From a virus, in the IMG/VR virus record IMGVR_UViG_3300032245_001048, positions 1-62,598 of that record: a DNA stretch of 62,598 nt; one strand, written 5' to 3'. The translations under genes and the position numbers were made by a program. Under the pieces are notes generated by a model. It saw only the letters and a list, made by a program, of their open reading frames with translations. It searched no databases and was not told where the DNA came from. Shown here in pieces: positions 1 to 62,598 of the stretch (within the stretch, counting starts at the first letter, position 1; each line of letters opens with the position of its first letter).

Positions 1-696
1 GTAGTATGGTTTGCCTTCAAGAATGCCTTGCAAGCACATCAACTTATTAGAACCACGGTCAACTTCGTCAATCAACAATACGGCACCTTTCTTCATCGCT
101 TGAAGAACCGGACCATCACGATTCACCACATTACCATTGATAAGAGTAGGACCACCAAGCAGGTCGGTCTCATCAGTTTCAATGGAGATATTCACACGAA
201 TACACTCACGATTCAATTCAGCACACACTTGCTCAACCATCAAGGTCTTGCCGTTGCCTGATAAACCAGTAACGAATACAGGATAGAATGCCTTGCTACT
301 AATGATATTCTTCATATCTTTATAGAAACCAAACGGCACATAATCAGGCCACTTTGCAGGCACAGCAGAATCAGATTCATCAATCATTTTTGGTTGACGG
401 AATTCTAACACTTGGCCACCATTAACAACTGCCGAATTTTGTAATGCAACTTCTAATTCTTCTTCTACTACAGGTGCCGATGCTTTGGTTGTTTTCTTGG
501 TGCCAATATTAGGCAACAAATACTCACCACGGGGACCATTACGATATTCTGTTTTGGTAACAAACCAATATGGATATGGTACGCCAGTTTCACTCACTAC
601 ATGAGCAATGCCATCTCTGGTCAATACTGCACCAACACCAAAAATCTTTTCAGCTGCTTGCACAAAAGCAATGCCGTTTTTATTTAAATCTGCCAT
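1..696 (-). CDS. cobS: CobS-like AAA+ ATPase (C-terminus beyond window)
   Basis: This is a MoxR/CobS-type AAA+ ATPase; the first 232 residues are in the window. Walker A GLSGNGKT is at about 144-151 and Walker B LLIDEVD at about 207-213. The first 110 residues form a linker-like region. The start is the ATG at 696, preceded by AAAGGCG, and a sigma70-like promoter lies at 731-758. CobS family members work with a VWA partner, and a CobT-like protein with a VWA domain is encoded at 13554-15689. The cobaltochelatase name is inherited from the family; with no cobalamin genes in view, a remodelling role on some other phage or host target is more likely. Confidence 0.85.
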   Translation of the reverse strand, partial: MADLNKNGIAFVQAAEKIFGVGAVLTRDGIAHVVSETGVPYPYWFVTKTEYRNGPRGEYLLPNIGTKKTTKASAPVVEEELEVALQNSAVVNGGQVLEFRQPKMIDESDSAVPAKWPDYVPFGFYKDMKNIISSKAFYPVFVTGLSGNGKTLMVEQVCAELNRECIRVNISIETDETDLLGGPTLINGNVVNRDGPVLQAMKKGAVLLIDEVDRGSNKLMCLQGILEGKPYY

Positions 697-730
697 ATAC
701 GCCTTTCACAATAATCATATTTAATGTACC

Positions 731-758
731 ATTATACAGGTACCGCACCATAAGTCAA
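731..758 (-). promoter_or_regulatory. sigma70-like promoter for cobS-like gene
   Basis: On the minus strand TTGACT, a 16-bp spacer ending in TG, and TATAAT. It lies 35 bp upstream of the ATG at 696. A dyad (774-791) sits 15 bp upstream of the -35 box. Confidence 0.85.
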
Positions 759-773
759 GAAATATTTTCAATC

Positions 774-791
774 TGTTGTTTTTAAGCAACA
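774..791. promoter_or_regulatory. TGTTG-N8-CAACA dyad, copy 1
   Basis: Perfect 5-bp arms with an 8-bp centre. It overlaps the last codons of the gene at 782-1051 and ends 15 bp from the -35 of the promoter at 731-758. It belongs to an eight-copy family in this window. Confidence 0.7.
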
Positions 792-1051
792 CATTCCTCA
801 TCTACCCAATCTTCCATAATCATACCATAACTAATCGATTCACCTTTAGGATCAAACTTTGAATATACCTCAATGATTTTATCTAATGGTACTCCTGCTT
901 CTCTCATGGCACTACACATACAACCTGCACCATCATCAAACCCAGCATTATAAAAACTTTCTGCTTCATCTTTAATAGACGGATTGCCATAACAAGATTT
1001 GAAATTATTAAACCAATCTTTTACAGTCTTTGAGTATTTTGTATTTTTCAT
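782..1051 (-). CDS. hypothetical protein, 89 aa
   Basis: No family recognised. It is soluble and acidic, with a short Cys cluster (GAGCMCSA) near the middle. The start is taken as the ATG at 1051, one base after the stop of the AAA ATPase at 1053-1925; an in-frame ATG at 1069 inside that gene has no better ribosome site. The last codons are shared with the dyad at 774-791, so this gene ends inside the control region of the next operon. Confidence 0.65.
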   Translation of the reverse strand: MKNTKYSKTVKDWFNNFKSCYGNPSIKDEAESFYNAGFDDGAGCMCSAMREAGVPLDKIIEVYSKFDPKGESISYGMIMEDWVDEECVA

Positions 1052-1052
1052 A

Positions 1053-1925
1053 TTATCCACAAATGGCATATTCTGCCAATTCTTTCCAATTATTATTAGG
1101 ATTAGATTTACGAATCTTGGTTACTTGAATCAAAGTCCGCAAAGATAACTCTTTCACACCATCGGCCAACTTGGCAATCAAATTCAAAGCATCATTCTTT
1201 GCAACCAAATCAAAATCAGGCATGAAATCTTTTTCTTTCACCAAGAAACGCATACGCTCTACTTTTTGTGTTGCTGTCATTGTCACATCAACTGACATAG
1301 ACCGTGAAATGATTGCTTGGTCTAGTTGTGATGAGGACATATTAGAGATAAACACCACACGACCTTTAAATTCAAATGAGGTCGGTAAATCTTCATCTTT
1401 AATATCTGCACGCCATGAGATGATACGCTTTGAATAAGAATCTAAAGCACCTTTCAATATGTTCAATGATACAGGATCTTTTAATACTGAATCACAATCA
1501 TCAAATACAATAATTGAATTACGATTCTCATACAAGGTACGATACAAACCTTTAGGTGTAGAATAACCTTTAATTACAACAAACGCATTTTTTGGTACTT
1601 GGGCGCCAATCTCATAATCATCAAGAATGGACATATCTTTGAGTCCAGCTTTTCTCAATGTGGTGGTAACTGTATGAGATTTACCAAGACCACCAGGTCC
1701 TGTCACCACAACGGAGGGTTGGTCACCTTTGGCAAGCATTACAATCATATCAGATAAAAAACCGAATCGTTGGTTAATTGTAAATTTTGATTCTGTTGGT
1801 TCTGATACAGATTGCTTGCCTGCTTTTTTGAGGACATATTCTAAATGCTTCAAATTGCTACGCTTTACGGTTTTGCCATTAATTGTGGCGGTGTATTTTC
1901 CATTAACATATTTAATTTCTGACAT
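1053..1925 (-). CDS. AAA family ATPase
   Basis: A 290-residue P-loop ATPase. Walker A GPGGLGKS is at about 76-83, Walker B IIVFDDCD at about 138-145, and a sensor-like stretch VVFISN is followed by an Arg-containing segment (ISRS). The N-terminal 50 residues form a small basic domain. The ATG at 1925 is chosen because GAGGA lies just ahead of it; an in-frame GTG 12 bases upstream overlaps that site. Its own promoter is at 1952-1979. Similar stand-alone ATPases occur in T4-like phages of aquatic bacteria; substrate unknown. Confidence 0.8.
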   Translation of the reverse strand: MSEIKYVNGKYTATINGKTVKRSNLKHLEYVLKKAGKQSVSEPTESKFTINQRFGFLSDMIVMLAKGDQPSVVVTGPGGLGKSHTVTTTLRKAGLKDMSILDDYEIGAQVPKNAFVVIKGYSTPKGLYRTLYENRNSIIVFDDCDSVLKDPVSLNILKGALDSYSKRIISWRADIKDEDLPTSFEFKGRVVFISNMSSSQLDQAIISRSMSVDVTMTATQKVERMRFLVKEKDFMPDFDLVAKNDALNLIAKLADGVKELSLRTLIQVTKIRKSNPNNNWKELAEYAICG

Positions 1926-1951
1926 ATTATTCCTCACTCACTAAAACAACC

Positions 1952-1979
1952 ATTATACACGAACCACAGAATACCACAA
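1952..1979 (-). promoter_or_regulatory. sigma70-like promoter for AAA ATPase
   Basis: TTGTGG, 16-bp spacer ending in TG, TATAAT. The -35 belongs to a TTGTGG subgroup shared with the promoters at 4355-4382 and 6052-6079. Confidence 0.75.
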
Positions 1980-1982
1980 GCA

Positions 1983-2372
1983 TTATTTACCAGACTGTTG
2001 CTTTTTGGCAACATCGATGTGCTTACACTTTCCACGATAACCAAACCCCACGCAATTACACCGATAGTTTCCATTACTTTCCGTAATATAGTAAGTCTTA
2101 CCACTATCGGACTGCACAGCAATGCCTTCGGGCGCCTCCTGCACGCTCTCCAATGTTTTACCAAACGCTTCCAAGGCACGGTGTCTGACCTTCTCAAACT
2201 TACGCCTACGGGTATCAATCTTCATTGGTTTATTCATTATCACCAACTCATCATTGCTCGCCTTGGCATATGCCAGAATATTGGACTTACCATCAAATAG
2301 GTAAGTATGATTCGGCACCACAAACTCCGAATTATCCCATTCTGTAACTTCTTTATATGCACTAATTCCCAT
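1983..2372 (-). CDS. SWIM-type zinc-binding protein, 129 aa
   Basis: The C-terminal third contains CNC followed after eight residues by CKH, matching the CxCx(n)CxH pattern of SWIM zinc fingers, which bind DNA or protein. The middle is basic (DTRRRKFEKVRHRA). The start is the ATG at 2372, which overlaps the stop of the upstream gene as TAATG; five upstream in-frame codons lie inside that gene. The final codons contain dyad copy 2. A nucleic-acid or protein binding role is inferred; the partner is unknown. Confidence 0.7.
   Translation of the reverse strand: MGISAYKEVTEWDNSEFVVPNHTYLFDGKSNILAYAKASNDELVIMNKPMKIDTRRRKFEKVRHRALEAFGKTLESVQEAPEGIAVQSDSGKTYYITESNGNYRCNCVGFGYRGKCKHIDVAKKQQSGK
1996..2013. 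promoter_or_regulatory. TGTTG-N8-CAACA dyad, copy 2
   Basis: Perfect arms, centre CTTTTTGG. It lies 16 bp upstream of the -35 of the promoter at 1952-1979 and inside the 3' end of the SWIM gene. Confidence 0.7.
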
Positions 2373-2737
2373 TATTCTACCCACCATTCAATTTTAGGAT
2401 TATCTCTTTCATACAATTCAACCAATTGATCCATAGTCCACAAATCATCCGTTTCAAACGTTTCTAACCAATGACCAAATCGAGCCCATGATGAATCTTT
2501 CATAGGATCAACACCGATTTCTGCACCAAAAGGACCTAGACCATCACCATTGCAATCAATACGACCACACGAATACGATTGAATAATCTCATTATACTCA
2601 AACGATTCACCAGCTTTTCTGCCAGTCAATTTAGAATCTTCGGTAAGTGTTCGTGTTACTCTTTTGGTTAATCCACGGTCAATATACCATTGCATATTGA
2701 TAACACCCATCCAATTGGTAGAATATCTAATTGGCAT
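2372..2737 (-). CDS. conserved phage protein, 121 aa
   Basis: Aromatic and acidic soluble protein with the segments WYIDRGL, YSCGRIDC and ELYERDNPKIEWW. Its style is familiar from small early proteins of T4-like phages, but I do not know a function. It starts at the ATG at 2737 in a TAATG junction with the upstream 57-residue gene and ends in another TAATG junction, so translation of the three genes is probably coupled. Confidence 0.75.
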   Translation of the reverse strand: MPIRYSTNWMGVINMQWYIDRGLTKRVTRTLTEDSKLTGRKAGESFEYNEIIQSYSCGRIDCNGDGLGPFGAEIGVDPMKDSSWARFGHWLETFETDDLWTMDQLVELYERDNPKIEWWVE

Positions 2738-2910
2738 TAGTATCTTTCACCAGTGTAAACTTCTTCATAGATTGATTTGATAACTTCACTCTCATGCTCA
2801 TCGGCACAATATTCCAATACATCTTGAACCGTATATTGGCCAACATGAATAACCCTACCCGATTCAAATTCAACCATATAAACTCTTTCAAAATCCGAAT
2901 CATAACTCAT
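2737..2910 (-). CDS. small hypothetical protein, 57 aa
   Basis: Acidic small protein with no recognised domain. It is supported by position: the ATG at 2910 overlaps the stop of the upstream gene (ATGA), and its own TAA overlaps the next ATG (TAATG). It fills what would otherwise be a 169-base gap. Confidence 0.7.
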   Translation of the reverse strand: MSYDSDFERVYMVEFESGRVIHVGQYTVQDVLEYCADEHESEVIKSIYEEVYTGERY

Positions 2911-3152
2911 AGATAATCCTCTTCATCAATTTGCCAACCTTCAGCACGCAACTGTTCACGACCACTTGCCGTTTTCTTCATAGCATCAAAAGCATCATGT
3001 ATGCCATTAATACTTTCAATCAACCAATCACGGCTACGCCATTGTTCTGGTGTTGCAAAACGAGGACGAAAGCCATGAAAATCTTTATGAAAATCGGAAA
3101 AATATGATTGTAATTCATCCACGTCCATACTATCAAAATGATTATCACTCAT
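2907..3152 (-). CDS. conserved phage protein, 81 aa
   Basis: Contains the motif DFHKDFHGFRPR, a pattern I associate with a widespread small phage family of unknown function. Predominantly helical and charged. It ends in an ATGA junction with the gene at 2737-2910. Confidence 0.75.
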   Translation of the reverse strand: MSDNHFDSMDVDELQSYFSDFHKDFHGFRPRFATPEQWRSRDWLIESINGIHDAFDAMKKTASGREQLRAEGWQIDEEDYL

Positions 3153-3153
3153 A

Positions 3154-3348
3154 TTACACCTCTAATGTTAATGTTTCAATATGCACATCTTCTTTTTCAC
3201 CTAAATCTTCTGGTTTAATCTGTTTTTCAACTGACCACATAAATTTTTCTGCCTTATCATAATCAGTAAAAGCTCGGAGATTCAACCACTCCCATCCACT
3301 AAAATCTACCAATTGGCCAGATTTTACAATATATACATTATTCATCAT
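3154..3348 (-). CDS. hypothetical protein, 64 aa
   Basis: Small soluble protein, no recognised family. Two in-frame ATGs (3348, 3345) follow AGGTG; an upstream GTG lacks a site. It overlaps the end of the gene at 3338-3526 by 11 bases. Confidence 0.65.
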   Translation of the reverse strand: MMNNVYIVKSGQLVDFSGWEWLNLRAFTDYDKAEKFMWSVEKQIKPEDLGEKEDVHIETLTLEV

Positions 3349-3526
3349 TTTCACCTGTTAAATAATCAACCGTTTCAATAATACAATCATCAGCGCAACT
3401 CATCAAAGATGCAACATGAGCACTTACCTTCAATTCACCAGCACCTTTGGCATCTGCCCAATGATAAACATCCGAAAGAAGACTTTGTGCTTGTTCTAAC
3501 TTTTTAATCAATTCGCTTTGTGTCAT
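3338..3526 (-). CDS. hypothetical protein, 62 aa
   Basis: Helical protein (KKLEQAQSLL at the N-terminus) with two Cys in its middle. A strong AGGAG precedes the ATG by about 10 bases. Function unknown. Confidence 0.65.
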   Translation of the reverse strand: MTQSELIKKLEQAQSLLSDVYHWADAKGAGELKVSAHVASLMSCADDCIIETVDYLTGENDE

Positions 3527-3528
3527 AA

Positions 3529-3837
3529 TTAATGACTCCTATTATTTGCCCAGCGGACACCACGATTAAAGGCATCACGCTCAATACGAATTTCTCTAGT
3601 ATCACGGTCACTACGCTGATATACATCAAAAGCATAAGCATTACACTTTTTGGTAGAATAACTACCATTAAAACGGGGACCACGAAAGCAAACATAATAC
3701 TTGGTAAAATCAATAAACTTCTTTACTTCTTCATACAAAGTAATTGGTACTGCTTTATAACTTGAACGAAAATTGGCTGGTGCCTGATAATTCTCTAATG
3801 CTTGGCACATTGCTATTTCTTTTAAACGATATTCCAT
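3529..3837 (-). CDS. hypothetical protein, 102 aa
   Basis: Basic protein rich in aromatic residues and Arg, particularly in its last 30 residues (SDRDTREIRIER and beyond). No family recognised. Part of the tightly spaced early block between promoters at 4355 and 1952. Confidence 0.65.
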   Translation of the reverse strand: MEYRLKEIAMCQALENYQAPANFRSSYKAVPITLYEEVKKFIDFTKYYVCFRGPRFNGSYSTKKCNAYAFDVYQRSDRDTREIRIERDAFNRGVRWANNRSH

Positions 3838-3849
3838 AATATTCCTTAA

Positions 3850-4035
3850 TTATCTAACAAAAGTATGAAAAGTATCTTCATACAATTCTACAATAGTATC
3901 ATTATGCAATTCACGGTAATTATTCTCTAATAATTGCACGGTCAAACTAAAAAGCTCCGACTTCTTGAGCTTTTTAATATCTTTTACATCTTCAGCAATC
4001 AATTCAACAATAAAGTGATTAATTTTTCTACTCAT
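3850..4035 (-). CDS. hypothetical protein, 61 aa
   Basis: Predicted mostly helical, charged. No domain recognised. It sits 10 bases after the gene at 4046-4327, in the same transcription unit. Confidence 0.6.
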   Translation of the reverse strand: MSRKINHFIVELIAEDVKDIKKLKKSELFSLTVQLLENNYRELHNDTIVELYEDTFHTFVR

Positions 4036-4045
4036 TAGTAACCTC

Positions 4046-4327
4046 TTACTTACTTAAATTAATTACACGAAAATCAAACTCATGAAAACTAGTTTGGTGT
4101 GGTACAAAAGCAATCTGGTCAACACGGTTTCTAGCAGAAACTTTGGTTTCATATTTTTTAAACTTATCGACCGTTACTTTTATTTTGTATGAATTAAAAC
4201 CAGACTCATTAGAATTGGCATCAATCACCACACCTTCAATAAAAGCATCATCACGACCTGCCATTGGTTTAAAATCATATGCACGAATGATATCACCAAC
4301 AGTAGCAATTCCTTCAAATTTCAACAT
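4046..4327 (-). CDS. hypothetical protein, 93 aa
   Basis: Alternating hydrophobic and charged residues suggest a small beta-barrel-like domain (GDIIRAYDF, FIEGVVIDA, YKIKVTVD). No family named with confidence. First gene after the promoter at 4355-4382, with GGAGAT ahead of the ATG. Confidence 0.65.
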   Translation of the reverse strand: MLKFEGIATVGDIIRAYDFKPMAGRDDAFIEGVVIDANSNESGFNSYKIKVTVDKFKKYETKVSARNRVDQIAFVPHQTSFHEFDFRVINLSK

Positions 4328-4354
4328 AATATCTCCTAATCAATTAATAAAACC

Positions 4355-4382
4355 ATTATACAGGTACCAATGAATACCACAA
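4355..4382 (-). promoter_or_regulatory. sigma70-like promoter
   Basis: TTGTGG, 16-bp spacer ending in TG, TATAAT, 28 bp upstream of the ATG at 4327. Unlike several others, it has no TGTTG-N8-CAACA dyad next to it. Confidence 0.75.
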
Positions 4383-4395
4383 GCATTTTGTCATG

Positions 4396-4545
4396 TTACC
4401 GCTTATATACTTGGTCTTTACTTTTGGTTATGTTGTATCCACGCAACAGTTTTTGTTCCACAAACAATTCCACGATTGGTTGGTCATCATTAAAACCTTG
4501 TTGGAGTGATTTTAATTCACTTACCACAAATTGCCATGTATTCAT
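4396..4545 (-). CDS. small hypothetical protein, 49 aa
   Basis: A short reading frame starting at the ATG at 4545, preceded by GAGGTAG, one base downstream of the previous stop. Sequence is soluble, Gln- and Lys-containing, without recognised motif. Support is positional only. Confidence 0.55.
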   Translation of the reverse strand: MNTWQFVVSELKSLQQGFNDDQPIVELFVEQKLLRGYNITKSKDQVYKR

Positions 4546-4546
4546 T

Positions 4547-4846
4547 TTATTCTACCTCTACTTTATTTAAATAATCTTGCAAATGACCTTGAACTCTATC
4601 ATCCTCAGCCGAATAGAATACAAATTCACCCATTTCATGGCGATATTCTGTATCAACATATTCAAAACCACCATAATACTGTAAGGCACGGTCGTTTGCT
4701 TTATATACAGCAATACAATCAGGTGATATAAACAAACTACCTGACCTATTATCAAGACCTAATTTGACAGCAGGCACCTTTTCCATTGTACCAATATAAT
4801 TATCGGTCAATTCGGTTACTTCGTCAATCAATTTGAATAAATTCAT
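4547..4846 (-). CDS. hypothetical protein, 99 aa
   Basis: Acidic protein with no recognised family. It is linked to its upstream neighbour at 4848-4967, whose stop lies one base before this ATG. Confidence 0.65.
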   Translation of the reverse strand: MNLFKLIDEVTELTDNYIGTMEKVPAVKLGLDNRSGSLFISPDCIAVYKANDRALQYYGGFEYVDTEYRHEMGEFVFYSAEDDRVQGHLQDYLNKVEVE

Positions 4847-4847
4847 A

Positions 4848-4967
4848 TTATTCTACCTTTTCAATACCAAGGATAATGCCTTGGGTCATATAAACATGGT
4901 TAGCGTATTGAATTGCTAATTCTAAACTTTCCCATTCTTCACCACCACAGCAATATACAGTTTCCAT
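4848..4967 (-). CDS. small protein with CCGG motif, 39 aa
   Basis: Starts at the ATG at 4967 behind a near-perfect AGGAGG. The sequence begins METVYCCGGEEW; the Cys pair could bind metal but is too short to classify. A hairpin lies just upstream at 4992-5018. Confidence 0.6.
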   Translation of the reverse strand: METVYCCGGEEWESLELAIQYANHVYMTQGIILGIEKVE

Positions 4968-4991
4968 ACTACCTCCTTATAATAATCTTAC

Positions 4992-5018
4992 TAATAACCA
5001 CTCATAGAATGGTTATTA
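4992..5018 (-). repeat. intercistronic hairpin, TAATAACCA stem, copy A
   Basis: Perfect 9-bp stem TAATAACCA / TGGTTATTA with the loop CTCATAGAA. It lies between the stop of the gene at 5024-5215 and the AGGAGG of the next gene. Another copy of the same stem is at 7095-7132, and a related hairpin at 6485-6505. Confidence 0.7.
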
Positions 5019-5023
5019 TAAAA

Positions 5024-5215
5024 TCACGGTGTAATAAATTCTTTGGTTAATACCGATACAATCTTTTCCAATGATACATGGCGCCGTCTTTCCAATTTTT
5101 TCTGTTGAAATAATGCTACCGCTTTATCATAATTGGACATAGATTTAATATCATTACAACCAAACTTAGGTTCGTACCAACTAACCTCATATCTAATATT
5201 TTTAAATGTTTTCAT
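5024..5215 (-). CDS. hypothetical protein, 63 aa
   Basis: Basic protein beginning MKTFKNIRYEVSW with the cluster KKLERRRH. It has no hydrophobic-x-E at positions 8-10, so I do not count it with the capsid-targeting group. It starts one base after the gp88-family gene ends. Confidence 0.6.
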   Translation of the reverse strand: MKTFKNIRYEVSWYEPKFGCNDIKSMSNYDKAVALFQQKKLERRRHVSLEKIVSVLTKEFITP

Positions 5216-5216
5216 A

Positions 5217-5990
5217 TTATGCCGCTATTTTAATCGTATACTGATAATCATTACCTACTGGATATTTTACGAAACCGCTAATATCCTTCTTTGCCTTACC
5301 TTTGGCATATAAACCAACCACGCAACCTTTTGGATCAAGAAAGCGTAAATCAGACTCATCACCATTAAATACGGTTAGATTATGATTAAAGAATTTCTCA
5401 GGCATTTTGGTGCCTTTCTTAATACCAAATACAACCGCAATATTAAGACCTTCATTAACCGCCTGTTTACAATCTAGGTAATTACCATCCGCCATACTGA
5501 ATGTAAGGTGATAATTAGTAATGCCTTTTACTTTACGACCGAGCACCTTAGTATAATCATAAAACTGGATATTAGGGAATGCTTCGAATATGTTAGTATA
5601 TACTACATTACCTAATTTTGCTGAATACTTTTCCCATGATAAATCAGAGGTGCCATTTAATCTGAATACAGGAATAAGACCTTTTTTCTCAGATTGCTTA
5701 ATAGCCAATAGAATATCTTTGACTAATAATGACATAAACTCTTCCCGATTATCATAGAATAATTGAGTTTTACGAATTCTCGCCTTTTGAATAGTATTAG
5801 TATTCTCACCTTTTTTAAACATACCACCACGACCGGCAGTATTAAGGCAGGCATCAATACAACCAACGGTTGCTTTTGGACAAGTATTATGACCAGATAA
5901 TGATGCTGGTGCTAAATGTAGAATGTAAGTATTATAACCTTGCTTCATTCCCTTTAAGGTTTTGGGATTACCTAAACTTAATAATTTCAT
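5217..5990 (-). CDS. gp88-family protein
   Basis: A 257-residue protein resembling the family named after mycobacteriophage gene product 88, found in many phages with no settled function. Features include LSLGNPKTLKG at the N-terminus, a Cys-rich segment (HNTCPKATVGCIDACL) near 35-50 and GRGGMFKKG near 53-61. The clustered Cys residues could bind a metal or Fe-S cluster. It starts at 5990 behind AAAGGTAATT and is led by the promoter at 6052-6079. Confidence 0.75.
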   Translation of the reverse strand: MKLLSLGNPKTLKGMKQGYNTYILHLAPASLSGHNTCPKATVGCIDACLNTAGRGGMFKKGENTNTIQKARIRKTQLFYDNREEFMSLLVKDILLAIKQSEKKGLIPVFRLNGTSDLSWEKYSAKLGNVVYTNIFEAFPNIQFYDYTKVLGRKVKGITNYHLTFSMADGNYLDCKQAVNEGLNIAVVFGIKKGTKMPEKFFNHNLTVFNGDESDLRFLDPKGCVVGLYAKGKAKKDISGFVKYPVGNDYQYTIKIAA

Positions 5991-6051
5991 AATTACCTTT
6001 TATTTCCTATTCTCAAAAATTTCAATCGAGTAATGCCGTATTTAAAAAACC

Positions 6052-6079
6052 ATTATACAGGCATTAGAATACACCACAA
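6052..6079 (-). promoter_or_regulatory. sigma70-like promoter for gp88-family gene
   Basis: TTGTGG, 16-bp spacer ending in TG, TATAAT. A dyad with one mismatch (6138-6155) lies 58 bp upstream of the -35 box. Confidence 0.75.
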
Positions 6080-6137
6080 GCATTATGGCATATTCTAATG
6101 ACTATTCTTGGTGAAATACCCTGAATAATCACTAACC

Positions 6138-6155
6138 TGTTGTATTAACACAACG
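6138..6155. promoter_or_regulatory. TGTTG-N8-CAACG dyad, imperfect copy 3
   Basis: Same spacing as the perfect copies but one arm base differs. It overlaps the 3' end of the gene at 6145-6351. Confidence 0.5.
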
Positions 6156-6351
6156 GTGCTGCTTTAATCTCATTATGTCCCATTAATATGGTATTAACAG
6201 GTTCGGTACGCCACCTTAATGATATTGGAGTTTCCAGTTTAACTGTATATACAATACGTTTACCATATAATCTACTGGATTCTACTGTACCGATAATCGC
6301 TTCATTTTTAAATAAACCAATTACCCTTGTATTATCTGCAATATACTTCAT
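6145..6351 (-). CDS. hypothetical protein, 68 aa
   Basis: Beta-rich basic protein without known family. Its ATG (6351) overlaps the stop of the upstream 38-residue gene as ATGA, and AAAGG lies just upstream. Confidence 0.65.
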   Translation of the reverse strand: MKYIADNTRVIGLFKNEAIIGTVESSRLYGKRIVYTVKLETPISLRWRTEPVNTILMGHNEIKAAPLC

Positions 6352-6464
6352 AATGACCTTTCAATATGTAAATTACCACTCATAACCATAAACTCCGTAT
6401 CAATATCACTAAAATGATAAGATAATGATACAACCAAACATAATACAATATACTTCATAAACAT
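6348..6464 (-). CDS. small membrane or exported peptide, 38 aa
   Basis: Starts at the ATG at 6464 behind AGGAG. Residues 4-16 (KYIVLCLVVSLSY) form a hydrophobic segment, so it is probably membrane-anchored. An ATGA junction couples it to the next gene. Confidence 0.55.
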   Translation of the reverse strand: MFMKYIVLCLVVSLSYHFSDIDTEFMVMSGNLHIERSL

Positions 6465-6484
6465 ACTCCTAATAATATTACTAA

Positions 6485-6505
6485 TGGATACTCAATGAAT
6501 ATCCA
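6485..6505 (-). repeat. intercistronic hairpin, copy B
   Basis: Stem TGGATA / TATCCA with the loop CTCAATGAA, close to the loop CTCATAGAA of the hairpin at 4992-5018. It lies at the same place relative to the next AGGAG. Confidence 0.55.
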
Positions 6506-6513
6506 CTATAATA

Positions 6514-6690
6514 CTACTCTGATATTAGATTAATAGCGTCCCGAATATCACCAGAAGCATTAACCAGATAAGATAATGGTGAATCCATATCGTCAATATC
6601 ATTATCATCTGGATAATCACCGATAACAGTATCGATTAATTCCTGCGCTTTTTCTAATAATGCAACCATATCTGATTTAGATAAACTCAT
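6514..6690 (-). CDS. acidic hypothetical protein, 58 aa
   Basis: The ATG at 6690 is preceded by AGGAG. The middle is an Asp-rich segment (PDDNDIDDMD). No function recognised. Confidence 0.65.
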   Translation of the reverse strand: MSLSKSDMVALLEKAQELIDTVIGDYPDDNDIDDMDSPLSYLVNASGDIRDAINLISE

Positions 6691-6766
6691 AATAATACTC
6701 CTATAATTAATAAAACACTTGATAATAATAATAGCTTGATATACTGCTTATCGATATAAGTCATAA

Positions 6767-6913
6767 TCAATGACCACAAGCAGTAAGAAAACGGTTAATA
6801 TCGAATAATCTATTATCATTTTTAAACTGTACCGCTAAATCGGAACATAATTGAAATGATGCTTTATTGTCATTTAGTGACTTTGCTACGATAATATAGT
6901 GCTTTTTACTCAT
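6767..6913 (-). CDS. small conserved phage protein, 48 aa
   Basis: Begins MSKKHYIIVA and ends RFLTACGH. I recognise this as a very common small phage and prophage family (start MSKKHYIA.., end RFL.ACG), function unknown. AAGGAG lies ahead of the ATG. Confidence 0.75.
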   Translation of the reverse strand: MSKKHYIIVAKSLNDNKASFQLCSDLAVQFKNDNRLFDINRFLTACGH

Positions 6914-7094
6914 ATAATACTCCTTTATAATAATTAGTAATAATGTCGTTGATTATGTCGCAAATATAGTATACCATTCGAGTCTTAGTTTCTGTTTCTG
7001 ATTATCCTAGAGCGTCCTAGTTAATCCACAGAGATTTTCCGAGCAGTATCTCTTATTCTCAATATAATAAACTTCAATATAATCAATAACTTAC

Positions 7095-7132
7095 TAATAA
7101 CCACTAAGCACCTCAGAGCATAATGGTTATTA
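7095..7132 (-). repeat. intercistronic hairpin, TAATAACCA stem, copy C
   Basis: The same 9-bp stem as at 4992-5018, with a different 20-base loop. Stem kept and loop changed suggests that the base pairing matters. The 248 bases between 6914 and 7161 otherwise show no gene; a weak TATACT box lies near 6970. Confidence 0.6.
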
Positions 7133-7161
7133 TAAATCATTTACTATTATACTCTATATGA

Positions 7162-7380
7162 TTAAGCAGATAATTTTGCTTGTAATTTGGCAAGTTTATC
7201 AGCAGCAGCATTAATCTGCGCTTGTATTTTTGCTTTTTTCTCATTTTCTTTTTGCTGTTTAGTAAATACTGCCATTATCTTTTTGTCTTTTACTTCCTCA
7301 GAGATAATGCTTTTAATTGTTTTTACTAAAGCACGTTTATCAGCTAATGATAATGATTGGATTGTGTCGATTAATAACAT
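7162..7380 (-). CDS. coiled-coil protein, 72 aa
   Basis: The second half (KQQKENEKKAKIQAQINAAA and onward) is a strong coiled-coil candidate. A short helix-forming N-terminus precedes it. AAGGAAAT lies ahead of the ATG at 7380. Function unknown. Confidence 0.65.
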   Translation of the reverse strand: MLLIDTIQSLSLADKRALVKTIKSIISEEVKDKKIMAVFTKQQKENEKKAKIQAQINAAADKLAKLQAKLSA

Positions 7381-7402
7381 ATAATTTCCTTTTTAGTTTA
7401 TA

Positions 7403-7750
7403 TTAAAGTGATACTTGATTAGATAATGCTACTACAAATGGTTTATTACTATATTTTCTTGATTTTCTTGGTTTAGCAGTAATAATACGATTGCCGCTAT
7501 TCAGATAATCGAGAATATCTTTTTGAATTTGAATATCGGCAATAATCTTCGCATTTTGCACTGGTTTTGGATATACTTTGCCAGTAAATGATTTAGCGAT
7601 ATTATTAGCAATATCATATTCAGAAGGAGTATTATCAGCAGCGATTTTCTCACGCTTTTTAATAGATTTTAAATCTTGATTAACGCAAGATAATAACTGT
7701 TTTAATTCTGCGATACTCATATTAGATAATGCTTTTAAATCGTTATTCAT
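7403..7750 (-). CDS. basic hypothetical protein, 115 aa
   Basis: Starts MNNDLKALSNMSIAELKQLL at the ATG at 7750. The same frame extends upstream to 7873, but that part overlaps a promoter and a dyad and has unlike composition, so it is excluded. The C-terminal part (AKPRKSRKYSNK) is basic. No family recognised. Confidence 0.6.
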   Translation of the reverse strand: MNNDLKALSNMSIAELKQLLSCVNQDLKSIKKREKIAADNTPSEYDIANNIAKSFTGKVYPKPVQNAKIIADIQIQKDILDYLNSGNRIITAKPRKSRKYSNKPFVVALSNQVSL

Positions 7751-7798
7751 ATAATATAATACTTTCAAATAATAAAATTCTGAAATTTTCACTGGAAG

Positions 7799-7816
7799 TG
7801 TTGTATGGAAACAACA
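7799..7816. promoter_or_regulatory. TGTTG-N8-CAACA dyad, copy 4 (downstream position)
   Basis: Perfect arms, centre TATGGAAA. It lies between the promoter at 7846-7873 and the gene start at 7750, downstream of the expected transcription start and unlike the other copies. Confidence 0.65.
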
Positions 7817-7845
7817 GCACCGAGCGAAAATCTCTCTACTCTTGG

Positions 7846-7873
7846 AGTATACAGGAACTGGTAGAATTGTCAA
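7846..7873 (-). promoter_or_regulatory. sigma70-like promoter
   Basis: TTGACA, 16-bp spacer ending in TG, TATACT, about 95 bp upstream of the ATG at 7750. Confidence 0.75.
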
Positions 7874-8217
7874 CCGTTAATTTTGCGCTTCTAAGTGGTT
7901 GATTATATTGAGGATAATACTGTAGCGATTTGGTCAAGTATTATGGTATATAGAGAATGGCACGATGGGCGCCTAGGTGGGGCAAGGGTCGGAGAGGTGC
8001 GGAGCCAGCTCCGGAGCCGTGTGGTGGTTGAGTGGGATACTGGCTGCGGATGCCTCTGGATCCGTGTGGGGACTGCTTCGTGACTGCTCTAGGACGCTTG
8101 CCTGGTACTGCTCGGAGGGTCACTCTGAAAACGACTATATGGTGTAAGGGGGGAGGGGGTGGAGTAAAGTGTTAAGCTAAAAACGTGCCACCAGGTCAAA
8201 CTCTTTTTTTCGATTTT
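7874..8217. other. non-coding region with GC-rich island
   Basis: No credible gene. From about 7960 to 8165 the sequence is strikingly G- and C-rich inside an AT-rich genome. It contains the perfect palindrome GCTCCGGAGC (8008-8017) with flanking GGAGC/GCTCC arms, and ends with a purine run of six and five G's at about 8148-8159. The reading frames there have Pro/Gly/Arg-rich translations unlike any protein. The role is unknown: structured RNA, replication or packaging signal, or acquired DNA. Confidence 0.5.
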
Positions 8218-8454
8218 TTATTTTCTGGGGCCAGACTTAGAGTTTCGAAATTTTTTTCTGCGGACCGGTTTAATGGATTCTTTAAATTCCAGAAAGGTCA
8301 TCATTCTTTCGCCTTCTACCAACTTCTTTTGGTATTCTCTATACTTGTCATTCAATGAAACCGTATACAGAGTTTTTTTGAAAGCCTCTCTATTAAGGGA
8401 CTTGGTAACATCATTCTGGTGTAGCCCTACACCTTGTGCTTTTTGTCTTTTCAC
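8218..8454 (-). CDS. basic hypothetical protein, GTG start, 78 aa
   Basis: Very basic protein (C-terminal VRRKKFRNSKSGPRK). The start is a GTG that overlaps the stop of the upstream gene (GTGA), so translation is probably coupled. No family recognised; its charge suggests nucleic-acid binding. Confidence 0.6.
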   Translation of the reverse strand: MKRQKAQGVGLHQNDVTKSLNREAFKKTLYTVSLNDKYREYQKKLVEGERMMTFLEFKESIKPVRRKKFRNSKSGPRK

Positions 8455-8606
8455 TTCTTCGATTTCCTGGATTTTTTTTCGGACCGGTCCTCAGAGGATT
8501 CTTCGTTTATACACTTCTGTTTCCATTCTTCGTCCAGATGCTGATACTCCGCCTCAGAGACCTCTTTGTCATTCCAGAACCATCTTTTTATCTTTATTTC
8601 GGTCAT
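8451..8606 (-). CDS. small charged protein, 51 aa
   Basis: Starts at the ATG at 8606 inside the end of the upstream gene (38-base overlap) and ends in a GTGA junction. Residues 7-13 are aromatic-rich (KRWFWND) and the C-terminus is Lys/Ser-rich. Support comes from the chain of overlaps. Confidence 0.5.
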   Translation of the reverse strand: MTEIKIKRWFWNDKEVSEAEYQHLDEEWKQKCINEESSEDRSEKKSRKSKK

Positions 8607-8724
8607 ATTCTTGTATCCATATCAATGCCTCATCAAAGTTCATCCAATCAGACATAGGTGTATCTTTCATATCTGCCCATTGATATTCTTTGATACCATT
8701 AGAGATTCTCTTATTCAGCATCAT
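8569..8724 (-). CDS. small hypothetical protein, 51 aa
   Basis: The ATG at 8724 overlaps the upstream stop as ATGA; a second ATG follows at once. Contains WADMKDTPMSDWMNF. No known family. Confidence 0.55.
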   Translation of the reverse strand: MMLNKRISNGIKEYQWADMKDTPMSDWMNFDEALIWIQEYDRNKDKKMVLE

Positions 8725-8993
8725 AGAGGGTCATATTCAATACCATTGTCTATGTTAGTATCGAACCAATGTTGTTTACGCTCTACGGCCAGTTTTGCCC
8801 AAGTGGCATCGATATAGTTACCGAGGTAGAGGTGGTTGTTGACATCGATATAGCAAGATGCCTGACTTCTAGTACCAGTCATACCGACACGGGATACTTC
8901 GCCAATGATACGACCGGTTCCTACTTCGTAATAGAGATAGTTACCTAACAGAGAGCCTTCGACCCAATCGTAATCTTTACTGGTTTTTATCAT
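8721..8993 (-). CDS. hypothetical protein, 90 aa
   Basis: Soluble protein with a likely beta-sheet core and one Cys. Joined to its upstream neighbour by TAATG at 8993 and to its downstream neighbour by ATGA. Function unknown. Confidence 0.65.
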   Translation of the reverse strand: MIKTSKDYDWVEGSLLGNYLYYEVGTGRIIGEVSRVGMTGTRSQASCYIDVNNHLYLGNYIDATWAKLAVERKQHWFDTNIDNGIEYDPL

Positions 8994-9244
8994 TAGATTT
9001 TTGTGGCTTGTTTGATAATGAGATTTTCGTATGGGTTACCATAAGCATCTTCGCATCTCCACAGTTGCTCTGAGGGAGGATGTTGTGGAACGCAGGTAAC
9101 TTGGCCGGCATCCATGGCTTTGAGTTTCTCTGCGGAGATGGTAGGTTGAGGTTCGGAGTCGAATAATCCGGAAGCGCTGGAAAGCGCCGCCAAAATCAGA
9201 GCAGTTAGAGATAGGAATAGGATCTTTTGTGTCGCCGTTTGCAT
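8993..9244 (-). CDS. exported or membrane-anchored protein, 83 aa
   Basis: Residues 8-25 (ILFLSLTALILAALSSAS) form a signal peptide or anchor. The mature part has two Cys (VTCVPQ, WRCEDAYG) that could pair in the periplasm. It lies in an operon with other envelope proteins (9249-9428, 10325-11144). Confidence 0.6.
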   Translation of the reverse strand: MQTATQKILFLSLTALILAALSSASGLFDSEPQPTISAEKLKAMDAGQVTCVPQHPPSEQLWRCEDAYGNPYENLIIKQATKI

Positions 9245-9248
9245 GATA

Positions 9249-9428
9249 TTATTTTCTTAATTCTGTTTTGATGGTTTCGATAGTTTCGATAATAGTGTCT
9301 ATGAGAACTAACCAAAGGTTGGTGATTTCTCTGACGGGATGGGTGAATACTTTAATGAGTGCAACCAAGGAGGCCGGCACAATAATCAGGAGTGTAATAA
9401 TAACTCCAATAAAACCTAATATAGTCAT
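9249..9428 (-). CDS. small membrane protein, 59 aa
   Basis: One membrane segment at about 4-27 (GFIGVIITLLIIVPASLVAL) followed by an amphipathic charged helix. The ATG at 9428 overlaps the upstream stop (ATGA). It could be a membrane adaptor or lysis-related peptide; no direct evidence. Confidence 0.6.
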   Translation of the reverse strand: MTILGFIGVIITLLIIVPASLVALIKVFTHPVREITNLWLVLIDTIIETIETIKTELRK

Positions 9429-9781
9429 TTGTCTTTCCAGTTAAATCCAAGTAGTTTATGTAATTGTTTCTGTAACCAAGTCGGTTTCTTTTCGAGTCCA
9501 ATATTAACACCACCAATCGATAATGTACCAACAGGATTATTTGGCGTGATGGTCAATTGTGGATTGATTGCAGTTGCCCATGTGGCACCAGCAGTAGTGA
9601 AAAGAACTTGTTGTTCGGTAAGCACAATCGGTGGTTTTGCACAACCAGTATAATCAAGTCCTAATGGTATCTGTTCAGTCAGCGGAAAGAAGAATTGAAT
9701 CTCTGTCTGTCGAGTATACTTTGGACAAATATAATTGTCCCAATAAGCCCATTCTCTATCTTCGCTGGTGAATGTTGTCAT
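9425..9781 (-). CDS. hypothetical protein, 118 aa
   Basis: Starts MTTFTSEDREW at 9781, with ATGA overlap of the methyltransferase-like gene. It begins with an aromatic, Cys-containing segment (YWDNYICPKY). The middle is beta-rich and neutral (LTITPNNPVGTLSIGGVNIG), rather like virion or exported proteins. No family recognised. Confidence 0.6.
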   Translation of the reverse strand: MTTFTSEDREWAYWDNYICPKYTRQTEIQFFFPLTEQIPLGLDYTGCAKPPIVLTEQQVLFTTAGATWATAINPQLTITPNNPVGTLSIGGVNIGLEKKPTWLQKQLHKLLGFNWKDK

Positions 9782-10356
9782 AGTTTCCAGACCCATTGAT
9801 AACCGCTATAGATTCTTTCTTTACCAATCAGGTCCATAAACTCTTTAACATAACCACCTTTACCCACGGTGTCAAAGTTATCATCTACACAAATCATCGT
9901 ACCTTCTCTGAGGCATGGCATGATAGCGGTCAACTCAAAGATGTGGTGTAGTGATGACGGATGTGGATTGTCCATATCAAAGTCAAATGAATCCAAATAG
10001 AGTAAATCAATCTTTCTATTTTGTGCCACCCATACTTTGGATTGATTATACAGAAACTTTACTGAATCAGAACAGGTGAGATTGGCCTTCTTGGCCGTGG
10101 CGGCCGCAAAACGAACATTGTCTGGATTAATATCAACCGAATAAAGTTCACCACCATGATAATCAATGAAAGTATCAAAGATGGTAGTGGACATACCATC
10201 ACCTTCGAAATTGTTTTCTTGTCTGGCACAACCAGTTTCAACTACCAACGGATCACTTATCTTGCCAATGTGATTGAGCATCATGGCAAATGATGGTGCT
10301 CGTTTAGTGGTCTTTGATACTAGTTCATTTAGATGTTTGATTTGTTCTTCTGTCAT
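9778..10356 (-). CDS. class I SAM-dependent methyltransferase-like protein
   Basis: Residues about 36-50 (PLVVETGCARQ) form the glycine motif I equivalent. An acidic strand end follows (YSVDIN), then DLLYLDSFDFD and ICVDDNF, as in Methyltransf_24-type proteins. The target is not known; the phage also has sugar methyltransferase-like proteins at 39314 and 44213. It is embedded in a block of small membrane proteins. Confidence 0.65.
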   Translation of the reverse strand: MTEEQIKHLNELVSKTTKRAPSFAMMLNHIGKISDPLVVETGCARQENNFEGDGMSTTIFDTFIDYHGGELYSVDINPDNVRFAAATAKKANLTCSDSVKFLYNQSKVWVAQNRKIDLLYLDSFDFDMDNPHPSSLHHIFELTAIMPCLREGTMICVDDNFDTVGKGGYVKEFMDLIGKERIYSGYQWVWKL

Positions 10357-10537
10357 TTTTCACTTTTCTACATTCTTCTTTCACACTTACAGGATAATCG
10401 GGAGATATTTCTGCAAGCGAACAATCATAAATTACAACACTACTCTGTTGTTGATAGTGATATGTAATATACCCAATGAGTATGATTACACTTAAAGTCA
10501 AACTAATGATTTCTGCTAATGATTTCGTTGTTTCCAT
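10325..10537 (-). CDS. single-pass membrane protein, 70 aa
   Basis: Membrane segment at about 9-25 (ISLTLSVIILIGYITYHY) and a short charged C-terminus with two Cys. It overlaps the start of the methyltransferase gene by 32 bases and the end of the gene at 10516-10902 by 22. Confidence 0.6.
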   Translation of the reverse strand: METTKSLAEIISLTLSVIILIGYITYHYQQQSSVVIYDCSLAEISPDYPVSVKEECRKVKNDRRTNQTSK

Positions 10538-10902
10538 AAATCCTCACAAATAGATTTTTTGTCAGCAAGAGATAAACAATCATCCATAAACTCTTGTTCT
10601 GCTTTACTTATCTGTTTAGATTCTACAGGTTTAACAACAGGTTTCACTTCTACCACGGGAGGTGGTGTATTCAGTTCTTCAACGATTACAGGTGTTGTAG
10701 ATGACTTTGCCACCACGGCAATATCTGGTTCGTGGCGAGAGAAAATGAATATCACAATCAAGGCAAAGAAACCAGCCAGTAAATACTTCCAATATAATAC
10801 GGCAATTATTCCTATACCAATGGCAATCACCGTGAAGATGATAATGGTTTCTAATCTACCTTGAGTGATTCCTAAGGTGGTTAGAATTTGATTATAGTCC
10901 AT
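10516..10902 (-). CDS. two-segment membrane protein with Pro/Val linker, 128 aa
   Basis: Two adjacent hydrophobic helices at about 20-55 (IIIFTVIAIGIGIIAVLYW, LAGFFALIVIFIF), a Pro/Val-rich linker (about 78-92) and a small C-terminal domain with two Cys. I recall similar proteins in aquatic T4-like phages; no function known. Confidence 0.65.
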   Translation of the reverse strand: MDYNQILTTLGITQGRLETIIIFTVIAIGIGIIAVLYWKYLLAGFFALIVIFIFSRHEPDIAVVAKSSTTPVIVEELNTPPPVVEVKPVVKPVESKQISKAEQEFMDDCLSLADKKSICEDLWKQRNH

Positions 10903-10904
10903 GA

Positions 10905-11144
10905 TTACTTCTTACGGACAGGATCACAATGCACATTGATAGGAACTAATACCTTGCCATGAGCAGTTGTTTGTGTAACATACTCAACATAAGGTTTCAT
11001 ATCAGCTTCTTCACATTCAGTAACACCACGAATGACATCACGGCGTTCCATCTTTTCCACTTTTTCATATCCTGAAACCTGAGGTGGTTGTGAGGCACAA
11101 GCTGGCAATAATAACAAGGGCAATAACAAAATATACTTCTTCAC
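10905..11144 (-). CDS. small lipoprotein, 79 aa
   Basis: Signal peptide with lipobox LLPAC at about 12-16, so it is predicted to be lipid-modified at Cys16. The mature part contains RDVIRGVTECEEADMKPYVE, a pattern I recall from aquatic phage lipoproteins. It could act at the outer membrane; no spanin-like Pro-rich segment is seen. Led by the promoter at 11177-11205. Confidence 0.7.
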   Translation of the reverse strand: MKKYILLLPLLLLPACASQPPQVSGYEKVEKMERRDVIRGVTECEEADMKPYVEYVTQTTAHGKVLVPINVHCDPVRKK

Positions 11145-11176
11145 TTTACATCTCCATAAGGTTATACTACATTCAA

Positions 11177-11205
11177 ATTATACTACAAAAATTGACCATG
11201 GTCAA
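11177..11205 (-). promoter_or_regulatory. sigma70-like promoter within divergent region
   Basis: TTGACC, 17-bp spacer, TATAAT, reading toward 11144. The -35 box lies inside the 16-bp perfect palindrome at 11191-11206. Confidence 0.75.
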
Positions 11206-11206
11206 T
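11191..11206. promoter_or_regulatory. 16-bp perfect palindrome ATTGACCATGGTCAAT
   Basis: It sits between the divergent genes at 11144 (minus) and 11305 (plus) and places a TTGACC box on both strands. An operator or a shared -35 element is plausible. Confidence 0.6.
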
Positions 11207-11304
11207 ACTTTTAAAAATATATGCCATTGTCATCAAACTGTAATGCACCGCAACATATATATTAGTATAAACACTAATAGTATTAACACTAATAAGGAAG
11301 CATT

Positions 11305-11418
11305 ATGAAAATCATTAAAACAATCTGGTCATTCTTACTCGACATGGCTGAAGCCAAGTATGCTGCTGATTTAGCCAGAAACGGCAAAATTAAAGAAGCA
11401 CAAGCAATCTACAAATAG
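11305..11418 (+). CDS. small plus-strand protein, 37 aa
   Basis: A rare plus-strand gene: ATG behind AATAAGGAAG. The sequence (KTIWSFLLDMAEAKYAADLAR) forms an amphipathic helix typical of a small family in phages and proteobacteria. The leader carries two AACACTAATA repeats (about 11269-11292). Confidence 0.6.
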   Translation: MKIIKTIWSFLLDMAEAKYAADLARNGKIKEAQAIYK

Positions 11419-11420
11419 TC

Positions 11421-11750
11421 TTAACAACCAGTCCAACGGATTGTGGCATAATCTTTATTGATTACATTACCACGAGGAAAGTTTTTTGCTGGTGCTTTCC
11501 AACTTGCCGCTTTCCAAATATTGCCTTCATAATCTACAAATGAATGGCAAGACCTCTGACTGCTTGTACCATTGTTATAAAAATGAAATATTTTGATATA
11601 TTTGGATCCTGCTTCGAAACCTGTTGCAAATCCTAAATCAGTTTTGAATTCACAACTACGACCAAAAGAAGCATAGTTTGCTTCCAAGTGTTTTTGATAT
11701 TCTTCAATATGAGGAAGAATCTTTAAAAGTTTTTCGCCAGTTTTAGTCAT
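11421..11750 (-). CDS. conserved phage protein, 109 aa
   Basis: Contains HSFVDYEGNIWKAASWKAPA and FPRGNV, a pattern I recognise from a widespread phage family of unknown function. Small and soluble, with three Cys. Its ATG overlaps the upstream stop (TAATG). Confidence 0.75.
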   Translation of the reverse strand: MTKTGEKLLKILPHIEEYQKHLEANYASFGRSCEFKTDLGFATGFEAGSKYIKIFHFYNNGTSSQRSCHSFVDYEGNIWKAASWKAPAKNFPRGNVINKDYATIRWTGC

Positions 11751-11902
11751 TATACAGCCTCGTCTGCAAGATTGTAATATTGTTCAATAACATCTTGGAT
11801 TTTCTCCACAGATAAATCATATTTTTCTGCTAATTGTGATTCACTCTCACCACGAGCATAATCTTCAATAATATCAATTACCATACTTTTGTAATAACCC
11901 AT
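11750..11902 (-). CDS. small helix-turn-helix-like protein, 50 aa
   Basis: Residues about 21-40 (ESQLAEKYDLSVEKIQDVIE) match a helix-turn-helix of the kind that detects DNA through the second helix. AGGAG precedes the ATG at 11902. It lies directly behind a promoter with dyad copy 5 (11966-11983), so it is a candidate for the regulator that reads the dyads, although nothing proves this. Confidence 0.6.
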   Translation of the reverse strand: MGYYKSMVIDIIEDYARGESESQLAEKYDLSVEKIQDVIEQYYNLADEAV

Positions 11903-11931
11903 AATAAAACTCCTTCTCAATTGTTGGTACC

Positions 11932-11959
11932 ATTATACACGAACCACGGAGGATGGCAA
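11932..11959 (-). promoter_or_regulatory. sigma70-like promoter for HTH-like gene
   Basis: TTGCCA, 16-bp spacer ending in TG, TATAAT. Confidence 0.75.
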
Positions 11960-11965
11960 TACCGC

Positions 11966-11983
11966 TGTTGTTTTGGTACAACA
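11966..11983. promoter_or_regulatory. TGTTG-N8-CAACA dyad, copy 5
   Basis: Perfect arms, centre TTTTGGTA, identical in all 18 bases to copy 7 at 16712-16729. It lies 6 bp upstream of the -35 box of the promoter at 11932-11959. Confidence 0.75.
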
Positions 11984-12106
11984 CTATTGTGGTACTTGCT
12001 TTTGGAGGTGGTCAATTAATTCGGTAATTAATTTTCTCGCCATGGTACCTTCAAAAGTCCAACATCTAATTCTCCGTAGATGTTGCAATAAATCTCTAAT
12101 GTCCAT
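11984..12106 (-). CDS. small basic protein, 40 aa
   Basis: The ATG at 12106 overlaps the stop of the upstream exported protein (TAATG). Short, with HLRRIRCW near the start. Its stop abuts dyad copy 5. Confidence 0.5.
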   Translation of the reverse strand: MDIRDLLQHLRRIRCWTFEGTMARKLITELIDHLQKQVPQ

Positions 12107-12609
12107 TACCAGTGTTTCACATCATTAACGGACAGTTTATATACTCCAAAGTCCTGTTTGGAAAATGTCATGCTATAACTTTTACCTTCTTCGAAATTGT
12201 AATCAAATCCATCACCCTTGTTAACAAAGAATTCTCCAGTGAAAACACTATTACCGGCAACTTGATATACACCAATATTTTGTTTTCCTGGTTCAATATC
12301 TAGATATATGATATTGTTACTATAATTAAAATGTCCTACAATTTCATTGTTGACAACTAAGGAAGCAATTAATGATTTTCTCATTTTCAATGGATTTCCC
12401 CATCCAACGCCTTGAGCCTCAAACACATCAATTCGAACTCGAGCCATTCCTTGCTTTGCCATAAAATCTTTAACAGGAACTTCAATTTCAACTAATTCAC
12501 CTTTAGGTTTAAAAAGTTCGGATGATGTTTGTGTTCTATAAGTATCTATTGGCCAGGATAAAGCATTGGTGCTAATAAAAAATAATGCAACTAATAAAAT
12601 CTTTTTCAT
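12106..12609 (-). CDS. exported protein, 167 aa
   Basis: Starts MKKILLVALFFISTNALSW, a clear signal peptide, at the ATG at 12609. The mature protein is beta-rich and neutral, with a likely periplasmic location. An upstream in-frame region overlaps the MazG-like gene and is excluded. Unknown function. Confidence 0.65.
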   Translation of the reverse strand: MKKILLVALFFISTNALSWPIDTYRTQTSSELFKPKGELVEIEVPVKDFMAKQGMARVRIDVFEAQGVGWGNPLKMRKSLIASLVVNNEIVGHFNYSNNIIYLDIEPGKQNIGVYQVAGNSVFTGEFFVNKGDGFDYNFEEGKSYSMTFSKQDFGVYKLSVNDVKHW

Positions 12610-12611
12610 AA

Positions 12612-12896
12612 TTAAATTTGTTCCTTCGTAAAGATATTCGACCAAGTTTTTAATTTAGTTCTTTTATTTTTTCTAGCTTGATTAATATATGAATCAGATA
12701 AAGTTCCATTTTCAATTAAGATATCAACCATAGCTAAAAGGTCACCAACTTCCTCTTCCAATTTCCATTTATTGCTTGGCGCTCCTTCTGGCCATTGTGT
12801 ATCTAATCCAAAACGAAATACTTTTGATATCGCTTGGGTAACTTCAGCACATTCTTCTTGTAAAATTAGTAGTGCTTCTCTTGTTTGGTCATTCAT
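12612..12896 (-). CDS. MazG-like nucleotide pyrophosphohydrolase
   Basis: A 94-residue all-helical protein with the MazG acidic signature: EECAEV in helix 1 and, 35-40 residues later, EEEVGDLL. This family hydrolyses nucleoside triphosphates (or ppGpp-like nucleotides) to monophosphates with Mg2+. In phages it may adjust nucleotide pools or alarmone levels. The ATG at 12896 is chosen over an upstream TTG. Confidence 0.8.
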   Translation of the reverse strand: MNDQTREALLILQEECAEVTQAISKVFRFGLDTQWPEGAPSNKWKLEEEVGDLLAMVDILIENGTLSDSYINQARKNKRTKLKTWSNIFTKEQI

Positions 12897-13155
12897 TTGG
12901 ATCTTCAATAAATTTAATCACAGGCAAAACATTTGCCACAATCGTCTGTGCTTCTGTATATGTTGAACAAACAACACGACAAGTAAACACTCCATCTTTA
13001 ATAGAAAGGTCAAAAGGCATCGCTTCACCTTTTGGCATCCATTCTTCTTCGATATAACAATGCACATACCAAGCTTTTGCTTGTTGTGCTCGTTTAATCA
13101 TATCATCATAAATCTTCTTTGGATTAAAATCATCCGCTTCTGTAATATCAGGCAT
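12889..13155 (-). CDS. hypothetical protein, 88 aa
   Basis: Soluble acidic protein with three Cys residues; no motif recognised. It ends inside the MazG-like gene (8-base overlap). Confidence 0.6.
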   Translation of the reverse strand: MPDITEADDFNPKKIYDDMIKRAQQAKAWYVHCYIEEEWMPKGEAMPFDLSIKDGVFTCRVVCSTYTEAQTIVANVLPVIKFIEDPNE

Positions 13156-13345
13156 TTTCGTTCAGTAATGTAGGGGTTGATGGACCAACATATTGTTCAG
13201 CAATTAACTTAGCTTCATCTAATGTCACCGCAGTTCTCACCATACGCCATTCACCATTCTCATAGTGTTCAATGGTGTAATGTGATTTACGATTAAAAAT
13301 ATCAGCAACTCTATTTCCATTCTCTACAATTAAATCAGGTTTCAT
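13148..13345 (-). CDS. hypothetical protein, 65 aa
   Basis: Small beta-strand-rich start (KPDLIVENGNRVADIF) followed by a helix (LDEAKLIAEQY). Together with the two neighbours it resembles small strand-helix modules. Unknown function. Confidence 0.6.
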   Translation of the reverse strand: MKPDLIVENGNRVADIFNRKSHYTIEHYENGEWRMVRTAVTLDEAKLIAEQYVGPSTPTLLNENA

Positions 13346-13557
13346 TTTGTTTCCTCTAAAATGCCATCGAAAGCAAACAGTTTGGCTGCTTCTTCGGCTT
13401 CTTCTTCATTATTAAAAAATTTAGTTAATTTTGAACCAGTTACGGTATCAATAAAATCAACAATGTAAAATGGTGTTACAACACAAGTTGCAAGGAAGCC
13501 AATTTCGGCAATACGGTGTCCTTGGGCACCCATAAAAGTTACAATTTCTTGAATCAT
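13342..13557 (-). CDS. hypothetical protein, 71 aa
   Basis: Same style as the gene at 13148-13345 (a strand region then an acidic helix NNEEEAEEAAKLF), so the two may be distant duplicates. ATGA junctions link it to both neighbours. Confidence 0.6.
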   Translation of the reverse strand: MIQEIVTFMGAQGHRIAEIGFLATCVVTPFYIVDFIDTVTGSKLTKFFNNEEEAEEAAKLFAFDGILEETK

Positions 13558-15689
13558 GATATCATTCCTATAAATCTGTTTAGAACAACACGGTTAGCAA
13601 CTCGACCACCAGCATACTTACTGAAAGCCGAAACAAGTCCACGAGTGGTGGCATTTTCTCTTACTTCAAAAACACCATCTTCTTCTGTGTTTAAAGCTTC
13701 AGAGCGGAGAACATAATACTCATCAAAACCGGCAGTTTCAATGACCGCAAATTTGTTCTTACGGAAGGTTACTTTGATTTTCTCAAAGTCAACCGACTTC
13801 GGATAAAATTCATACATTTTACGATTAAATTCACGACCAGAAATCACATAGAAACCAAGCACATTACAATTTGTTCGAGATTTTAATAATTTAACATAAG
13901 CAGATGTATGTGAAGCACAACTATATATATTGTCAACAGTTTCTTGGTGTTTGGTTTTTGGGTCACGAATAACCATGCCGTTTTCTGACCTACTGGAACC
14001 ATAAGTATATTCATGACTTTTGCCGCCCATTCTACCAGATACAGGATCTAATTCATACTTGTTACGAATTGTGTGTCCTTCACCATCAGTCAAAAATACA
14101 GCATTTACAATTTGTAATTTATAGTATTTCTGAAACTCAGGAACAATTTCCATAGCAGCAATGGTAGCTTCGTTTAATGGTGTGCCACCCATTCCCATCC
14201 AATGTGGAATATAGCGAGGACTTCCAGACCAACGAACCAATGAAGTGGCCGCAAAAGTAAATTCGCCAGCAGTCATTTTACTTGATAATAGATTCATCAG
14301 ATAAAAATTTCTGGCTTGTAAATCACCATCTTTAGGAGTAATTGTGTAATCATGTGATGCATGGGATTCTGGTGTTGCAAAAGCATATACTTCATAAGGA
14401 ATATTTACTTTCTTGCAAAACATCACCAATGAGAGTAATTGTTTTACAGTATTCTCAATATGGTCAGACATAGAACCAGACCAGTCAAGGAACATTACAA
14501 GACCATGTGATTTACCATTCGGCACAACCGAAATCTTTTTGAAAATATCTTCACTAAATTGATAGGCGAAAATCTTCTTCATATCAAGGTCGCCAGTTTT
14601 GGCAGTAGAAGCCCGTTTCAACTGGTCGGCATTTTTACGCAATTCAAATTCTTTGACAAGGTAAGAAACCACTTTATTTGTTTCTTTACGGAGTTTTTGA
14701 TATTTTTCATTACTAGAACGGGTAGCTTCTGAAGGCCATTCACTGATATGTTCTCTATATTTTTTATACAGAGCTTTATAAGTCAAAATACCTTTTTTAG
14801 TGTCGAATTCTGGAATGTTGGCATAGAGGTAATTCTTCGCATTTTCAGCAAAGAGTTTTTTCTCATTTTGTTTGAAGGCGTCATCAGTAAATGCACGAAT
14901 TTTATCTTCTTCAATATTATCATAATTGAATCGAGCATCACCATCAATTAATTCATCATCTTCATTTTTTTCAGCGCCGTCATTTGAACTACTTTGGCGA
15001 GAATCACCTTCTTCGAAATCTTGTTCTTCACCATCTTCATCATCAAAGTCATCTGAATTACCAAAACCATCGAATTCTTCATCTTCATCAACTTCATCGA
15101 AATCTTCTTCTGGTTGATTTGCTTTGCGTTCTTCTTCTTTCTCTTTCATGAATTCAGTAATACGCTTGGTAACTTCGATTACTTCATCGTAAGTCTGTGT
15201 AGTTTCTACTTCATTAAGTAGTGCCTTTTCTTTGGCATCAAATTTAATACCAAGAATTGCACCGCCTTTGCAATGTAGATTTACACGGTCAATAAAATTC
15301 ATTTCATTGAGGTCGATTCCTTTTGTGCCAAAGAAATCTTTGTCTGATAATTCTTTATATGCTTTAACAAAAGAATTACGGAGGCCAGGATATTTGGATT
15401 TGATTTTGCGTTCAATGCGGGAATCTTCTACAACATTGAGAATGGAAGCGTTTACTTTTTCTGCTCGTGCTTTGAGCATTCCTTCCATAGGAGTGTAGAG
15501 AGCATGGCCAACTTCGTGGCCAACAAAAAGGTCATAAGTGTGACCATTGATTTTTTCATCTAAAACTGGAATTGTCAAAATACGATTTTTGACATCAAAC
15601 ATAGCAGTATGAACCTTGCGTTGCTCTACTACAAGGTTCTCGGTTGCCATCAATTTGGCTAGTAGTGATTTAGATTCTAATAATTCCAT
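13554..15689 (-). CDS. cobT: CobT-like VWA-domain protein
   Basis: 711 residues. Near 57-67 GHEVGHALYTP carries an HExxH-type zinc motif, followed by NVVEDSRIE (85-93), typical of CobT N-terminal domains. An Asp/Glu-rich linker spans about 190-250. The C-terminal von Willebrand A domain has the MIDAS motif DWSGSMS at 402-408. CobT partners with a CobS AAA+ ATPase, here at 1-696. The HExxH suggests protease activity or only a structural zinc site. It is led by the promoter at 15715-15742. Confidence 0.85.
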   Translation of the reverse strand: MELLESKSLLAKLMATENLVVEQRKVHTAMFDVKNRILTIPVLDEKINGHTYDLFVGHEVGHALYTPMEGMLKARAEKVNASILNVVEDSRIERKIKSKYPGLRNSFVKAYKELSDKDFFGTKGIDLNEMNFIDRVNLHCKGGAILGIKFDAKEKALLNEVETTQTYDEVIEVTKRITEFMKEKEEERKANQPEEDFDEVDEDEEFDGFGNSDDFDDEDGEEQDFEEGDSRQSSSNDGAEKNEDDELIDGDARFNYDNIEEDKIRAFTDDAFKQNEKKLFAENAKNYLYANIPEFDTKKGILTYKALYKKYREHISEWPSEATRSSNEKYQKLRKETNKVVSYLVKEFELRKNADQLKRASTAKTGDLDMKKIFAYQFSEDIFKKISVVPNGKSHGLVMFLDWSGSMSDHIENTVKQLLSLVMFCKKVNIPYEVYAFATPESHASHDYTITPKDGDLQARNFYLMNLLSSKMTAGEFTFAATSLVRWSGSPRYIPHWMGMGGTPLNEATIAAMEIVPEFQKYYKLQIVNAVFLTDGEGHTIRNKYELDPVSGRMGGKSHEYTYGSSRSENGMVIRDPKTKHQETVDNIYSCASHTSAYVKLLKSRTNCNVLGFYVISGREFNRKMYEFYPKSVDFEKIKVTFRKNKFAVIETAGFDEYYVLRSEALNTEEDGVFEVRENATTRGLVSAFSKYAGGRVANRVVLNRFIGMIS

Positions 15690-15714
15690 AGCTTCTCCGT
15701 ATTAATATAGTACC

Positions 15715-15742
15715 ATTATACAGAAATCCTAGAATCCGTCAA
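15715..15742 (-). promoter_or_regulatory. sigma70-like promoter for cobT-like gene
   Basis: TTGACG, 16-bp spacer ending in TG, TATAAT, 26 bp before the ATG at 15689. Confidence 0.85.
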
Positions 15743-15758
15743 GAAATTTCTTCGGAAG

Positions 15759-15776
15759 TGTTGTTTCCTAGCAACA
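15759..15776. promoter_or_regulatory. TGTTG-N8-CAACA dyad, copy 6
   Basis: Perfect arms; here the symmetry extends by one more pair (GTGTTG/CAACAC). It lies 16 bp upstream of the -35 of the cobT-like promoter. Confidence 0.75.
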
Positions 15777-15783
15777 CCAGCGA

Positions 15784-15945
15784 TTATTGATACAATTCCT
15801 TGCGTTTTTGGTAGTCGGAAAGGTCTTTTTCCATTCCTGTTAGTGCAGCCCACTTGCGGGTTACAATATCCAAGCGTTTCCAAGCAGGAATTTCTTCATC
15901 ATCTGCTCGAGCATCAAAAATTAATGGTTGATTTTGCTCATTCAT
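15784..15945 (-). CDS. small hypothetical protein, 53 aa
   Basis: Starts at the ATG at 15945, overlapping the upstream gene by 8 bases. Contains ARADDEEIPAWKRLDIVTR. Function unknown. Confidence 0.6.
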   Translation of the reverse strand: MNEQNQPLIFDARADDEEIPAWKRLDIVTRKWAALTGMEKDLSDYQKRKELYQ

Positions 15946-16126
15946 GCTTACTTCCTTCATTTTTATCGAAAATTTGTTGTTCCAGTGATGCTACTAATTC
16001 TTCCGCAAGCTTCGGATTGAATTTTACTAAGAAATAAGCTACATCATCTGCTGGAATGTGTCGCATATTGAACATAATCTCATCAATACCTCTATGTATT
16101 TGATTTTCTTCCCATTGCATTAACAT
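15938..16126 (-). CDS. hypothetical protein, 62 aa
   Basis: Helical small protein (FNPKLAEELVASLEQQIF). No known family. Confidence 0.6.
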   Translation of the reverse strand: MLMQWEENQIHRGIDEIMFNMRHIPADDVAYFLVKFNPKLAEELVASLEQQIFDKNEGSKHE

Positions 16127-16132
16127 AATTTC

Positions 16133-16303
16133 TCACATTTCATAATATTGGTCTATAACAACTACATTTTTACCGCTCACTTTTGCTTCTCCGAACGCTT
16201 TCATGGATTGTAACTCAATTTCTTGCTCTTGGCAAGTCAAAGAATTGAAATAATCCTGATAATCTTGCCAATCTTCTACTGTCCAACCATTTGGTGCTTG
16301 CAT
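16133..16303 (-). CDS. small hypothetical protein, 56 aa
   Basis: ATG at 16303 behind AGGAG. It is Gln- and Asp-rich (WTVEDWQDYQDYFN) with no known domain. Confidence 0.6.
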   Translation of the reverse strand: MQAPNGWTVEDWQDYQDYFNSLTCQEQEIELQSMKAFGEAKVSGKNVVVIDQYYEM

Positions 16304-16304
16304 T

Positions 16305-16649
16305 TCATCTCCTCATGCTTGAAATTTCTTTTGCTTCATTGTCGGTAAACACAGGAACAGCATTAGACTTGTGCATTGTTGCCACACCTTTCATTTTTTC
16401 ACCTGTATAAGAATGTTGGGTTTTCTTGGTACAAGGTATAAAACCCGTATCGATGGAAAGACATTGGGGAGTTTCCCGACCAACAGGAATTTTTGGAAGT
16501 GGTAATGTTTTAATTACCGTTTTGGAAAGAGATTTATTGCAAATCCGTGGTATTTCGGAAATTGACTTTAACCATTCTTCGTGACGTAACTTCACGACTT
16601 TTGGAACTTTGCGTTTTTTTGATTTTGGAATGTAACCGTATATCATCAT
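16305..16649 (-). CDS. conserved phage protein with YTG..MHKSNAVPVF motif
   Basis: 114 residues from the ATG at 16649 (CGGAGA upstream). A basic start (YIPKSKKRKVPK) is followed by a conserved C-terminal half: YTGEKMKGVATMHKSNAVPV and then an Arg-rich tail. I recognise this half from a very widespread phage family of unknown function. The upstream in-frame extension crosses the promoter at 16677-16705 and is excluded. Confidence 0.8.
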   Translation of the reverse strand: MMIYGYIPKSKKRKVPKVVKLRHEEWLKSISEIPRICNKSLSKTVIKTLPLPKIPVGRETPQCLSIDTGFIPCTKKTQHSYTGEKMKGVATMHKSNAVPVFTDNEAKEISSMRR

Positions 16650-16676
16650 AATGTAATCTCCGACTAGAAGAAAACC

Positions 16677-16705
16677 ATTATACAACAGTTTATGTGTAAT
16701 GTCAA
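16677..16705 (-). promoter_or_regulatory. consensus sigma70 promoter
   Basis: TTGACA, 17-bp spacer, TATAAT, 27 bp before the ATG at 16649. Confidence 0.9.
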
Positions 16706-16711
16706 GTCTTT

Positions 16712-16729
16712 TGTTGTTTTGGTACAACA
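16712..16729. promoter_or_regulatory. TGTTG-N8-CAACA dyad, copy 7
   Basis: Perfect arms, same 18 bases as copy 5. It lies 6 bp upstream of the -35 box. Confidence 0.75.
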
Positions 16730-16824
16730 CCAGTACCAAAGCCTTATTTCAAAAGCGGACACCAATACTTATGATAAAAAAATCAGAATTTAGTGGTATT
16801 CTTATTATTTCTCATTAGGTGAAA

Positions 16825-17007
16825 TTAACTATTTTCCCACCGACTGTCGGATTCTGATGTTTCAGCATCCTCCAATAACGATTCTTCTTCATGCTGAGTT
16901 AATAATTTTTTAATCTCAGCGTGTTCATTACGATGTTTACTGTGTGTATAAATGTAATCATCATTATACTCTTTGTTTTTTCTAAACTTACCAACAAACT
17001 TGGTCAC
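16825..17007 (-). CDS. small charged protein, 60 aa
   Basis: Begins MTKFVGKFRKNKEYNDDY, a start I recall from small proteins of aquatic T4-like phages. It ends in a Glu/Ser-rich tail. Follows the nucleotidyltransferase-like gene by 9 bases. Confidence 0.65.
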   Translation of the reverse strand: MTKFVGKFRKNKEYNDDYIYTHSKHRNEHAEIKKLLTQHEEESLLEDAETSESDSRWENS

Positions 17008-17016
17008 TACTATCTC

Positions 17017-17388
17017 CTATTTCATGGTTTCAAATGTTATGCCTCTGATTTTTGTTTCCGGCATATTATGCATATCCATATCTGACACATAAGTGATGTC
17101 GGTATTTGGATAACAAATTTTTACAATTTTAAGAAGCTGACAGACTGTGCCATCAGAATCATTGAAAGTAAATATTTCATCAACGCATCTGAGATTACTT
17201 ACAATATCTCGGCGAGTATCATAGTTGTGAACAAACCCTCCACGAGCATACATCATCCACCAATCTGAATGAACTCCGACAACCAACCAATCTCCCTTTC
17301 GTTTACTTTTTTTTAGAAATTGAAGGTCTTCCGATGTTAACGGGTCGAATTCACCACAGACGATAATTATTCTATCTCTTTTTTGCAT
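17017..17388 (-). CDS. cytidylyltransferase-like protein with altered HxGH
   Basis: 123 residues with a Rossmann-type nucleotidyltransferase start (IIIVCGEFDPLTSEDLQFL), as in TagD/RfaE-type enzymes. It also has GDWLVVGVHSDWW and a DTRRDIV-like helix. The catalytic HxGH is replaced by TSED, and no ISTSxR-type motif is visible. It may therefore bind a nucleotide or sugar without catalysis, or act by another route. It lies next to rnh and a DUF6433-like gene. Confidence 0.65.
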   Translation of the reverse strand: MQKRDRIIIVCGEFDPLTSEDLQFLKKSKRKGDWLVVGVHSDWWMMYARGGFVHNYDTRRDIVSNLRCVDEIFTFNDSDGTVCQLLKIVKICYPNTDITYVSDMDMHNMPETKIRGITFETMK

Positions 17389-17810
17389 TAAGGTATGAGA
17401 GTGGGAAATGCTTCCTTTACGAATTTATAATCTAAACCTCTCACGCCTTGGTCTTTTCTAAAGATACCAATAATAACTTCAGCTTCACGGGGTTCTAAAG
17501 ATTCCAATAAAAGAATCAATAGTTCATTTTGCCTTCTTGGGGATAATTTTTCAGCTTCAGGATGTCCTTCCTGAAATAGATACAACTTTCTAATTTCGGT
17601 AGAAAGTTGACATGGTGAGATTCCTGGTTTTGTATCAGGAATTTTGTAGTTCTCTGGCATATCCTTGATTTTCCAATTACAATCTGGATGAAATGTGAAT
17701 TGTAAGACATCCACCAAAGTCTTTGATAGGTTCTTCTCTATTACTTCCATCTTGGCTTTTTTACCATTGGCTTCTTCAAATTCATCAAATACTTCATAAA
17801 TATTTTTCAT
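17388..17810 (-). CDS. DUF6433-like conserved T4-like phage protein
   Basis: 140 residues with the family-like start MKNIYEVFDEFE and the segment LLESLEPREAEVIIGIF. In T4-like phages this family often lies near replication genes, as here next to rnh (1-base TAATG-type junction at 17810). Function unknown; the name is from memory. Confidence 0.65.
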   Translation of the reverse strand: MKNIYEVFDEFEEANGKKAKMEVIEKNLSKTLVDVLQFTFHPDCNWKIKDMPENYKIPDTKPGISPCQLSTEIRKLYLFQEGHPEAEKLSPRRQNELLILLLESLEPREAEVIIGIFRKDQGVRGLDYKFVKEAFPTLIP

Positions 17811-18655
17811 TAAAATTCCTCTATTACATCCATTAAGTTTTTCAGTTTATGTTCTATAAAATAGTTCAGTAACTTTTGGCGAGATGCCGGTTTTGTTTCT
17901 TCATATGTATTTATAATTTTTTCTTTAATCTCAATTGGAATAAAAGTTAAGTCAATTAATGTAGCATTACGCATATAATTGGCCTTGGTCGTTTCATCCT
18001 GTTCAAGGTAACTCTCCTGCATAAGTTTGTCAAGTGTACCTTTGGTAATTGGTTTCTGTCTTAGGTCACGCACAAAACAATCTCCAGGTGATAAGATATT
18101 AGGAATGCCATCACCTTTATCACCACGAATAATCTTCTCTTTTAAATCCATGATTGGGTTCTTGGAGATTACATATTTCTTTTGTGCAGGATTGTATTGT
18201 TTTACATCTTTATAGTTTTGTAATTGTAAAAAATCACCATCACTAGAAAGAATCAAAATCTTTTCGTGTGCCGAATAAATTGGCGTTAATGTACCAATGA
18301 TATCATCCGCTTCAGCACCTTCTACATCAATTACTTTATATGGGAAGTTTTCTTTGAGTTCTACCTTGAACTTAGCCAACATATCGAAAATCATGTGCCA
18401 ATCTAAATCTGATTTTTCACGAGTTTTCTTACGGCCAGCTTTGTAGAATGGAAAATAATCTTTACGCCAATACTTACGATTATCGCAACACAATACAACA
18501 TCACCATATTCTTTACGGAAATTTCGAATGTGCATACGCAGAATATTCAGAATCATGTGTCTTACTAGATTTTCATCCAGCTTTACACCTTTCTGATTTG
18601 ATATCTGTGCCATAAGACCAGATAGTAATACTTGATTTAAGTCAACGAGAATCAT
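17810..18655 (-). CDS. rnh: RNase H / 5'-3' exonuclease (FEN-type)
   Basis: 281 residues. Acidic metal-binding motifs of the T4 RNase H and FEN family are present: MILVDLNQ at the start, EGAEADDIIG, SSDGDFLQL and RGDKGDGIPN (helix-hairpin-helix loop). The enzyme removes RNA primers during lagging-strand synthesis. It sits among other replication genes but is separate from the polymerase-helicase block. A TATAAATA match at 17908-17915 inside the gene could be a late start for the next gene or chance. Confidence 0.9.
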   Translation of the reverse strand: MILVDLNQVLLSGLMAQISNQKGVKLDENLVRHMILNILRMHIRNFRKEYGDVVLCCDNRKYWRKDYFPFYKAGRKKTREKSDLDWHMIFDMLAKFKVELKENFPYKVIDVEGAEADDIIGTLTPIYSAHEKILILSSDGDFLQLQNYKDVKQYNPAQKKYVISKNPIMDLKEKIIRGDKGDGIPNILSPGDCFVRDLRQKPITKGTLDKLMQESYLEQDETTKANYMRNATLIDLTFIPIEIKEKIINTYEETKPASRQKLLNYFIEHKLKNLMDVIEEF

Positions 18656-18686
18656 ACCAAACTTTCAATAGTTTCAAAACTCCATT

Positions 18687-19037
18687 TTACATGGATTCTT
18701 TCATATTGTCAAGTAGTTTATTAATTATTTTTTCTGATGTGGTCGTTCTTTTAGCAATTATACCATAAAATCCGGATGGTATTAATCCAGAAATGTATTC
18801 TAATGGATCTGATAGTATTGCTTCAAACGAATCCAAGTCGCCATACTCATCTTTTTTTTCTTTACTATCTCTGAACAAGACAATGTGATAAGATTCACCT
18901 AGAGTGCTTCCGCCAACTGGAAGACCTTTATTAGCATACTCTTGTCCTATGATTGTAATTTGGCCTTCTTCGTCACCTTCCAAAAAGGTTAAGAAGTCAA
19001 ACGGCTCTTTCTTCAGATATTTTAAGAAGTCTAGCAT
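18687..19037 (-). CDS. hypothetical protein, 116 aa
   Basis: Soluble, with FLTFLEGDEEGQITIIGQEY and LIPSGFYGII. No family recognised. It overlaps the GIY-YIG gene by 41 bases, so it probably depends on that gene's translation. Confidence 0.6.
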   Translation of the reverse strand: MLDFLKYLKKEPFDFLTFLEGDEEGQITIIGQEYANKGLPVGGSTLGESYHIVLFRDSKEKKDEYGDLDSFEAILSDPLEYISGLIPSGFYGIIAKRTTTSEKIINKLLDNMKESM

Positions 19038-19443
19038 TATAGTCCTTGATATGTGATTTTCTAACTCGTACCATTATCCATGAATTGTAGTAGTCATCTG
19101 ATTCCATGACACCACGGATAAATTGTTCTTTAGCTTCAAGATAACCACATTCACCTTTAGACTGGCAAAGATGTAGTATTTCTCTAGTGAAGTTTTCATT
19201 CCCTAATGATAACACATCTTGAACCAGTTCGGCACTACTTCCATAGTAAGTTTGCCAATCACTTGGTGTTTTATACCTTTTTTTCTTACCTTTGACTTGT
19301 TTGGTTTTGGCAGAATAAAAAAATTTCTTGCCTATGTATTTTCTACCATTCGTCAGATTAATTATCTGATACACGAACCCGTAATTATTACCAATCAAAT
19401 CTTCAGTAAAATCTTTACCATCATATTGCCAGTTTAGTCCCAT
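18997..19443 (-). CDS. GIY-YIG-type nuclease-like protein
   Basis: 148 residues. The segment GFVYQIINLTNGRKYIGKK corresponds to the GIY...YIG core, followed by an Arg/Lys-rich part and EAKEQFIRG carrying the candidate catalytic Glu. In T4-like phages such proteins are homing or repair nucleases; this one sits in a regular gene order and starts MGLNWQYDGK, a form I recall as conserved in aquatic T4-like phages, so it may be a fixed gene rather than a mobile one. Confidence 0.75.
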   Translation of the reverse strand: MGLNWQYDGKDFTEDLIGNNYGFVYQIINLTNGRKYIGKKFFYSAKTKQVKGKKKRYKTPSDWQTYYGSSAELVQDVLSLGNENFTREILHLCQSKGECGYLEAKEQFIRGVMESDDYYNSWIMVRVRKSHIKDYNARLLKISEERAV

Positions 19444-19619
19444 TCTCCAGTATCCAAATCTTCATCATCCTCTATATAGTCCTCGGATAATTCTTCGATT
19501 TGTTCACCGCAAAACGGACACATTTCAGGTAAATCTTGTGAGACCATTTCTTCCATAAATGATACAGTATAAGTTGATTCACAACTTAGACATTCTCCTG
19601 ATAATTGTTTGTGTGTCAT
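19434..19619 (-). CDS. zinc-ribbon protein, 61 aa
   Basis: Two CxxC pairs (CLSC near 10-13, CPFC near 34-37) suggest a zinc ribbon, followed by an acidic tail (EDYIEDDEDLDTGE). It lies between the GIY-YIG gene and nrdB. A DNA- or protein-binding adaptor is likely. Confidence 0.75.
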   Translation of the reverse strand: MTHKQLSGECLSCESTYTVSFMEEMVSQDLPEMCPFCGEQIEELSEDYIEDDEDLDTGEWD

Positions 19620-19628
19620 TATACATCC

Positions 19629-20615
19629 TTATTTGGCCCAAACATCACCCCAATCTCCAGACAAAGCACCTTTTGCATAATCGGTTGCTCTGTTCTCAAA
19701 GAAGTTTGTGTGTGTTGGTGCGTTAATCATTTCTTCTACCCACGGTAGAGGATTTCTTTTCACTTTAAACTGACCTTTGAGTCCTAAAGAAATCAATCTT
19801 CGGTCGGCAATATAACGAATATACTTCTTAACATCTTCAGCAGATAAATCTTCCATGGCGCCCATAGCAAATGCCAAATCAATAAACTTATCTTCCAATT
19901 CTACCATGCGTTCAGCAATAGTATATAAACGACCTTTTAGTTCATCGTTCCAAATTTCACGATTTTCCTCTATGTATGTGCGGAACAATTTAATCATATT
20001 CTCGGTGTGTTGTGTTTCATCAACGATAGACCAAGTAACAATCTGACCCATACCTTTCATCTTACCATGGCGTGGGAAGTTCAACAACATAATGAAGGAT
20101 GAGAACAACTGCATACCTTCAGTAAAGGCAGAGAACACGGCAATATGTGTTGCTGTATTTTCTTTGGTAGTATTCTTTGAAGAAATGTCCAAAACATAAT
20201 CGTGTTTTTCTTTCATTTCTGCATATGCCATAAACTCATTGTAAGTTGTGTCTGGCAATCCAAGAGTTTCAATCAAATGGGAGTAAGCGGCAATATGTAA
20301 GGCTTCACGAGCAGCAAAGCCTAATAACATCATGCGTATTTCGGGTTGAGGGAAATAAGGCAGATAATTATTAACATAACCCCCAGCAACGTCAATATCT
20401 CCTTGGGTGAAGAATCTAAAAATGTGTGTGAGAAATTGTTTTTCTTCTTTAGTAAGTTTCTTTTTCCAATCCTTAACATCTTCAAGCATTGGTACTTCAG
20501 TATGCAACCAGTGAGATTGCTCATGCTTAAGCCATGCATCATAAGCCCAAGCATAATTAAAAGGTTTAAAATATGAACGTTCATCGGTCATCCTTGATTC
20601 TGTTTTTTTAATCAT
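19629..20615 (-). CDS. nrdB: class I ribonucleotide reductase, beta subunit
   Basis: 328 residues. The diiron ligands and radical Tyr are visible: QGDIDV, then EALHIAAY with Glu, His and the Tyr in the same spacing as E. coli E115/H118/Y122, EGMQLF, and DETQHTEN (Glu-x-x-His). It generates the radical for NrdA, which is encoded at 22732-24537 with five genes between. It is a regular class Ia-like size. The ATG at 20615 overlaps the end of the phosphoesterase gene. Confidence 0.93.
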   Translation of the reverse strand: MIKKTESRMTDERSYFKPFNYAWAYDAWLKHEQSHWLHTEVPMLEDVKDWKKKLTKEEKQFLTHIFRFFTQGDIDVAGGYVNNYLPYFPQPEIRMMLLGFAAREALHIAAYSHLIETLGLPDTTYNEFMAYAEMKEKHDYVLDISSKNTTKENTATHIAVFSAFTEGMQLFSSFIMLLNFPRHGKMKGMGQIVTWSIVDETQHTENMIKLFRTYIEENREIWNDELKGRLYTIAERMVELEDKFIDLAFAMGAMEDLSAEDVKKYIRYIADRRLISLGLKGQFKVKRNPLPWVEEMINAPTHTNFFENRATDYAKGALSGDWGDVWAK

Positions 20616-21357
20616 TTATTATTGTGTTCCAAGTTATTATTTCCCATTTACCATCGGCGTGTTCTACTAATGCGGTGCAGGACTCTACCCAATCACCGTC
20701 ATTCATATAGATTACACCATCTATTTTTTTTATTTCTGCTGTGTGTATGTGTCCACATATTACGCCATCAAACCCACGCTTTTTACAATATCTAGCTAAA
20801 TTCTTTTCAAATTGAAATATAAAGTCCATTGATGATTTGACTTTATGTTTTAGATATTTACTTATTGACCAATATCCAAAACCTATTTTATGTCTAAACC
20901 AATTTAATTTACTATTCAATTCTAAAACAAAGTCATAGGCTTTATCACCTAAAAAAGATAACCATGGAGCAATCTTACTGATACCATCAAATAAATCGCC
21001 ATGTGTTATAAGATATCTCTTACCATCGACACCAATATGTTCAGCTTGATTAACAATTTCAATCATGCCAAAAGTAAAACCATATGGTATCATTGGCCGT
21101 AAGAATTCATCATGATTGCCTGCAACATAAATTACTTTTGTCCCACGCTTTGCATGACCCAATACTCTACGAACAACATTGGTGTGACTTTGTTTCCACT
21201 TCCATTTATTCTGTTGTATTTTCCAAGCATCAATTATATCACCCACCAAATACAACGTTTCACAGCTATTGTGTTTCAGAAAATTATTTAATAATTCTGC
21301 TTTACAATCTCTTGTTCCCAAATGCACATCACTAATGAAAATAGTTTTGTAATGCAT
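20608..21357 (-). CDS. LpxH-like calcineurin-type phosphoesterase
   Basis: 249 residues with a full set of metallophosphoesterase motifs: DVHLG, GDIID, GNHD, HGD and GHIHT. The layout resembles UDP-2,3-diacylglucosamine diphosphatase (LpxH) relatives that act in lipid A synthesis. For a phage it could alter host envelope lipids or act on other phosphoesters. The substrate cannot be read from the sequence. Confidence 0.8.
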   Translation of the reverse strand: MHYKTIFISDVHLGTRDCKAELLNNFLKHNSCETLYLVGDIIDAWKIQQNKWKWKQSHTNVVRRVLGHAKRGTKVIYVAGNHDEFLRPMIPYGFTFGMIEIVNQAEHIGVDGKRYLITHGDLFDGISKIAPWLSFLGDKAYDFVLELNSKLNWFRHKIGFGYWSISKYLKHKVKSSMDFIFQFEKNLARYCKKRGFDGVICGHIHTAEIKKIDGVIYMNDGDWVESCTALVEHADGKWEIITWNTIIND

Positions 21358-21365
21358 TTTTTCCT

Positions 21366-22004
21366 TTATTGCTGCATTAATTTATCAACAAACTCTAATA
21401 ATAATTTGTGATGGCTATTATTATGCCAATAAGGTTTCATCCAAGAATAACTATCATACCAAAATTTTTCACTCTCAGGATGACAACCTATCAATCCAAT
21501 TCTTTTTTGCATTATCGCCATTGGATCTCCGTTGGCGTATGTTGCAATTGTTTTAAATCCTTCACCTGTTAAAGCACAACCATCATAAAAAAACATCTTT
21601 TCTTTTTGACCATTCCATGTAACATCAATGGCTTTGGCATGAGGCCTTTTTGTATCAGTATTGGGTTGTTTAATATACTGAACTGCATCCACATTATTGA
21701 GTATGTTAAAATAATCTTTACCGGCCCAATATGCTCCCATACAAATACCAAGGTATTTACCACCTTTTTTTACAAAATCAATTATCAATTTTGAATTATT
21801 TTTAAGTATTGTATCATATGAGTCTGAATTTCCAAAACCTCCAGGAAAAACAACCATATCTACGCCATCAAGAAATCCATCTTCAACTTCATTTTTTGAA
21901 AATATCTTAAAATTATAATGTGGAGATAATGCTTTGATTACACCATTACTTGATTGTACCGAACATTTTGGGTCACATACAAATAAAGCAAGTGTAGGTT
22001 TCAT
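21366..22004 (-). CDS. glutamine-amidotransferase-like protein (BPL_N type)
   Basis: 212 residues. The nucleophile elbow GICMGAYWAG and the GCHPES segment (His and Glu) are kept, as in class I amidotransferase-like proteins related to the N-terminal part of biotin-protein ligase. VVFPGGFG is the oxyanion region. No synthase partner domain is attached. It sits between the phosphoesterase and iscA. The reaction is unknown. Confidence 0.75.
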   Translation of the reverse strand: MKPTLALFVCDPKCSVQSSNGVIKALSPHYNFKIFSKNEVEDGFLDGVDMVVFPGGFGNSDSYDTILKNNSKLIIDFVKKGGKYLGICMGAYWAGKDYFNILNNVDAVQYIKQPNTDTKRPHAKAIDVTWNGQKEKMFFYDGCALTGEGFKTIATYANGDPMAIMQKRIGLIGCHPESEKFWYDSYSWMKPYWHNNSHHKLLLEFVDKLMQQ

Positions 22005-22014
22005 AAGTTAAATA

Positions 22015-22338
22015 TTAAAATGCTACCGATGAACCACAACCACAAGTTGCTTTAACCTCAGGATTCGATATAACGAACTGTGAATTGAATTTTTCTTCTT
22101 TATAATCTATTGTTGCTTCCATTAAATATTGTGCTGACATAGAGTCAACAAATACTTTAACGCCTTCTTTTTCAATTACAAAATCATCTTCTTCTTGATT
22201 ATCTTCAAAAGAAAACGAATATTTAAATCCGGAACAACCCCCGCCTTTAACAGATATTCTTAATGCTAAATTAGGATTCTTTTCTTCAACAATTAAATCT
22301 CCAATTTTATTGAAAGCGTTATCAGTTACATTAATCAT
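22015..22338 (-). CDS. iscA: A-type Fe-S carrier (IscA/ErpA-like)
   Basis: 107 residues. The three cluster Cys are Cys35 (GGGCSG) and Cys99/Cys101 (CGCG), the hallmark of A-type carriers that pass Fe-S clusters or iron to target proteins. Its ATG follows the iscU stop by one base, so the two are surely co-expressed. A-type proteins are known in several aquatic phages; having IscU beside it is less usual. Confidence 0.92.
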
Positions 22339-22339
22339 T

Positions 22340-22726
22340 TTATACCTTACATGAACATTTAAGTTCGTAGTCTTTTATTGCTGCTTTAATTGCATATTCT
22401 GCCAAGATTGAGCAGTGTATCTTGACAGGTGGTAAAGCAAGCTCTTCTGCAATCTGAGAATTCTTAATTGATCCTGCTTGTTCTAGGGTTTTACCCTTGA
22501 CCCACTCAGTAACAAGGCTTGAACTAGCAATAGCCGATCCACACCCGTATGTTTTAAATTTCGCATCAGTAATTATTCCGTCTTGCACTTTGATTTGTAG
22601 TTTCATTACATCACCACAAGCAGGCGCACCCACCATACCGGTACCTACATTCTCATCATTCGAATCCATTTTACCAACATTTCGTGGATTTTCGTAGTGG
22701 TCTAGTACTTTATTTGAATATGCCAT
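22340..22726 (-). CDS. iscU: IscU-like Fe-S scaffold
   Basis: 128 residues, full length. All key residues are present: Cys37 with Asp39 (PACGD), Cys62 (YGCGS), His104-Cys105 and the LPPVK motif (98-102) that is recognised by the HscA chaperone. So it should accept sulfur from host IscS and dock with host HscA/HscB. No phage IscS is in the window. It sits directly after nrdA, with 5 bases between them. Confidence 0.93.
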
Positions 22727-22731
22727 TTAAT

Positions 22732-24537
22732 TTAACCTTCGCAAGCAATACAATCGTTACCTTGAGCAATCTGTGTCATATCTAGCTCTTTGATAACATT
22801 TCTTTCGATTCTCTTAGATACCTTATCTGCTTTACCAATCTTTTCAGAACGGCAGTAGTAAAGAGTTTTCAGTCCTTTTTTCCATGCCATAAAATGAATG
22901 GCGTGGATATATTTGATATGTGCATCTGGTCTAAAGAACAAGTTCAATGATTGTGCTTGGTCGATATATGCTTGTCTATCACCAGCTAATTCAATCACCC
23001 ATCTTTGGTCAATCTCCATGGATGTTTTGAATACATCTTTTTCGTGTTGGTCTAAAATGTCTAAGTGTTGGCAAGAACCGTCATTAGCAATAATGGAAGA
23101 CCAGATATCATTATATGCATCAGTATCGATTTCGTGTTTATCGTTAGCTAAATGATTTTGAATAACTTGGTCTAACCACTTGTTCTTATTTAAGAAGGAT
23201 CCCGAAAGAGTATCTTGTCTATAAGCGTTAGCACGGTAAGGTTCAATACTAGGGCTAGTATTACCCATGATAATTGAAGAAGATGCGTTTGGTGCGATAG
23301 CCATAAGATGACTAAAACGATTGCCAGTTCCCACCGCATCAGGAGCCTCACCTCTTTCCAATCCAAGTTGTTTATTAGCATTATCTAATCCTTCTCGAAT
23401 AGATTTGAAAATACGGTTGTTGGCAACTTTTGCCATAACACCTTCAAAAGCAATTCCGTTACGCTGTAGATAAGCATGAAACCCGAGAGCACCGATACCA
23501 ATAGAACGCTCTCGTCCAGCGGAATATCTAGCACGAGCAATAGCATCGGGAGCATTAGCAATGAAGAAGCTAAGGACATTATCAAGCATCTCAGCAACAT
23601 CTTTAAGGAATAATTTATTGTCTTTCCATTCATCATAAGTTTCCAAGTTTAATGAAGATAAGCAACATACAGCAGTTCTTTCTTCGTTTGTAGGCAAAAT
23701 AATTTCAGAACATAGATTTGATTGATGAACTTTCAAACCTTTATCTTTTAACCATTGTGGTAAATGGTTGTTGCTTGTATCGATGTAATGAATGTATGGT
23801 TCACCAGTATGCATACGCAATTCAAGAATCATTTGCCATAACATCTTTGCAGATACAGTTTCACGGATTTCTTTTGATGCTGGATCAACTAGATTCCAAG
23901 AATCATCAAATTCCGGATCCAACATGGCCTGTTCAATAAGATGCATGAACTCATCAGTAATATTAATACCGTGATGTAAATTTAAACACCGCTGGTTTGG
24001 ATCACCAGTCGGCTTACGCATTTCTAAAAACCCAATAATATCCGGATGAGAAATGTCGAGGTAAGCAGCATAACTGCCCCGGCGAGTGCGACCTTGCCTG
24101 TATGCCAAAGAACTGGCGTCATAGATTTTGAGGTGAGGCATGACACCAGTAGATTTATCGTCTGCTGAACGAATACCAAAGCCAATACCAACACCACCCC
24201 CGAGCATAGAAAGCCAATTAGTTTCTGATAGATTATCAACTAATCCCTCCGCAGTATCTTCAATATAATTAAGGAAACATGATATAGGCATCCCACGCTT
24301 ACTACGACCAAAACTGAGAATGGGAGTAGAATAAGAGAGCCAATGCTTACTGCTGTATTCATATAATCTTTGTGCGTGTTCATCGTTAGTTCCAAATGAT
24401 TTTGATACAAATGCAAATCTATGTTGTGGTGAAGTTTCATCCTCTTTCATGTATGATTCTTGTAATCGTTTAATTCCAAGTTCATCAAATAATTTATCTC
24501 GTTCTAAATCTATTTTAATGCCCAAATGTTCAGTCAT
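22732..24537 (-). CDS. nrdA: class I ribonucleotide reductase, alpha subunit
   Basis: 601 residues, shorter than cellular NrdA because the N-terminal ATP-cone is missing, so dATP feedback inhibition is probably lost. The active-site segment NLCSE (274-278), a redox Cys near 87 (SCFLN), Cys291 or 292 and the C-terminal CIACEG redox tail are present. With NrdB it makes deoxynucleotides for phage DNA synthesis; the tail would be re-reduced by thioredoxin or glutaredoxin. Confidence 0.93.
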   Translation of the reverse strand: MTEHLGIKIDLERDKLFDELGIKRLQESYMKEDETSPQHRFAFVSKSFGTNDEHAQRLYEYSSKHWLSYSTPILSFGRSKRGMPISCFLNYIEDTAEGLVDNLSETNWLSMLGGGVGIGFGIRSADDKSTGVMPHLKIYDASSLAYRQGRTRRGSYAAYLDISHPDIIGFLEMRKPTGDPNQRCLNLHHGINITDEFMHLIEQAMLDPEFDDSWNLVDPASKEIRETVSAKMLWQMILELRMHTGEPYIHYIDTSNNHLPQWLKDKGLKVHQSNLCSEIILPTNEERTAVCCLSSLNLETYDEWKDNKLFLKDVAEMLDNVLSFFIANAPDAIARARYSAGRERSIGIGALGFHAYLQRNGIAFEGVMAKVANNRIFKSIREGLDNANKQLGLERGEAPDAVGTGNRFSHLMAIAPNASSSIIMGNTSPSIEPYRANAYRQDTLSGSFLNKNKWLDQVIQNHLANDKHEIDTDAYNDIWSSIIANDGSCQHLDILDQHEKDVFKTSMEIDQRWVIELAGDRQAYIDQAQSLNLFFRPDAHIKYIHAIHFMAWKKGLKTLYYCRSEKIGKADKVSKRIERNVIKELDMTQIAQGNDCIACEG

Positions 24538-24584
24538 GCTTTTGCCTTAAAGTGTTATCGTTATTATTATTTTACTACACAAAC

Positions 24585-25598
24585 TTAAATCTTTTTCCAA
24601 TTCACCAATTCGGCTTTGGCTCTTAAATTTACAAACGTATATTTACTTATAATGTCTTGGATTTCGTCAGGTGAAAACCCATCAAGCACCATATCATTAA
24701 TGTCTTTGGAATCAATCATTTCAGGCCAAATTACAACTTGAAAATGATTTTCTATAGCATCATCAATTTTTTTAACTATTTCTTTATTTCTTGGTTCATT
24801 ATCAAACACCAAAACAACTTTACTCTTATCGTATATAGAGGTGATGGATTCCAAGTTACTGTCCGCAGTAGCCACAGCATTGTCTAAGAACATACTGTCA
24901 ATAGGACCTTCCACCACATATATCGTCTTGTCCTCGTCTATCCTATCAGCACCAAAGACTTTCTGGTTATCATCATGCAGTTTGATAGTAATATATCTTA
25001 ACTTTGATTCTCCTAACGCTCGCCCCTGTATTGCGACCAGATTTTTCTCTTTGTCGTAAAACGGAATAACGAGGCGTGGGTCATTCTTGTGAAGTCCCTC
25101 TTTCTCAATCCCAAGATGTTGTATGAAGGCAGCGAAATCTTCCGCAAAGTATAGTTGCGATAAAAAGGTCTCTGGAATCCTTCGTTGCTGAACATAGTTT
25201 TTAGCAAAATGTGCTTCTGGTAACGAGTCGATTGATGGAAGTTCCAAGGCTTTTTTGAACTTGGGCGCCTCTTGCTTACACTCCTCAAAATCCGGTTCGA
25301 CATGATTGCTTCTGTTGTTATCTCCATTTTTATATCTCTCCAAAGAATACTCTTTAATTAAACTTGGGTCAACCTTTTCCAGTAAATTATAGAAATTTGT
25401 ACCAGCACCACAATTATGACACATATAGAAATAGTCATTCTTTTTGCGGTAAATATATCCACGACATTTTGTTTTATTTTTTTGTGAATCTCCACAGAGA
25501 GGACATCTGAAATTATACAGGTCGTCCTTTTTCTGCGTGAATCGTTGAAGCTTAGGAGAAATCCTAAGCAAAAACTGCCTATCAATAAAAATACTCAT
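24585..25598 (-). CDS. 61: DNA primase (gp61-like)
   Basis: 337 residues. The N-terminal zinc finger has RCPLCGDS (Cys32, Cys35) and MCHNCG (Cys60, Cys63). The Toprim part shows VVEGPIDSMF and LVFDNEPR. It makes RNA primers for lagging-strand synthesis together with the gp41-type helicase at 48831-50216. A stretch of 47 bases before nrdA shows no promoter. Confidence 0.88.
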   Translation of the reverse strand: MSIFIDRQFLLRISPKLQRFTQKKDDLYNFRCPLCGDSQKNKTKCRGYIYRKKNDYFYMCHNCGAGTNFYNLLEKVDPSLIKEYSLERYKNGDNNRSNHVEPDFEECKQEAPKFKKALELPSIDSLPEAHFAKNYVQQRRIPETFLSQLYFAEDFAAFIQHLGIEKEGLHKNDPRLVIPFYDKEKNLVAIQGRALGESKLRYITIKLHDDNQKVFGADRIDEDKTIYVVEGPIDSMFLDNAVATADSNLESITSIYDKSKVVLVFDNEPRNKEIVKKIDDAIENHFQVVIWPEMIDSKDINDMVLDGFSPDEIQDIISKYTFVNLRAKAELVNWKKI

Positions 25599-25623
25599 TA
25601 TATACCAATTATAAAAAAATTAT

Positions 25624-26052
25624 TTAACGCAATGCTTTCAGTATTGTATCAAAACTTGAATGAGAAATCAACCATGTTATGACAATAATACCACCGGCAA
25701 TTGACCACTTCCATTGATTTAATTTTTCATATTGTGATTTGGATGAGTCCACATGGTTAGCCATGGTTTCTTTCAAATCTTTAATTTCTGCCATAATACG
25801 ATTTTCGGATTGTTGCACTTTATCCAGTACCATATCCACTCTTTGGTGTATTTCGGCAATATCATCGTCTTTTTCTTTTCTTTGATTGTCCATTGATTCA
25901 TACACCTTTGATAAATGTCGGTCGTGTTGGTCCACAAGTTTTTCGATGACTTGGTCCATTTTATTACAAAGTGCTGATAATGTCAACACTTGGGTCTTTA
26001 ATATGCCAACATCAATTAAGACATCAACACACTCTTGTGATTTATCTACCAT
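25624..26052 (-). CDS. tail-anchored coiled-coil protein, 142 aa
   Basis: A long coiled coil from about 25 to 115 is followed by a single membrane helix near the C-terminus (WSIAGGIIVITWLI). The topology resembles membrane-tethered tail or lysis regulators in other phages. No family named. Confidence 0.65.
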   Translation of the reverse strand: MVDKSQECVDVLIDVGILKTQVLTLSALCNKMDQVIEKLVDQHDRHLSKVYESMDNQRKEKDDDIAEIHQRVDMVLDKVQQSENRIMAEIKDLKETMANHVDSSKSQYEKLNQWKWSIAGGIIVITWLISHSSFDTILKALR

Positions 26053-26053
26053 T

Positions 26054-26215
26054 TTATTTCTTATCTGGTACCTTTGTACCTTCTAATTTTTTATGCACCT
26101 TAATTGTTTTGCAAGTTTCTTTACCTTTAGAATCTTTAACGCAAACCTTTTCGGTTTCGGCTGCAAAGGTTGGTAATGCAAATACTAATGTTAGGGTTAA
26201 AATTAATGATTTCAT
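26054..26215 (-). CDS. small exported protein, 53 aa
   Basis: A signal peptide (MKSLILTLTLVFALPTFA) is followed by 34 mature residues with two Cys (VCVKDSKGKETC). The ATG at 26215 overlaps the upstream stop as ATGA. Periplasmic location is likely. Confidence 0.65.
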   Translation of the reverse strand: MKSLILTLTLVFALPTFAAETEKVCVKDSKGKETCKTIKVHKKLEGTKVPDKK

Positions 26216-26811
26216 TTTTTACTCTTTTCTTTTGAAGTTGTAAAGATATCAGGTGCAGCTACTGGATGTTTGTTACATACAGCGGGGTCACCTTGACCAG
26301 CTTCGGTGAGGAATTCTTCACCATGTTTAATTTGACCAATAGGACATTTACATTTTGCGGTAGGAGTGCCATTGATTGTCTTACTGATATCACAAATCAT
26401 ACTCCAACAATTTGTTGAACCTTGTGCATACTTACCATCACAAGCTTGAACTGTTGCTTTAGTTGCCTTCTTTGGTGTGGTCACAAAGTTGCTTGCTTCT
26501 TGCGGATAAAAAACTTTTGGTGCAAACAAACTCCAAACTTGGCCATCAGGAGCCGCACAAGAACCTTTCATGTTACCACCAGTTAAATCAGCAATGGCTT
26601 TGCCTTCTAAAATAGGACAAGTGCAAACTACTTCAGGCCAAGTTTTGCCATCATTTGTGGTAATTTTTTTACCGGTTAATTTACAAGTAGAGGCCGCACA
26701 GAGAGCATACTTACCATCACATAAAGTGATTTCTTGGTCTGGTGGTGGAGTTTGTGCTTGAACAAAACCACTCATAACAACCATCAATACTGATAAACAT
26801 AATTTTTTCAT
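26212..26811 (-). CDS. Cys-rich exported protein, 199 aa
   Basis: Starts MKKLCLSVLMVVMSGFVQA (signal peptide) at 26811. The mature protein contains two related units starting CDGKYA (residues about 32 and 123), each with spaced Cys and a CTCP/CKCP segment, so it arose by internal duplication. Disulfide-rich and periplasmic or surface-exposed. Function unknown; it lies next to the lysis genes. Confidence 0.7.
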   Translation of the reverse strand: MKKLCLSVLMVVMSGFVQAQTPPPDQEITLCDGKYALCAASTCKLTGKKITTNDGKTWPEVVCTCPILEGKAIADLTGGNMKGSCAAPDGQVWSLFAPKVFYPQEASNFVTTPKKATKATVQACDGKYAQGSTNCWSMICDISKTINGTPTAKCKCPIGQIKHGEEFLTEAGQGDPAVCNKHPVAAPDIFTTSKEKSKK

Positions 26812-26812
26812 T

Positions 26813-27028
26813 TTATTCTTTCTTAGCAAATTTTTCAGATGCAGTAAAACCTAATCCTGCAATTACGATATACATCATTGAATCAAATAATCCTTGAGTT
26901 ACAGTTAATGGTGTAATTAAATCAACCATAAATGCTATACCACAAAGCAAGAAAGCAAGAAAAGTTATAACTCTCTTGCTGCTGATAGAACCATTTGTTC
27001 CATCGGATAACATACTAGTTAACCACAT
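26813..27028 (-). CDS. holin-like membrane protein, 71 aa
   Basis: Two hydrophobic helices (ITFLAFLLCGIAFMVDLI and MMYIVIAGLGFTA) connected by a short loop and followed by a Lys-rich tail, as in class II holins. It is close to the endolysin (27828) and spanins (29499-30129). The call rests on topology and place only. Confidence 0.5.
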   Translation of the reverse strand: MWLTSMLSDGTNGSISSKRVITFLAFLLCGIAFMVDLITPLTVTQGLFDSMMYIVIAGLGFTASEKFAKKE

Positions 27029-27029
27029 A

Positions 27030-27548
27030 TTATAACTCCGGTTGCGGTGGTTGAACAGGCATTGGTTTACCTGTTGAACTCATTACAACACCAGGTGTAA
27101 ATGTTGGTGTTGATGTAAATTGATTTGTATTGCCACCAAATGAACCTGTAAACTGTGAAGTGTTTCCACCAAAACTGGTTGATGGAAAACTTGGTGAATT
27201 AGGTGTAGTTGGTGCAGGTGATACTGTTGTTGGTCGTGTTGCAGCTTGTAGTGCCATTTTCTGTGCATCTTTATCACCACCAGCCAACATGATACCAGAC
27301 AATGTGCCTGTTAAGAATGTAGAAATAGGTATAATCAACTCAAAGAACTTTTGGTCGATTGGTGAAATAGCATTGAGTGGTTGTGTTACAAAGATTAAAG
27401 AGTAAAGCACAACGAATACAATACCAAACAAAGTAAGTGCCAAACAGATACCAATAAAAAACTTCAGACGAGCCATCAACTGCTCTTCGGTATACATGAA
27501 GTTTTCTTCTGGTTGTTTTTGTTCTTTATTAAAAATATTCAAGTTCAT
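27030..27548 (-). CDS. two-pass membrane protein with low-complexity tail
   Basis: Two membrane segments at about 28-55 and 68-90. The C-terminal 80 residues are Pro/Thr/Gly-rich with two FGGN(T)xQFT repeats. It could be another lysis component or an envelope anchor. Co-transcribed with the holin-like gene. Confidence 0.6.
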   Translation of the reverse strand: MNLNIFNKEQKQPEENFMYTEEQLMARLKFFIGICLALTLFGIVFVVLYSLIFVTQPLNAISPIDQKFFELIIPISTFLTGTLSGIMLAGGDKDAQKMALQAATRPTTVSPAPTTPNSPSFPSTSFGGNTSQFTGSFGGNTNQFTSTPTFTPGVVMSSTGKPMPVQPPQPEL

Positions 27549-27826
27549 TTACAATTTGCTCCAGTTATTGGCTTTATTGGGGTGATTGGCGTATTTTGTG
27601 CAAGAGATTTATCTCCGCCTGGTCCCAATCTTGGGTCATTTTGACCTTTAAAAATATGTTGAGGACAAGTTCTTGTTACATCACAGTATGGCAACTTACA
27701 TATATCTTTGTCCCAATTTGATGGGTCTTGGCATGGATAACGAAAACTTTCTTCACTAAAATATGCCAATGACAAAGGAAGTAATAATAAAATAATTAGG
27801 CCTTTGGCTAATTTCTTATCATTCAT
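27545..27826 (-). CDS. exported protein with FRYPCQDPSNW motif, 93 aa
   Basis: Signal or anchor at residues about 9-22. The mature part starts FRYPCQDPSNWDKDICKLP and has CDVTRTCP, a pattern I know from aquatic T4-like phages. Pro-rich end. No function known. Confidence 0.7.
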   Translation of the reverse strand: MNDKKLAKGLIILLLLPLSLAYFSEESFRYPCQDPSNWDKDICKLPYCDVTRTCPQHIFKGQNDPRLGPGGDKSLAQNTPITPIKPITGANCK

Positions 27827-27827
27827 T

Positions 27828-28451
27828 TTATACTCCTAATACATGGAGTGCGTGTTCATAATGTTTAATTCTATCTTCAAGTCCAATGGTACCACCATTG
27901 ATACGCTTAGTTAATGTTAAGATGTCGCCTTTGTCTGCCCATTGGTTTAGGTTGTTTGATTCCCAAAACCAGCAAGCCGATTGAGCTGCACCTTCAAATG
28001 TTTGTAAGTATTCCGATGCTTCAGCTGGTGTGATACCAATAGAAGCGGCAAACCATGTGTAATTGTCTTTACCTGTTAACTGAATCAGACCACGACCACA
28101 GTAACGGAAACCATCACCAGACGCTTCATCGCCATTACCCATACGATTAGCGTAGACCTTATTAGCAATCGCTTCCTGTTTGTTTGGAAGGCTGGCGTAA
28201 TGATTGGCAATCTCATCAGTAGGGAAATACTTTGGAAATATCTTACGGAGTGTAACTGCTCTGTAGTTTAGATTTTCCTTGAGTGTGGTGAACTCACCAG
28301 ATTCGTGAGCGCATTGGGCAATAAAGGCCGCAATACGTTGTGGTGTATTGATTTCGTAATCTGGCAACAATTGTGAAAGAGCACCATACCAGTTGTCAAT
28401 GTATGGATTCTTTGGTAATAATTGTTTTAGTTGTTCTTTTGTCAGTTCCAT
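27828..28451 (-). CDS. endolysin, GH19 chitinase/lysozyme-like
   Basis: 207 residues. The GH19-type catalytic segment is present (AHESGEF with Glu, then NLNYRA), along with GYRYCGRG-like GFRYCGRGLIQLTG. It cleaves the glycan of peptidoglycan during lysis. No signal peptide is seen, so release through a holin is expected. A late promoter TATAAATA lies at 28554-28561, 103 bp upstream. Confidence 0.88.
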   Translation of the reverse strand: MELTKEQLKQLLPKNPYIDNWYGALSQLLPDYEINTPQRIAAFIAQCAHESGEFTTLKENLNYRAVTLRKIFPKYFPTDEIANHYASLPNKQEAIANKVYANRMGNGDEASGDGFRYCGRGLIQLTGKDNYTWFAASIGITPAEASEYLQTFEGAAQSACWFWESNNLNQWADKGDILTLTKRINGGTIGLEDRIKHYEHALHVLGV

Positions 28452-28452
28452 T

Positions 28453-28659
28453 TTAAGCCATTAATGATGCGGCCGCTACGGCAGCGTTTAAAATAGTATT
28501 CAAGGTTTCTTTTAACTGGAGGCCCTCTGCATCCTCGTTAATTCCCTCCATGATATTTATACCTAAAAGTAGTTGGAGATACTCTTCCTTAGTGATACTT
28601 CCAGCGTCCACCATGGCTTTATACTGGTCACATAAGTTTTGTAGTTCTTGTGGGTTCAT
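28453..28659 (-). CDS. small conserved protein, 68 aa
   Basis: Helical acidic protein (MNPQELQNLCDQYKAMVDAG) ending in an Ala-rich segment. It lies directly before the endolysin and contains the late promoter for it. Confidence 0.6.
   Translation of the reverse strand: MNPQELQNLCDQYKAMVDAGSITKEEYLQLLLGINIMEGINEDAEGLQLKETLNTILNAAVAAASLMA
28554..28561 (-). promoter_or_regulatory. T4-type late promoter TATAAATA
   Basis: Exact match to the T4 late consensus, located inside the preceding small gene, 103 bp before the endolysin ATG. Confidence 0.65.
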
Positions 28660-29063
28660 CTTGGTTTACTCCCTAGTGCTTGTTGAATGGTTTCAGCAGA
28701 TTTTTCAATTTGTTGTAGTTTTACTTTACAAAAAATAGGTGATATTTTATCAGCTTTATTGAAGTAATCTCTTGCATCTTTGGTTAAAGTAAATAATTTG
28801 GCAGATAATTTCGCAGCATCTTCATTTCGAGGAATATATACTGTGAAATTTTTGAACTCTAAAGCACTATTATACAGGTCATTTACCTGTGTAATAACTA
28901 AAATATGGTTAGCACAATTTTCTTCAGCCACTTGTGCTTTAGTTTTAATTTGATTTACCAATGAATATTCTGTTGTATCATATTTGGCCATAAAGTAAGC
29001 ATCAAACAATGCACATCCAGAAAGTTGTAAAGCACAAATACAAATTAAAAGTTGTTTTTTCAT
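28656..29063 (-). CDS. lipoprotein, 135 aa
   Basis: Starts MKKQLLICICALQLSGCALFD: signal peptide with lipobox LSGC, so lipidation at Cys17 is predicted. The rest is helical with a C-terminal coiled-coil-like part. Located between the secreted nuclease and the endolysin. Function unknown. Confidence 0.65.
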   Translation of the reverse strand: MKKQLLICICALQLSGCALFDAYFMAKYDTTEYSLVNQIKTKAQVAEENCANHILVITQVNDLYNSALEFKNFTVYIPRNEDAAKLSAKLFTLTKDARDYFNKADKISPIFCKVKLQQIEKSAETIQQALGSKPR

Positions 29064-29064
29064 A

Positions 29065-29502
29065 TTAGTTACACCAGCTTGTTTTAGCTTCACCATAGTA
29101 TTCTCGTGCATATCCTTGTTGTATCAACATACTGCGTAATGATTTACCATCTAACAATACATCACCCAATACTCGACCACCATATTTGTCCCAATCCATC
29201 AATACAACCTGTCGTGTAGTGGCACCATTAATCAAACTCTTGGTAAATGCCGTTGCTGCTTGCCCACGAGCATCTTCTGATGGACATTGTGCTCTGAATC
29301 CTTTTTCTGGTGTATCTACACCAAATACACGAATTGACAATTCTTTCTTCAATGGATCTGGTAACCATAATGCTTGAAATGCAACAGTATCGCCATCAAT
29401 AACTCTGGTGATGGTTGCATTATAGGTTACGCCTTCTTTTTGTTTCTGTGCAAATACTGTTGTTGAAGTAATCAACATTAATGCAATTAATAGTTTTTTC
29501 AT
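29065..29502 (-). CDS. secreted SNase-like nuclease
   Basis: 145 residues from the ATG at 29502 with signal peptide MKKLLIALMLITSTTVFA. The staphylococcal nuclease core is visible: RVIDGDTVAF, RVFGVDTPEKG with the catalytic Arg region, and DKYGGRVLGDVLL. It hydrolyses DNA and RNA with Ca2+. In the periplasm it could degrade competing incoming DNA or released host nucleic acid at lysis. Confidence 0.83.
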   Translation of the reverse strand: MKKLLIALMLITSTTVFAQKQKEGVTYNATITRVIDGDTVAFQALWLPDPLKKELSIRVFGVDTPEKGFRAQCPSEDARGQAATAFTKSLINGATTRQVVLMDWDKYGGRVLGDVLLDGKSLRSMLIQQGYAREYYGEAKTSWCN

Positions 29503-29792
29503 TTCACACTTTCGTAAATTTGTTTTTGTTGAATATACCACTCTTGCCAAGATTTATATCTTTCCAGAACGTCAAAATAAATGCCATAATTTTCATTGGC
29601 ATTGTCTAACAAATCTGTTAGTGTTTTTTTATTATCGGGGAGTTGTTTTAGACTTGGTGGTGGTTCCATCAAGACTTGTGGTGCCTGTGGAAACTTTTGA
29701 GTCAATGGAACGGTTGTAGAGCATCCAAGCAGTATCAGACAGACGGCACTCAGCATCAATATTTTGCCGTTGCGCTTGAATATCTTTTGCAT
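29499..29792 (-). CDS. Rz1: o-spanin (Rz1-like lipoprotein), nested
   Basis: 97 residues. Lipobox LLGC at about 21-24, then a Pro-rich segment (PQAPQVLMEPPPSLKQLP) as in Rz1 lipoproteins. Its first 161 bases are nested in another frame inside the i-spanin gene (29632-30129), the classical Rz/Rz1 arrangement. Attached to the outer membrane, it would join the i-spanin to fuse the two membranes at lysis. Confidence 0.85.
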   Translation of the reverse strand: MQKIFKRNGKILMLSAVCLILLGCSTTVPLTQKFPQAPQVLMEPPPSLKQLPDNKKTLTDLLDNANENYGIYFDVLERYKSWQEWYIQQKQIYESVK

Positions 29793-30129
29793 TGTTTTTC
29801 ACCCTATCTTTAATTTCACTTCTTTTTTTATCTAATTCATTTGTTAATTTTTGATTAACTTTAGCAGACTTAATTTCTGCTTCTTTAATTTTTGCTTGCA
29901 TTTCGGCTATTCTAGCACGATACGACATTTCAGTTGCATATCCTCCTTCAAAGAATACACCAACTATCAACAACACTATACCTAACTGTCTACCAATCAA
30001 AGCATATGGTTGAATAACAGGTATAAATCTAACAAGTGATCCTATAAATGTTAATACAAGTCCAAGAATGACTAGACCATGTATTGCCCATTGTAAAATC
30101 AAATCAGGTATGAATGATAAAAACCACAT
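29632..30129 (-). CDS. Rz: i-spanin (Rz-like)
   Basis: 165 residues. N-terminal hydrophobic segments (about 1-60; more than one helix, where classical Rz has one) are followed by a coiled coil (about 75-120: RIAEMQAKIKEAEIKSAKVN). The C-terminal part encodes the o-spanin in an alternative frame. The extra N-terminal helices are unusual and could tether it differently in the inner membrane. Confidence 0.8.
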   Translation of the reverse strand: MWFLSFIPDLILQWAIHGLVILGLVLTFIGSLVRFIPVIQPYALIGRQLGIVLLIVGVFFEGGYATEMSYRARIAEMQAKIKEAEIKSAKVNQKLTNELDKKRSEIKDRVKNNAKDIQAQRQNIDAECRLSDTAWMLYNRSIDSKVSTGTTSLDGTTTKSKTTPR

Positions 30130-30130
30130 A

Positions 30131-30739
30131 TTAAGCCTTTGGAGATTTTCTCCTGATAGACATCATAACAGGACTTTTCTTTCTACGGGGTAAATAAACA
30201 CCTGGTTCTCCACCATTGGGTCGTCCTGTACCAGCAATTGCACCGCTACTAACCACATTCGTTGGACCAGCAGAACCACCCATCGCACCATCTTCTTTGA
30301 CACAATTAGGTACCATACGGTTGCCTTTTTTCTTCATACCTTTTGCTGTGTATCCATCCCAACAGGCTTCATCAACTTCTTCGTTTTTTTCTCGACCTTG
30401 ACAATGTGCTTTTTGAGAAAATCCTTTAGGATTATTACAGTTAATACTTTTTTTGTATTTTTGTGACCACTTCTCAAGGAAAGTTTCTTCAGTCTTTACA
30501 TTGATTGGTGCGCCACGGCGTTCTGGATTTGGATCTTCTCTACGCTTTCTTTGAGCAGCACTAGCACGAGCTTCTTTGCCAATTGCATGGGCTTTTGCTT
30601 GAGGTAAACACTTTGGTTTGCCTTCACCTGGTTCTCTTGCACAGTCACCTTTAATATTACCTTTGGTGTCCATACGAACCCACTTCTGTTTAAACCATTG
30701 GCGTAAATCTTCACCAAGATATTGTTTAAATGATTTCAT
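30131..30739 (-). CDS. head-packaged candidate with CTS-like N-terminus, 202 aa
   Basis: The start is the ATG at 30739, in a TGATG junction. The first ten residues, MKSFKQYLGE, match the T4 capsid-targeting pattern (aromatic at 4 and 7, hydrophobic at 8, Glu at 10; T4 IPII/IPIII begin MKTYQEFIAE). A basic DLRQWFKQKWVRMD segment follows, then GKPKCLPQAKAHAIG and a Cys motif near SINCNNPKGFSQKAHCQGRE. These modules recur in aquatic T4-like phages. Virion packaging is inferred, not shown. Confidence 0.7.
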   Translation of the reverse strand: MKSFKQYLGEDLRQWFKQKWVRMDTKGNIKGDCAREPGEGKPKCLPQAKAHAIGKEARASAAQRKRREDPNPERRGAPINVKTEETFLEKWSQKYKKSINCNNPKGFSQKAHCQGREKNEEVDEACWDGYTAKGMKKKGNRMVPNCVKEDGAMGGSAGPTNVVSSGAIAGTGRPNGGEPGVYLPRRKKSPVMMSIRRKSPKA

Positions 30740-31059
30740 CAGCAATTCCACTTTCTCAAAGCTTTGTTGATGCGGCTATCCGGATCATTTGCTGTTTTAG
30801 CGGATGTTAATCGTTTCTTCATGCCACCCATTCTAGCACAAAATGATTTTCTACGATTGGCTGATTTGGAACCTGGTTTTAGTTTAGATGGTTTTGTTGT
30901 AACAGCCATCGATAATTTAGAACCTGGATTTTCTCTACGATAAGAGGCAATACCTTTACGATTTAAACCACCTTCTGGATCTTTACCAGCAGCTCGTTGC
31001 CATGCTGGAGATTTTTCGTCCAAGTATTCTTCGGTTACAAACTGTTTAAATGTTTTCAT
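30739..31059 (-). CDS. DUF6321-like protein with CTS-like N-terminus, 106 aa
   Basis: Begins MKTFKQFVTE, then LDEKSPAWQRAAGKDP. The rest is strongly basic: KSFCARMGGMKKRLTSAKTA, ending RINKALRKWNC. This is a widespread phage and aquatic-virus module (I believe DUF6321) likely to bind DNA. The CTS-like start suggests it is packaged with the genome. Confidence 0.75.
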   Translation of the reverse strand: MKTFKQFVTEEYLDEKSPAWQRAAGKDPEGGLNRKGIASYRRENPGSKLSMAVTTKPSKLKPGSKSANRRKSFCARMGGMKKRLTSAKTANDPDSRINKALRKWNC

Positions 31060-31442
31060 ATTTGCCTCAATATCTCTGCGACATTAACGTCTATTGGTAT
31101 TTCTACAATCGAAATGTTTTTATCTCTAATTCCATAAACCATTTCTGGTACAATATTTAAATACGACAAGAAAGTTTTGAGTATATCATAATCTCTCTCG
31201 TCTATTTTATAAAATAATATTCTTGCCGTGTGTTCTGGACCAAAAACATTATTCAATAAAATGATATGATTTAATATCAACCTCTCTTTGAGAGATTTGG
31301 TAATTTTATATCTGCGAAATAAACGCTTCAAATATTTTGTTCGTTTAATATCACTTTCAAATTCGGACATAATACAATGTGGTGAATTATAACATTTCAT
31401 TGCATATATCAAAAAATTATCATCATTTAAATTATCAATCAT
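31056..31442 (-). CDS. conserved T4-like phage protein, 128 aa
   Basis: Begins MIDNLNDDNFLIYAMKCYN and contains LKERLILNHIILLNNVFGPE, a pattern I recall from aquatic T4-like phages. All-helical and charged. Located in the late block, so a structural or assembly role is likely. No CTS-like start. Confidence 0.7.
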   Translation of the reverse strand: MIDNLNDDNFLIYAMKCYNSPHCIMSEFESDIKRTKYLKRLFRRYKITKSLKERLILNHIILLNNVFGPEHTARILFYKIDERDYDILKTFLSYLNIVPEMVYGIRDKNISIVEIPIDVNVAEILRQI

Positions 31443-31446
31443 TCTG

Positions 31447-31908
31447 TCATTCTTCTTCTATGTCTGGTTCCTCTGAAGAAAGATAATCATCCAATTCATT
31501 TTCATCAGAAATCATCGCTTCAACATCGTAATAACCATTATCATCTGTTTCATATGAAAAATAAAAATAATGTTTAACTTCATCTAAATTATTCAACTTC
31601 TCTACTGTACCGTTCAATTCGGCACCCGAGCGAGCACCGAATTGGTCGATATGAATAATTTCTTCACCAGCATCTAAATCATGAAATACTACTTTTGGGA
31701 GAGTAATGCCATATAAAACTAATACTTTACTTGCACGAATCCAAGCAGAATATGGATTCATATGATTTCCACTTACAGCTAATGCTAGGTTGCGGTTCAA
31801 TTCTTGGCGGGTTATCTTGTCCGCCAAGTTCGAACCACTTTTTGTAATCTGTGCAGTAGGAATTATTGAATCATTACCTTCTACAACAAATTGTTTAAAT
31901 CCTAACAT
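31447..31908 (-). CDS. protein with CTS-like N-terminus, 153 aa
   Basis: The first ten residues, MLGFKQFVVE, fit the capsid-targeting pattern with Glu at position 10 followed by Gly. The rest has no recognised fold, ending in an acidic tail (DDYLSSEEPDIEEE). The junction with the structural gene upstream is ATG overlap (31908). Confidence 0.65.
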   Translation of the reverse strand: MLGFKQFVVEGNDSIIPTAQITKSGSNLADKITRQELNRNLALAVSGNHMNPYSAWIRASKVLVLYGITLPKVVFHDLDAGEEIIHIDQFGARSGAELNGTVEKLNNLDEVKHYFYFSYETDDNGYYDVEAMISDENELDDYLSSEEPDIEEE

Positions 31909-32546
31909 TAAACGCCTTGGAACACAGAGTTTGTGCTTGTGTTACCAGAACTTACGTTCAATGCAGTTGGAGCTGCAATAACAACCAAAGTTTCTCTTAA
32001 TTGACGCTTAGTACCATCGTTGTTTACTTTGTATGTAAAACGATTCCAACCAGTATGAACACCGTTGTTTGCACCAGCAATCAAAGTATTTGCTAAACGA
32101 GTAGCTGTTACCATGATTGTGTCGTTAGCAAATCGTGCAGCTGTATTTGTACCATGATTAATTGCAGTAGCAAAATAAATCATTTCACCAGCAGCAATCG
32201 GTGCAATTGTATTGTTTGCAAACCGAACAACAGCTGACTGTGAAGTGCTGTTTATAAATGTGCCGGTTCTCACAACTGCAACGCTATTGTTACCACGTTT
32301 GAAAGCGATATCGTTTTGGTCAATAATAGATGTATCAAAGAATCTTGATAGTCCGTTATTGGCAGTTGCATAGACGTACATTCCGTTTGCAACACCTGCT
32401 GCAGCTGGGCTTGTTGTGAAAATGATTTCATTGGTGCCTAATGCAGTTGCATTGGCTGTTGTTAATACGGCCACATCACGAACTTCTCTATTTTGTGGTA
32501 AGAGTGGTTCGCTGTTAGCTCGGTCTGTGTTTCCCCATAATGGCAT
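31908..32546 (-). CDS. virion structural protein, beta-rich, 212 aa
   Basis: Begins MPLWGNTDRANSEP, a start I recall from conserved virion proteins of aquatic T4-like phages. The body is Ala/Asn/Thr-rich with repeated short strands. It has AAGGAG before the ATG and a late promoter-like CATAAATA at 32577-32584. Probably a head or tail component; the exact position in the particle is unknown. Confidence 0.7.
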   Translation of the reverse strand: MPLWGNTDRANSEPLLPQNREVRDVAVLTTANATALGTNEIIFTTSPAAAGVANGMYVYATANNGLSRFFDTSIIDQNDIAFKRGNNSVAVVRTGTFINSTSQSAVVRFANNTIAPIAAGEMIYFATAINHGTNTAARFANDTIMVTATRLANTLIAGANNGVHTGWNRFTYKVNNDGTKRQLRETLVVIAAPTALNVSSGNTSTNSVFQGV

Positions 32547-32556
32547 TTTTTTCTCC

Positions 32557-34689
32557 TTAAATAGCCTTGTTTTTGTTATTTATGTCTTTTTGGTTACTGA
32601 TTTGATTGTCTGGCTTTATTGGTTTTCTCATTATAGGATCAATTTCTAAGGTATCTCTTGTTTGACCTGTTAATGTTGTTCCACCTTTTAAAACCATAGC
32701 AGCTTGATTATCATCATCACCATAAACCTCTTGTTTGTCCATCTTTGGTTTTTTACCATAGCTTGCTACTGATTTATCTTCTTTTTCGTGGTCATACAAA
32801 TCTTCTTTGACCATCTTGTGTTTCTTGTATAATGACTTAATTATACGAGCTGATTTAGACATCTCTTTTTTCTTAGAGTAAACTGGTTCTCTATCATCAG
32901 CTTGAGTTCCCATATCAAAAGCTGTCTGTGTTGCAGCCTGAGTATCTTGAAACACATCCTCTGATGTTGGTTTGTAACCAGACAAACGGTCTAAGGCTCT
33001 GTTCCAACTCTTATTATGAGTTTTAATTTTTTGGTTGTGGTCTTTTCTACTCATACCTGGTTTTTTCTCAGGTACAACTGGTTGTTTTTTCAACCAAGAA
33101 AATACTGTGGTCTTTTTGAGTTCATCAATTTGTTCCACTTCTTCTTTTAATGAAGATATATGTTTATCTAAATCTTTGAACTCACCATGAGCAATTAGAT
33201 TACCTTTACCACGAGAAATTCCTGATGCTGGTCTATGTTGCCATTCACCATAACGATTCATGTCTATGTGACCATGTTTTGGATGTGTATATGTTCTACC
33301 ATAAGTTTGTTTTTGAACTTTCCATCCGTTCTTTTTAGCATGAGCAACTTCTTGTTCTGCGGATTTATCCAAATCTGATTGTGTTATCTCGTCAATTTCT
33401 TCCACTTCTTCATTTCTATATCGTGGTGCTTCTTTATCTGTAGGTTTGTAATTTCCACTATCCGTATTTGAGAAATATTTGGCAGCGTGTGTTGCATATT
33501 GTTTTGCCATACCTTTTGTAGTTTTTTTATACAATGAAGGATCCGATTTATACATTGGATGACCAGGACGATGTTCATCTTCTTTTAACTCAACATCTTC
33601 TTTGTTTAGATGTTTCTCTAAACGGTCAATTGCTGATGACATATCATTTTTGGATGTGTCAGCAACAGGTATAGTTACTTTAGAAGGATCTTGATGTAAC
33701 TTTTCTTGACGAACCTTTTCAATATCATTATGCTTCTTTTCTCTTTCAGCTGCAGCTTTACGCCATCTATCTAAAGCAGTAGTTCTTGGTTTCTTGGCTT
33801 CATCTAATACTTCTTCTGTAACTTTTTCGTTTTTGCTGGTGATATAGTTACCAACAGTATCGGCATAATCTGTAGCTAGAGTTATCTTAGCCTGAACCCA
33901 TGCAGGTAATTGTTTTTCATAGTCTTTACCAATATGTGACCGAATCATGTTAATAGCTCGTTCAAGTTGTTCTAATTGGCTTAAAACCATACTACCTTCA
34001 TCATCTAACATATTGCCCATAGCAATAGCAATATGATTTTCATTTATCTTGGCGATTGTATTATAATCATCCATGGTTAATACACCTTTATTACGAATTG
34101 AGATTAATTTCTCAACAACACGGTGTAAGTCCATATCAGTTTTAATATCTTCTCTCGCCAATTCTAAAACACGAATTAATAGAGGAATATCCAATACTAC
34201 TGTATCTTTTTTATCAACTGCTTCAGATACCGATTTCCATCCACCACCCATTGCTTTATATTTCTTAGATGCCCATCCATTTGCATATGCGGATGGATAT
34301 ACTGCAAATTTGGATTTAGCAGCAGCCTTGGCACGAGCCCATTTTTCTGGACTTGTTGGCACATTTTTTTCATCGATAGATTCAACTTCTTCTGTTTGTG
34401 CCCGTTGTGTTTTCATTTTGTCGGCAACAGTAGTTGAAACATAGTTAATTGGATCATCAAACTGGTGGTCACGCTTCCATTTTTGAAACTCAGAAGATTT
34501 TGCATGAGATATTTTTGTATCTTTACTGACAAAATCTGGATTAATACCACGAGATTTAAGATAATCATGTAGTTCACCTTTTTGACTTTCGGTGATACCT
34601 GCACGAACAGACCATGGTTCATTTGGATCTGTACCAAAGGTGGGCTTCTTTTCACCCCTAACAATCATTTTTAATTTTTTTGCATCCAT
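32557..34689 (-). CDS. large modular internal-head-type protein, 710 aa
   Basis: Highly charged, modular protein. Modules visible in order: a basic start with TESQKGELHDYLKSRGI; PEKWARAKAAAKSKF with YPSAYANGW (a DUF5872-like module); a helical middle; MAKQYATHAAKYF; TQSDLDKSAEQEVAHAKKNG; and KTHNKSWNRALDRLSGY. They are separated by acidic linkers that carry (I/L)DE sites: EEVESIDE, EEVLDE, EEVEEIDE and EEVEQIDE. The pattern fits [L/I]-x-E cleavage by a T4 gp21-type prohead protease, so it may be cut into several internal proteins. Confidence 0.65.
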   Translation of the reverse strand: MDAKKLKMIVRGEKKPTFGTDPNEPWSVRAGITESQKGELHDYLKSRGINPDFVSKDTKISHAKSSEFQKWKRDHQFDDPINYVSTTVADKMKTQRAQTEEVESIDEKNVPTSPEKWARAKAAAKSKFAVYPSAYANGWASKKYKAMGGGWKSVSEAVDKKDTVVLDIPLLIRVLELAREDIKTDMDLHRVVEKLISIRNKGVLTMDDYNTIAKINENHIAIAMGNMLDDEGSMVLSQLEQLERAINMIRSHIGKDYEKQLPAWVQAKITLATDYADTVGNYITSKNEKVTEEVLDEAKKPRTTALDRWRKAAAEREKKHNDIEKVRQEKLHQDPSKVTIPVADTSKNDMSSAIDRLEKHLNKEDVELKEDEHRPGHPMYKSDPSLYKKTTKGMAKQYATHAAKYFSNTDSGNYKPTDKEAPRYRNEEVEEIDEITQSDLDKSAEQEVAHAKKNGWKVQKQTYGRTYTHPKHGHIDMNRYGEWQHRPASGISRGKGNLIAHGEFKDLDKHISSLKEEVEQIDELKKTTVFSWLKKQPVVPEKKPGMSRKDHNQKIKTHNKSWNRALDRLSGYKPTSEDVFQDTQAATQTAFDMGTQADDREPVYSKKKEMSKSARIIKSLYKKHKMVKEDLYDHEKEDKSVASYGKKPKMDKQEVYGDDDNQAAMVLKGGTTLTGQTRDTLEIDPIMRKPIKPDNQISNQKDINNKNKAI
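32577..32584 (-). promoter_or_regulatory. late-promoter-like CATAAATA
   Basis: One mismatch to the T4 late consensus, 31 bp upstream of the ATG at 32546; it lies within the last codons of the upstream gene. Confidence 0.55.
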
Positions 34690-34698
34690 GTTTTTACC

Positions 34699-36198
34699 TT
34701 AACCGTTATTTCCTGGAGCTTTGCCTAACATCTCTGTTTTAATTCTTTTCATAGCTGAACGAGCCAAATCTTTAGCACGGGACATTGGTGTATGTTTTGC
34801 ACCAGATTTATCTGTTACTGAAACACCAATTTTTTTGTATGGTTTGTCAAAAGGAGGTTGTTCCGCATTTGTTACAAAAGGAACTATATCGGATTCAGGT
34901 TCTTTACCTTCTTTAACACCACGAGCTTTGGCTAAGTTTTCTTTTGAAGAAATTGAATCTTTATTTCCAGATTTTGCATCAGCAACTGTCAATGGTTTGT
35001 CACCACGAGCCTTACGCAAGAAAGCCGGAATGTCAGACTTTTTTACTTCTTCTTTCATTGGACCACCATGAAATTTTACTTTTGTGGATCTACCATTTGA
35101 ATTAGGACCAACATCATCAGATTGAGCTGTTCGTTCTTGACCTTTTAGTGTATCTTTGGTACGAACTTTAGGATCAATTTCTTCTTCAATAGCATCTTCT
35201 TTCATTGACTGTTTTGTTGCTGTAGCATACATTACAGATTTGGCATCTTTGCCATAACGCTGTCTAAATCCAGCAAAGCCTTTTTTCATTGATTTAACAA
35301 TCTTCTCACGCTTGGCCATTTCAGCGTCAGTCATTTCTCTTTCTTCTACTGATTCAACTTCTTCTTTTTTAACCGATTGCATAATTTGTTTAACAAACGC
35401 TTTTCTTGGATTATGAACTGGATCATTGAGTCCATATTTGTCATCCGCTGTTTTGGTTGCTCTAGCAACACCTTTTACTCCATGTTTATTTGCAATGTGA
35501 TCCATGGTTTTTGTTGCTTTAGCAATACTAGATTTTTCATTTGGACCATCATCACCCATTCTTTTTACATAAGCAGAAGTAGCAGTTTTCAATGATACTT
35601 CATCAATCTGTTCAACTTCTTCTTTGTGCATTTTATCTACGTGTTTGGAAACTTCACCATCTTTACCATGTAATCTTTTTTCATGCTTTTTTACTTCTTG
35701 TTTGGCTTCATCTTCACAAGAAGCTTCTGTTACATTTTTTTCACCACGAAGAATTTTAAAATCTTGAGAATCAATTTTATTATTTTTATTTTTGTCAATC
35801 TTATGTTGATTGCCTTTAAGAGCTTCAATTAGTTTGGCTTTAAATTCAGTCGATTCGTTCTTTTTCTTATCAGCAACTGCCTTCTTCATTGGCTCTTTCT
35901 TGTCGCCATCTTTATCCATGTCCAAGAAGTCTGGTTTGGCAGCTTCATCATATCTACTTTTGGTTTTCTCGTAATCTTTTTTGTCTTTACCAGTCAACTC
36001 TTTAGTTGTAGGACCTTTAATTGTGTCGATATCTCTCTTAACTTGGTCACGGCGTGCTTTGGCCGAATCACCATAAGAAGAACCATAAACTTTCATGCCA
36101 GTTGAAGTGGTTACCTTTTCTGCTTCAGCAATAGTTTCATCTGTAATTTTACTTACAGCATCAGCAACTGAATTCATTTTAAGTTTATTGACAAACAT
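34699..36198 (-). CDS. large modular internal-head-type protein with EF-hand-like loop, 499 aa
   Basis: Charged protein. It includes an EF-hand-like loop DKNKNNKIDSQDF and a second acidic repeat DMDKDGDKKEP, suggesting Ca2+ binding. Basic modules follow: KTATSAYVKRMGDDGP, then EMTDAEMAKREKIVKSMKKG with RQRYGKDAKSVMYATATK, a module I recall as common in aquatic T4-like phages. Linkers contain EEVEQIDE and EEVESVEE. It has no CTS-like N-terminus, so packaging would need another signal. Confidence 0.65.
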   Translation of the reverse strand: MFVNKLKMNSVADAVSKITDETIAEAEKVTTSTGMKVYGSSYGDSAKARRDQVKRDIDTIKGPTTKELTGKDKKDYEKTKSRYDEAAKPDFLDMDKDGDKKEPMKKAVADKKKNESTEFKAKLIEALKGNQHKIDKNKNNKIDSQDFKILRGEKNVTEASCEDEAKQEVKKHEKRLHGKDGEVSKHVDKMHKEEVEQIDEVSLKTATSAYVKRMGDDGPNEKSSIAKATKTMDHIANKHGVKGVARATKTADDKYGLNDPVHNPRKAFVKQIMQSVKKEEVESVEEREMTDAEMAKREKIVKSMKKGFAGFRQRYGKDAKSVMYATATKQSMKEDAIEEEIDPKVRTKDTLKGQERTAQSDDVGPNSNGRSTKVKFHGGPMKEEVKKSDIPAFLRKARGDKPLTVADAKSGNKDSISSKENLAKARGVKEGKEPESDIVPFVTNAEQPPFDKPYKKIGVSVTDKSGAKHTPMSRAKDLARSAMKRIKTEMLGKAPGNNG

Positions 36199-36199
36199 T

Positions 36200-37993
36200 T
36201 TATTTCTCCTGTTTCTTTTTCTTTTTAATTTTTATTTGGGTGCCAATATTTCTATTTGCATCCTTATAAGATTGCATTGGTTCAAAATTAGTAGCGCCAT
36301 TCAAAGTTCCACCTACACCCATGTCAGGTATAGAAATGTCATTTTGAAAACCATTATATTCTTTAATTGTTTTTCTAAAACTACTAAATTCTTTTTGTTC
36401 TCTGTATGTTACATCGCCTAGACCTGACATAGGATATACTGTTCCTTGTTGGCGTGTATCAAATTCTGGTCCCACACCTGCGGTGTTCCGTAGTCTTTGA
36501 CTTACGGTTGGAGCATCTACTATTCGTTTCTTCTTTACTTGCTCTTTGTCTTTGGAGAAATTGGTTTCTTTCGGCTGCGGGTTGACGGTGAGCGTTGGTT
36601 CTTGGGCTTCGCTGTAGGTGCGGAAGATGAAGGTTTTTCGCTTACTGTTGGAGTTCCACTTGATGTCATCTCCGTTGGAGTCGTTTGGTCTGTTGTCGGC
36701 TGGGATGCTGTCGAGTCCAGGGGCTTTGAGTTCTGGATTGGTTTTAATTTTAGTAAATTTACTAGCGCTTTGAACATTTTTTTCTTCCTTAATTAAATTA
36801 TCACTTTTATTTAACTTACCGTGCTTTTCTAACCACGACAAAGATACATCTCCATAGACCTTACCTTCAATGAAGTTATGAATATTTAGGTAAGTTTGAG
36901 TTATATCTTCCTCAATGGATTCAAGTGAGCCCGTATTGTCTATCTGCACGAAATTGTCAAAAGATTCGGCAAAGAGATTTTTATTTTTCTGAGCTTGTGT
37001 CCATTTGTCGTATCGAATGGATTCGACCATCATACGGGACAGTTTAGTATTTCTTTCTTGACTTACTTCATTTGTGGTATTAACAAATATCATCATACTG
37101 GAATAACCTAAATCTTCTAATTCCTCTTTGATATAGTTGATTTTGTCAATACTATCTGCTGGTCCGTTGATAATTAAAGGACCACGATTCCGAATGGCTT
37201 CTCTGCGGAAATCACTGGTTTTTTCAGATAGTTTTTGTTTATCAGCAAGGTAATCATAGGCTTGATTGGCGTTAAGTTCCACGGCACGAGCTTCTGGTAT
37301 TGATTCACGGATAATGATATCTTTGCCAGAACCAGGTCCACCGGTTACAAAGATGGCTTTGAATAGACCACGATTAAAGTTTTCATGTAACCCCATACCC
37401 TTACGGGTATCATGCATAAGTTCTTTTGCGTGTTTATCTGAAACGTGTTCTGGCACACCTTTTTTGAATTCTTTTGCATTACCAGAAGCGGCATGAGCTC
37501 GCATTTTGGTACCAGACATACCAGTTGAACCTTCGGCATCAGGATCTCTTTGACCTGCTGAATGGACAGTAATCTTTTTGAAATGGTACAACGCACCTTT
37601 GTGTGTGCCATTATATTGGTGTAATTTCTTTTTATACTCCTCAACACGGTCCGAACCAGCAACCATATGAAGATGAGTTACACCTTTCTTGTGTAGTTCA
37701 GCTGCATGATGTAGGAATGTTGGATGTTCTTTGGAAGATGACTCAAAGTGTGTACCAGGAGAATACCTTTTAAGGTGTTTAATTTTCTGTTCAGCTGATA
37801 ATGGATTCTTCTTAGAATCTTGGGAGTGTGAAGTTACAACAGAATGTGAGGCATTGTGTTTAGCTGCTACTTCCTTAACCTTGTCAATTAACTTCAAATG
37901 ACCTGTAGTTGGAGGATTCATGCGACCAAAGGTCATCACATGATGTTTTTCACCTTGTTTTGTTTCTTCGACTAGTTCTAAAAACGATTTCAT
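36200..37993 (-). CDS. nucleotidyltransferase/kinase fusion with CTS-like N-terminus
   Basis: 597 residues. MKSFLELVEE fits the capsid-targeting pattern. A cytidylyl/adenylyltransferase domain follows: GRMNPPTTGH (23-32; the first His of HxGH is Thr), GSDRVEEY and the SGTKMR motif (160-165, ISTxxR type). Next is a P-loop kinase-like domain with GGPGSGKD (218-225). The layout recalls NadR-type NMN adenylyltransferase plus kinase, but substrate specificity cannot be read. The C-terminal 200 residues look disordered. Late block context suggests delivery with the virion. Confidence 0.75.
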   Translation of the reverse strand: MKSFLELVEETKQGEKHHVMTFGRMNPPTTGHLKLIDKVKEVAAKHNASHSVVTSHSQDSKKNPLSAEQKIKHLKRYSPGTHFESSSKEHPTFLHHAAELHKKGVTHLHMVAGSDRVEEYKKKLHQYNGTHKGALYHFKKITVHSAGQRDPDAEGSTGMSGTKMRAHAASGNAKEFKKGVPEHVSDKHAKELMHDTRKGMGLHENFNRGLFKAIFVTGGPGSGKDIIIRESIPEARAVELNANQAYDYLADKQKLSEKTSDFRREAIRNRGPLIINGPADSIDKINYIKEELEDLGYSSMMIFVNTTNEVSQERNTKLSRMMVESIRYDKWTQAQKNKNLFAESFDNFVQIDNTGSLESIEEDITQTYLNIHNFIEGKVYGDVSLSWLEKHGKLNKSDNLIKEEKNVQSASKFTKIKTNPELKAPGLDSIPADNRPNDSNGDDIKWNSNSKRKTFIFRTYSEAQEPTLTVNPQPKETNFSKDKEQVKKKRIVDAPTVSQRLRNTAGVGPEFDTRQQGTVYPMSGLGDVTYREQKEFSSFRKTIKEYNGFQNDISIPDMGVGGTLNGATNFEPMQSYKDANRNIGTQIKIKKKKKQEK

Positions 37994-39180
37994 TTTCTAA
38001 CTTTTAATAAATTTTGTTTAGCAAACTCAGCACGATTAACCAATTTGGTTGGTTGATTATCGTGGTGAACTACAAAACCTTCAGGTTTAGACTTCTTACC
38101 TTCAATGTGATGTTGGTAATGTCCTTCATGTGTTTCTAGTGATTTAACCAAAGCATTTTTAGCTTGATGTAAATGGTGATGCATAGCAAACAAATTACCA
38201 TAATGTGCTTTGTGTTTTTCAACATGAGCAATCTGTGAGGCACCTTCTTTGGTCTTTTCAGACTTGGATTTCTCAGTTTTTACTTTGGCAGCCTGTTTTG
38301 CATGAATGTCGTGTAAATGTTCTTTAAAGCCTTTAACACTTGGCACTTCGTCATGTCTTACTGTCTTGTTTATGTAAGTTGACAGGTGGCCAGTTTCTCC
38401 GCCATGTTTTGGATGAATCGCATCATACATCTTGTGACCATGAGTGTCGTGGATTTCTTTAGCTGCAGCCATGTGTTTTTGAAAGTGTTTCTCATTCTCA
38501 GCAGAATGTTTTACTTTACTTGTATCATGTTCTGCACCGTGAATATGAACATCTGGATGTTCTTTAAACTTTGATGTATCTACATGAGGTGAAGCGTGTT
38601 TCATATCATTACTATACTGGTGGTGAACCACCACACCAACCTTAGAGCGTTTTATTTTTTCTGCTTCTTTACCTTTGGCAGTATAAGTGATTGTATTTGG
38701 AGTAAAAGAAACATCACCTTTCGCTTCTACAATATAACCTTCATGTAAATGCTTTGTATCAGCATGATGCATTAGGTCACCTTGGAATACACCTTCTTTT
38801 GGTGTTACTTTTGGTAAATGTTTTAATGCGTGTTTGAGTGTTTTTGCTAAACCAGGAGCATGACCATGATTCTTGTCAATATCTTTTTCTGTATGGTTAA
38901 TCTTTGGATTCTTATTAAAAGCAGATTTGGTTGCAACAAAGAATTTACCATTTTTGGGGTGATGACCAAAAACGATTGATGGAGAACCATCATATTTCAT
39001 CGTTAAATTGGTATTCTTATGACCACCAGTCATGTGTGCATGAGCTTTCATCAAAGCTGCATGGGCGTGTTCAAAACCTGCGTGGCCGTGCATCAAAGGC
39101 CTATCTTCCGCATGATGAATATGTTTAAGTTCAGAACCTTGTTCAGATTCTTCCGTTAAGAATGACTTAAATGATAACAT
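37990..39180 (-). CDS. His-rich KxDG ligase-like protein with CTS-like N-terminus
   Basis: 396 residues from the ATG at 39180. MLSFKSFLTE fits the capsid-targeting pattern; an in-frame extension upstream crosses the late promoter and is excluded. KYDGSPSIVFG (62-72) resembles motif I (KxDG) of DNA/RNA ligases and capping enzymes, followed by FFVATKSAFNKNPK and GVFQGDLM. It is unusually rich in His. I recall this family in marine T4-like phages (I believe DUF6267). Ligase activity is a guess from one motif. Confidence 0.65.
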   Translation of the reverse strand: MLSFKSFLTEESEQGSELKHIHHAEDRPLMHGHAGFEHAHAALMKAHAHMTGGHKNTNLTMKYDGSPSIVFGHHPKNGKFFVATKSAFNKNPKINHTEKDIDKNHGHAPGLAKTLKHALKHLPKVTPKEGVFQGDLMHHADTKHLHEGYIVEAKGDVSFTPNTITYTAKGKEAEKIKRSKVGVVVHHQYSNDMKHASPHVDTSKFKEHPDVHIHGAEHDTSKVKHSAENEKHFQKHMAAAKEIHDTHGHKMYDAIHPKHGGETGHLSTYINKTVRHDEVPSVKGFKEHLHDIHAKQAAKVKTEKSKSEKTKEGASQIAHVEKHKAHYGNLFAMHHHLHQAKNALVKSLETHEGHYQHHIEGKKSKPEGFVVHHDNQPTKLVNRAEFAKQNLLKVRK

Positions 39181-39224
39181 TGAATTTCCTTCTGATTTGC
39201 AATACACTTTGATTGCCAGTTGCT

Positions 39225-39232
39225 TATTTATA
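39225..39232 (-). promoter_or_regulatory. T4-type late promoter TATAAATA
   Basis: Exact late consensus, 45 bp upstream of the ATG at 39180, with AGAAGGAAA as ribosome site. It supports the start at 39180 and late expression of the CTS-bearing genes. Confidence 0.75.
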
Positions 39233-39313
39233 CAACTTTTTGGTTCTTGGGGTAAAACCTTCTCCAATAGTTGAATTATTGGGTTCGATACATAGTGTCA
39301 AAAATTATTCGAT

Positions 39314-39859
39314 TTAGACGATGACAAAGGCTTTATTGGAATTTTTATCTACTTGATATTTTCCATCAAAAAGTTCTAACATAGCCCAATGAGCACCATT
39401 CACATTGCCCTTTTCAACATTCTGTCCTGGAGCTGCATCATCAAACCAAATAATACCTCCTGGTACCATTTTAGGTAAAAGATAATTAACAGAATCAATA
39501 ACTGATTTATACTGGTCACAATCTAAATGTAGAAAAGCAATATGGGGCATTTCTACGGCACTATCTGGAAACAATCCTTTGACCACAGTAGCATAAGGTA
39601 TTGCATTTTTGACGGTTTCATAGTCTGTATCATTAAAGTCACCCACCTTATGATAGTCCATTTCAGATGTGTAGGGAATACCTTCAAATGTATCATATAA
39701 AAATATTTGGCGATTTTGTTCTTCGGCCAGTTTAGCCAATTGATATCCTGTGCCACCCTTATACACACCAATTTCTACAAAACATCCTTCTGGTGAAGTT
39801 CTAGCTTTATCAATTAATTCATTTATAATATATTGTGGTACAGCAGATGTTAATTCCAT
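39314..39859 (-). CDS. TylF/macrocin-type O-methyltransferase-like protein
   Basis: 181 residues. VEIGVYKGGTGYQLA is the SAM-binding motif, followed by FLYDTFEGIP, LHLDCDQYKS and IWFDDAAPGQ, as in macrocin O-methyltransferases. In a sugar cluster it probably methylates a glycan. It ends the cluster at its 3' side. Confidence 0.75.
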   Translation of the reverse strand: MELTSAVPQYIINELIDKARTSPEGCFVEIGVYKGGTGYQLAKLAEEQNRQIFLYDTFEGIPYTSEMDYHKVGDFNDTDYETVKNAIPYATVVKGLFPDSAVEMPHIAFLHLDCDQYKSVIDSVNYLLPKMVPGGIIWFDDAAPGQNVEKGNVNGAHWAMLELFDGKYQVDKNSNKAFVIV

Positions 39860-40563
39860 TTTGTTCCTTCAAAGTCTAACCAATAGTTTGTCATTTTACC
39901 TTTACCGTGCAATAAGTAAAATGGTAAGGTATGTATCAAGCCTCGGCTGGATCCATAGTATATCATATCTTTAGGTCCTCTGTCAAGCGCCCATGCAAAG
40001 TGGCTAGAACCAGTATCACCACCAACAAAGATTTCTGCTGTGGTAATGTGGTAATAATTCTGCACAAAATTGGTGGAATACCGCCAACCCTCAAATGGGC
40101 AACCTTCGGTTGGTTCGCCTTTTTTACAGATTACTTTTTCATAATCTTTATATTCTTCGGTAGAATATTTAGCAATAATCTGTTCATATACATTTTTTGG
40201 CCAGTTACGCCATTGATTATATGGTGCATCAAACAATGGAAATACAGCAATCTTCTTTTCCATTGGTGCATTATTTGGTATTTTTACCAAATCACCACAT
40301 ATATCTCTGAAATCCCAAACATTCACTTTTCTCCAAGGTAATGATTGTTCACCTGGTTCTGTTGAAAAATAGTTAGTCATCTTCAACATTATCTCATAAA
40401 ATGTTTGACAATGAGTATCTTCACTAATATTTCCAGGTTTCAAATGAAACCGAATCAATGGATTATTATTGGTTTTTCTGATATGTTCTAAGACATTTGC
40501 AACAGCAATCATGTCACCATTACGAATTGTACCAAAGGTACCTGGTTCAATATTGATAATCAT
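39850..40563 (-). CDS. heptosyltransferase-like (GT9-type) protein
   Basis: 237 residues. The C-terminal segment EIFVGGDTGSSHFAWAL matches the sugar-nucleotide binding end of ADP-heptose and related GT9 glycosyltransferases. Adjacent to another GT9-like protein (40560-41291). Confidence 0.65.
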   Translation of the reverse strand: MIINIEPGTFGTIRNGDMIAVANVLEHIRKTNNNPLIRFHLKPGNISEDTHCQTFYEIMLKMTNYFSTEPGEQSLPWRKVNVWDFRDICGDLVKIPNNAPMEKKIAVFPLFDAPYNQWRNWPKNVYEQIIAKYSTEEYKDYEKVICKKGEPTEGCPFEGWRYSTNFVQNYYHITTAEIFVGGDTGSSHFAWALDRGPKDMIYYGSSRGLIHTLPFYLLHGKGKMTNYWLDFEGTKWN

Positions 40564-41291
40564 AGTGTAATATCTTTCACATAAACTAATTTTGATTTAC
40601 GATTACCATAATAGTGTCGTTTAAAATCAAACTCAACAGGATGGCCATCCCAAGTTCTCATATCTTCGTCCCAACCAACAATTGTTTCTTTATTCATCAG
40701 GTCAGCAATAATACCAATGCCTGTAAATGTGGTGATGAATGGTTTACGACTTTGTTGAATGACATTCAAATTATACATTATATCTTTTGTATAATCAAGA
40801 TACACTACCTTTGTTGTATCTGGATTAACACCGTTTTCAATTACATTGGTGTTTCTTCTCATGTCAACGGTTGGATCTTGTTTTGATGACCATCTATCAC
40901 CAATAATTGTTTTATTCGATACATCACCGATAAACATAGGAAAAACTTTAACTTCAAAGTCATCATCAACTTCAAATAACATTCTGTAATTATCGTTTAC
41001 CCAATTCTCATAACGACAGGTCTCAATAGGACGATTTGAATCTTCTTGGTCCATGCGTGTCCATGAACTGATAGTCATAATGTCACCAAAAGTCAATAAA
41101 TCATCGGAGAAATCAACATCTTCAATCATTGGTTGATATTTTAGAAACTCTTTGATACCATTAAACTTACGCATCTCTGGTCTAATAATGAGATGAATCT
41201 TTTCATTTTTATATTTTGAGATACCTGACATTACTGGTAGTGCATTACAAAAATCACCTAGGTTGGCGGTGCAATCAATTTTAATTTTCAT
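40560..41291 (-). CDS. GT9-like glycosyltransferase
   Basis: 243 residues from the ATG at 41291, which overlaps the upstream stop by 11 bases. DCTANLGDFCNALPVMSGIS resembles the N-terminal substrate loop of GT9 enzymes (GDxxxxxP). The two halves with 39850 may act as partners or sequentially. Target unknown. Confidence 0.55.
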   Translation of the reverse strand: MKIKIDCTANLGDFCNALPVMSGISKYKNEKIHLIIRPEMRKFNGIKEFLKYQPMIEDVDFSDDLLTFGDIMTISSWTRMDQEDSNRPIETCRYENWVNDNYRMLFEVDDDFEVKVFPMFIGDVSNKTIIGDRWSSKQDPTVDMRRNTNVIENGVNPDTTKVVYLDYTKDIMYNLNVIQQSRKPFITTFTGIGIIADLMNKETIVGWDEDMRTWDGHPVEFDFKRHYYGNRKSKLVYVKDITL

Positions 41292-42078
41292 TATAATCCT
41301 TAAAAGCAACAAACCAATCATCAGTTGATACTTTATGTAATTCAAACAATTCTGGTTTTTGTAAATATGACATTAATAGAATAGTTTGGTCATCGTCTAT
41401 TAAATTATTTTTAAGTAATTGGTCTACACTATGGTGAACTAAATGTTCTAGTGTTTGCCACATATCTCTACCTGCAACAATACACGGACCTGTAATGTGA
41501 ACATCATTATTAAAAATAACATTCTCAATATAAGTGCCTTCTTTCCAATCTTTTAAATTAAAAAAGTGTATTTTATCTTTGGCAAAAGGATATTGCCAAT
41601 GTTTAACATCATTAAGTGTAGATAGTTCTCTGCAATATCCAAAGTCCATCCAAGCAACCAAATCAGTATTAATAAGATTGGATTGTAAGGCTCTCGTAAC
41701 AAAAGATGATTTTAAAAAATTTACAAGAACATAGTCAGCATTCCAATATTCTGGATTTTTTACTTGGCCAGGATTTATTTTAGATTGAAATTGTGAGTCT
41801 TTTTGAACTCTAGTAATTTCATCTCTTAATTTTTGAAAACTATTGGGAAAATCAATCGTGAGAATGTCAGTAGGTCTATCTTGTCTAAGAAGTTTCACCT
41901 CGTCAACCAAATCTTCTGATGTGTAAACAACCATAGGATTTTCCAATTTAGCCATATGACTAAATCGGTCAAGATATGTTTTAGTTGTTCTGTGTAAGTA
42001 ATGTGGTAAACCTTTATCTGGGGTCCAATCACCACGGCCAATGTCAAAGAAAGCGGTAACTATTGTTATATCGTTCAT
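41281..42078 (-). CDS. HtrL/YibB-like glycosyltransferase
   Basis: 265 residues. TIVTAFFDIGRGDW at the start and VAWMDFGYCRE in the middle are typical of the HtrL/YibB family, which is linked to LPS or flagellar glycan synthesis. Here probably part of virion or host glycan modification. Confidence 0.75.
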   Translation of the reverse strand: MNDITIVTAFFDIGRGDWTPDKGLPHYLHRTTKTYLDRFSHMAKLENPMVVYTSEDLVDEVKLLRQDRPTDILTIDFPNSFQKLRDEITRVQKDSQFQSKINPGQVKNPEYWNADYVLVNFLKSSFVTRALQSNLINTDLVAWMDFGYCRELSTLNDVKHWQYPFAKDKIHFFNLKDWKEGTYIENVIFNNDVHITGPCIVAGRDMWQTLEHLVHHSVDQLLKNNLIDDDQTILLMSYLQKPELFELHKVSTDDWFVAFKDYNEN

Positions 42079-42082
42079 ATAT

Positions 42083-42430
42083 TTAAAAGTTTGGTTTTAC
42101 ATATCGTTTTGTTGGTATCAATTGTTCGGTCAAATTCATTTTGTAATTTTCAATTGTTTTTTGACTTACATTATTTTCTATCCATTCCAAAATATGTTCT
42201 TTTGTTAAATTTTCATATTCAATAAAATTTTCCATATTATCAACCGGCAAATGAACAATAAGTGTTGAGTTTGTGGTAGTTTCACCAAATCCGGATTCAG
42301 TTGTAATTGTTTTTTTGCCAACAAATAGAGCTCTTATCTCATAGACAACATTATTCTTGCCATGTAGACTATCATGTATACCTAAAGATTCTATTTCATA
42401 ATCAAAAGATAATTCTGTTGTATTAGTCAC
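42083..42430 (-). CDS. conserved phage protein, 115 aa
   Basis: Begins with a Thr/Glu-rich strand region and has ENLTKEHILEWIENN, a pattern I recall from small virion-linked proteins of marine phages. It is inserted inside the sugar cluster, so its job may be separate from glycan synthesis. Confidence 0.6.
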   Translation of the reverse strand: MTNTTELSFDYEIESLGIHDSLHGKNNVVYEIRALFVGKKTITTESGFGETTTNSTLIVHLPVDNMENFIEYENLTKEHILEWIENNVSQKTIENYKMNLTEQLIPTKRYVKPNF

Positions 42431-42438
42431 GATTTCAC

Positions 42439-43212
42439 CTATATTGTATTGAATGTTATAACTTCATTTTCATTGGGCCAGTAATATTTTTTATAGTTAT
42501 TAACTATTTCAATGTTTTCTGGCTGTTCTTCTACAAATTTATCGAAATCAAATCCTTTTTGATGGTGATGCGTATCTGTCATATGAGGATTCTCTGTGTA
42601 ATCTTTACCACAAAAGAAATAGTATGCGACCATTAAACAATCCATCCAACCAATTGTAGGATAATGATTGTCTTGTATGTAATCCCACTTATCATTAATC
42701 AATTCAGTCATTCTTGTGTAGTTCTTTAAAAATGTTTTGACATTGTAAATTGAACCACCACCGCCACCATAGAAATCAGTTTTAGGTTTCACTCCAGAAA
42801 ATTGTTCCATGATATCCAATACAGCAGGAGGAAAACGATTGCCATGACTAATCTTATGACAAGACATCTCCCATTCATCTTTTACTGTGATAGGTTTTCT
42901 AATCCAAACATCATCTTCTACCATCATGATATGTGATGTATTACAATTTTCACAGGCATAATGAAATCGTTCCAACCACAATAATACCTTTTCTTTTCTG
43001 TAACCAAAAGGTTGTGTTGGATATCCCAACTTATCATCGAAATAATGATAATCTAAATTATATTGTTTGGCAATATCCGATAAATCATCAGCAGCATCAG
43101 AACCTAAAAAATAATAAGCATCTGGATGATATTGTCTAATGTTACTAACAATTTTTTCTGTTGATATTGATTTACCAGCCGAAGCCAAATGAAGAAATGA
43201 TATAGATGCCAT
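42439..43212 (-). CDS. glycosyltransferase-like protein (GT-A type)
   Basis: 257 residues. HIMMVEDDVWIRKP holds the DxD-type motif with a following basic residue, and FYGGGGGSIYN resembles the acceptor loop of GT-A enzymes. Probably transfers a sugar. Confidence 0.65.
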   Translation of the reverse strand: MASISFLHLASAGKSISTEKIVSNIRQYHPDAYYFLGSDAADDLSDIAKQYNLDYHYFDDKLGYPTQPFGYRKEKVLLWLERFHYACENCNTSHIMMVEDDVWIRKPITVKDEWEMSCHKISHGNRFPPAVLDIMEQFSGVKPKTDFYGGGGGSIYNVKTFLKNYTRMTELINDKWDYIQDNHYPTIGWMDCLMVAYYFFCGKDYTENPHMTDTHHHQKGFDFDKFVEEQPENIEIVNNYKKYYWPNENEVITFNTI

Positions 43213-44213
43213 TACATTAACCTATCTTTCCAAGTTTTGGGAGTTTTATCAGAAATGATTTCTAAAGGATAAGAGTAATCAAATGGTTTAGGTCCTTTTT
43301 TCTTAATGTATGCCACAGTTTCTTGGATAGATTTCTCTAATGTAGTTTTAGTTTCATATTGCAATAACCATCTTGCCTTGTCAGCAGAACAATCAGCGTG
43401 CTTAACTTCTCTTGGTCGGTCTGGCATATGAATTGCTTCACCTTCAAATCCGGTTTCTTTGGCTACCAATACTGCCAAGTCTTTGATTGAGATTGTGCCG
43501 TCATCAGGACCAATGTTGATAATCTCACCAACAACTTTAGGATCCAATGCCATCTTCTCTAAACAGTTGATACAGTCAGCAACATATGAGAAACAACGAG
43601 TTTGATTGCCGTCACCATAGATGATTGCAGATAAACCACGGAGATTACGATTAGCCATGATACTCATAACATTACGGAAAGGGTCATCAAACTTCTGACG
43701 AGGACCAACGATGTTGTGTGGCACCGCAATGTTCCATTCCATGCCATGTGTTTCAGCAAGAATCTTTAATACATCTTCACCAGCAACCTTTGCAACACCA
43801 TAAGGGTCTACTGGTTTCGGTGCCATATCTTCGGTGAAAGGATGAGGTTGATTACCATATCTTGCCATCGATGTGCAATATACAAATCGTTTTACTTTGT
43901 TTTGTACCGCAGCTGAGATTGTTGCAACAGAAGCTTCAAATATATTTTTGGTAATAAAACTAGGACTGAATACAGAAAGGCCTTCGTGTGCTGTAGCGGC
44001 TGAGTGTATAACAATATCACAACCTTCCATGATGTATGTCATTTTTTCTACATCACAACAGTCTACGACATACAACTTTGCCTTCTTTGGAACATTATCA
44101 CGATAACCACCAATAAGTGTGTCGTTACCAACAACTTCGTGTCCCAATTCTAACATTCTATCTGCAAGGTGACTACCTAGGAAACCTGCAATTCCCGTGA
44201 TAAAGATTTTCAT
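43212..44213 (-). CDS. NAD-dependent sugar epimerase/dehydratase
   Basis: 333 residues. The extended SDR signature is present: TGIAGFLGSHL (Rossmann TGxxGxxG), CTSMARYGN, and YGVAKVAGE with the catalytic Tyr-x-x-x-Lys. Most like UDP-glucose 4-epimerase relatives. It makes or alters a nucleotide sugar used by the neighbouring transferases. Confidence 0.88.
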   Translation of the reverse strand: MKIFITGIAGFLGSHLADRMLELGHEVVGNDTLIGGYRDNVPKKAKLYVVDCCDVEKMTYIMEGCDIVIHSAATAHEGLSVFSPSFITKNIFEASVATISAAVQNKVKRFVYCTSMARYGNQPHPFTEDMAPKPVDPYGVAKVAGEDVLKILAETHGMEWNIAVPHNIVGPRQKFDDPFRNVMSIMANRNLRGLSAIIYGDGNQTRCFSYVADCINCLEKMALDPKVVGEIINIGPDDGTISIKDLAVLVAKETGFEGEAIHMPDRPREVKHADCSADKARWLLQYETKTTLEKSIQETVAYIKKKGPKPFDYSYPLEIISDKTPKTWKDRLM

Positions 44214-44740
44214 TATACTCTCTTTAAAATAGTTAATCCATTATTATTGTGTCGTCTTTCAACTAATTGCCATTCAGGATGAGAATCAATGAATTCTTGA
44301 ACCGCTGGCCAAATGCCTTTGCCACCAAATTCACCACGGTCAGCAAACAATGTGGTGTCATGAAATAAAAGATATTTACGAACTTTACCTGCGTGTAATT
44401 CTAATTCTTTTTGTACCTGCTCATAGATATGTAGACTGTCCACCAACATCAAATCGGTTTCTGCAATTTCAACCTTACGGGTGTCATCAACATGAAGCGT
44501 TACATTACGACCAGCATTTTTGGCCTCTTCAAAGAATTCACGAATGCCTGGTTGAGGCATAAACTCATAACTATGAATCTCAATATCGTGTCGTAAAAAA
44601 GCACGGGTGCTTTGAGCCCAGCCAACACCAAGTTCAGTCACATGACTACATTGTGATGTTAATTCAGAGATAACTGGTAAATGTTCATGTATGTCTGTAT
44701 CTCTTGCACAGGCATCTTGATATTCTTTTTCGAAATCCAT
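44213..44740 (-). CDS. class I methyltransferase-like protein
   Basis: 175 residues. VTELGVGWAQSTRAFL is the SAM-motif region, then IHSYEFMPQ and DLMLVDSLHIYEQV, similar to cephalosporin hydroxylase or Methyltransf_24 type proteins. Expected to act on a sugar in this cluster. Confidence 0.65.
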   Translation of the reverse strand: MDFEKEYQDACARDTDIHEHLPVISELTSQCSHVTELGVGWAQSTRAFLRHDIEIHSYEFMPQPGIREFFEEAKNAGRNVTLHVDDTRKVEIAETDLMLVDSLHIYEQVQKELELHAGKVRKYLLFHDTTLFADRGEFGGKGIWPAVQEFIDSHPEWQLVERRHNNNGLTILKRV

Positions 44741-45588
44741 TATTCGGTCCTAAAAGTTAATATTTCTTCTTGTTGATATTTTTGTTTGATGTGTTCTTTC
44801 CATGCAGGCACACGGTCATATTGATGCACGATTGCAAATGTCCTGCCCAATGATGTCTTAACAATACCATCTTCAAATTTTGGTTCTGGTTCTAATAGAT
44901 GTGGTCTAAACGATTCAATCTTAGATGGGTCAACTGTTGTGCCAGCCTGACAAGCCCATCCATCTAATTGTTTGGCAAAGTAAGTTACATCTTTGAATGG
45001 TTGTGTCTGAATGAGAACATTATAGACCGCTTGGTCACAAATAGGAATGGGTCGGTTGATTGCATTGAATAGAATATTGAACATCATATCTTTCACATAC
45101 TCAGACACACCACCGATTGTTCCTACATTGTATATCTCATTATTTTTGAACTGGTCGTGAACATATGGTCCATAAGTTTGCATAAGATTTTCATTACCCC
45201 ATGGTTCATCTGCATATCTCATACCTTCAGAACCGGCAACTAGTTTTTTGCCTTTGAGGTGTAATTCTAACCATACAATTGGATTTGTTTGAAAGTAGAC
45301 ATCTTTGACATCTGTGGTAACCACATGACTATAATTCTGCCAAGTGTTTTTAAGAAAGTCGTAGATTGAAAGAAAACGAGCCACATGAATTGGTGCTTTA
45401 ATGTCATGCATCTTAATGATGATGAAATCTCGTTTGATTAATTCACCGATTGTTTCTTCTGAAGCATTACCAACAACCATGGCTTTATCGCCAGTAAAAC
45501 CACATTCATCAATGGATTCAACCCATGGTTTTAATTGATTGTAATTGTAATTAGTAAATGCACCGATTATTAAGCTTTTTGACGCCAT
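44740..45588 (-). CDS. glycosyltransferase-like protein
   Basis: 282 residues. VVTTDVKDVYFQTNP looks like the DxD metal-sugar motif, with YNVGTIGG downstream (acceptor side). Family assignment is uncertain; GT8-like by motif. Confidence 0.6.
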   Translation of the reverse strand: MASKSLIIGAFTNYNYNQLKPWVESIDECGFTGDKAMVVGNASEETIGELIKRDFIIIKMHDIKAPIHVARFLSIYDFLKNTWQNYSHVVTTDVKDVYFQTNPIVWLELHLKGKKLVAGSEGMRYADEPWGNENLMQTYGPYVHDQFKNNEIYNVGTIGGVSEYVKDMMFNILFNAINRPIPICDQAVYNVLIQTQPFKDVTYFAKQLDGWACQAGTTVDPSKIESFRPHLLEPEPKFEDGIVKTSLGRTFAIVHQYDRVPAWKEHIKQKYQQEEILTFRTE

Positions 45589-46292
45589 GGGTAAACTCCA
45601 TTATATTTTTCAAACATTACTTTATTGCCATTTTCAAAAAAATCTGCCGTAACAGAACCTTGACCACCATCAACACGATAATGGACTGTATAGTTGCCTG
45701 TGCAATCCCATTTAGGGAAGTGTTGAGCAATTGTTGCCAAAAATACTCTATCTTGACCCCAACCACCATGCCAAGCGGTTGCTAATTTTATTGCAACTTC
45801 TGTCTTAACGCAATAACTATTTGTATCTATGTGATGTATGCCATGATAGGTTTGCCATTTGCCTAACGATTCGCAATCATCAAAGCAAACAAAATCACCG
45901 TTCTTATTATGTATTTGTCGTAAGGAATAACACCAGTCTAGATTAGTTGCTTCGATAGTGTCAATACAACTTTTAACATGGTTTTCATATAACCAATTAT
46001 CTTGGTCTAACCACATTACATATTTTGTATCAATCAAGTGTGTAAAAGCTGCATAAACTCGGTGGCCATAGAAACCTCTGGCACCCACATTCAAAGGCAA
46101 ATTACAAACCATAATATTTTTGTATTTCGGATGGCTCTCAAAAATCTTTACATGATTTTTAACAGCATGAACATATTCAGGACCATCACAAACAACATAA
46201 CATTTGGTATCATATGTTTGATTCAATACAGATTTAATAGCGGTGTGAACCTCAGCCGAACCGGTGGTCGGTATAATCACAGTAGCAGTCAT
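45570..46292 (-). CDS. GT2 family glycosyltransferase
   Basis: 240 residues. Classical GT2 signs: VIIPTTGS near the start, a repeated CDGPEYVHAV strand, YVMWLDQDNWL (DxD) and GWGQDRVF. First gene of the sugar cluster in transcription order. Confidence 0.8.
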   Translation of the reverse strand: MTATVIIPTTGSAEVHTAIKSVLNQTYDTKCYVVCDGPEYVHAVKNHVKIFESHPKYKNIMVCNLPLNVGARGFYGHRVYAAFTHLIDTKYVMWLDQDNWLYENHVKSCIDTIEATNLDWCYSLRQIHNKNGDFVCFDDCESLGKWQTYHGIHHIDTNSYCVKTEVAIKLATAWHGGWGQDRVFLATIAQHFPKWDCTGNYTVHYRVDGGQGSVTADFFENGNKVMFEKYNGVYPWRQKA

Positions 46293-46295
46293 AAT

Positions 46296-46577
46296 TTAAT
46301 CTCTAGTCAGTTTTAAAATTTTCTCTATTTGTTTTTCAATCATTGGTTTACGATTTGGCCAATATATATATTCTTTATCTCCAGTAGAATGTAATTTCTG
46401 AAGAAAAGGAATAATCATCTTTTCTACTTCTTTTAAACGAACTTTGTAGTCATCGGCTGTTTCAGCAGTCTTATTGATAACTGCATTATACTCAGCCTCA
46501 CTTACCGCAGAAAATCCAAAATCATCCTGTATATTGGCATATTCTTTTGCCAATTTATCAAAATCAACTAGTGCCAT
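46296..46577 (-). CDS. conserved T4-like phage protein, 93 aa
   Basis: All-helical protein with DDFGFSAVSEAEYNAV and YIYWPNRKPMIEKQIEKIL, a pattern I recall as conserved in marine T4-like phages. No function known. It starts the operon that continues into the sugar cluster. Confidence 0.7.
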   Translation of the reverse strand: MALVDFDKLAKEYANIQDDFGFSAVSEAEYNAVINKTAETADDYKVRLKEVEKMIIPFLQKLHSTGDKEYIYWPNRKPMIEKQIEKILKLTRD

Positions 46578-46586
46578 AATTTAATC

Positions 46587-47690
46587 CTATAAGTAAGAAA
46601 AGTCACACATTAAACGAGTGGGGTAACCATCTTTGCCTTGTGTATCTCTAATGTTCAATTTTAAAAGATATTTGTTGGTAATAATTTCCATATCAACTCT
46701 TTTGCCTGTACCAGTTTTTCCACCATAATATATTTTTAATGAATTTGGTTTTGCAGCATCTTGCATATATTTTTTAGTAACATTAAAAACTTTAACATTT
46801 CCTTTTCGTATTTGATGCACAACAGTATACCCGTAACCAATACCAGATTCTAAAAATGTTTGTATATTTGAGGTTTGTGATGCGGTCAAATTAATATCTT
46901 CAGAATAACCTTTAAAACTTTTTTGATTATAAACATCACAAAAAACTGAAGGATCTATACTAAACATTTTTAATAATTTTAATCCATTTTTATTTGAAAT
47001 GTTTCCTGATTTAATTTCTGATGTTGGTAATACTTCTTTAATACCAACATTAAAAAAAGTTACGGTTGATGTTGTTTTTAAACTCAAATATATATTTTGT
47101 TTTTTATTGCCAACAGTACCAATTAGTGTAATATCAGTAAGCATATCGCCAATATTATTGTCTGCTGATGTCGAATATAAATGAATGTTTGGTGTGTATT
47201 GTATTGGTCTTTTTGTATTTTTTGCTCCAGCTTCAGCATCAACATCTAAAGTGGAAAAATTTTTTAGATTTGTTATATCGTAAACTTCGTCTATTGAATA
47301 ATTTAAATCAGCATCTGTTACTTTTTTGCCTGACCACCAAGATTTAAATGCTGGACCCAAATCTTTCTCAAACTTATTTCCTTTATTATTAACACCTCGC
47401 CCACCAGCAGAACCGTCACCAAATTTGATTTTAAGTGTTTTTAGTCCTACTGCTGTTGCTATTTGTTTTTCGGTAAGTATTCCTTTTATTTTTCTGGAAA
47501 TATTTACCATACTAATGTTAGTTGGATCAATATTAATAGGTGTAGCAATAACTTTTTTTGTTTTTGCATTATTTTGTAAATAACTTAAAAGAGCATTTAT
47601 CTCTTGTATTTTAGTTTTTTCGCTAACATTTTTCGGTTTGAGTGTTTTAGAAACCTCGATTGCCGATGTTGGAAAGAAAGTATAAGCCAT
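46587..47690 (-). CDS. conserved aquatic-phage protein, 367 aa
   Basis: Begins MAYTFFPTSAIEVSKTL. A Gly/Asn-rich segment (KFGDGSAGGRGVNNKGNKFE) and an alternating strand region with DITLIG and then IYLSLKTTST could be the core of a PD-(D/E)xK-type nuclease with an altered middle residue. I recall the start from other marine phages. It has its own strong promoter (47717-47744), unlike most late genes. Confidence 0.55.
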   Translation of the reverse strand: MAYTFFPTSAIEVSKTLKPKNVSEKTKIQEINALLSYLQNNAKTKKVIATPINIDPTNISMVNISRKIKGILTEKQIATAVGLKTLKIKFGDGSAGGRGVNNKGNKFEKDLGPAFKSWWSGKKVTDADLNYSIDEVYDITNLKNFSTLDVDAEAGAKNTKRPIQYTPNIHLYSTSADNNIGDMLTDITLIGTVGNKKQNIYLSLKTTSTVTFFNVGIKEVLPTSEIKSGNISNKNGLKLLKMFSIDPSVFCDVYNQKSFKGYSEDINLTASQTSNIQTFLESGIGYGYTVVHQIRKGNVKVFNVTKKYMQDAAKPNSLKIYYGGKTGTGKRVDMEIITNKYLLKLNIRDTQGKDGYPTRLMCDFSYL

Positions 47691-47716
47691 ATTATCTCCG
47701 TTAAGTAAGAGTATTT

Positions 47717-47744
47717 ATTATACACATTTAACGAATAATGTCAA
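47717..47744 (-). promoter_or_regulatory. consensus sigma70 promoter
   Basis: TTGACA, 16-bp spacer ending in TG, TATAAT, 26 bp before the ATG at 47690. It separates the DruA-like gene from the gene at 46587. Confidence 0.88.
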
Positions 47745-48834
47745 TATTTGTATCATTGGTCCAGACCTCAAGTGTTGTCCTTAAACGACCTTCCGACTTC
47801 AATGTATCATAACGATTGGTGGCTTTATTCTTCCACCATTCTATCACATTCTTTAAATGAAACTTCTCATAGTTTTCACCAGGTGAAAGAACATCTGTTT
47901 TACAGGTTACATAATCTATCATGTTTTTAAAACCATAATCGGAAATATAATATCGTTTCTGTTCTGTCAACTTCTTAGCATTCCCAATCGTTGTATCAAA
48001 AGCAGCCAGTTCTGGTGTGCCTTTCAATGCAGACCTAGTCAATGAAATAATCTTCATAGAGATTTTCAGTTTACGACTAGAGATTCCATCATCTACAATC
48101 TTACCAATCTTAGATTCAACAAATGCAACCAAATCTGAATAAGGTTTACCATGCATCATAGGCAAAAAATCTGATTCTGTCAAGCCTTTATAACGAATAT
48201 ATGGTTTCATACCATCATACTGTGAAGATGATTTAGAAGAACCATACAAACTGGTAGTTTCAAACAAACACATATTCATATTGTATTTCTTGTTTATCAT
48301 TTCACGGACTTCATGACTGGTACAGATGGCAGCCAGAAGTTTACCACCTAGATAATTAAAACCAAATGGCTGAGATGGCACAATTACAAAACCCATCATA
48401 GCAGAATCATTGAAGCGTTTACCCCATTCAGGTTGTTGCGTAAACACTTGTCCAAGCATTTCATTTCTAGGTTTACAGTTGATGACTGGTGAACCTAACC
48501 GAATGAAACCTACGAACTTTCCTGACTTCTTCTCTTTAACTGCCAAATGAATGCTACGACCAACAGGTCGGATATTAACATGAGAACTGGTAATTGAAAG
48601 TAAGGTTTCCCATGTATCATTATGAATTTCTACCACTTCAATATCCATATCTTTTGGATGCATCGTGAAATCAGAAAACAAATCATCTTCTGGTGCAAAT
48701 AGAGGATTCAAGGACATTTCAGATAATGATGCCAACTTCTGGTCACGCATATACTCATCGATGCGGTCAAAATTACCAAAGTAATCTTGAAATACCTTGG
48801 CACAATGTATCCCATCGTCTTTAGATAACATCAT
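47728..48834 (-). CDS. DruA-like (DUF4338-type) protein
   Basis: 368 residues. The central part shows GRSIHLAV, FVGFIRLGSPV, FVIVPSQPFGFNYLGGKLLA and CLFETTSLYGSSK, similar in order to DUF4338, the domain of Druantia DruA defence proteins. It lies directly downstream of the replicative helicase and overlaps its stop (ATGATG). Phages seem to carry it as a conserved gene with an unknown role in DNA transactions. Relation to DruA is by pattern only. Confidence 0.55.
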   Translation of the reverse strand: MMLSKDDGIHCAKVFQDYFGNFDRIDEYMRDQKLASLSEMSLNPLFAPEDDLFSDFTMHPKDMDIEVVEIHNDTWETLLSITSSHVNIRPVGRSIHLAVKEKKSGKFVGFIRLGSPVINCKPRNEMLGQVFTQQPEWGKRFNDSAMMGFVIVPSQPFGFNYLGGKLLAAICTSHEVREMINKKYNMNMCLFETTSLYGSSKSSSQYDGMKPYIRYKGLTESDFLPMMHGKPYSDLVAFVESKIGKIVDDGISSRKLKISMKIISLTRSALKGTPELAAFDTTIGNAKKLTEQKRYYISDYGFKNMIDYVTCKTDVLSPGENYEKFHLKNVIEWWKNKATNRYDTLKSEGRLRTTLEVWTNDTNIDIIR

Positions 48835-50216
48835 ACTTTGAATCCATCAAATTGTTTCTTCTCATGCTTAATTTTGTTGTGAGCACCAATACCTTGATGG
48901 CCAGCATCAGCAATTCCTTGTTGTGCAGATTGTTCCACATCATATAGTTTCATCTTTGCTCTATCGACACCAAGTGTAAATCGTTTATGGAATGTTGGAT
49001 CGTTATAACGATTCTTCAACTGTTTTACCATAATCTGACCCATTGCTTCTAAATCTTCAGATGAGATTAAGGCAAACATTAAATCGGCGGTCGCAGGCAG
49101 CCCGAAGCTCTCACTCGTATCCTCCAAGCCTGGATCACTCGATGTGAATCCGCTTCTGGTAGTTTGAGTAGCAGATACAATAGGAACATTATATTCAACC
49201 GCAAGTCCCCTAAGTTCTTCTGCAATGGACTTGACATAGGTGTAAGAGTTAATATTCGCACCAGCTTTGATACGAGAAGAACAACAGATATTAAGATAAT
49301 CCACAAAGATAATATCAGGCACGAAAGACCTTTTGAGGTTGAGTTCATTTAATAAAGTTCTAAAATGTGTTGTTGAAGCAGAAGCGGTTGGATATTCTTT
49401 GATAATAAGTTTACCAGTTACTTTTTCTTTTACACGATTTACTTTCTTATCATATAAATCTTTAGGTAAACTCATCAAGTCATCAAGTGTAACATTCAGT
49501 AAGTTTGCATCTATTCTCTCTGCAATCTTTTCTTCAGCCATTTCAAGGGTGATATAGAGGACATTCTTGCCTTGCACCATAGCACTGGCAGCAACATGGC
49601 ACATAAACAAAGATTTACCAACGCCAGTACCAGCAAGAGCAATATTAAGGGTTTTGGCAGGTAGTCCTCCCTTTGTAATTTTGTTAAAATATTCCAAATC
49701 AAAGGGGATTCGTTCTTCTTTACGGTGATAAAATTCGTATCGGTCATCTGAGTTTTCAAGATAATCGTGTCCTACGGAGTTGTCGAATGAGATTGCCAAG
49801 GCGTCCGATAATATCTTGGGAATCGCACCTTTGTCATTTGTTTTGTCTTTACCATCGAGAATCGAAATAGACCCCAATACAGCGTTATATATGGCCTTCT
49901 CTTGGCAAAACTTTTCCGTCTTGTCAACAAGCCATTGAATCTCGGTTTCTGTTTGACGATTTGCCTCAATTTCTTTAAGATAATCTTCACATCTCTTAAC
50001 TTCGTCATCCGTAAGGTTACGCCTTTCTTTGACGGCAAGTCCAACTGCCTCAATCGATGGCGAATTATTGTAATTTTCCGTGAACGATGTGATTTCATTA
50101 AATAATACTTTCTCTACATTATCACCAAAATATTCCGTCTTTAAAAATGGTAAAACTTTCCGTAGAAAGTCATCATTATAAATCAGGGTTTTTAATATCG
50201 TCTGTTCCAGTTTCAT
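48831..50216 (-). CDS. 41: replicative DNA helicase (gp41, DnaB-like)
   Basis: 461 residues. An N-terminal helical domain is followed by the RecA-like core with Walker A AGTGVGKS and a DnaB-type motif IIFVDYLNICCS (Walker B). It unwinds the fork and works with the gp61-type primase. The ATG at 50216 is taken; an in-frame TTG lies one codon upstream. It overlaps the gene at 50176-50496 by 41 bases. Confidence 0.9.
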   Translation of the reverse strand: MKLEQTILKTLIYNDDFLRKVLPFLKTEYFGDNVEKVLFNEITSFTENYNNSPSIEAVGLAVKERRNLTDDEVKRCEDYLKEIEANRQTETEIQWLVDKTEKFCQEKAIYNAVLGSISILDGKDKTNDKGAIPKILSDALAISFDNSVGHDYLENSDDRYEFYHRKEERIPFDLEYFNKITKGGLPAKTLNIALAGTGVGKSLFMCHVAASAMVQGKNVLYITLEMAEEKIAERIDANLLNVTLDDLMSLPKDLYDKKVNRVKEKVTGKLIIKEYPTASASTTHFRTLLNELNLKRSFVPDIIFVDYLNICCSSRIKAGANINSYTYVKSIAEELRGLAVEYNVPIVSATQTTRSGFTSSDPGLEDTSESFGLPATADLMFALISSEDLEAMGQIMVKQLKNRYNDPTFHKRFTLGVDRAKMKLYDVEQSAQQGIADAGHQGIGAHNKIKHEKKQFDGFKV

Positions 50217-50496
50217 CAACTATTTCCTGCTCAATATTGTTTGACATCAACTCAACAAGTAAATCACCAAGGTAATTTTTAAACTTGTCATCTTTTTCCA
50301 AATTCTTGGGTTTATCTACTGTAGATTCTAACACATCATAAGCAAAAAGTAAATACATTTGTTCATTTTCTTCTTTGAACTTTACCTTACCATATTTGAA
50401 TATTGTATCTTTATATGGTCCAGTTAATAGACGAATGTTTACCGCAGTATCGTCATCTTTAGGGTAAATGAAACAATAATCAATACCTTCAATCAT
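50176..50496 (-). CDS. conserved phage protein, 106 aa
   Basis: Begins MIEGIDYCFIYPKDDDTAVN and is rich in acidic and aromatic residues. I recall similar proteins in marine T4-like phages placed next to helicase. Function unknown. Confidence 0.65.
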   Translation of the reverse strand: MIEGIDYCFIYPKDDDTAVNIRLLTGPYKDTIFKYGKVKFKEENEQMYLLFAYDVLESTVDKPKNLEKDDKFKNYLGDLLVELMSNNIEQEIVDETGTDDIKNPDL

Positions 50497-51116
50497 AAAT
50501 GTTCCTTATAGTTTAAAAATTGCGTCATACTATATCTTCCATTGCCATTTGGTGAGTTTTTTTCCATTGTAACTTTAGTAACTTCATGCATATAACAACC
50601 TGGAAATATTACTAACATATTATTTTTTGGTACAATTTTCAAATTAAACTCAGGTATCAATAAATCTCCACCTAAAAAACTTTTTGGTTCTTTAAAGAAA
50701 AAAGTCAATGCTGTGAGTGGTGCCGAATCGCAATGTTGGAAATATGAATCATCATTTTCATAATAAGATAATAAAGTGCTGTCAATATTGCATTTTTCAA
50801 TATGTCTAAAAATAGGATTTAATTCAATAAGCGGACATACAAGATCCGGATCAAAAATTTTCCTATTTAAAGTCAATATATCAGAAATATTTCTATTGAG
50901 ATATGTTGAATCTAAAAATAATCCAACATTCGATTTAATTTTACCTTCAATACTTACATCTGAATTTGTTAAGTGTCCCGGTAAAAATTTATTTTTATTG
51001 TTTAGAAATTCAAGCTCTCTCCAAATTAATTGCAATTCTTCTTCAGAATAAAAATTTTCAACTATGGCAACTAAAGGATTTTTATATGAATTTCCAAAAT
51101 ATTGAATGTCAAACAT
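50493..51116 (-). CDS. 2OG-Fe(II) oxygenase-like protein
   Basis: 207 residues. Metal and cosubstrate residues fit the prolyl-4-hydroxylase-like fold: HCDSAPLTAL (His-x-Asp), then FPGCYMHEV (distal His) and NGRYSMTQF with the Arg. It uses Fe(II) and 2-oxoglutarate. It lies between uvsX and helicase. The target might be a protein or a nucleic acid. Confidence 0.75.
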   Translation of the reverse strand: MFDIQYFGNSYKNPLVAIVENFYSEEELQLIWRELEFLNNKNKFLPGHLTNSDVSIEGKIKSNVGLFLDSTYLNRNISDILTLNRKIFDPDLVCPLIELNPIFRHIEKCNIDSTLLSYYENDDSYFQHCDSAPLTALTFFFKEPKSFLGGDLLIPEFNLKIVPKNNMLVIFPGCYMHEVTKVTMEKNSPNGNGRYSMTQFLNYKEHL

Positions 51117-51120
51117 CGTA

Positions 51121-52197
51121 CTATTCTACTCCGTTGGTGGTTTTAATACCATCAAATAATTCTTCTTCACCGCCTTGCATGATGGCACCAGTAGCAATTT
51201 GGTATTTGTCTTTAACATAATTTTGAAACTTTTCACTTGTAATTAGTGGCATCCAAAACTCTTTAGAATCGGTATCTTTGATACGCCACTTCTTATCTTC
51301 TACTTCACCTGTGGTAACATCTACCCGTGAATACCAACCATTAGATGGTTTGATAACAAGACCGGCATCAATTGCGATATCAAGTAATCCACTCCAACGG
51401 CTAATGCCGCCATCGAAAGAAACAGAAACAGGAATCTTAGACTTTTCTTTAACATATCGAGATTTCTCCACATTAATGATGAAGTTATAACCTACAACTT
51501 CGGTACCTTCTTTTTCTTGTTGACGACCAAGAATGAAAATGTTATCGGCTGAATAATATGAACCTGTACCACCGCCAACGATATCTTTAGGGAACATTCC
51601 AATTTCTTTGTAAGTATGATTAACTACAATCATTGGAATATCTTTCATCGTCAAATGTGGTGTTACCATTCTAAATAATGATTTAACTTGTTTTGCACGG
51701 GACATATCTGCAACAGATTTACCTTCAAGTGCATCATCAACTTCTTTCTTGGATGCCAAGTTACCAATAGAATCAATGATGATAATTAGTTTGTCGTCCC
51801 TATCAAGGCTCGTAAGTTGTTGCATAATATCGAATTTGAGCTGTTCGATATCTGTGAGGGGAGTGTGCAATACACGCTCGGTATCGATACCAAAGCTGTC
51901 AAAATAACTCTGAGGAGTACCAAACTCACTATCGTAGAATAAAAGAGCCGCATCTTTGTATTTGTCCAAATAAGATTTTGCCATCAATAAACTAAACGCA
52001 GTCTTAAAGTGTTTTGATGGACCTGCCCACATTGTAAGACCTGGTGTCAAACCACCATCTAAACGACCACTCAAGGCCACATTGATAATTGGCACCGAGG
52101 TTGGAATCATATCCTTCTGTGTGAAGAATTTTGATTTCGATAGAATAGCTGATTCTTTGATACTACTATTCTTTTTAATTTTGTCAAGTATACTCAT
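51121..52197 (-). CDS. uvsX: UvsX recombinase (RecA-like)
   Basis: 358 residues. Walker A GPSKHFKT is at 59-66, Walker B LIIIIDSIG near 140, and DNA-binding loops include GGGTGSYYSADNIF. T4-type UvsX promotes strand exchange and recombination-dependent replication. It is located among the polymerase and helicase genes. Confidence 0.92.
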   Translation of the reverse strand: MSILDKIKKNSSIKESAILSKSKFFTQKDMIPTSVPIINVALSGRLDGGLTPGLTMWAGPSKHFKTAFSLLMAKSYLDKYKDAALLFYDSEFGTPQSYFDSFGIDTERVLHTPLTDIEQLKFDIMQQLTSLDRDDKLIIIIDSIGNLASKKEVDDALEGKSVADMSRAKQVKSLFRMVTPHLTMKDIPMIVVNHTYKEIGMFPKDIVGGGTGSYYSADNIFILGRQQEKEGTEVVGYNFIINVEKSRYVKEKSKIPVSVSFDGGISRWSGLLDIAIDAGLVIKPSNGWYSRVDVTTGEVEDKKWRIKDTDSKEFWMPLITSEKFQNYVKDKYQIATGAIMQGGEEELFDGIKTTNGVE

Positions 52198-52208
52198 AAT
52201 TTCCTTTT

Positions 52209-53210
52209 TTAAAAGTCACCACCATCTAATCGTTTTTCTTTGAAAGCCAATTCTGCTTTCTCGTCATATTTACTTATATCTTCTGTTTTAGTCTTTCTAA
52301 CAGGAAATCCTCTTTTGCCTGTTGTTATCGGTGGTATAGTTTCACCTGAAGCTTCACTAATAACAATATTTTCTTCAACTTTCATTTCGGTGATATTTTG
52401 TTTATCCACTTCTACTGTTTGTTCTTCTTTTTTAACTGGCTCTTGTGGCTCTTCAGGTTTAACAGGCTCAGGTTTTTTCTTTGTGAAGATGGGTATATCG
52501 CTTGATGATAATCCAACAATCGTACCATTTTCAATGATAGGTCTACCATTTCCTTTCGCCATTGACATATTCGCTGCTATCAATAATAACACAGCTAACG
52601 GGTCAAATACAACCATTATTAGCATGATTACCAATCTTACAGCCTTATCTAAGCCATCTTCATCATCAGTACCATATACCATATCACCAATATACTTGAT
52701 AGGACCAACTTCAGCGGTAAGTTTATTTGATTCTTTAAGTAATGGTAACTTTCTCTTATTAATTTCGGTAAGTTCTTTTTGGGTATCTTGAATTTGTTTA
52801 TCAAGTCGGTTACTTGCCGTTGATGGATCTTTAGCACGAGCCAACAAATAATCCAATCTTTCTTTAGTAATCTTTTCTTGTTGCACCAATGTTTTGACTT
52901 CAAGTGTATTGGCACCGGCATCCATAGTAGAATCAATATGTGCCTTAGATAAGAAACCAAAAATACCCATCGAGGTAATAATCATCAAAATGACCACAGA
53001 GAAGGTCAAATATGATTTTAATAAAAGTGGGCAGGTTTTCCAATTACGATATAACCATGATGTAGTAACTAATTTGCTTAGTTCTAAAACCGAGCCCATA
53101 AAAACGATTGGCCAAAATGCACCAGTAAAGATTGCAGCCAGACCAATAACGGAATAATAGGCTGCAATACCTGATAGTAATAATGCGGATAGTAATGTTA
53201 AAAATGTCAT
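52209..53210 (-). CDS. conserved membrane protein with coiled coil, 333 aa
   Basis: Starts MTFLTLLSALLLSGIAAYYSV at 53210, which overlaps the DNA polymerase stop (ATGA); the in-frame extension into the polymerase is excluded. Three N-terminal hydrophobic segments, a coiled coil of about 100 residues and a fourth membrane segment (LVIMLIMVVFDPLAVLLLI). A Pro/Glu-rich tail is cytoplasmic. It could tether replication or block other phages at the membrane; no evidence either way. Confidence 0.65.
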   Translation of the reverse strand: MTFLTLLSALLLSGIAAYYSVIGLAAIFTGAFWPIVFMGSVLELSKLVTTSWLYRNWKTCPLLLKSYLTFSVVILMIITSMGIFGFLSKAHIDSTMDAGANTLEVKTLVQQEKITKERLDYLLARAKDPSTASNRLDKQIQDTQKELTEINKRKLPLLKESNKLTAEVGPIKYIGDMVYGTDDEDGLDKAVRLVIMLIMVVFDPLAVLLLIAANMSMAKGNGRPIIENGTIVGLSSSDIPIFTKKKPEPVKPEEPQEPVKKEEQTVEVDKQNITEMKVEENIVISEASGETIPPITTGKRGFPVRKTKTEDISKYDEKAELAFKEKRLDGGDF

Positions 53211-55750
53211 GAAAAGAAATCCTCTATTGAACTTGTTTTTTCTGTTGACCACTTCATACAATCAAGAATCACTTTGATTGGTTCTAGGAATGCCTTATCG
53301 AATTGCATATCATAGTCGATATATTGTTGCAACTCAAACTCTTTTGGTAAACGAGATGGATACGAGATAACTGTATCTTTAAATGGATTTGGCATTTTAA
53401 GGTAAGTAAACTTAACCTTTTCACCTTCTTGAATGAGTGGATATTTTTTGGTGAGATCCAATCGTTTTAGATTGTTGTTATAGATAATTGCACCTTTAAC
53501 ATGAATTGGTGTGCCTTTTTTGTAAAGGTTAACCGCATCAGAGTAGGTATTTAGGCCATTGAGACCACGGGGAAAAGATATTTCTTCTACTGGCAATTTC
53601 TTAAACTCTTTTCTAAAATCTGCAATAAAGGTATGAATGTCATCTTGTGTACCATTCACCATTAACTGAATTGCTTCTTTCATTTTTTCACGAATGGCAG
53701 ATGGTGTGGAAGATTTAATCATTTCTAAACCCATCACCTTCATTTGAGGTTCGTTGTATTGAACACCCTCATTATTATATACATTCAGAATATATCTTTT
53801 CTTGGCAGTCCAAATACCCTTATCAGAAAGACCTTCACGCTTCATCTGCATCTTTTGTTCATAGGCATGGACATATTCAGCCAATTCATCATAAGACTTA
53901 TCAATATATGGTTGTATCTTTTCTTCACAGATTTTATCCATGAGAGAAATTACCTTTTGCTTGTCGGAAGTATCTTTGATGAACTTATTAACCAATTCAC
54001 CCATGCGAAGATAGATTGAATCTGTGTCGGAAGCAATAACATAATCTCTATCTTCTGTATTCAGAATCTTATTCATCCAAGAATTAATCTTGTTTTCAAT
54101 CCATCTTATAGATAACTGGCCGGCAGTAGTAACGCCAAGAGCCATACGCAAATCATAGAAACGAAAATACTGAGAGCCCAAAGCGCCATAGGCAGAGTTG
54201 AGTGAAACTTTTTTTGCCAATTGAATGTTGTTGTATTTTGCAATTCGTTTTTCAATTTCATATAACTTGTTTGAGTCTTTTTCATTTTCATATTCCTGTT
54301 TTGCTTGAAGCATCAGCTTCTTAAATTTACTTCTATCAGTATACATTTCTTCCATCATCTTAGGTAAGAAACCTTGAATGTCGGTACGGAAGAATTGGCC
54401 ATTGGGAGTGACTGTTACATTTTGTAAGTTGGAAGTATCAATCGATTTACTTAACATCTTATCAACAGAAACACCTTGAGAAAGAACTTCACGCATTTCA
54501 TCTGTATAGTTTTCAGGTTCAATCAATGTTTCAGGACTGATATTATATTGCATCATGAGGTGAGGGTAGAGTGAATTTAGGTCAAAGCTGGCGATATAAT
54601 CATGTAGTCCAGTTTGTGGTACTTTAACATATGCACCTTCAAACGCAGAATCTTTATCTTTAGTTATTCTTGGTGGAACAATAATGTTCTTCTCAAACAA
54701 ATAAGAATATGTCAAAGAATCCCACATACGAGTTTGTGCAAAGACATCTTCAAAGTTTGTTTTGGTATCATATGCCAAGGTTACTGCCAATTCAAGTAAC
54801 TTTAACTTTTCTTCTAGTTTGATGATGAGTTCAACGTCTTTAATGTTATACTCAATAAACAGTTGATAATTCAAACGATACAAAGAATGTAGATTGTCAT
54901 AATCATCATATGCAATCTTACCTTCACCAAGTTCTACTTGTGCAATATTATCCAAACGATACGATTCTTGTGACTTACCACCTGGCGCATACCATTTGTA
55001 TAGTTCGATATAATCTAACGATTCAACACCAACAAGACTGTAAGAAGTCATCTCACGACCATTAATGATGGCCTTGCGTTCTGTAATATAATTCCAAGGT
55101 GAAAGTTTTTTGGTTTCTGGTTCACCAAGAATTTTACGAAAACGATTTACGAGATATGGTATATCGAAGAACTTGGTATTCCAACCTGTGATAATATCAG
55201 GATAGTGGTCTTTCCAAAAGTTCATAAATGATTTACAAAGATTGTATTCATCCTTACAACGGAAATAAATCTCTTTGCCTTTTACTTCATACTCACCACA
55301 ACCAAACACATATGATTCACTATTGGTAAATCGAATACAAATTGCGGTGATAGGTTCATTTGCTTGATAAGGATCAGGAAATCCATTCTCTGAACCCACC
55401 TCAATATCGATTACAGCAACAGATACTTTATCATAATCATAATCAACCATACCTCTATGTTCATCTGCAATATAGGCATACTCGAATCGTGTTTGACCAT
55501 AAATTTTGGAGGCACCAGAAACGCCATCAAATTGTTTGATGAAATCTCTGGCTGAACGAATGTCACCAAAGATTTTTTGTTGTAGTGGTTCGCCTTCAAG
55601 ATTTCTGAATTTGATTTCTTGAATTCTGGTCGCCGGCAAATAAAGAGAAGGCGAATACTCAATCTTCTCTTTTATTCTTTGACCGTTTTTGATGCCACGA
55701 TACAGAATATTGCCACCAATACTCTGAACATTTGTATAGAAATTTGCCAA
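53207..55750 (-). CDS. 43: family B DNA polymerase (gp43)
   Basis: 847 residues. The 3'-5' exonuclease motif DIEVGSENG (Asp115/Glu117), a DNTKF-like GWNTKFFDIPYL, polymerase motif A DLNSLYPHL (390-398), motif B KKVSLNSAYG (513-522) and motif C SDTDS (574-578) are all present. The C-terminus SIEDFFS resembles a sliding-clamp peptide. The first gene after the promoter at 56107-56135 is a small protein, then polymerase. Confidence 0.95.
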   Translation of the reverse strand: MANFYTNVQSIGGNILYRGIKNGQRIKEKIEYSPSLYLPATRIQEIKFRNLEGEPLQQKIFGDIRSARDFIKQFDGVSGASKIYGQTRFEYAYIADEHRGMVDYDYDKVSVAVIDIEVGSENGFPDPYQANEPITAICIRFTNSESYVFGCGEYEVKGKEIYFRCKDEYNLCKSFMNFWKDHYPDIITGWNTKFFDIPYLVNRFRKILGEPETKKLSPWNYITERKAIINGREMTSYSLVGVESLDYIELYKWYAPGGKSQESYRLDNIAQVELGEGKIAYDDYDNLHSLYRLNYQLFIEYNIKDVELIIKLEEKLKLLELAVTLAYDTKTNFEDVFAQTRMWDSLTYSYLFEKNIIVPPRITKDKDSAFEGAYVKVPQTGLHDYIASFDLNSLYPHLMMQYNISPETLIEPENYTDEMREVLSQGVSVDKMLSKSIDTSNLQNVTVTPNGQFFRTDIQGFLPKMMEEMYTDRSKFKKLMLQAKQEYENEKDSNKLYEIEKRIAKYNNIQLAKKVSLNSAYGALGSQYFRFYDLRMALGVTTAGQLSIRWIENKINSWMNKILNTEDRDYVIASDTDSIYLRMGELVNKFIKDTSDKQKVISLMDKICEEKIQPYIDKSYDELAEYVHAYEQKMQMKREGLSDKGIWTAKKRYILNVYNNEGVQYNEPQMKVMGLEMIKSSTPSAIREKMKEAIQLMVNGTQDDIHTFIADFRKEFKKLPVEEISFPRGLNGLNTYSDAVNLYKKGTPIHVKGAIIYNNNLKRLDLTKKYPLIQEGEKVKFTYLKMPNPFKDTVISYPSRLPKEFELQQYIDYDMQFDKAFLEPIKVILDCMKWSTEKTSSIEDFFS

Positions 55751-55751
55751 G

Positions 55752-56063
55752 TTAACCTGTGATTAGTTGTTTTGTTGGTGGAAGAACAATACCTGAACCA
55801 AAGATTGAATTATAGTTTGTAATAAAATCTTCCGCAGGTGTATAAGAGTATACTACATTCTTCTTAGCCAAGGCAACCGTGGCATCAGTTTTTTGTTGGG
55901 CATGAATGGGAAATGGTGCAAAACCAACAGAGGGTTTACCATCAGGACCTCGAACTACTGCAATGCCAACCGGATTAGTTAATACCAGTTCCGTTTCAGA
56001 TTCAGATTCTACTTCACCAAGAACATCTTCACCAGTTACCAATTTAAGTGCTAAAATTTTCAT
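55752..56063 (-). CDS. conserved T4-like phage protein, possibly Sm-like, 103 aa
   Basis: Begins MKILALKLVTGEDVLGEVES with GEDVxGEV, like Sm-type strand patterns, and NPVGIAVVRGPDGKPSVGFAPFP. I recall it from marine T4-like phages next to polymerase. An Sm-like RNA-binding function is a guess from the first two strands. Confidence 0.65.
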   Translation of the reverse strand: MKILALKLVTGEDVLGEVESESETELVLTNPVGIAVVRGPDGKPSVGFAPFPIHAQQKTDATVALAKKNVVYSYTPAEDFITNYNSIFGSGIVLPPTKQLITG

Positions 56064-56078
56064 ACTATTCCTTTTTAA

Positions 56079-56086
56079 TATAAATA
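56079..56086 (+). promoter_or_regulatory. T4-type late promoter TATAAATA, plus strand
   Basis: Exact consensus on the plus strand, 70 bp upstream of the ATG at 56156. It is divergent from the early promoter at 56107-56135, which it faces. Confidence 0.75.
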
Positions 56087-56106
56087 CTTATGATGATTTG
56101 AGTTAC

Positions 56107-56135
56107 AGTATACTATTTTTTGTCTTTTTTGTCAA
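56107..56135 (-). promoter_or_regulatory. consensus sigma70 promoter for polymerase operon
   Basis: TTGACA, 17-bp spacer, TATACT, 43 bp before the ATG at 56063. Confidence 0.85.
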
Positions 56136-56155
56136 CACTTTAATGGTATACTTAG

Positions 56156-56599
56156 ATGCCCGATCCGATATCTACTGGCGGCCAGACCGCTGTTTCTTCT
56201 TTAAAGAGTGCTCAAAATGTTGGTAAACAACTAGGTTCAGTTGTTATGGACCAACAAGCTGATATGGAAAATGCCATTCAGCAACAACACAAAGCACGGG
56301 TTCAAGCTAAACTGGCAAAAGAACATCACGCTGCCATATTAGAAGTTCGTGCCGTAGAAAAATACGAACAACAAAAGGCACACGAAAGAGAAATAGAAAA
56401 AGTCAAACAAGACACCATACGCAAACATGGAAAAAATGCCTGGATTGAAGTAGAGGCCTTAAAGGCCAAGATGGAAAAAGAAAGAGAAGAAGAAAACAAG
56501 TTAATAGACAAAGACCGTCAAAAACAAATTCAAGTTTTTTGGTGGTGCATGACTGCTTCAGCATTAATAACTTATTTTTTTAAGTTGTATAAAATATGA
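56156..56599 (+). CDS. late virion-type coiled-coil protein, 147 aa
   Basis: Begins MPDPISTGGQTAVSSLK; a long charged helix from about 40 to 120 and a C-terminal membrane-like segment (WWCMTASALITYFFKLY). Driven by the late promoter at 56079-56086. I recall similar proteins in aquatic T4-like phages. Possibly an internal or ejected protein. Confidence 0.65.
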   Translation: MPDPISTGGQTAVSSLKSAQNVGKQLGSVVMDQQADMENAIQQQHKARVQAKLAKEHHAAILEVRAVEKYEQQKAHEREIEKVKQDTIRKHGKNAWIEVEALKAKMEKEREEENKLIDKDRQKQIQVFWWCMTASALITYFFKLYKI

Positions 56600-56685
56600 A
56601 AGATATGCAACCATTCATATTCGTAGCCGTTTTGATTCTTTGTTTAGCACTAATGGTGGTAGAATCGGGAGTAGTATTTAAATAA
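56596..56685 (+). CDS. small membrane peptide, 29 aa
   Basis: Starts with ATGA overlap with the previous stop. Single hydrophobic helix (FIFVAVLILCLALMVV). Probably co-expressed late. Confidence 0.55.
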   Translation: MKDMQPFIFVAVLILCLALMVVESGVVFK

Positions 56686-56703
56686 ACTGAAAGTGAGATA
56701 ACT

Positions 56704-56790
56704 ATGAATAAATTGCCTCAAATAATTTTTACCGTATGTTTAATTGGTAGTCTTATAATCATGACGCTAGAAGTTTTAGCAAAACACTAA
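56704..56790 (+). CDS. small membrane peptide, 28 aa
   Basis: GAGATAA precedes the ATG. Single membrane helix (IIFTVCLIGSLIIMTLEVL). The two small peptides look like duplicates in form: short N-terminus, helix, Glu, short tail. Confidence 0.5.
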   Translation: MNKLPQIIFTVCLIGSLIIMTLEVLAKH

Positions 56791-56900
56791 CTGGATTGGT
56801 TTTGTTTTTCTTTTAGTCTTTGTTCATCTTCAATTCGTTTGAATTCGTCATCCAAATTTTTGTCATCCTGTTCTTGAACAGGATCATGTTCTTGTGTCAT
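56787..56900 (-). CDS. small acidic protein, 37 aa
   Basis: Starts at 56900 behind AGAGGAAG. Asp/Glu/Gln-rich and disordered. Converges with the plus-strand island by 4 bases. Confidence 0.5.
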   Translation of the reverse strand: MTQEHDPVQEQDDKNLDDEFKRIEDEQRLKEKQNQSS

Positions 56901-57019
56901 CTTCCTCTACCTGCTTTGCGTTGCACAGTCATCTTAGGAACAAATGTTTGTTTTGGTTTTGGTTGTTGTGGTGCTTTTTGATTTGGTTTGATTACTGCTG
57001 GTTTCTTTTGTTCAGTCAT
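56897..57019 (-). CDS. small Pro/Lys/Gln-rich protein, 40 aa
   Basis: AAGGAG before the ATG at 57019 and an ATGA junction to the next gene. Low complexity and basic (KPNQKAPQQPKPKQTF). Confidence 0.5.
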   Translation of the reverse strand: MTEQKKPAVIKPNQKAPQQPKPKQTFVPKMTVQRKAGRGR

Positions 57020-57032
57020 AATAACTCCTTAG

Positions 57033-57107
57033 TGGTTGCGGAGAATGGAATCGCACCAATGCCCTCCGGATTATGAGTCCGGCGCTCTACTCCTGAGCTA
57101 CTCCGCT
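57033..57107 (-). tRNA. tRNA-Met (CAT) with 1:72 mismatch
   Basis: 75 nt including encoded CCA. The acceptor stem pairs GCGGAG with CTCCGC, leaving an A1-A72 mismatch with a 73 A, as in initiator tRNAs. The anticodon loop is CTCATAA with stem CCGGA/TCCGG (two of three initiator-type G-C pairs). D-stem C11-G24 is elongator-like; the T-loop is TGCGATT and unusual. Could be initiator-like Met, elongator Met or Ile2 with modified CAT. Confidence 0.8.
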
Positions 57108-57640
57108 ATAACTTTATATATTACATCTTGCCAATGAATAACAAGATTTTTATTATAATTTTGTGTTTTGCCTTTTCTTTTATTTTCTATACTTGGTAAA
57201 TATTGTAAATTGTCTTGATGGTGTAATCCACCTTCAGCTAAAGATATTGTATGGTCAACTTCATATCCTTTTGGACAATGTTCATAAATCTTTTTAATTA
57301 ATTTTTTATCTGCATCAGGTGGTGTAGCATTTCTTTGTTTTGCTCTGTACCGACTAACTGTTAGTCTATTTTTTAATGCCAACTTTTCGGGAGTCATAGT
57401 CCTACCTAAAAAAGCATAGTAAGCATTAGCTATTTTACTTTTAAGTAATTTTTGTTCTTCTGTGTGTTTCCATCCAGGTTTACCTAAACCTGGGTGGCCA
57501 TTTTTGGCAAAATATCTTTTTACAGATTCACTTTTTTTCTTCTTATCTTCTTCCGTCCATGTTCTAGAATTAGCACAAGACCTAGAACAAAAAGTTCCAG
57601 ATTTGTCATGTAATGTATCACATTTTGGACAATGTTTCAT
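57098..57640 (-). CDS. HNH endonuclease overlapping tRNA-Met
   Basis: 180 residues. The N-terminal zinc motif (CPKC...FCSRSC) is followed by a helical DNA-binding part and the HNH core (VDHTISLAEGG with NLQYLP and ENKRKG). Typical of free-standing homing endonucleases. Its last codons and stop (57098-57107) are the 5' acceptor strand of the tRNA, so tRNA processing would remove the stop codon from the message. Confidence 0.85.
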   Translation of the reverse strand: MKHCPKCDTLHDKSGTFCSRSCANSRTWTEEDKKKKSESVKRYFAKNGHPGLGKPGWKHTEEQKLLKSKIANAYYAFLGRTMTPEKLALKNRLTVSRYRAKQRNATPPDADKKLIKKIYEHCPKGYEVDHTISLAEGGLHHQDNLQYLPSIENKRKGKTQNYNKNLVIHWQDVIYKVIAE

Positions 57641-57653
57641 ATTATTCTAAACA

Positions 57654-57911
57654 TTAAAAAATCAATATTACGTGTTCGATAGCAACAACATATAATTCTT
57701 TTTCGAGTTCTTTACCAGAAACTTTAACTGCGCCGTTCCAATTAATTAGAACTTCATCACCAACGGAAACTTCATCGACTTTAGGACCAATAGATTCAAC
57801 TAATGCTCTATCAGGACCTTCTGATGATTTAAGAATAATACCAAATTCGGTTTGTTTTTCACCAGCAATTCGTGAAACAATAATCTTGTCTTTCATAGGT
57901 TGCAAAACCAT
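57654..57911 (-). CDS. GroES-like co-chaperonin (gp31-type)
   Basis: 85 residues. The start LQPMKDKIIVSRI aligns with the GroES LRPLHDRVIVKR, then a mobile-loop equivalent with a Gly-Ile-Ile-Leu (GIIL) anchor, and VGDEVLINW and VAIEHVILI at the end. T4 gp31 replaces host GroES to fold the large capsid protein. This copy is shorter than gp31 (111). It lacks no obvious core strand. Confidence 0.8.
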   Translation of the reverse strand: MVLQPMKDKIIVSRIAGEKQTEFGIILKSSEGPDRALVESIGPKVDEVSVGDEVLINWNGAVKVSGKELEKELYVVAIEHVILIF

Positions 57912-58169
57912 AATTTACCTTTCAATCAAATTAGTATATAGTCCATTATTGAGAATACTGTTTCGTGTTTAAGAACTAATGGGTGGACTTATCATAAAGT
58001 ATAGGCGCCTATCTTTATGCGTTACCACTCGTCAGTCGTTCTCTCAGCTTTGCGTTTTCAATCTAACTTTTGCGTTGTTAGATAATCTCCTTATAGCGGA
58101 TACGGTTTCTGAGATAGTGATTTCCCTAACAGTTGGGATTGCTTACTCTTTCGTTCACATTCTCAATGA
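57912..58169. ncRNA. possible structured RNA region (258 bases, no gene)
   Basis: No credible reading frame. Several paired elements: hairpin ATCTAAC / GTTAGAT (about 58059-58084), nested CTCAG / CTGAG arms around it, two AACGCAAA repeats and a perfect palindrome ATAGGCGCCTAT (about 58003-58014). It lies between the GroES-like gene and tRNA-Gly. Not a tRNA or an intron core; could be a regulatory RNA or a leader. Confidence 0.35.
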
Positions 58170-58243
58170 TGGAGCGGGATGACAGAATCGAACTGACAAC
58201 AACAGATTGGAAATCTGTAGTTTTACCATTAAACTAATCCCGC
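58170..58243 (-). tRNA. tRNA-Gly (TCC)
   Basis: 74 nt with encoded CCA; acceptor GCGGGAT, anticodon loop TTTCCAA, standard T-arm with TTCGATT. Reads glycine GGA, useful in an AT-rich genome. Confidence 0.9.
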
Positions 58244-58249
58244 AAATTT

Positions 58250-58450
58250 TTATTCTGAAGCTACTGGTTCTGCATCTTTACCAAACTTTTGTGTTTGTAA
58301 ACGTCTTGCGATAGCTTTCTTGATTTTAGGAATATGTTTCTTACGAGCACCATCTAACATCTTAGTTAATTGTTCGATGTTCAAAGGACCTAATTTTTGT
58401 TTACCATTTTTGGTTAACATTGGATTCTTCTTAGATTTTGCTACGGCCAT
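58250..58450 (-). CDS. small basic conserved protein, 66 aa
   Basis: Starts MAVAKSKKNPMLTKNGKQKL at 58450 behind AAGGAAT. I recall it from marine T4-like phages (KSKKNPMLTKNGK). Basic, function unknown. The upstream in-frame extension lies in the leader and is excluded. Confidence 0.7.
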   Translation of the reverse strand: MAVAKSKKNPMLTKNGKQKLGPLNIEQLTKMLDGARKKHIPKIKKAIARRLQTQKFGKDAEPVASE

Positions 58451-58548
58451 AAAATATTCCTTAAATAAAATTTGGAGCGGTGGCCTGCTTTGCTCAGGTA
58501 ACAAAAGAGGGTATCTTCTGTCGTGCTATCACACACCGCATTTAAACC

Positions 58549-58577
58549 ATAATACACTACTTATGTTACTTTGTCAA
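58549..58577 (-). promoter_or_regulatory. sigma70-like promoter
   Basis: TTGACA, 17-bp spacer, TATTAT. It reads toward 58450 and lies just downstream of tRNA-Cys. Confidence 0.7.
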
Positions 58578-58597
58578 CAACTTTGTGTGGTATATTT

Positions 58598-58675
58598 TGG
58601 AGTGAAAGGTGAGATTCGAACTCACGGATTTACGGCTTTGCAGGCCGTTGCATTGGACCACTCTGCCACTCTCAC
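58598..58675 (-). tRNA. tRNA-Cys (GCA)
   Basis: 78 nt with CCA. Acceptor GTGAGAG pairs with CTTTCAC, the discriminator is T (Cys identity), and the anticodon loop is CTGCAAA. T-arm GTGAG/CTCAC is perfect. Confidence 0.92.
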
Positions 58676-58701
58676 ATTGTATCCTATTATAGACAATAGC
58701 C

Positions 58702-58848
58702 TAAGTTAATGCACATAATAGGATACAATTTTTTAGACTTCTCGGAACGCCTTACTGCTTTGTTACTCTTACGATGAACTCCTGCCTTACGAAACAATGC
58801 CAATTTGACAAGATAGTTTCGTGGTTGAGGAGTAGTTTTCTTTTTCAT
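58702..58848 (-). CDS. small basic conserved protein, 48 aa
   Basis: Starts MKKKTTPQPRNYLVKLALFRKAG, like a very common small phage and proteobacterial protein (TPRN.FV..A.FRKAG.H.K..KA.RR.EK). ATG at 58848. Function unknown; basic charge suggests RNA or DNA contact. Confidence 0.7.
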
Positions 58849-58860
58849 AATACTCTCCTG

Positions 58861-58871
58861 ATTGTAAAGTT
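58861..58871. repeat. AACTTTACAAT element, single copy
   Basis: The same 11-bp word as the three copies at 59354-59407, here just upstream of the gene at 58702-58848. Confidence 0.5.
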
Positions 58872-59341
58872 TATTTTTTTATAAAATCAACAGCAATAGA
58901 ATATCTATCATTTTTTTCCCATGGAGGAACCGTATGCATTGTATTGGAATCCATATAAACAACACTATTGTCTTTAGCCAACACTTTTAAATATGTATTG
59001 TTAATACAAAATATTGTTCCATTATTTTCACATCCATAAACATAATAAAGAGCAGTGAAAATTATACCACGATGATTATGGTAGCCAAATGTAGAATCCT
59101 TTTTGCATACATTAAACCAACAAGAACTAATAATTGAATTGTCTACAGGACTATGTTTTCGTATTACATCCAATAACAATTTAAGAGAATTATTTTTTTT
59201 ATATTTTTCATGCATATCATCATAAGATTGATATAAAGGAACCACATCACACAAACAATTTTCTATTTCATAGTCCATTATTTTTTTTAAATTTATCCTA
59301 TCTTTGTCAGATAGAACATCATCGATAGTTAATATATTCAC
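58871..59341 (-). CDS. 2OG-Fe(II) oxygenase-like protein, 156 aa
   Basis: FGYHNHRGIIFTALYYV, VVYMDSNTMHTVPPW and RYSIAVDF correspond to metal His, distal His and Arg of small prolyl-hydroxylase-like phage proteins. Substrate unknown. Flanked on both sides by AACTTTACAAT elements. Confidence 0.65.
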   Translation of the reverse strand: MNILTIDDVLSDKDRINLKKIMDYEIENCLCDVVPLYQSYDDMHEKYKKNNSLKLLLDVIRKHSPVDNSIISSCWFNVCKKDSTFGYHNHRGIIFTALYYVYGCENNGTIFCINNTYLKVLAKDNSVVYMDSNTMHTVPPWEKNDRYSIAVDFIKK

Positions 59342-59353
59342 AATTTTCTCTCG

Positions 59354-59407
59354 ATTGTAAAGTTTTAAAACTTTATTGTAAAGTTAAACACTACTGATTG
59401 TAAAGTT
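59354..59407. repeat. three AACTTTACAAT copies at two-turn spacing
   Basis: Copies at 59354-59364, 59375-59385 and 59397-59407 (start-to-start 21 and 22 bp, two helical turns). It lies upstream of the oxygenase-like gene at 58871-59341. Looks like a protein-binding array or iterons. Confidence 0.6.
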
Positions 59408-59495
59408 ATGGGGCTCGTTATGTAGACGGGACGGCCACCTCCGTTGTTGTCGGCCGAGAAGTCCTCAACCCATTACTACACTTAATACAACAATC
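59408..59495. other. short GC-rich non-coding stretch
   Basis: Contains a CGGCC / GGCCG hairpin (about 59431-59456). No tRNA fold or reading frame was found; role unknown. Confidence 0.3.
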
Positions 59496-59579
59496 TGGTG
59501 GAGCATCTTGGGATCGAACCAAGCGTGCCAGAGGCGGCGGATTTACAGTCCGCTGAATCACCATTGATTCTTCTGCTCC
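59496..59579 (-). tRNA. tRNA-Tyr (GTA)
   Basis: 84 nt with CCA and a long variable arm. Anticodon loop CTGTAAA with stem GCGGA/TCCGC; acceptor GGAGCA pairs with TGCTCC. One base separates it from tRNA-Glu. Confidence 0.88.
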
Positions 59580-59580
59580 A

Positions 59581-59655
59581 TGGTACACGATACCAGAATC
59601 GAACTGGTCTTCCCGCCGTGAAAGGGCGGTGTCCTAACCGATAGACGAATCGTGC
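59581..59655 (-). tRNA. tRNA-Glu (TTC)
   Basis: 75 nt with CCA. Anticodon loop CTTTCAC, acceptor GCACGAT pairs with ATCGTGT. First of the two tRNAs after the promoter at 59668-59695. Confidence 0.92.
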
Positions 59656-59667
59656 ATTAAGTGAACC

Positions 59668-59695
59668 ATTATACACGAACCATATAATATGTCAA
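59668..59695 (-). promoter_or_regulatory. consensus sigma70 promoter for tRNA pair
   Basis: TTGACA, 16-bp spacer ending in TG, TATAAT, 12 bp before tRNA-Glu. Confidence 0.9.
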
Positions 59696-59700
59696 GTGGC

Positions 59701-59718
59701 TGTTGTACCAACACAACA
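59701..59718. promoter_or_regulatory. TGTTG-N8-CAACA dyad, copy 8
   Basis: Perfect arms, centre TACCAACA. It lies 5 bp upstream of the -35 of the tRNA promoter. Confidence 0.75.
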
Positions 59719-59725
59719 AATAAAA

Positions 59726-59747
59726 AACCCTAGTAAAAACTAGGGTT
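59726..59747 (-). terminator. Rho-independent terminator after SprT-like gene
   Basis: On the minus strand, 9-bp stem AACCCTAGT / ACTAGGGTT, TTTT loop, followed by a T run. It ends the transcript of 59770-60273 just before the tRNA promoter. Confidence 0.88.
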
Positions 59748-59769
59748 AAGTATTTGCCACTCTTATAAT

Positions 59770-60273
59770 CTATTTCCACCCTAATGGTTCTGGAATAATA
59801 TCCGAATCTGGATTTTGAACACCTCGAAATACTTCCCAAAGTTTTTCTTTAATAGCAAACTTGGTAAATAAACCAGCTTCATATCCGTGTGCTTCTATTT
59901 CCCAAGGTTGAACCCAATAATCAATCGTATCAGAATCAACTCTTTCACCTTTCCAACGAGTTAATTTTTCGTTGGTTTCTCCATAGACATATTGCTTAAC
60001 ATGAACCATCTCATGTGCTAATGTTTTTAGGATATCATAACCACTAATACCAGAATGAATTTCAATTTCAAATTCTCTTGGTTTACCACTATCGTTATAA
60101 TCTTCTACTGAAGCATAACCGTAGGCTGGAATATCTTTATTGAATTTTATCCTGACAAAGATGTTTTCCAACATTTTTTCAGATATCAATTCTTTTGCAT
60201 AAAACTGAGCAGCACGCTTCACAAACGGTCTAAAACGCTTTTTATCGGGACAACCAACTATACTTAGCTGCAT
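59770..60273 (-). CDS. SprT-like zinc metalloprotease
   Basis: 167 residues. HEMVHVKQY (HExxH) with a downstream WEIEAHGYE (third ligand Glu/His region) matches SprT-like domains, some of which cleave DNA-protein crosslinks. GGAGAAA precedes the ATG at 60273. Both an early (60368-60396) and a late-like (60312-60319) promoter lie upstream. Confidence 0.75.
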   Translation of the reverse strand: MQLSIVGCPDKKRFRPFVKRAAQFYAKELISEKMLENIFVRIKFNKDIPAYGYASVEDYNDSGKPREFEIEIHSGISGYDILKTLAHEMVHVKQYVYGETNEKLTRWKGERVDSDTIDYWVQPWEIEAHGYEAGLFTKFAIKEKLWEVFRGVQNPDSDIIPEPLGWK

Positions 60274-60311
60274 TTGGGTTTCTCCTTAGTAAATTGACCC
60301 AATACAAAGCA

Positions 60312-60319
60312 TATTTATG
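60312..60319 (-). promoter_or_regulatory. late-promoter-like CATAAATA
   Basis: One mismatch to TATAAATA, 39 bp upstream of the ATG at 60273. Confidence 0.5.
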
Positions 60320-60328
60320 ACCTACATC

Positions 60329-60347
60329 AATTTCACCAGGTGAAATT
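60329..60347. promoter_or_regulatory. 19-bp palindrome AATTTCACC-A-GGTGAAATT
   Basis: Perfect 9-bp arms around one base. It overlaps the dCMP deaminase stop and lies just downstream of the promoter at 60368-60396, a suitable operator or leader hairpin position. Confidence 0.55.
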
Positions 60348-60834
60348 ACTTCTCCACCTTAGATACCATTATATCACACTTCTCCAAGAATGTCAAGCCG
60401 TCATTATCTCGATAGGAATGGCGGTAATATACCGATTTGACACCCATGGCATACATCTGTTTGGCACAGTCTACACAAGGTGCATGGGTTAGGAACATCG
60501 TAGAACCATCTCCAGAATCATTACTTTTGGCCAACTTAGCGATTGCATTGGCTTCTGCATGAATCACTTCCGCTTTGGTCTTAATGCGTCCAACACCACC
60601 ATCTTCGTCTTTGAATATCCATGGGTCGGTACTATATTTTTCTGGTATATTACCAATAAAATACTCTTTTTCTTCACATTCATTTGTCCAGCCTGCAGGC
60701 ATACCATTGTAACCAATACTGATGATTCGGTCATCTTTTACCACGATGGCGCCCACCTGTAATCGTTTGGCGGAAGATAGCTTAGCAAATCTTTCCGCCA
60801 CATCCATGTAAGCTTGAATAAACTTATCTTTCAT
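60346..60834 (-). CDS. cd: dCMP deaminase
   Basis: 162 residues. The zinc site HAEANAIAK (His-Ala-Glu) and PCVDCAKQM (Cys-x-x-Cys) are complete. It converts dCMP to dUMP, the precursor for dTMP, alongside the RNR. The ATG at 60834 overlaps the rubredoxin stop (TAATG). Confidence 0.92.
   Translation of the reverse strand: MKDKFIQAYMDVAERFAKLSSAKRLQVGAIVVKDDRIISIGYNGMPAGWTNECEEKEYFIGNIPEKYSTDPWIFKDEDGGVGRIKTKAEVIHAEANAIAKLAKSNDSGDGSTMFLTHAPCVDCAKQMYAMGVKSVYYRHSYRDNDGLTFLEKCDIMVSKVEK
60368..60396 (-). promoter_or_regulatory. consensus sigma70 promoter
   Basis: TTGACA, 17-bp spacer, TATAAT, inside the 3' end of the deaminase gene. It gives an 85-base leader to the SprT-like gene. Confidence 0.8.
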
Positions 60835-60965
60835 TATGAAGTGTAATAATCTTCTTTACCTACACCACACTCTGGACATTCAAAATCTTCAGGCAAATCT
60901 TCCCATTTACCTTCTGTCTGTTCATCGTGGACATGGCCACAAACTACACAAATATGTTGTTCCAT
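60834..60965 (-). CDS. rubredoxin-like protein, 43 aa
   Basis: Two CxxCG-type motifs: ICVVCGHV (Cys6, Cys9) and CPECG (Cys30, Cys33), the Fe(Cys)4 site of rubredoxin. Shorter than usual rubredoxins (about 52). It is the electron partner that would be fused to the C-terminus in classical rubrerythrin; here it follows as a separate gene with TAATG overlap. Confidence 0.88.
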   Translation of the reverse strand: MEQHICVVCGHVHDEQTEGKWEDLPEDFECPECGVGKEDYYTS

Positions 60966-61414
60966 TATAGATTCTCCAAAACTTGTTTATAAGCATTAGC
61001 ATGACGCTCTTCAACTTTCTTCAAAGCAGCAAATCGTTTTTCTGCTTTTTGTAAAATTACACGGAATTGTTTTGCGTGTTCTTTACTTTCTTCAATTTGA
61101 TGTTGAGCTTCTAAAGCTGCTTGTTGATTATCTTCAACAATTGCTTCATTCATCATTGTTGGATACATTCTAGTAAACTCATATGTTTCACCTTCAATGG
61201 CTTTTTCTAAACACTCTTTAGTAGAAGGTTTACCAATCAATAATTCAAGGTGTCCCCATGCGTGGAGAATCTCCTGGTCTGCCGTGTGTTCAAAGTGTTT
61301 TGCAACATCTTCAAATCCTTCTTCACGAGCAATCTTGGCAAAATAACGATACTTGATATGTGCCTGTGATTCACCAGCTAAGGCACTTTCTAAATTTCTA
61401 ATTGTAATACTCAT
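60965..61414 (-). CDS. rubrerythrin diiron domain
   Basis: 149 residues, four-helix ferritin-like protein. Ligand motifs: AGESQAHIKY, DQEILHAWGH (Glu-x-x-His), EGETYEFTRM and EESKEHAKQF (Glu-x-x-His). It reduces hydrogen peroxide with electrons from rubredoxin. The rubredoxin domain is missing from the C-terminus and encoded by the next gene. GGAGAT precedes the ATG. Confidence 0.9.
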   Translation of the reverse strand: MSITIRNLESALAGESQAHIKYRYFAKIAREEGFEDVAKHFEHTADQEILHAWGHLELLIGKPSTKECLEKAIEGETYEFTRMYPTMMNEAIVEDNQQAALEAQHQIEESKEHAKQFRVILQKAEKRFAALKKVEERHANAYKQVLENL

Positions 61415-61431
61415 AAAATCTCCATAAAAGT

Positions 61432-61467
61432 TAATAGTATAATTATCTATATCTCAAATCAATAAAT
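61432..61467 (-). promoter_or_regulatory. weak promoter candidate for rubrerythrin
   Basis: TATACT about 30 bp before the ATG with TTGATT at a short 15-bp spacing. Weak compared with the others. Confidence 0.35.
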
Positions 61468-61520
61468 TAAGCGTTATACAGTATATGATATATTTTAATG
61501 ATGTTTATCAAAAAAATTAA

Positions 61521-61694
61521 TTACCAATCGCCATTATCGAACCATAAACGAATTGTAACAGGCAACAATTCAATCACCAAAGCATCTTGTTCCCATGCCT
61601 CATTGGTTTTATTATATGCAAAATTAATTCTCCAATGAAATGGATTTAATTTCAAAGTAATGTTACATCCGGAATACATTAGCCAATCTATCAT
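61521..61694 (-). CDS. small conserved phage protein, 57 aa
   Basis: Starts MIDWLMYSGCNITLKLNPFHW and ends WFDNGDW, a common small phage family that I recognise by its start (MIDWL.YSG..I..KLNPF). ATGA overlap with the upstream stop. Function unknown. Confidence 0.7.
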   Translation of the reverse strand: MIDWLMYSGCNITLKLNPFHWRINFAYNKTNEAWEQDALVIELLPVTIRLWFDNGDW

Positions 61695-61903
61695 TTTAAA
61701 CCTTTCAGATAATATTCTGTAATTTTGGTTTTTAACATATAAGGAATATCTTCATAAGGCCATTCCAATTTAAATGGACAACCTTCAGAACCCCAACTCA
61801 AATTGTGTAAAAATCCTCTAGCTCTTTTTAAATCCTCTATGCTAGATGGATCAAATTGGTGCCTTTGATAGTTACTGAAATTTTCAATCTTATTGCTACT
61901 CAT
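61691..61903 (-). CDS. small conserved phage protein, 70 aa
   Basis: Contains RARGFLHNLSWGSEGCPFKL and EDIPYMLKTKITEYYL, a pattern typical of small phage proteins of unknown function. ATGA-type junctions to both neighbours. Confidence 0.7.
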   Translation of the reverse strand: MSSNKIENFSNYQRHQFDPSSIEDLKRARGFLHNLSWGSEGCPFKLEWPYEDIPYMLKTKITEYYLKGLK

Positions 61904-62142
61904 TTCACATACTCCAAATTATCTTTTCTCATGTAGTGTATTTCTTGTGTTTCACTACTAGGTATACTTTTAACCACAGGAATAAAAGTAATACCTTCAA
62001 TCTCATTGCTTGCCCAATTTGAGTAGGTATAATAGATATCTTGATTCGTTTTTGAACGAACCTTTTTGAGAACGGCTTTACCGCCAGTTGTAGTGGCAAT
62101 ATAACCAGGTCGAGAGGGTTTAGTTTTGTTCCAGTTTTTCAT
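61900..62142 (-). CDS. basic hypothetical protein, probably leaderless, 80 aa
   Basis: Starts MKNWNKTKPSRPGYIATTTG. No ribosome site precedes the ATG: TATAAT of the promoter ends six bases upstream, so the mRNA would begin at or next to the A of the ATG. No family recognised. Confidence 0.65.
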   Translation of the reverse strand: MKNWNKTKPSRPGYIATTTGGKAVLKKVRSKTNQDIYYTYSNWASNEIEGITFIPVVKSIPSSETQEIHYMRKDNLEYVK

Positions 62143-62148
62143 AATATA

Positions 62149-62177
62149 ATTATAACATAAAAGAAGGGGGCTGTCAA
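62149..62177 (-). promoter_or_regulatory. consensus sigma70 promoter inside a terminator
   Basis: TTGACA, 17-bp spacer, TATAAT. The TTGACA box lies in the loop and 3' arm of the terminator hairpin at 62166-62185. Confidence 0.85.
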
Positions 62178-62185
62178 GAGCCCCC
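62166..62185 (-). terminator. GC-rich terminator overlapping promoter
   Basis: Seven-base stem GGGGGCT / AGCCCCC with a six-base loop, followed by TTCTTTT on the minus strand. It would end transcripts from the Hsp20-like gene. Confidence 0.8.
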
Positions 62186-62189
62186 TATA

Positions 62190-62255
62190 TTACCTACCGT
62201 TTGGGTAGTTCAATTGTTCCCATTCCTCATCGGATACAGGCCACCAATTACTCAT
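62190..62255 (-). CDS. very small protein candidate, 21 aa
   Basis: Starts MSNWWPVSDEEWEQL inside the end of the Hsp20 gene (8-base overlap), with GAAAG before the ATG. The Trp-rich, acidic sequence looks protein-like but the length makes it uncertain. Confidence 0.4.
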   Translation of the reverse strand: MSNWWPVSDEEWEQLNYPNGR

Positions 62256-62598
62256 CTTTCGATTTTACGGTAATTTTCTTTACCGCATCTTGAACCTTTA
62301 CCATGTTTTCTAACCAAACTTTAAGCATACCATTTGCAATTTCAGCATCTTTAATTTCTACCTTATCGGCAAGAGTAAAAGCACGATTGAAATTACGATT
62401 AGCAATACCTTTGTAGATATAGTTATCTTTATCATCGGAACTATCAACTACAGCACCTTTGATTACCAACTTATTACCTTCTAAGGTAACTTCAATATCA
62501 GTTTTAGCAAAACCAGCAACTGCCATTTCAATGACATACTTGTTTTCTTTTACTTGTTTGATATTGTATGGAGGATAACCAGGTGATGCTTTAGATAC
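62248..62598 (-). CDS. Hsp20/IbpA-like small heat-shock protein (N-terminus beyond window)
   Basis: The reading frame runs to the window edge; 116 residues are visible. YPPYNIKQ and VIEMAVAGFAKTDIEVT, IANRNFNRAFTLAD and NGMLKVWL are characteristic of class A Hsp20 (IbpA). It holds unfolded proteins for refolding. Hsp20 is a common gene of aquatic T4-like phages. Confidence 0.9.
   Translation of the reverse strand, partial: VSKASPGYPPYNIKQVKENKYVIEMAVAGFAKTDIEVTLEGNKLVIKGAVVDSSDDKDNYIYKGIANRNFNRAFTLADKVEIKDAEIANGMLKVWLENMVKVQDAVKKITVKSKDE

Follow-up and report, generated by a model that had tools for sequence, protein, structure and literature searches.

The window analysed here, i.e. the whole stretch of DNA under study, is a virus record of 62,598 bases and represents a T4-like phage known from environmental DNA. 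Replication and recombination genes of the T4 type are present, including a DNA polymerase that shares about 50% identity with cyanophage gp43 and a UvsX with up to 65% identity to the UvsX of other phages. The nearest relatives of the proteins of the window are found in phages of Synechococcus, Stenotrophomonas, Caulobacter, Pelagibacter and others. The genes around the element described below are coded on the minus strand: a gene for an Hsp20-type small heat-shock protein, a short ORF of 80 aa and a further one of 70 aa, the last two probably on one transcript. The features are collected in the table.

Features of the locus in the window (minus strand is the coding strand).
Feature	Position	Strand	Evidence
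Hsp20-type small heat-shock protein, upstream gene (5' end beyond the window)	62248..62598	-	PF00011 2.9e-17; phrog_432 5.6e-34
Terminator-like stem-loop AGGGGGCT-CTTGAC-AGCCCCCT, then T-rich TCTTTTATG	62165..62186	-	folding; compensatory changes in relatives
-35 box TTGACA, in the hairpin loop	62172..62177	-	sequence; TTGAC kept in relatives
-10 box TATAAT, 17 bp past the -35 box	62149..62154	-	sequence; homologues
Predicted +1, the A of ATG	62142	-	spacing (7th base after the -10 box)
80-aa ORF, predicted leaderless gene	61900..62142	-	dN/dS; homologues; beta-rich model
70-aa ORF, next downstream	61691..61903	-	overlaps the end of the 80-aa ORF; SD -5.9 kcal/mol

An earlier note on this DNA, made from the letters alone, had described a strong hairpin at 62166-62185 with TTGACA in its loop and arm and TATAAT 17 bp further on, and an ATG six bases after the -10 box. 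All of this is borne out, the stem running from 62186 to 62165. It pairs AGGGGGCT with AGCCCCCT over 8 bp, six of them G-C, around the loop CTTGAC, and TTGACA takes up five bases of the loop and extends one base into the 3' arm. The promoter is a 12/12 match (TTGACA, 17 bp, TATAAT), with TG preceding TATAAT, and six bases (TATATT) lie between TATAAT and the ATG at 62142-62140. After the stem, TCTTTTATG holds six T in nine bases, in a run interrupted by C and A (TCTTTT). The hairpin alone folds with -15.5 kcal/mol, a value equalled by none of 200 shuffles.

Perfect promoters of the form TTGACA-N15-19-TATAAT occur six times in the window as against 0.20 in shuffles, and promoters matching at 11 or more of the 12 positions number 16, compared with a mean of 3.77 in 300 first-order Markov windows. 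One of these has a hairpin over its -35 box (stem of at least 7 pairs, at least 5 of them G-C), a combination that did not appear in any of the 300 simulated windows. One has an ATG six bases past the -10 box (henceforth +6), which was found 29 times when the 300 Markov windows were summed. An ATG at +6 is by itself not rare; what is rare is the combination, plus its conservation. Seventeen related records contain 68 strong promoter sites, all on a single strand within each record, and five sites of the reversed pattern.

The 80-aa ORF is under purifying selection, with a dN/dS of 0.12-0.26 in comparisons with eight relatives. Its family has no PHROG and no Pfam match, nothing similar was found among annotated phages (E 0.01; E 1 with a relative as query), and a fold search with the protein returned nothing at E 0.001 or better. 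The predicted structure is beta-rich and of modest confidence (pLDDT 75, pTM 0.52). As the earlier note had also stated, there is no ribosome site: the region before the ATG at 62142 gives an anti-SD duplex energy of +1.5 kcal/mol. A later start, i.e. use of an internal start codon, is unlikely because no in-frame ATG occurs before residue 71. Among the other strong promoters of the window that stand before genes, seven (60396, 58577, 56135, 47744, 16705, 15742 and 11959) are followed by an ATG at a distance of 25-98 nt whose SD has an energy between -5.6 and -9.1; for the one at 758 these values are 34 nt and -3.2. By a crude test, an SD of -4 kcal/mol or better precedes 41 of the 74 long minus-strand ORFs of the window, so that the absence of an SD is, on its own, weak evidence. 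The first 20 codons of the 80-aa ORF show few synonymous changes (about 10, versus 26-46 in the later quarters; counts summed across the eight comparisons, 62142-61900), hinting at a constraint at the RNA or DNA level behind the predicted leaderless start.

Homologues were retrieved with the protein only, disregarding the promoter. They came to 123 loci, of which 118 could be used (two had no HMM match and three, L390-L392, no assigned start) and these reduce to 46 distinct upstream contexts. In 44 of them the ATG lies 6-10 nt past the -10 box; 43 were recognized by script, with a promoter of 9/12 or better, and one, L031, by inspection, with the element at +6. The gaps in the 43 scripted contexts are 6 (29 contexts), 7 (1), 9 (11) and 10 (2). 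L390, outside the count, has on reading the element at +7, and L048, with its N-terminus beyond the contig, was omitted from one comparison of relatives. No SD is present in 45 of the 46 contexts, the exception being L421, with a GGAG.

The remaining two contexts (L356 and L423) have a GIY-YIG-type gene between the promoter and the 80-aa ORF. L356 is on one contig with L007, in which the promoter and the six bases after it have not changed and an inserted ORF of 205 aa starts at the identical ATG position; L423 is on one contig with L216, where an inserted ORF of 197 aa starts at +9. The two inserted proteins share 55% identity over 190 aa, that of L007 matching Pfam MUG113 and T5orf172 and that of L216 being assigned to GIY-YIG by similarity, and the stop codon of each insert overlaps an ATG of the displaced ORF as ATGA. 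The newcomer genes have thereby taken over the predicted leaderless position. The promoter reading is supported in that both boxes and the distance between them are conserved although the letters around them vary. The start site that the earlier note placed on the ATG itself is a predicted one, and the leaderless start it implies is favored by the conserved ATG distance in 44 of 46 contexts and by two insertions at the same spot.

Short distances between promoter and ATG were also seen elsewhere in related records. At L068:18118 and L081:15864, the nine bases after TTGAAA-N17-TATAAT end in ATT and lead to the ATG of an ORF of 358-360 aa, at +9 and with no SD, making it a near-leaderless candidate of the same clade. 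Other short gaps of this kind are probably located inside genes. TTGACA-N17-TATGAT followed directly by ATGAT is kept in seven stretches of related records (L055:3835, L064:3682, L065:6031, L068:15777, L071:991, L074:2795 and L078:12025), probably within a coding sequence.

The hairpin was compared over a set of 46 contexts, fetched partly by the cassette pattern. At least six uninterrupted pairs can form in 42 of them, with 24 different stem-loops; three further contexts have a bulged stem and in L045 the hairpin lies upstream with the -35 box outside it, the promoter and the ATG distance being kept. Seven of the eight counted stem positions show more than one pair type (e.g. T-A and C-G, G-C and A-T), with G-T wobbles, and TTGAC stays constant while the stem letters vary in pairs. 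The nine bases after the stem include at least five T in 37 of the 42 contexts and fewer than five in the other five. Judged from these substitutions, selection acts on the hairpin as a hairpin. The view that it ends upstream transcripts thus gains support from the compensatory changes in the stem and from the T-rich DNA after most copies, termination itself being a prediction.

The copies with the ATG at +9 have a characteristic sequence of their own. Over 42 distinct copies with this gap the last bases read ATT-ATG (A at base 7 in 41, T at base 8 in 41 and T at base 9 in 40), and the copies with gaps of 7 and 10 have A at position 8 (2/2 each). Given that +1 is predicted at the 7th base after the -10 box, the +9 copies would carry the leader AUU-AUG, so that a 3-nt leader (AUU), instead of none, is very probable for some relatives. 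In viral contigs, the element with an ATG was found in 78 stretches at +6 and 85 at +9, and in only four at +12. The 80-aa family accounts for 40 of the 41 ORFs of at least 35 aa behind the +9 copies.

The composite design is not peculiar to the 80-aa gene, and in this respect the earlier description is refined. Behind 56 distinct +6 copies (bacterial-genome loci included) we found five families with several members, namely the 80-aa family (14), a cytidylyltransferase-like family (10; Pfam PF01467 for one member) and three others with 5, 3 and 3, plus singles. In viral contigs GGGNNTTGACWNNCCC-N12-TATAAT has at least 120 matches; among the matches listed, 86 of 97 distinct contexts have a stem of at least six pairs (GGG..CCC) and 71 of the 97 also have a T-rich tail. 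A control pattern in which the 5' arm was changed to CCC (CCC..CCC) gave 45 stretches, 31 of them distinct, and none with a stem of six pairs or more. The genes downstream of the elements are mutually unrelated and include those of high-light-inducible proteins (phrog_178), tRNA-Arg and others, with clamp-loader-like and glutaredoxin-like proteins assigned by eye. On the upstream side, a same-strand ORF precedes 116 of 124 elements, the largest groups being a MazG-like gene in 25 cases (one member matches phrog_671) and Hsp20 in 23 (assigned by similarity to that of the window).

The 5' end of tRNA-Arg(TCT) lies 8-9 nt past the -10 box in all five loci examined (L151:4112, L312:2231, L328:2199, L307:1099 and L330:1752), and the element is there predicted to give a nearly leader-free tRNA precursor. 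Elsewhere in the window (59747-59668) a terminator-like hairpin, a gap of 30 nt and a perfect promoter reading into tRNA-Glu and tRNA-Tyr form a separated version of the terminator and promoter arrangement. A genome-wide role for the element was considered and rejected: a search of 25 records bearing related elements or controls gave a single copy in 22, two copies in one, three in another and none in the last. Bacterial genomes, 257 Gb in all, yielded the +6 form five times, always in Clostridia MAGs and with no T tails. The pattern was absent from seven of the eight named isolates searched, the only positive being S-PM2, where it stands before hli03.

We consider it highly probable that the element is a conserved sigma70 promoter embedded in a terminator and that it makes a leaderless or nearly leaderless mRNA, as predicted from the sequence. 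One stretch of about 45 bp would serve both as a terminator in RNA and as a promoter in DNA. At the RNA level, the GC-rich hairpin and the T-rich tract would end the transcripts of the Hsp20 unit, most likely in the T tract. At the DNA level, the hairpin loop would act as the -35 box of a consensus sigma70 promoter, with the 3' arm and the T tract as its spacer, and the host RNA polymerase would start 7 bp past TATAAT, on the A of the ATG. The resulting leaderless mRNA would cover the 80-aa ORF and the genes that follow. RNA reading through from upstream would be a poor template for the 80-aa ORF because its ATG lacks an SD and is preceded by a stable hairpin, and the protein would thus be made mainly from its own promoter. 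From these sequence features we infer where exactly +1 lies, that transcripts terminate in vivo, that initiation occurs at the leaderless end and what role the overlap has.

The two units may also differ in timing. In relatives (L065:17654, L069:9848 and L058:9638) the Hsp20 gene has an early-type promoter with TATAAATA in its spacer, e.g. TTGACA-AACTAGTATAAATACTAG-TATACT, and TATAAATA includes TATAAAT, the T4 late motif according to PMC3037559 and PMC9004378. TATAAATA is enriched before genes (14 of 231 starts, the highest among its anagrams). Putative early and late promoters of Hsp20 overlap in these relatives, and given the late motif the element may mark the border between a unit still active late and one with early-type initiation.

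It is unlikely that the 80-aa gene is not leaderless after all, with transcription starting further upstream, or with the ORF being read from Hsp20 read-through and the hairpin stabilizing 3' ends. The three additional bases that some relatives very probably have before the AUG would fit such a reading, but the ATG mostly lies at +6 or +9 and hardly ever at +12, and an SD is lacking in 45 of the 46 contexts, the GGAG of L421 preceding the predicted +1. Another use of the hairpin sequence would be as a palindromic operator that binds a repressor or activator of the promoter, without any terminator. Operators commonly have the layout of an inverted repeat spanning a -35 box. Conserved letters would then be expected, whereas the arm letters vary with pairing retained, G-T wobbles occur and T-rich DNA follows, and we regard an operator as very improbable.

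The overlap may, with a probability not far below even, have no function of its own, an independent terminator and an independent promoter having simply been squeezed together by genome compactness. The start would still be leaderless, and this possibility concerns the role of the overlap only and is compatible with the main explanation. It agrees with L045, which combines an upstream hairpin and a separate promoter with the same ATG distance, and with the 30 nt between terminator and promoter at 59747-59668. Against it, 42 of 46 contexts, with 24 different stem-loops, have the -35 box in the loop, and the same holds before unrelated genes, so that the exact overlap has been kept or refound repeatedly. 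Rather doubtfully, we would propose a terminate-and-restart device, in which the polymerase that releases the upstream RNA at the T tract would already be positioned on the promoter with the hairpin loop as its -35 box and would re-initiate in place, with sigma kept or rebound.

Some parts of this conserved terminator-embedded promoter have counterparts in known systems. In the filamentous phages M13/f1 the terminator of gene VIII overlaps the promoter of gene III, so that there too a phage intergenic stretch is terminator and promoter; the M13/f1 case is not known to be leaderless or to recur before unrelated genes. In lambda, the sigma70 promoter PRM has its +1 at the start codon of cI. PMC9031893 describes leaderless mRNAs, that of lambda cI among them, as having the AUG at or near the 5' end and no SD, and the likeness extends to an AUG at or near the 5' end and a promoter whose +1 falls on the start codon (both predicted here) and to the lack of an SD. 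However, cI is the repressor of a temperate phage, whereas here a T4-like phage and unrelated genes are concerned, the promoter is built into a terminator and many copies have an exact 3-nt AUU leader, as predicted. In single-molecule work, the polymerase is on DNA after most termination events and restarts at nearby promoters, according to PMC6978380 and PMC6978322; our element, too, would have termination followed by initiation a short distance away, but in that work terminator and promoter are separate and here the terminator loop itself holds the -35 box. Cyanophage S-PM2 has the same composite before hli03 (AJ630128, 124304), GGGGGTTGACTAATCCCCC-TTTTTCC-TA-TATAAT; it differs in that the gene start is further down (leadered) and the host is a cyanobacterium. 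In the open-access literature searched, we found no phage promoter whose -35 box is a terminator loop and no leaderless gene of a T4-like phage, an absence that speaks only weakly for novelty.

Promoters, intrinsic terminators and leaderless mRNAs were each already known separately. A covarying hairpin with the -35 box as its loop, recurring before unrelated phage genes and with predicted leaders of 0 or 3 nt, provides a clean natural case in which one short sequence would set termination, initiation and the start of translation, a ready test for post-termination restart of polymerase, and a test of leaderless protein synthesis in phages whose promoter-proximal genes mostly use Shine-Dalgarno starts. 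For annotation, the motif may be used to locate small early genes that lack an SD. If the restart device were real, polymerases would be handed from one unit to the next with the 5' end of the RNA reset to AUG or AUU-AUG, flow through the upstream gene would feed the leaderless gene, and aquatic T4-like phages would have kept or reinvented this device before many unrelated genes.
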